Part shown: positions 1 through 11,430 of the stretch, piece after piece | How positions within the stretch are numbered: the first letter of the stretch is position 1 | Layout of the letters: every line of letters begins with the position of its first letter | Assembly (NCBI GenBank): GCA_945787585.1 | Contig: CALZIG010000029.1 | Coordinates: 1-11,430 of the forward strand | Direction: 5' to 3' | Origin: an uncultured Gammaproteobacteria bacterium | GTDB taxonomy: Bacteria > Pseudomonadota > Gammaproteobacteria > SZUA-140 | DNA length: 11,430 bases | The notes under the pieces: generated by a model | Databases searched by the model: none | Told to the model about the DNA's origin: nothing | Seen by the model: only the letters and a program-made list of their open reading frames with translations | Program-made: the position numbers and the translations under genes

Positions 1-161
1 AGGCTGATGTCCGTCGAGACCTTGGCGGGTTCCGCGTCGCTGCCACCGGAACCGAAGGCCACGCCCGGCCGCTGCAGATCCTGACGCCTCTCAAAGAAGT
101 CCATGACGCCATCAGCAACAGACTCGAAGCCAGCATTTTGGTAGCGACCGATCAGCTGCAT
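1..161 (-). CDS. N-terminal fragment of a possible 2OG-Fe(II) oxygenase-like protein
   Basis: This is the first 53 codons of a minus-strand gene that runs off the left edge. The start is the ATG at 161-159, chosen because GGAAGGA lies 9 nt upstream. The protein begins MQLIGRYQNAGFESVADGVM, continues with a DFFERRQ segment, then a Gly/Ser-rich stretch (GVAFGSGGSDAEPAK), and reaches VSTDIS at the edge. The order of a short helix containing 'FFE', a Gly-rich stretch and 'KxSTDIS' recalls the N-terminus of small 2OG-Fe(II) oxygenase-like proteins. That is pattern memory only: the catalytic HxD...H residues would lie outside the window. The complementary plus-strand frame is also open (stop at 195-197), but no start for it lies in the window. 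The fragment is G+C-rich, unlike the A+T-rich DNA just upstream of its start. That a gene is here is fairly likely; the family is a guess. Confidence 0.5.
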   Translation of the reverse strand, partial: MQLIGRYQNAGFESVADGVMDFFERRQDLQRPGVAFGSGGSDAEPAKVSTDIS

Positions 162-569
162 GTTGGGGATTCCTTCCAGTTCATACCGTACTGAATACTG
201 TTAATGACCATCACTTTCGTCTTACTTTGTTTGATTTTATCATTGGTTATCTTACTATAGTTCGTTTAATGACATAGGCATTAGGCCTTGCATTTTGCTT
301 GAATGCGAAGCGAGAATTGAACATTACAAGGATTAAGAGAGTAGAGTCCTTTGACACCGACAGCCTACTAAACCTCACCATCAAACCTGTATAACAATGC
401 AACCAAAAGCAGTCGATTTCGGAATGAACTCACCTGTCATTAAACAAGTCTGATTTTATCTTCCAGTACCACCATAAACAGCATAACCACCTGACTTTAC
501 TTTAAAATCATTAAAACCACTCTATTAGGCAATTTAAACAATATTAATCAATTGCCGATACCAACAACT
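162..569. other. A+T-rich intergenic region between divergent genes
   Basis: About 400 nt lie between the minus-strand gene starting at 161 and the CBS-domain gene starting at 570. I see no convincing gene. TTGACA occurs at 351-356, but no acceptable -10 box follows at 16-18 nt. The only small frame of note is an 18-codon, very hydrophobic one at 204-260 with no Shine-Dalgarno sequence. Promoters for both divergent genes must lie here, but I cannot place them. Confidence 0.6.
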
Positions 570-965
570 ATGGAAGACATACGCGTTGAAGAAATAATGT
601 CACATGGGGTCGTCACCTGCGGCCCTGATGAGCCATTACTCGAAGTGGTCAAGCAGTTGGCCTTAAAGAAATTCTCGTGCCTTGTCATTGTTGAAAATAA
701 TATCCCTGTCGGCATTGTGACAGAGCGTGACCTGGTCGAAGTACTGTTCGATACATTGCAGGGCGTCATCTGGGATGAACTCGCCATCCAGAAGTTCATG
801 TCTTCACCTGTTATCACCGTTACTGAGGATATGATGTTGCACGAAGTATTGACGCTATCCCATAAAAATAAGATCCGCCATATGCCAGTGGTTAATTTCA
901 TTGGCGAATTAGTGGGGCTACTGACTCAAACGGATATTGTGACGGGTTGCTATGAGAGCACGTGA
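570..965 (+). CDS. Stand-alone CBS-pair (Bateman module) protein
   Basis: This 131-residue protein is almost wholly a tandem CBS pair, a module that usually binds adenine nucleotides and regulates a partner protein. CBS1 spans about residues 1-62 (VEEIMSHGVVTCGPDEPLLE to PVGIVTERDLVEVLF). CBS2 spans about 70-131 (IQKFMSSPVITV, then IRHMPVV and LVGLLTQTDIV). Both repeats show the usual 'iMs..vvtv', 'pvGivTerDl' and 'mPVv...g.lvGllT.tDi' signatures. I chose the ATG at 570; an in-frame TTG at 552 would add six residues (MPIPTT). Neither start has a visible Shine-Dalgarno sequence. No signal peptide or membrane segment is seen, so the protein should be cytoplasmic. The 'IVTERDL...LLTQTDIV' style resembles CBS pairs fused to PAS/GGDEF regions in gammaproteobacteria. 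Here the frame ends straight after CBS2, so the protein is either a free sensor or a trimmed relative. It has no operon partner. Confidence 0.9.
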   Translation: MEDIRVEEIMSHGVVTCGPDEPLLEVVKQLALKKFSCLVIVENNIPVGIVTERDLVEVLFDTLQGVIWDELAIQKFMSSPVITVTEDMMLHEVLTLSHKNKIRHMPVVNFIGELVGLLTQTDIVTGCYEST

Positions 966-1301
966 TGTTAAAAATGGTAAATAGACCAATACAGACGTTG
1001 CGTCATGTACTGTTGCATACTGCCATCATTATAAACGTTTGATTCAACAGTAAATCGAAATAGCCAGATGCGTCACAGCGTTTTATGTTTGAACAGTATC
1101 AATTGAATCGACCATGAAAGATGTTCGCACGCGGACAGACAAATTTTGAATACCACAACACCGCACGTTGTATTCACAGTTAAAGGGAGCAACTCCTTTC
1201 AATCCGATCATTGTCTTTCACCCATATAAACATTTCCCTGTAGCACCATTCTCCACAGCTAAGCAGTTCTCGCCCACATAAGAATAATGATGTTTTTTAT
1301 G

Positions 1302-1326
1302 TAGGTAAATCACTACCTATGATAGG
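1302..1326. promoter_or_regulatory. Overlapping palindromes, candidate operator
   Basis: TAGGTA-N6-TACCTA (1302-1307 and 1314-1319) is a perfect 6-6-6 inverted repeat. Its right arm is shared by a second perfect dyad, CCTAT-G-ATAGG (1316-1326). The result is three alternating half-sites (TAGGTA, TACCTAT, ATAGG) within 25 bp. The heptamer TACCTAT fits the TACYYMT half-site of NarL/FixJ-type response regulators, but the spacing differs from the classical 7-2-7 arrangement. It lies about 200 nt upstream of the 518-residue lipoprotein and about 70 nt upstream of that gene's candidate promoter. No regulator gene is in the window. Confidence 0.4.
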
Positions 1327-1398
1327 CGGTTTTATTTTTTATTCATTGTTTACAGCTATTTAACAAAAGCAATCTTTCATTTGTCTAAAATGATTGAA

Positions 1399-1427
1399 TT
1401 GACACCTCCTCCCCTGAAATGTACGGT
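1399..1427 (+). promoter_or_regulatory. Possible sigma-70 promoter for the large lipoprotein
   Basis: A perfect -35 box TTGACA (1399-1404) is followed after 17 nt by TACGGT (1422-1427), which matches only three of six -10 positions. A start site near 1434 would give a leader of about 95 nt. The weak -10 suggests activator dependence if the promoter is real. Confidence 0.3.
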
Positions 1428-1527
1428 GTTTAAAAAATATAAATGTGATTATATCAATCGAGTTTAAATGACTCGTGCGAAGTGATCAAAAACAATAATA
1501 ATACTGATACTGGGGAACACTACGCAA

Positions 1528-3084
1528 ATGTTGATACATCGTTATTTTATGACGGCTATATGCCTGTCCGCTGTTTTACTAACCGCCTGCGGTGGTGGCG
1601 ACTCAGACGCCCCCAATCCTGTACCTCTTCCCAGTAGCGGCTCCTATTTGTTTTATTCAGGGAGTCTTAATGCAGTGGATCCAGCCAATCCTACTTCCCC
1701 CATCACGGTAGAACCGGGCAACGATATATCGCCAGCGCGCTTAATTTATAACGCAGGTTACAACGGTCCATCTCGCACTGTCACTAATCAACATTTGCAC
1801 GCACTCGTTTATGCTAAAACTGATGGCAAGCTCTACCGAGTCAGTGCATTAAAAAGCGGGTCACTCAAGCCGGAACAGGTTTCCAATGAAAGCGAGAGTG
1901 TCAACTTGTGCAGCGCTCTCACGAGAGCAAATGTGGCCAACCCAGCTAATGCAGTCTATGTTTATCTTCTATCGGGCCCTGATAGAGACTGCACCACTGA
2001 CAACGATAATACGTGGAAAATGGTTCGCCTTAGCATGAGCCCATCTGATACCCCCATTTCAGCGATACAACCCATCGCTTCACTAATTGATAGTAACTCT
2101 GGTGAAATATCAGGCTGGCTTGTAAATGATAAAGGGACGTTGTCACAATGTGACTCGAATTTTGCTAACTGTATACCTATCGCTTATAACATTGATGCCG
2201 CTCGCATCGCCATAAACATCGATGTCATCAAAAATCGCTTTCTATTGGATATTGATAACGTTTTTTATATTTATGATGGTAATAATACTGCAGCACGTTT
2301 TTTATCACAGCCACTTTTTTCAATTCCAGCTTCCCCGCAAAAAATTACCGTGCCGACGACGGATGGCACTCATGTTTATTTCAGTCTCGGAAAATCTATC
2401 TATCGCTTTCCTACGGATGGCACTGCCGCAGTAGATCTCAATTTTCCTCTGCACACTGATACTGAGACAACCATCATCACATCCCTTGATCTGACAGACA
2501 ATAAAGTAATCTTTCAGACTGGTTCTACTATCATAAAATCAGTTGATAAAAACGGAGGACTATCAAACATCCTAACGTCTACTCCAGTAGGTGGCCAGTT
2601 AACGTATTTTGTCAGTGGTAACTATATTTACTATGGCGTTCAAACCTTAATCACCTCTCACGCGGGTATCGTCGATGAAAACGGCATAAATCGAACTGCA
2701 TTTAACAATGCAAACTGGGTTGGCCTGCTACAACCCACTAGCGCTGATTACAGTAAATCAACGAGGCAACTCAACGATCCAGCGGTCGTAATTCTTGCCC
2801 AGGGGAGTGGTAATGGCTTATCCGGTGCAGTCATTAAATCATACAACGCGAACACCGCGACTGAAAAGGCAACGTTAGGGACACTGCCTGTTTCTGGCGA
2901 GCTGGTGTTATTTTTCTGCTCTGGTTATATAAATAATGCCCTCTGCCTCGCCGCGGCTAACTCCAACCTATCAGCACCAGCATCGCCAGTTCAAATTGAT
3001 ACTTTCTTTCTAAACGCAGAAACGGAAAACTCGCTACTACGCCTGACCAATACAAAAGATAAAAATGAGATTCCACTATTTTAA
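1528..3084 (+). CDS. Large secreted lipoprotein of unknown function, possibly beta-propeller-like
   Basis: This 518-residue protein has a lipoprotein signal peptide: hydrophobic residues 9-20 and the lipobox LLTAC with Cys21 as the lipidated residue. Gly22 after it does not signal inner-membrane retention, so outer-membrane anchoring is likely. A flexible linker (GGGDSDAPNPVPLPSSG) leads into a beta-rich body. The body has recurring phrases such as DGTHVYFSLGKSIYRFPTDG and 'NYIYYGVQT', which look like blades of a propeller or DUF5050-like 'what-you-read' repeats. Other cysteines are few (SQCDSNFANC; FFCSGYINNALC) and could form disulphides. GGGGA lies 11 nt before the ATG; a second ATG at codon 8 lacks a ribosome site. 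Codon use is A+T-rich, unlike the gsp block. It is transcribed alone, with a hairpin downstream at 3138-3163. I do not recognise the family, and the propeller idea is inference from sequence texture. Confidence 0.85.
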   Translation: MLIHRYFMTAICLSAVLLTACGGGDSDAPNPVPLPSSGSYLFYSGSLNAVDPANPTSPITVEPGNDISPARLIYNAGYNGPSRTVTNQHLHALVYAKTDGKLYRVSALKSGSLKPEQVSNESESVNLCSALTRANVANPANAVYVYLLSGPDRDCTTDNDNTWKMVRLSMSPSDTPISAIQPIASLIDSNSGEISGWLVNDKGTLSQCDSNFANCIPIAYNIDAARIAINIDVIKNRFLLDIDNVFYIYDGNNTAARFLSQPLFSIPASPQKITVPTTDGTHVYFSLGKSIYRFPTDGTAAVDLNFPLHTDTETTIITSLDLTDNKVIFQTGSTIIKSVDKNGGLSNILTSTPVGGQLTYFVSGNYIYYGVQTLITSHAGIVDENGINRTAFNNANWVGLLQPTSADYSKSTRQLNDPAVVILAQGSGNGLSGAVIKSYNANTATEKATLGTLPVSGELVLFFCSGYINNALCLAAANSNLSAPASPVQIDTFFLNAETENSLLRLTNTKDKNEIPLF

Positions 3085-3137
3085 ACATTAAAATTTCATA
3101 GTGAGTTAATCGTGTTTAATAACATCCACTGACTAAT

Positions 3138-3163
3138 GATGAGTCGCCAAATGGCGGCTCATC
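3138..3163 (+). terminator. Strong hairpin with a poor U-tract, possible terminator
   Basis: GATGAGTCGCC-AAAT-GGCGGCTCATC forms an 11-bp stem with one G-U pair and a 4-nt loop, 53 nt after the stop codon of the large lipoprotein. Only TT follows the stem before CAAAATAC, so intrinsic termination would be weak. It could equally protect the mRNA 3' end or be the site of a pause. Confidence 0.5.
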
Positions 3164-3169
3164 TTCAAA

Positions 3170-3187
3170 ATACTCAATCCCGAGTAT
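3170..3187. repeat. Short inverted repeat ATACTC-N6-GAGTAT
   Basis: A perfect 6-6-6 inverted repeat starts 6 nt after the hairpin at 3138-3163 and about 75 nt upstream of the candidate promoter at 3262. It has operator-like geometry, but a chance occurrence cannot be excluded. Confidence 0.25.
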
Positions 3188-3261
3188 CAAACCCGCATAT
3201 TGCTCGAACACTTTTACCATCATCGAACCCACTAAACACCTTTCTATTAAGAATCATCTGC

Positions 3262-3290
3262 TTGAGTTTACTCATTGCCACGTTTAAACT
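3262..3290 (+). promoter_or_regulatory. Possible sigma-70 promoter for the membrane protein gene
   Basis: TTGAGT (3262-3267; four of six) and TAAACT (3285-3290; four of six) are spaced by 17 nt. This would place transcription start about 40 nt before the ATG at 3336. Confidence 0.35.
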
Positions 3291-3335
3291 GATCACCTCA
3301 CTGAATTAGTCATAAAGTTCGCCCCAGGACTCTAC

Positions 3336-4031
3336 ATGAACATTGATATACATCCGAAAACAGTTTTTAAATACTTACTGTACCTCATCACTTTTCTATT
3401 ATTTGCCAATTGCCTGGGTTTATTATCTAACTTCTACTTTGGGCATGACCATGTCTACGGGCTTGTGCCGCTGTTTGCGTTGAATGTTGAAAATAATGTG
3501 CCCACATTTTATTCTTCATGCGCATTACTGGTCAGCAGCGCGTTACTCTTATTCATTGCGCTCAGCCATAAAAAAAATGGTGCCTCTTACCTACCCTGGG
3601 TAGGACTGTCGGCCATATTTCTTTTTTTATCGATCGATGAAATTGCCTCCATCCATGAAAGCCTGATTGACCCGGTTAAGAATACATTCAACACTTCTGG
3701 CCTGCTGTTTTTTAGCTGGGTTATCCCTTATAGCATTGGACTGGTTGTGTTTGTGATCGCTTATTCTAAATTTCTCATCAATCTTCCCAGAAACACCATG
3801 GTTTTGTTTATTGCCTCTGGTGCTATCTTTGTGGGAGGTGCCGTTGGAATAGAACTTTTCGAAGGAAGGGAAGCCGAACTACACGGCTTCAAAACCCTCG
3901 CGTTTGCGCTGTACTATACCGTCGAAGAGTTCCTTGAAATGCTTGGCATTGTAATTTTTATCTATGCGCTTCTGTCCTATATCACAACACAATTCACATC
4001 GCTTACGATCACGGTTAAAGAATCGCCTTAA
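3336..4031 (+). CDS. Polytopic inner-membrane protein, unknown function
   Basis: This 231-residue protein has about six membrane helices (roughly residues 11-32, 57-77, 86-103, 122-146, 152-172 and 188-216) and no cleavable signal. I recall similar hypothetical proteins in marine proteobacteria with the same landmarks: NVENNVPTFYSS before helix 2, SIDEIASIHE at the end of helix 3, GGAVGIELFEG at the end of helix 5, and TVEEFLEMLGI in helix 6. Charged residues in or at the membrane (Asp101, Glu102, His107, Glu108, Glu173, Glu197, Glu198, Glu201, plus His37 and His39) are the striking feature. They could bind a metal or carry protons, but that is inference. The start is set by AGGA 6 nt before the ATG. 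The gene stands alone: about 250 nt separate it from the lipoprotein gene upstream and about 270 nt from the next gene. No enzyme or transporter family can be assigned. Confidence 0.85.
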   Translation: MNIDIHPKTVFKYLLYLITFLLFANCLGLLSNFYFGHDHVYGLVPLFALNVENNVPTFYSSCALLVSSALLLFIALSHKKNGASYLPWVGLSAIFLFLSIDEIASIHESLIDPVKNTFNTSGLLFFSWVIPYSIGLVVFVIAYSKFLINLPRNTMVLFIASGAIFVGGAVGIELFEGREAELHGFKTLAFALYYTVEEFLEMLGIVIFIYALLSYITTQFTSLTITVKESP

Positions 4032-4124
4032 TACCACCAGCTCCCTTTACTTGTAAATTCAAAAGCAATTATTCGCTGAATGAGTTTCAATCTGGCGCAA
4101 AAAATCATAGACTTGAGATATCTA

Positions 4125-4313
4125 TTAACAAGCCGCTCGCTCGTAGATAGTTTTCAATCCTACTTCCAGATAATCGCCCGATTGTGCCGCCTGCAACATT
4201 GTGCGATTATTCACGCCTAATGCAGCCCACGTTTGAAACCATTCAATAATAATCAGACGCGGCACTCGATCATTTAATTGCCATAAAAAGGAATTGCTAT
4301 GGGTACCCACCAT
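4125..4313 (-). other. Possible small gene or gene remnant (up to 62 codons)
   Basis: A minus-strand frame fills most of the gap before the 406-residue lipoprotein gene. It reads convincingly like protein over its last 45 codons: RLIIIEWFQTWAALGVNN, then TMLQAAQSGDYLEVGLKTIY, ending ERAAC. The ATG at 4313-4311 overlaps the first 15 nt of the opposing gene and has no good Shine-Dalgarno sequence. A GTG start just before PRLIII is equally unsupported. It may be the 3' end of a decayed gene, a genuine small protein, or chance. I do not recognise it. Confidence 0.22.
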
Positions 4314-5519
4314 TCTCTGTTGCGCTGCTCCGTTATTATCTTTCTGATTACTACACTCTCGGCATGCAGTATGCTGGATAAGGTCGATGAAATTACCGAT
4401 AAGATAGCGGACACGGCCACCTCAACCACCGCTGTACTGGAAGATGCGATTGAGAATCTCGATCGTAATTCAGCCGACTGGCAGAATGTGTTGCAAGGGA
4501 CTGTCGGGCAACTTTCCGAAACGGCCTCTGATACCGCCAGCCAGGTGGACGGTATTTTAAACCGTACCGTTGCAGCCACTGGGACTGAGTTTCGTTGCAG
4601 CGCCGATTTTCTTGGGCAACGCGTAAAAGAGCAGTTAAAAAATATTCTGGCTAAATTAAAAGGACAGGATCCACAGCCCCTGCGACCTCACATCTGTACC
4701 ACAGTGCCAGACAATGTCGCCACCGATAAGATTCCAGATCCACTTACCCATATCTCATTTTCCGGCTATAACTTTGATATCAGCTCAGAACTGAAAGCCT
4801 ACGTTGAACGGACTGATGGGAGTAAGCGCAACATCACCTCCAAACTGAATATGCCGACGCACTATTCGATGACACTGCCCTTCGGCACCACCGGCGCGGT
4901 ACTTGGCAGCCGCGATCAACGCATCCTGGTGACATGGAATGATCAACCACTGGTCTCAGTCGGTATCACACAGCCGGGACTGCCAGAGTGTGAAGAAAAA
5001 GAGATCTCCTTTACCCCAAGCAACATCACCTTTATTCCAAATCGCCACACCGATGGTGACCGAGAGTTTGCGGGCCATGGACCACGCGTGACTGGCAGTG
5101 TAAAACTCATCGAGGATGTCTCGGCGGGAACAGCGCGAAAAGTTAAGATGCGAGTACAGATGAAGGCGCGCGAAACTAAAAAAGACTGGACCACGGTCGA
5201 AGGACAGAAAGACTATGATGTCTTTAGTTTTCCATCTGGCTACAAGATTGTGCAGCGTCTGACACCTTCGACCACCATTTCCAGCTTCGATTATACCGAC
5301 AGCAACCATCGTGACGATGTCATCAACCCGGGCCAGGGGCCTGCCCGTCAGTTAATTATTACTGGTGACACCAAAGGTAAAGACGTTGGCAAGGTAAAGG
5401 CGGTGGTGCATTTCAATCAGGTGCGCTATAAGATTCGCCAGGTTAGCAACTGCGCCGCACCTGGCAGTACACCTGCGCTACTTATTAAACCTATCAAAAT
5501 GCGTATGCTGGCCCCATAG
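4299..5519 (+). CDS. Outer-membrane lipoprotein with helical N-terminus and beta-rich C-terminus
   Basis: This 406-residue protein has a type II signal: hydrophobic residues 12-20 and the lipobox LSAC with Cys23 lipidated. Ser24 follows, so Asp-type inner-membrane retention is not indicated. Residues about 24-125 are predicted helical, with many Thr/Ala/Asp/Glu residues (DEITDKIADTATSTTAVLED). From about residue 145 the protein becomes beta-rich (ISFSGYNFDISSELKAYVER; PSNITFIPNRHTDGDREF) and looks like tandem immunoglobulin-like or jelly-roll strands. Three further cysteines (133, in PECEE and in SNCAAP) could form disulphides. AGGA sits 6 nt before the ATG. The gene is monocistronic and ends 17 nt before a strong terminator. 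Similar proteins are annotated only as hypothetical in my memory, so no function is claimed. Confidence 0.85.
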   Translation: MGTHHSLLRCSVIIFLITTLSACSMLDKVDEITDKIADTATSTTAVLEDAIENLDRNSADWQNVLQGTVGQLSETASDTASQVDGILNRTVAATGTEFRCSADFLGQRVKEQLKNILAKLKGQDPQPLRPHICTTVPDNVATDKIPDPLTHISFSGYNFDISSELKAYVERTDGSKRNITSKLNMPTHYSMTLPFGTTGAVLGSRDQRILVTWNDQPLVSVGITQPGLPECEEKEISFTPSNITFIPNRHTDGDREFAGHGPRVTGSVKLIEDVSAGTARKVKMRVQMKARETKKDWTTVEGQKDYDVFSFPSGYKIVQRLTPSTTISSFDYTDSNHRDDVINPGQGPARQLIITGDTKGKDVGKVKAVVHFNQVRYKIRQVSNCAAPGSTPALLIKPIKMRMLAP

Positions 5520-5536
5520 TGACGTTTCAAGCTGAC

Positions 5537-5577
5537 AATAAAGCTGAGCAAGTTATTCTTGCTCAGCTTTATTTTTT
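5537..5577 (+). terminator. Strong intrinsic terminator
   Basis: A perfect 16-bp stem (5537-5552 with 5558-5573) encloses the loop TTATT and runs into six T residues (5572-5577). It follows the lipoprotein stop codon at 5519 by 17 nt. The convergent beta-barrel gene ends at 5607, so transcripts from the other side also meet this stem. There the U-rich run is only the stem's own CUUUAUU, so its action is mainly on the plus strand. Confidence 0.93.
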
Positions 5578-5606
5578 CTCTCTGTTTTTAAACCCTATAA
5601 AATGGC

Positions 5607-6080
5607 TTATCTAAATACAAAGTTAAACTGCAACGAATCGATATTGTCGCGTACGACATATTCGCCGCGTAGTTCGAGTTTTTTACTCAGCGCATAACCC
5701 AGCCCAGCACCAAACATCACCCCATCGTCATCACCGACATCAAGACCAGCGCGAACCACAAGATCAGTTTTAGTGGCGACATTCCAGCTACCTACCAGTG
5801 TTCCCCACAGTCCAGTGGCACTCACAGAACCAAAATTCCCCCTATGCTCAAAACTTCCGCTGTCCATATAGCCGGCCTCAATCGCAAGGTCACCTTTTCC
5901 CAGTTTGGCTTGCAGCGGGTAACCTGCGAAAAACTGGAAACCCGTAGCATCATCCCCACGAAGATCGTTACCGGCAATACCACCGCCAAAATAGAGCCTG
6001 TCAGCAATATCAACTTCGGTATTTGCCAGCACAGGTGTGACGCAACCAATCAGCACCATGGTAGCTAAAATATTTTTCAT
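5607..6080 (-). CDS. Small outer-membrane beta-barrel protein
   Basis: The mature product is predicted to be a porin-like eight-stranded barrel of the OmpA/OMP_b-brl type: 157 residues with a signal peptide (about residues 1-19, cleavage VLA|N). Alternating hydrophobic strands with Gly and aromatic residues are clear, for example LYFGGGIAGNDL, GFQFFAGYPLQA, LAIEAGYMDSGSF and MFGAGLGYALSKKLELRGEY. The chain ends FNFVFR, close to the usual terminal-aromatic barrel signal but with a final Arg. The ATG at 6080-6078 was chosen because AAAGGA precedes it by about 9 nt. An upstream in-frame ATG would add 20 residues with no ribosome site and would bury the signal peptide. LIGC at residues 10-13 fits a lipobox on paper, so a lipoprotein form is possible, though less likely than cleavage at Ala19. 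The gene is convergent with the 406-residue lipoprotein and divergent from the small lipoprotein at 6340. Confidence 0.85.
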   Translation of the reverse strand: MKNILATMVLIGCVTPVLANTEVDIADRLYFGGGIAGNDLRGDDATGFQFFAGYPLQAKLGKGDLAIEAGYMDSGSFEHRGNFGSVSATGLWGTLVGSWNVATKTDLVVRAGLDVGDDDGVMFGAGLGYALSKKLELRGEYVVRDNIDSLQFNFVFR

Positions 6081-6187
6081 TAACGTGTATCCTTTAAACA
6101 TAAGAAGTGAATGCGACAAACTCGGCGGCTTCCCACCCAATTTATCCCGAGATGACTATGTTTGAAAGCGCGATCACCGTCCAACGT

Positions 6188-6251
6188 CTAATGCCATTGG
6201 GTCGATTAAAAGTAGCTTTCCTGTTACAGCATATTAAATCTAATGACATTA
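6188..6251. repeat. Two palindromic CTAATGNCATT sites 52 bp apart
   Basis: CTAATGCCATT (6188-6198) and CTAATGACATT (6240-6250) are the same sequence except for the centre base, and each contains the dyad AATG-N-CATT. The second extends to TAATG-A-CATTA. They start exactly 52 bp apart, close to five helical turns. Both lie in the intergenic region between the divergent barrel gene and the small lipoprotein gene. Paired operators for one dimeric regulator are a reasonable guess. Confidence 0.4.
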
Positions 6252-6339
6252 TCGATTCTTAGCAGTGCATCACACTTTTCATGCTCATTCAGGTCAATAC
6301 TCCGCTTTACTGACTTACTTTACGTGGAGACACACTATT

Positions 6340-6567
6340 ATGAACAAACATTATCGACTAATCGCACTCATCCCGCTCCTATGGTTAAGTGGTTGCTCCA
6401 ATGATGAGACCACTTCTTCATCAGACGAGTCTTTGATAGAGCAATCCCAGGATGATCACCTGCTCAAAGACCAGGCTAACGTACTGCAAGATGCACAGGC
6501 GCTTGAGGAAAAAATGTTAGATGGCATGGCTAATCAGCGCGATGAGGTAGAAAAACAGGGCGAGTAA
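6340..6567 (+). CDS. Small coiled-coil lipoprotein
   Basis: This 75-residue protein has a lipoprotein signal (MNKHYRLIAL then IPLLWLSGC, Cys19 lipidated). A Ser/Asp/Glu-rich linker (about 20-35) follows, then a single charged helix (about 38-73: LKDQANVLQDAQALEEKML) with heptad-like spacing of Leu, Ala and Met. The design, a lipid anchor plus a short coiled coil, resembles Lpp-like or small envelope-associated lipoproteins, but there is no C-terminal Lys for peptidoglycan linkage (it ends EKQGE). Ser20 at +2 suggests outer-membrane sorting. The start at 6340 is set by GGAGA about 9 nt upstream; an upstream in-frame ATG at 6265 would place 25 polar residues before the signal and is rejected. 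It is convergent with the MerF-like gene, whose end is only 37 nt away. Confidence 0.82.
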   Translation: MNKHYRLIALIPLLWLSGCSNDETTSSSDESLIEQSQDDHLLKDQANVLQDAQALEEKMLDGMANQRDEVEKQGE

Positions 6568-6604
6568 AATCTATGCCGGATAGTATGCAGGATTAGCGAG
6601 GGAG

Positions 6605-6859
6605 CTACTCATCATCCGCATCCTGCTTTTCCTGTATTTTTTTCTGCCACATGCCGTAACCCATTGCGCCGAAACAGATAAACAGTAGCGGTAACATCAA
6701 GGCACTCAACAAAGGCGCAAGTGAACTTAAACCAACAGTAGTAAGCACCATCGTTAATAGTGGTGTGAATAAAAATACGGTCGCGACCAGTGCCCCTTTA
6801 AGACCGAGAAAAACAATTCGATCTGCCCGGCTGACGGGTTTGTCTTCTTCAGTGGCCAT
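6605..6859 (-). CDS. MerF-like two-helix membrane protein without mercury-binding cysteine pairs
   Basis: This 84-residue protein has two membrane helices (about 15-44 and 47-71) and a charged tail. Its core matches my recollection of the mercury transporter MerF: LVA...FTP followed by 14 residues ending VGLSSL, then MLPLLFI, then a Tyr-Gly and Lys-rich helix end (MGYGMWQKK). In MerF, a Cys-Cys pair sits directly before FTP and a second pair lies in the C-terminal tail. Here the first position reads Phe-Leu (residues 29-30), the tail is QDADDE, and the only cysteine is Cys62 in helix 2. Transport of Hg(II) by the classical vicinal-thiol route is therefore unlikely. The ATG overlaps the TAA of the cysteine-rich gene by one base (TAATG), so the two are probably co-translated. 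The partner protein may supply the thiols. The homology is from recalled sequence and should be tested. Confidence 0.7.
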   Translation of the reverse strand: MATEEDKPVSRADRIVFLGLKGALVATVFLFTPLLTMVLTTVGLSSLAPLLSALMLPLLFICFGAMGYGMWQKKIQEKQDADDE

Positions 6860-7077
6860 TAGTCACAACACCTTTTATCTTGCTGAATCGGTGGGCACGG
6901 CACATCGCCATACGAACAGAACACACAGCAATCTCCCGCCTGCGGTTTCAACAACAGACCACAACCGCTGCATTGGTGGTAATACTGACAGGCATCTGTT
7001 GGCATCTCAAGGCGTTCCTGATGACCACACTCAGGGCAGGCCAATGTTGAAAAAAGAATCGGTGAAAGTTCTGTCAT
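6859..7077 (-). CDS. GDCCVxC-domain cysteine-rich protein
   Basis: The 72-residue product carries 11 cysteines. It has CPEC (14-17), the phrase MPTDACQYYHQCSGCG (Cys30, 36, 39), the family signature GDCCVFC (Cys50, 51, 54), VPCPP (Cys61) and a terminal Cys70-Cys71. This matches the family annotated as 'GDCCVxC domain-containing (seleno)protein', in which some members replace one signature Cys with selenocysteine; this copy uses Cys throughout. The two CxxC pairs suggest a zinc-ribbon-like fold, and the GDCCVxC loop a metal- or redox-active thiol site. The family's biochemical role is not known to me. No signal peptide is seen, so it should be cytoplasmic. The start is the ATG at 7077-7075, which shares a base with the dctM stop (TGATG); a TTG one codon earlier is unnecessary. 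The MerF-like gene follows with a one-base overlap. Confidence 0.88.
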   Translation of the reverse strand: MTELSPILFSTLACPECGHQERLEMPTDACQYYHQCSGCGLLLKPQAGDCCVFCSYGDVPCPPIQQDKRCCD

Positions 7078-8417
7078 CAACCAAACCCCTGCATCTCATC
7101 CATTAACTGTGGCAGCCAGGTCACCACATCTGGAAACGCGATCAACAACCCCAGTACTGATAGTTGAATCACAATAAACGGTATCACACCGCGATAGATC
7201 TGGGTAATCTTTACCGACGGCGGCGCGGCCGCCTTGAGGTAAAAGAGCGAAAAACCAAACGGGGGCGTGAGGAATGAGGTCTGTAGGTTCATCGCAATCA
7301 GAATCGCAAACCACACCGGATCGATATCCATCATAATCGCAATCGGTGCGATGATCGGCACCACCACAAAACAGATTTCAATAAAATCTAAAAAGAAGCC
7401 GAGCAGAAAGATGATCAGCATGCTGACGACGAGAAAGCCCCACTCCTCGCCCGGCAGCTCCATCATGATATCTTCGACCATCATGTCGCCACCCATGCCG
7501 CGAAACACCAGCCCAAAGGTGGTGGCGCCGATCAGGATCAAAAACACCATACTGGTCATGCGCGTGGTCTGCTGCATTGTGCCCTGCAAGTTTGGAAAAC
7601 TGAGACGCCGCCGCATCAGCGCCAGCAACATTGCGCCCAATGCGCCGACTGCCGCTGACTCGGTGGGTGAAGCGATGCCAAAAAAGATCGATCCCAGCAC
7701 CGCGACTACCAGTGCCAGTGGCGGCAACAGGCTCTTCAGCACCGCCATCCACAAGCTGCTATCACCGCGCTCGGCCTGTAGCTTCTTTACATCGATTGCA
7801 GGCGCATGCTGCGGTCTGAACCATGCAACCAATAAAATAAAAATAATAAACAGTACGACCAGCAAAAAACCTGGCACCACTGCCCCGGCAAAGAGCTGGC
7901 CCACCGGCACGCCAACCACATCAGCCAGCAGAATCAATACAATGCTAGGCGGGATGATCTGTCCCAGCGTACCGGAAGCGGCGATGGTGCCGGCAGCAAG
8001 TTCCGTACGATAACCATGCTTTAACAGTGCAGGCAGTGCAATCACCCCCATTGTCACCACAGTAGCGCCGACCACACCAGTAGTCGCGGCGAGCAGTGCG
8101 CCGACGATGACGATCGATACCGCGAGTCCGCCACGGATGCGGCCAAACAACATCCCCATTGTCTCCAACAGCTCTTCGGCAATGCCGGATTTCTCCAGCA
8201 TGATCCCCATAAAGACAAACAGCGGCACGGCCAGCAATGTGAAGTTGGTCATGATGCCCCAGATGCGCATCGGTAGCAGCTCGAAGAAATCGAGGCCGAG
8301 GAAGATGCCGCCAAACACCATCGACACTGCACCGAGGGTGAAGGCGACGGGAAAGCCAATCATCAGCGCGATGATCACCACGCCGAACATAATGAGCGCC
8401 CACACTTCCATCTCCAT
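7077..8417 (-). CDS. dctM: TRAP transporter large permease subunit (DctM family)
   Basis: This is the 446-residue large membrane subunit of a tripartite ATP-independent periplasmic transporter, which imports organic acids or related solutes using a Na+ or H+ gradient. About 12 membrane segments are evident. Family hallmarks are visible: LLAVPLFVFMGIMLEKSGIA (61-80), ATTGVVGATVVTMG (111-124), SGTLGQIIPPSIVLILLADV (148-167), FFGIASPTESAAVGALGAML (245-264), FFLDFIEICFVVVPIIAPIA (341-360) and TSFLTPPFGFSLFYLKAAAP (380-399). Length is normal and intact. The sequence style fits the DctM group annotated as mannitol/chloroaromatic TRAP (FcbT3-like), but that name does not fix the substrate. Its ATG overlaps the dctQ stop (TGATG). 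The essential periplasmic binding protein DctP is absent from the window. Downstream it is coupled to the GDCCVxC gene. Confidence 0.96.
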   Translation of the reverse strand: MEMEVWALIMFGVVIIALMIGFPVAFTLGAVSMVFGGIFLGLDFFELLPMRIWGIMTNFTLLAVPLFVFMGIMLEKSGIAEELLETMGMLFGRIRGGLAVSIVIVGALLAATTGVVGATVVTMGVIALPALLKHGYRTELAAGTIAASGTLGQIIPPSIVLILLADVVGVPVGQLFAGAVVPGFLLVVLFIIFILLVAWFRPQHAPAIDVKKLQAERGDSSLWMAVLKSLLPPLALVVAVLGSIFFGIASPTESAAVGALGAMLLALMRRRLSFPNLQGTMQQTTRMTSMVFLILIGATTFGLVFRGMGGDMMVEDIMMELPGEEWGFLVVSMLIIFLLGFFLDFIEICFVVVPIIAPIAIMMDIDPVWFAILIAMNLQTSFLTPPFGFSLFYLKAAAPPSVKITQIYRGVIPFIVIQLSVLGLLIAFPDVVTWLPQLMDEMQGFG

Positions 8418-8980
8418 CAGACGTCTTGCTCCGGTGCTGTTTTCGCGTCGTCACCGCGTGTTGCAATCTTCTGCGCACTACGAATAATCATCGCGACACC
8501 CTGGATCACTAATAAGACAAAGCAGAGCGGAATCATCATTTTAATCAGATAACGGTACGGTAGCCCGCCGGGGTCGGGCGAATGTTCGTCCAAAGTATAG
8601 GCATTTTCGACAAATGGCCACGCGCTATAAATAATGAGGATTGAGAACGGCAGCAGAAAAAAGAGTGTACCGAACAGATCAACCCATGCGCGTCGTCGCT
8701 CATTCATCCAGCGTGCGCGATAACAGAGATCGACTCGCACATGACAATCATGCTTCAACGTATACGCAGCACCGAGTAGAAAGATCAATGCGAAGAGGTG
8801 CCACTCCAGCTCTTGTAATGCAACCGAGCCTTCCTGAAACAGATAACGCATGGTGACGTCGTAACTGACCAGCAGCACCAGCGCCAGCGTCAGCCACGCG
8901 ACGATGCGACCGCTCCATTCGCTAAAGCATTCGATCACGCTGGCCACACGTGCCAGTGCATTGTTATTCTGTGATGTCAT
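8417..8980 (-). CDS. dctQ: TRAP transporter small permease subunit (DctQ family)
   Basis: This 187-residue inner-membrane protein has four predicted helices (about 25-46, 55-75, 98-122 and 144-168), as expected of DctQ, which pairs with DctM to form the transport unit. The recognisable landmarks are the amphipathic segment ELEWHLFALIFLLGAAYTLK, HVRVDLCY after it, WVDLFGTLFFLLPF, and SPDPGGLPYRYLIKMMIP ahead of the last helix. The last is typical of the DctQ group accompanying FcbT3-like DctM proteins. The start lies 8 nt after the gspN stop, with AAAGAG close before the ATG. The hydrophilic tail (ATRGDDAKTAPEQDV) ends in a stop that overlaps the dctM start. Position directly behind gspN, with no room for a promoter, suggests read-through from the secretion operon. 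Confidence 0.93.
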   Translation of the reverse strand: MTSQNNNALARVASVIECFSEWSGRIVAWLTLALVLLVSYDVTMRYLFQEGSVALQELEWHLFALIFLLGAAYTLKHDCHVRVDLCYRARWMNERRRAWVDLFGTLFFLLPFSILIIYSAWPFVENAYTLDEHSPDPGGLPYRYLIKMMIPLCFVLLVIQGVAMIIRSAQKIATRGDDAKTAPEQDV

Positions 8981-8988
8981 GAACTCTT

Positions 8989-9768
8989 TTAACCTGGCGC
9001 TGTGGTCAGTGCTTGCAACGGTAACTGTCCCTGATGTTTGATGGTGTAGACCCCTTTGGCATTGGGTGTGCCGATAAAACGCAGCCCCTGCCGCAGGTCG
9101 TTACGCTGGTTATCGCGCAACTCGATAGTCGCAGCAAAAATATAATCCCCAGCGGGCTGTATTAACAGCGTGCCATTCACCTTCAACGGGCCATCGATAT
9201 CACGCACCACGCCATTAATTTTATCGTCCGCAGTCGTCAGTACCAGTTCGAAATTTCCAAACGTGGTGTTGTTCAGTTCCAGTCCGGCATCGCGCCAATG
9301 AATCGTTCCTTCGACAACGCCCAACTGTTCCCCTTCCAGTGCAAGCTCATCGAACTCAATCTCAAACAGGCCACTTAAGCCAAACGCGAGCTGTGGCGAG
9401 AGTGTTTCAATCGCGGCGGCGGCGAGGCTACCTTTGAAATCGTGCAAATAAGGCCCGCTCAGGCCGCGCCCCAACGTGCCCGAGAAATCACGATCATCGT
9501 AACGAAAACTGACCGCGCTCTGCACACGCGCCAGTAACAATGCCGCGGGTTGTAGTTCCCATTGCAGTGATTCAAGTCGCTGTGGGCGCTGCCCCAATGT
9601 TGCGACTGCGGCACGCCCCTGCCACACCGTGCCATCAATCTGATAGAGCGCGAGCGGCAACTTCGCTTTGGCCCAGTGATACACCCTGTCCGCAGGGGTT
9701 TGGGCCGCCACAAAAAAGAGATAACTCACCAGCGCAAGCGCGCCATAAAGTACGATCTTCTTTTTCAT
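8989..9768 (-). CDS. gspN: Type II secretion system protein GspN
   Basis: This 259-residue bitopic inner-membrane protein has one N-terminal membrane anchor (about residues 5-21) followed by a periplasmic beta-rich domain. Family features are APADRVY-like sequence after the anchor (here QTPADRVYHW), LYQIDGTVWQGRA (about 41-53), the LESLQWELQP phrase, and an extended strand-rich body ending in an IKHQGQLPL segment. GspN is an accessory, non-universal part of the secretion apparatus, thought to sit beside GspC/L/M at the inner-membrane platform. The start overlaps the gspM stop by four bases (ATGA). It is the last recognisable gsp gene; dctQ follows after 8 nt. Confidence 0.9.
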   Translation of the reverse strand: MKKKIVLYGALALVSYLFFVAAQTPADRVYHWAKAKLPLALYQIDGTVWQGRAAVATLGQRPQRLESLQWELQPAALLLARVQSAVSFRYDDRDFSGTLGRGLSGPYLHDFKGSLAAAAIETLSPQLAFGLSGLFEIEFDELALEGEQLGVVEGTIHWRDAGLELNNTTFGNFELVLTTADDKINGVVRDIDGPLKVNGTLLIQPAGDYIFAATIELRDNQRNDLRQGLRFIGTPNAKGVYTIKHQGQLPLQALTTAPG

Positions 9769-10253
9769 CCGGCACCCTTCAACGTCAGGCGCACGTTAAC
9801 CATGCCACTCTCGGCGTGTTGATCAACGGTAATACTATCAATCGACACCGTATGTCGATTTTGTAACGTTTCCAGCCAGCGCATCATTTTGTCAAAGTTG
9901 GCGCGCTCAAGGCGAATCCGCACCTTGTCACTCCCTTCAGGTTCGACCCGCGTTACTGCACCGCCCAACCCACTGCGCTTGGCGGTCTGATCGGCCAGCG
10001 AGAGTAGCGACGCGCCGCCACTCACCGCACGATTCTGCGTGCCACTCCCTTTGCGTAACTGGGCTGCCTCAAGCGCCGCGGCTTCCATCCACTGACTCAC
10101 GGCACGCTGCTCGCTCACTACCTCGCGCATGCGCTCAACGTCGCTGGCGAACGACAGCCAGCTCCACACCAGTAGCGCCACTATCAGCAGTGATGCGCCG
10201 CCGATCACCACCATGCGCTCACGAGGGGCTAATGTTGCAAGCCACGCCTTCAT
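9765..10253 (-). CDS. gspM: Type II secretion system protein GspM
   Basis: This 162-residue inner-membrane platform protein binds GspL and helps place it in the secretion machine. It has a short cytoplasmic N-terminus with the usual Arg-rich start (LATLAPRERMVV), one membrane helix (about 14-33), a periplasmic coiled segment (about 36-66), and a ferredoxin-like domain: SLLSLADQTAKRSGL (82-96), VRIRLERANFDKMMRWLETL (111-130) and a closing GMVNVRLTLKG strand. Length is normal. It overlaps both neighbours by four bases (ATGA), so gspL, gspM and gspN are translationally coupled. Confidence 0.95.
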   Translation of the reverse strand: MKAWLATLAPRERMVVIGGASLLIVALLVWSWLSFASDVERMREVVSEQRAVSQWMEAAALEAAQLRKGSGTQNRAVSGGASLLSLADQTAKRSGLGGAVTRVEPEGSDKVRIRLERANFDKMMRWLETLQNRHTVSIDSITVDQHAESGMVNVRLTLKGAG

Positions 10254-11430
10254 GCGCCTTTACCTTTTAGTTGCAGGCGCGCTTCAACACGGTTGCCACG
10301 CGCAGTCGCCGAGAGGATCTCAACCTGCAAACCGGCCTCTTTTATAATGCGCTGCTTCAACTGATCCAGCCCCTGAATATCCGCAATCGCGAGCGCCATA
10401 TCAAGCTGACCGTTGCGATAACTGATGCGCTGTAGTTCCAGCCCGTTGGCACCCTTCAGCGCATCGCCTACCGATGACAACAGGGTTAACAGACCATCAT
10501 CGCTGCCACCCTCACCACCGCGTAATTTTTTGAGACACTGTTTCATCTGCGCTTCAGGGTTAACAATGCGTTTAGCGCCGGGGCAGGCGGCGAGATAAGT
10601 CTCTTCGATATGTTTTTTCAGCGCGGCCTGTTCTGCGCTCAGTTTAAAATAATCGACTACCGTCATCCCGCCAGAGATCAGCAGCAGTGCCGCCAGCATG
10701 GCCGCGGCGGCGCGCCACGGGCGTAGCAGCTTGCCGACCTGATCGCGGCGACTATATTGCCCCTGCAACAGGTTGAGCGTCTGTTTTTCATCCAGCCCTT
10801 GCGCCAGCAGTGCCAGCGCATCGACCGCCTCTTCTTCGCGACTCACCACCAGATCAAACTCACTCAACTGCTCGATCAGCGCCAGGTCATCGCCCGCGCC
10901 GGCACTGATCAGACGTAGCTGCTCAGGCGCGCCCGCCCCTTTGCCACTGGCCCGCAGCGCACTGCGCAACATCACCACCAGATTATCTACGTCGACTGCA
11001 AAGCCCTGGTTGCGACCAGTACTGACCAGTGCGGTTTCGCCTTCCAGCAGTAACGTCCACTCCGGCCGGTCGGTGACCGGCAGACAGCAGAGGTCGGCGA
11101 CAATCATATGCGGCTCGACGCCGTGCATCCGCAATAACTCAAGCCACGACTGCATCTTTTGGTGCTCGACCACCACCGTGGCCACCTGTCCGGCGGCATC
11201 CGGCTCATCGATCACAAAATGGAGCTGCTCGACATCACTCGCCAGTTGATCTTCGAGGAGATAGGGCACGGCACTGAGAATACGCTGACGATTGCGGCTC
11301 GGCACCGTGGCCGACATCAGCAATAGTTCTGTGGCAGGGACAATAACAATGACACGGCAACCACTCGCCGCGGCGGCGAGTTCACCCATCGGCATCTCAC
11401 TGGAGACCCCTTCCGCACCCGCTTCAGCGA
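10250..11430 (-). CDS. gspL: Type II secretion system protein GspL, missing its first residues at the window edge
   Basis: GspL ties the cytoplasmic ATPase GspE to the inner-membrane platform. The frame stays open to the right edge, giving 392 visible residues; the true start, probably some tens of residues upstream, is outside the window. Counting from the Met at 11395, the cytoplasmic actin-like domain runs to about residue 225. It contains ATVPSRNRQRILSAVPYLLE and DQLASDVEQLHF, which are strongly characteristic, and NLLQGQY (208-214) just before the membrane helix (about 229-250). The periplasmic part is a coiled segment followed by a ferredoxin-like domain (320-380). An internal ATG at 11395 should not be taken as the start: upstream codons are open and normal GspL proteins have more N-terminal sequence. 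Upstream gspC-K genes would be expected beyond the edge. Confidence 0.95.
   Translation of the reverse strand, partial: AEAGAEGVSSEMPMGELAAAASGCRVIVIVPATELLLMSATVPSRNRQRILSAVPYLLEDQLASDVEQLHFVIDEPDAAGQVATVVVEHQKMQSWLELLRMHGVEPHMIVADLCCLPVTDRPEWTLLLEGETALVSTGRNQGFAVDVDNLVVMLRSALRASGKGAGAPEQLRLISAGAGDDLALIEQLSEFDLVVSREEEAVDALALLAQGLDEKQTLNLLQGQYSRRDQVGKLLRPWRAAAAMLAALLLISGGMTVVDYFKLSAEQAALKKHIEETYLAACPGAKRIVNPEAQMKQCLKKLRGGEGGSDDGLLTLLSSVGDALKGANGLELQRISYRNGQLDMALAIADIQGLDQLKQRIIKEAGLQVEILSATARGNRVEARLQLKGKGA

What the first reader, a model, noticed from the sequence alone, without database searches (positions are those of the whole stretch)
6605..7077. MerF-like protein that has lost its cysteine pairs, coupled to a protein with 11 cysteines
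The 84-residue protein keeps the LVA...FTP...VGLS framework I recall from MerF. The Cys-Cys before FTP is Phe-Leu and the C-terminal Cys pair is absent. The overlapping partner has GDCCVFC, two CxxC pairs and a terminal Cys-Cys. The thiol function may have moved to the partner, or the pair may handle a different metal or a selenium/sulfur compound. This is the best candidate in the window for an undescribed two-gene system.
Basis: partly seen in the sequence, partly recalled or inferred. Interest (0 to 1): 0.7.

Follow-up and report, generated by a model that had tools for sequence, protein, structure and literature searches.

The report
Cysteine-less MerF relative behind TRAP genes
A small membrane protein descended from a mercury carrier has lost its metal-gripping cysteine pairs and now sits at the end of a TRAP transporter operon, next to a cysteine-rich protein of unknown function whose relatives elsewhere often accompany, and are sometimes fused to, mercury transporters.

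Summary
The 84-residue protein (MerFL) is a diverged MerF homologue: profile-profile E 2.9e-13, below the NCBIfam MerF cut-off. Its TM1 Cys-Cys is Phe-Leu. One transmembrane Cys (C62) is invariant in 22 of 22 family members. The partner is a full member of NF041374 (GDCCVxC), the selenoprotein family GOS_B of unknown function.

The partner's 11 cysteines are its family's norm, so no thiol function moved into it here. The pair is not obligate: in this genus MerFL follows dctM in 9 of 9 genomes that have it, while the GDCCVxC gene is there in 4 of 9. MerFL is under purifying selection without it. MerFL is better read as a MerF captured by a dctQM TRAP operon than as half of a two-gene metal system.

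Elsewhere GDCCVxC-MerF pairing is real: same order with a CCFTP MerF in L021, and a natural MerF-GDCCVxC fusion in L208. In 14 sampled MerF loci GDCCVxC (6) and a MerA motif (5) never co-occurred, suggesting GDCCVxC as an alternative cytosolic metal acceptor. No function was tested.

The parts
6605..6859 (-). MerFL: 84-aa membrane protein, predicted two-helix hairpin, MerF relative without TM1 or C-terminal Cys pairs (FLFTP; single Cys62)
6859..7077 (-). GDCCVxC-domain protein (NF041374 = GOS_B), 72 aa, 11 Cys; N-terminal part resembles zinc ribbons (weak fold matches)
7077..8417 (-). dctM, TRAP transporter large permease; its stop overlaps the start of the GDCCVxC gene (TGATG)
8417..8980 (-). 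dctQ, TRAP transporter small permease
8989..9768 (-). gspN (type II secretion protein N, PF01203), upstream in the same run of genes
   Evidence: synteny
9765..11395 (-). gspM-like and gspL-like genes (named by position next to gspN and by eye, not by a profile), same run of genes

Best explanation
MerFL and its neighbour descend from a mercury-resistance-type cassette, GDCCVxC gene followed by merF, of the kind still seen with an intact CCFTP MerF on a deltaproteobacterial contig (inferred from homology and gene order). In general, GDCCVxC proteins are probably small cytosolic Cys-rich proteins that receive a thiophilic metal, most likely Hg(II), from a MerF/MerT-type membrane carrier, as an alternative to MerA (inferred). 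In this genus the merF copy landed behind dctQM, lost both Cys pairs, and is now kept for something other than a Cys-to-Cys mercury relay. The most likely role is a small two-helix membrane accessory or regulator of the DctQM TRAP permease; in several related genera dctM lies beside a DctP of a keto-acid-binding type. The GDCCVxC gene is an optional remnant of the cassette that may still bind metal. Shown: homology, synteny, Cys loss, purifying selection, absence of the partner in 5 of 9 genomes. Inferred: cassette origin, TRAP association and the metal-acceptor role.
For: MerF homology. MerFL directly follows dctM in 9 of 9 genomes of the genus that have it; in the tenth, G006, neither MerFL nor this dctM was found. 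GDCCVxC lies between them in 4 of 9; the other 5 have a 42-46 nt spacer. MerFL dN/dS among the 5 genomes without GDCCVxC is 0.054-0.128 in 9 of 10 pairs, one not computable; in the 6 pairs with dS below 1.2 it is 0.064-0.128. Invariant residues not found in seven ordinary MerFs: K21 in TM1 and C62 in TM2, 22 of 22. No MerT match (0 of 4) and no MerA over cut-off (0 of 4) in the GDCCVxC-bearing genomes, which are 74-94% complete; all 20 genomes searched have sub-cut-off flavoprotein matches to MerA, 397 of 454 bits in the window's. The cassette in the same order, with overlapping genes, an upstream merR-like gene and CCFTP, in L021. The window's GDCCVxC is closer in a short-domain tree to L021 and Desulfuromonadales-type sequences (distance 0.8-1.1) than to the GDCCVxC copies of its own taxonomic family (2.7-3.1). 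MerF-GDCCVxC fusion L208 with both domains over cut-off; GDCCVxC joined to a MerT-like domain in L064 (26.1 bits, below cut-off) and to a heavy-metal-binding domain in L022. Near 14 MerFs GDCCVxC in 6, MerA motif in 5, both in 0, neither in 3 (Fisher p 0.031).
Against: No physical or functional link between MerFL and DctQM is shown; gene order alone supports it. The 9 genomes are one genus, so the synteny may be one evolutionary event. The keto-acid-type DctP was found in only 4 of 10 genomes of the genus (G002, G003, G004, G008), away from dctM, and not in the window's own, 86% complete, genome. The MerFL structure model is weak (pLDDT 72.5, pTM 0.37) and has no significant PDB match; MerF structures are not among its 9 listed matches. 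C62 and, in 6 of 22, one TM1 Cys could still bind a metal. In 43 of 80 GDCCVxC loci no CCxxP MerT/MerF-type neighbour was seen, some of them cut by contig ends.
Confidence: 0.45

Rival explanations
1. MerFL and GDCCVxC still form a metal or metalloid module: MerFL passes a soft metal through a path using C62 (and one TM1 Cys in some relatives) to the GDCCVxC protein.
For: GDCCVxC keeps the full family Cys set in the window; the genes overlap and are probably translationally coupled; fusions elsewhere suggest that the two domains work together; C62 invariant.
Against: GDCCVxC is absent in 5 of 9 MerFL genomes, yet MerFL stays conserved. The TM1 Cys pair that is critical for transport in MerE, and required in MerT (abstract and start of the introduction of PMC5715351), is gone. 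No merR, merP or merA was recognised among the window's genes.
Confidence: 0.25
2. MerFL is a passenger with an independent membrane function, held behind dctM only because that place gives steady expression.
For: Operon ends can pick up unrelated genes (general knowledge); the gene is confined to one genus among the genomes searched (9 of 10; 0 of 10 other genomes of the order have it, one of them having an ordinary MerF).
Against: The placement is kept in 9 of 9 genomes although the DNA downstream differs (the window's lipoprotein gene was matched only in G001 and G005).
Confidence: 0.25
3. Chance hydrophobic resemblance: MerFL is not a MerF relative.
For: Below the curated MerF cut-off (36.6 of 50 bits) and below Pfam's.
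Against: Family-to-family E 2.9e-13 with FTP, G43 and P57 aligned. A MerFL profile run over 10,019 ORFs hit, besides the family itself, 9 ORFs, all MerF or MerT-P type by eye, 6 of them at E below 0.002; these ORFs come from GDCCVxC loci, which are rich in mer genes.
Confidence: 0.05

Closest known systems
MerF (NF033565, PF11431), two-helix mercury transporter of mer operons
   Same: Length, predicted two-helix hairpin, FTP motif, G43 and P57, alignment over 66 columns
   Different: No TM1 Cys-Cys, no C-terminal Cys pair, invariant K21 and C62, score below cut-off, no mer genes around, follows dctM
GDCCVxC domain (seleno)protein, NF041374 = hypothetical protein GOS_B
   Same: 101.8 bits against a cut-off of 40; all family Cys present
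   Different: Placed between dctM and a Cys-less MerF relative instead of beside an intact MerT/MerF
TRAP transporter (DctPQM), keto-acid-binding type by its relatives
   Same: dctM and dctQ over cut-offs; the DctP beside dctM in one related genus (G012) matches PDB 'ketoacid-binding protein' 7ug8 at 4.6e-94
   Different: An extra small membrane gene follows dctM; no dctP was found beside dctM in this genus

Membership tests
MerF | NCBIfam trans_MerF curated cut-off (50 bits) | tested here: not met
   36.6 bits; G005 35.3 and G003 37.0 bits
MerF | Cys-Cys in TM1 before FTP | tested here: not met
   FL in 16 of 22, CL in 6 of 22; 13 of 14 MerFs over cut-off have CC
MerF | FTP framework and two-helix hairpin | tested here: met
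   FTP and alignment; hairpin only as a model of modest confidence
MerF | Located in a mer operon | tested here: not met
   window genes; no MerT match and no MerA over cut-off in this 86% complete genome
MerF | Transports Hg(II) | not testable with these tools
   needs an uptake assay
GDCCVxC / GOS_B | NCBIfam NF041374 cut-off (40 bits) and GDCCVxC motif | tested here: met
   101.8 bits, GDCCVFC in the sequence
GDCCVxC / GOS_B | Conserved cysteines of the family | tested here: met
   9 Cys shared with 199 of 199 aligned members (three of them part of the selection pattern), C70 with 182 and C71 with 173 of 199
GDCCVxC / GOS_B | Selenocysteine form (not required for membership) | tested here: not met
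   Cys codons only in the window copy
TRAP transporter | DctM and DctQ subunits | tested here: met
   PF06808 301.9 bits, TIGR00786 349.3 bits, PF04290 75.2 bits, all over cut-off
TRAP transporter | DctP solute-binding protein for this permease | tested here: inconclusive
   DctP-family genes exist elsewhere in the genome (C192, C200); the keto-acid type seen beside dctM in other genera was not found in this genome

The most novel reading that the evidence does not exclude
MerFL is an additional small membrane subunit of a TRAP transporter, made by capturing a mercury carrier and replacing its Cys pair by an invariant transmembrane lysine nearby: a soft-metal carrier turned into a helper of a carboxylate transporter.
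Probability: 0.2. Interest if true: 0.7.

Novelty: new variant of a known kind. Interest (0 to 1): 0.5.

Why it matters
It gives a case of a metal-transporter relative that lost its metal ligands while staying under selection in a new operon. The comparison also gives the GOS_B / GDCCVxC family, catalogued since 2008 without a function, a concrete hypothesis: cytosolic partner of MerF/MerT-type carriers, with natural fusions that can be tested in a laboratory strain.

Tried and rejected
Thiol transfer to the partner: rejected, because the partner's Cys columns are the family norm. Obligate pair: rejected. Loss of the C-terminal pair as a sign of partnership with GDCCVxC: not supported, because tails without Cys-Cys occur in MerFs with GDCCVxC, with MerA and with neither, and one MerF with GDCCVxC (L205) has the pair. 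A Cys-less MerT/MerF as a general neighbour of GDCCVxC: none seen. In one search the MerT/MerF-type neighbours carry CCxxP; of the rows without the motif I printed 8: one is a membrane ORF with CC in another spacing (L046), the rest look MerP-like or otherwise different by eye. That check partly rests on the motif used to recognise them. L086 has a MerC-like neighbour by eye.

Structure: the GDCCVxC model is good (pLDDT 86.8) but no PDB match reaches E 0.001; among the best are zinc ribbons (eS27, LysW). The MerFL model is weak and matches nothing. A complex could not be predicted with the tool at hand.

Gain or loss of GDCCVxC in the genus: in the tree the five genomes without it form one clade (support 0.94) if the root is where the outgroup joins (0.84); this fits presence in the ancestor and one loss, but weakly. 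The first seed used was by mistake the UvrD-like ORF beside DctP; the comparison of the keto-acid-type DctP was made properly. The profile drifted to include MerP, so I give the CCxxP count beside it; the 37 loci were picked by hand from its rows. In one search four of the 41 'near' loci are not among the 37. In one search the G004 MerFL row runs past its stop by a few codons, with at most one codon entering a pair. Literature: 'GDCCVxC' in 0 papers; 'TRAP transporter' with 'MerF' in 0. PMC3466566 and PMC9312934 were seen as passages and nothing rests on them.

Full report
What is in the window. The window is G000:C29:1-11430, in a genome of 2.36 Mb in 321 contigs, 86% complete. On the minus strand it reads gspL, gspM, gspN, dctQ, dctM, the GDCCVxC gene, then the 84-residue protein that I call MerFL (gspL and gspM named by position and by eye). 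The last three overlap by one base each: TGATG between dctM and GDCCVxC, TAATG between GDCCVxC and MerFL. The finding's coordinates are right.

MerFL is a MerF relative. It misses NCBIfam's curated MerF cut-off (36.6 of 50 bits, E 3e-9) and Pfam's, but it finds MerF among solved structures (2m67, E 5.5e-5), and its family profile aligns with seven ordinary MerFs over 66 columns at E 2.9e-13. Searches of 5.8 billion proteins returned 15 relatives with the single sequence and 23 with the profile (only 7979 candidates scored). Of the 23, 21 are full-length members of one tight family, one is a fragment and one an ordinary MerF. With the window that makes 22 members. FL replaces the Cys pair in 16 of 22 and CL in 6 of 22; K21 and C62 are present in 22 of 22 and in none of the seven ordinary MerFs aligned. 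The predicted fold is a helical hairpin of modest confidence.

The partner is ordinary. It scores 101.8 bits against NF041374 (cut-off 40). [quoted passage not shown] In an alignment with 199 relatives (one of 200, P0024, was dropped because it reads GHCC) nine of the window's Cys occur in 199 of 199, and C70 and C71 in 182 and 173. Three of the nine belong to the pattern by which I selected the rows. So the Cys richness is the family's, not a compensation for MerFL. In the genus itself the G008 copy has changed to GDCCLFC and lost the last Cys pair.

The constant partner of MerFL is dctM, not GDCCVxC. In ten genomes of the genus, MerFL occurs in 9 and follows dctM in 9 of 9 (window included). 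GDCCVxC occurs in 4 of 10, each time between the two. In the other 5 MerFL genomes the spacer is 42-46 nt with a ribosome-binding-like AGGAG or GGGAG. In G006 neither MerFL nor this dctM was found. MerFL dN/dS is 0.044-0.189 in the 23 of 36 pairs that could be computed, many with saturated dS. Among the five genomes without GDCCVxC it is 0.054-0.128 in 9 of 10 pairs, and 0.064-0.128 in the six of these with dS below 1.2. GDCCVxC gave 0.031-0.199 in 5 of 6 pairs.

Related genera. Of ten other genomes of the order 8 have this dctM and none has MerFL; the one match to the MerFL profile there (G015) is an ordinary CCFTP MerF in a merR-T-P-F-A operon. In 4 of those 8 (G011, G012, G014, G018) a DctP gene lies within about 1.3 kb of dctM, and the one tested (G012) matches PDB chains named keto-acid-binding and lactate-binding, and one named SmoM. 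Orthologues of that DctP (68-73% identical over the whole set) occur in 4 of 10 genomes of the window's genus (G002, G003, G004, G008), on other contigs than dctM, and not in the window's own genome. No MerT match occurs in 9 of 10 genomes of the genus and no MerA over cut-off in 9 of 10; G003 has both. Sub-cut-off MerA matches occur in all 20 genomes and also in the 14 control genomes, so they say little.

Where GDCCVxC sits elsewhere. Within 2.5 kb, 34 of 80 have a MerT, MerF or MerP match and 40 of 80 have one of these or a MerR-family match. An iterated profile found 40 of 80 within 1.5 kb against 1 of 80 beyond 2.5 kb, and a bare hydrophobic-CCxxP motif gave 41 against 3. Reading the rows, 37 of 80 have a CCxxP MerT/MerF-type neighbour. 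Neighbours of some other loci look, by eye, like arsenite (ACR3) or RND metal efflux genes, and many show no metal gene that I recognised. Four annotated plasmid regions, chosen from 60 listed rows of 349 records, all have a merT-family gene upstream of GDCCVxC, three with merP or a heavy-metal-associated-domain gene between.

GDCCVxC and MerF as a pair. In L021, a deltaproteobacterial contig, a merR-like gene is followed by GDCCVxC and then, overlapping, an intact CCFTP MerF of 65 bits. In L208 the two are one protein, both domains over cut-off (98.7 and 80.3 bits). L064 joins a MerT-like domain (26.1 bits, cut-off 150), and L022 a heavy-metal-binding domain, to GDCCVxC. Of 369 genomes of the class, 22 have a MerF match and 14 a match over cut-off. 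In those 14 loci, which reach at most about 1.5 kb to each side, GDCCVxC is present in 6, a MerA active-site motif in 5, both in 0 and neither in 3 (Fisher p 0.031). Two of the 6 share a genus, and so do another two, so the rows are not independent.

Reading. The simplest account is descent of the pair from such a cassette, insertion behind dctQM in the ancestor of this genus, loss of the Cys pairs in MerF, and later loss of GDCCVxC in one branch (tree, root weakly supported). In a tree of the short domain the window's GDCCVxC is nearer to L021 and Desulfuromonadales-type sequences than to the copies in its own family, which fits transfer. The TM1 Cys pair is critical for Hg transport in MerE and required in MerT (PMC5715351, abstract and start of the introduction), so a MerFL without it is unlikely to relay Hg in that way. 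That MerFL now serves the TRAP permease is inference from gene order and selection only.

Novelty. MerFL is a new variant of a known kind. No paper naming GDCCVxC was found, nor one naming a TRAP transporter together with MerF, in the library searched.

Noticed in passing
L208:915-1409 (+): Natural MerF-GDCCVxC fusion protein in a gammaproteobacterium, both domains over NCBIfam cut-offs.
   Followed up: yes
L064:4761-5195; L022:4575-5213; L033:1223-1753: GDCCVxC domain joined to a MerT-like membrane domain (Portibacter, below MerT cut-off) or to a heavy-metal-binding domain (an acidobacterial MAG by profile, a gammaproteobacterial MAG by eye).
   Followed up: partly
L201-L214: GDCCVxC and MerA appear mutually exclusive next to MerF in a small sample (6, 5, 0 both, 3 neither).
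   Followed up: partly
L024, L047, L067; L017, L054, L057, L059: GDCCVxC genes beside genes that look by eye like arsenite (ACR3/ArsC) or RND metal efflux genes, so the family's metal may not be mercury alone.
   Followed up: no
NZ_CP022563.1, NZ_CP088926.1, NZ_CP095734.1 (L188-L190): merR-merT-merP-type-GDCCVxC operons on plasmids, with no annotated merA within the stretch shown (one stretch ends at the record end; the plasmid gene table is incomplete).
   Followed up: partly
L136:340-2523 (G002) and G000:C192: A 728-residue frame that joins a DctP domain to what looks by eye like a second, ABC-type binding-protein domain; in the window's genome the relative appears in more than one frame.
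   Followed up: no
window 7077-11395: Type II secretion genes gspLMN run directly into dctQM; a similar linkage occurs in another genus of the family (G012).
   Followed up: partly
window 6265-6567 (+): Small lipoprotein-like gene convergent with MerFL, matched only in G001 and G005 among the relatives compared.
   Followed up: partly
L113:4084-4290 (G008): GDCCVxC copy of the same operon that has drifted: GDCCLFC and no final Cys-Cys, with a higher dN/dS against the other copies (0.145 and 0.199 in the two of three pairs computable).
   Followed up: no
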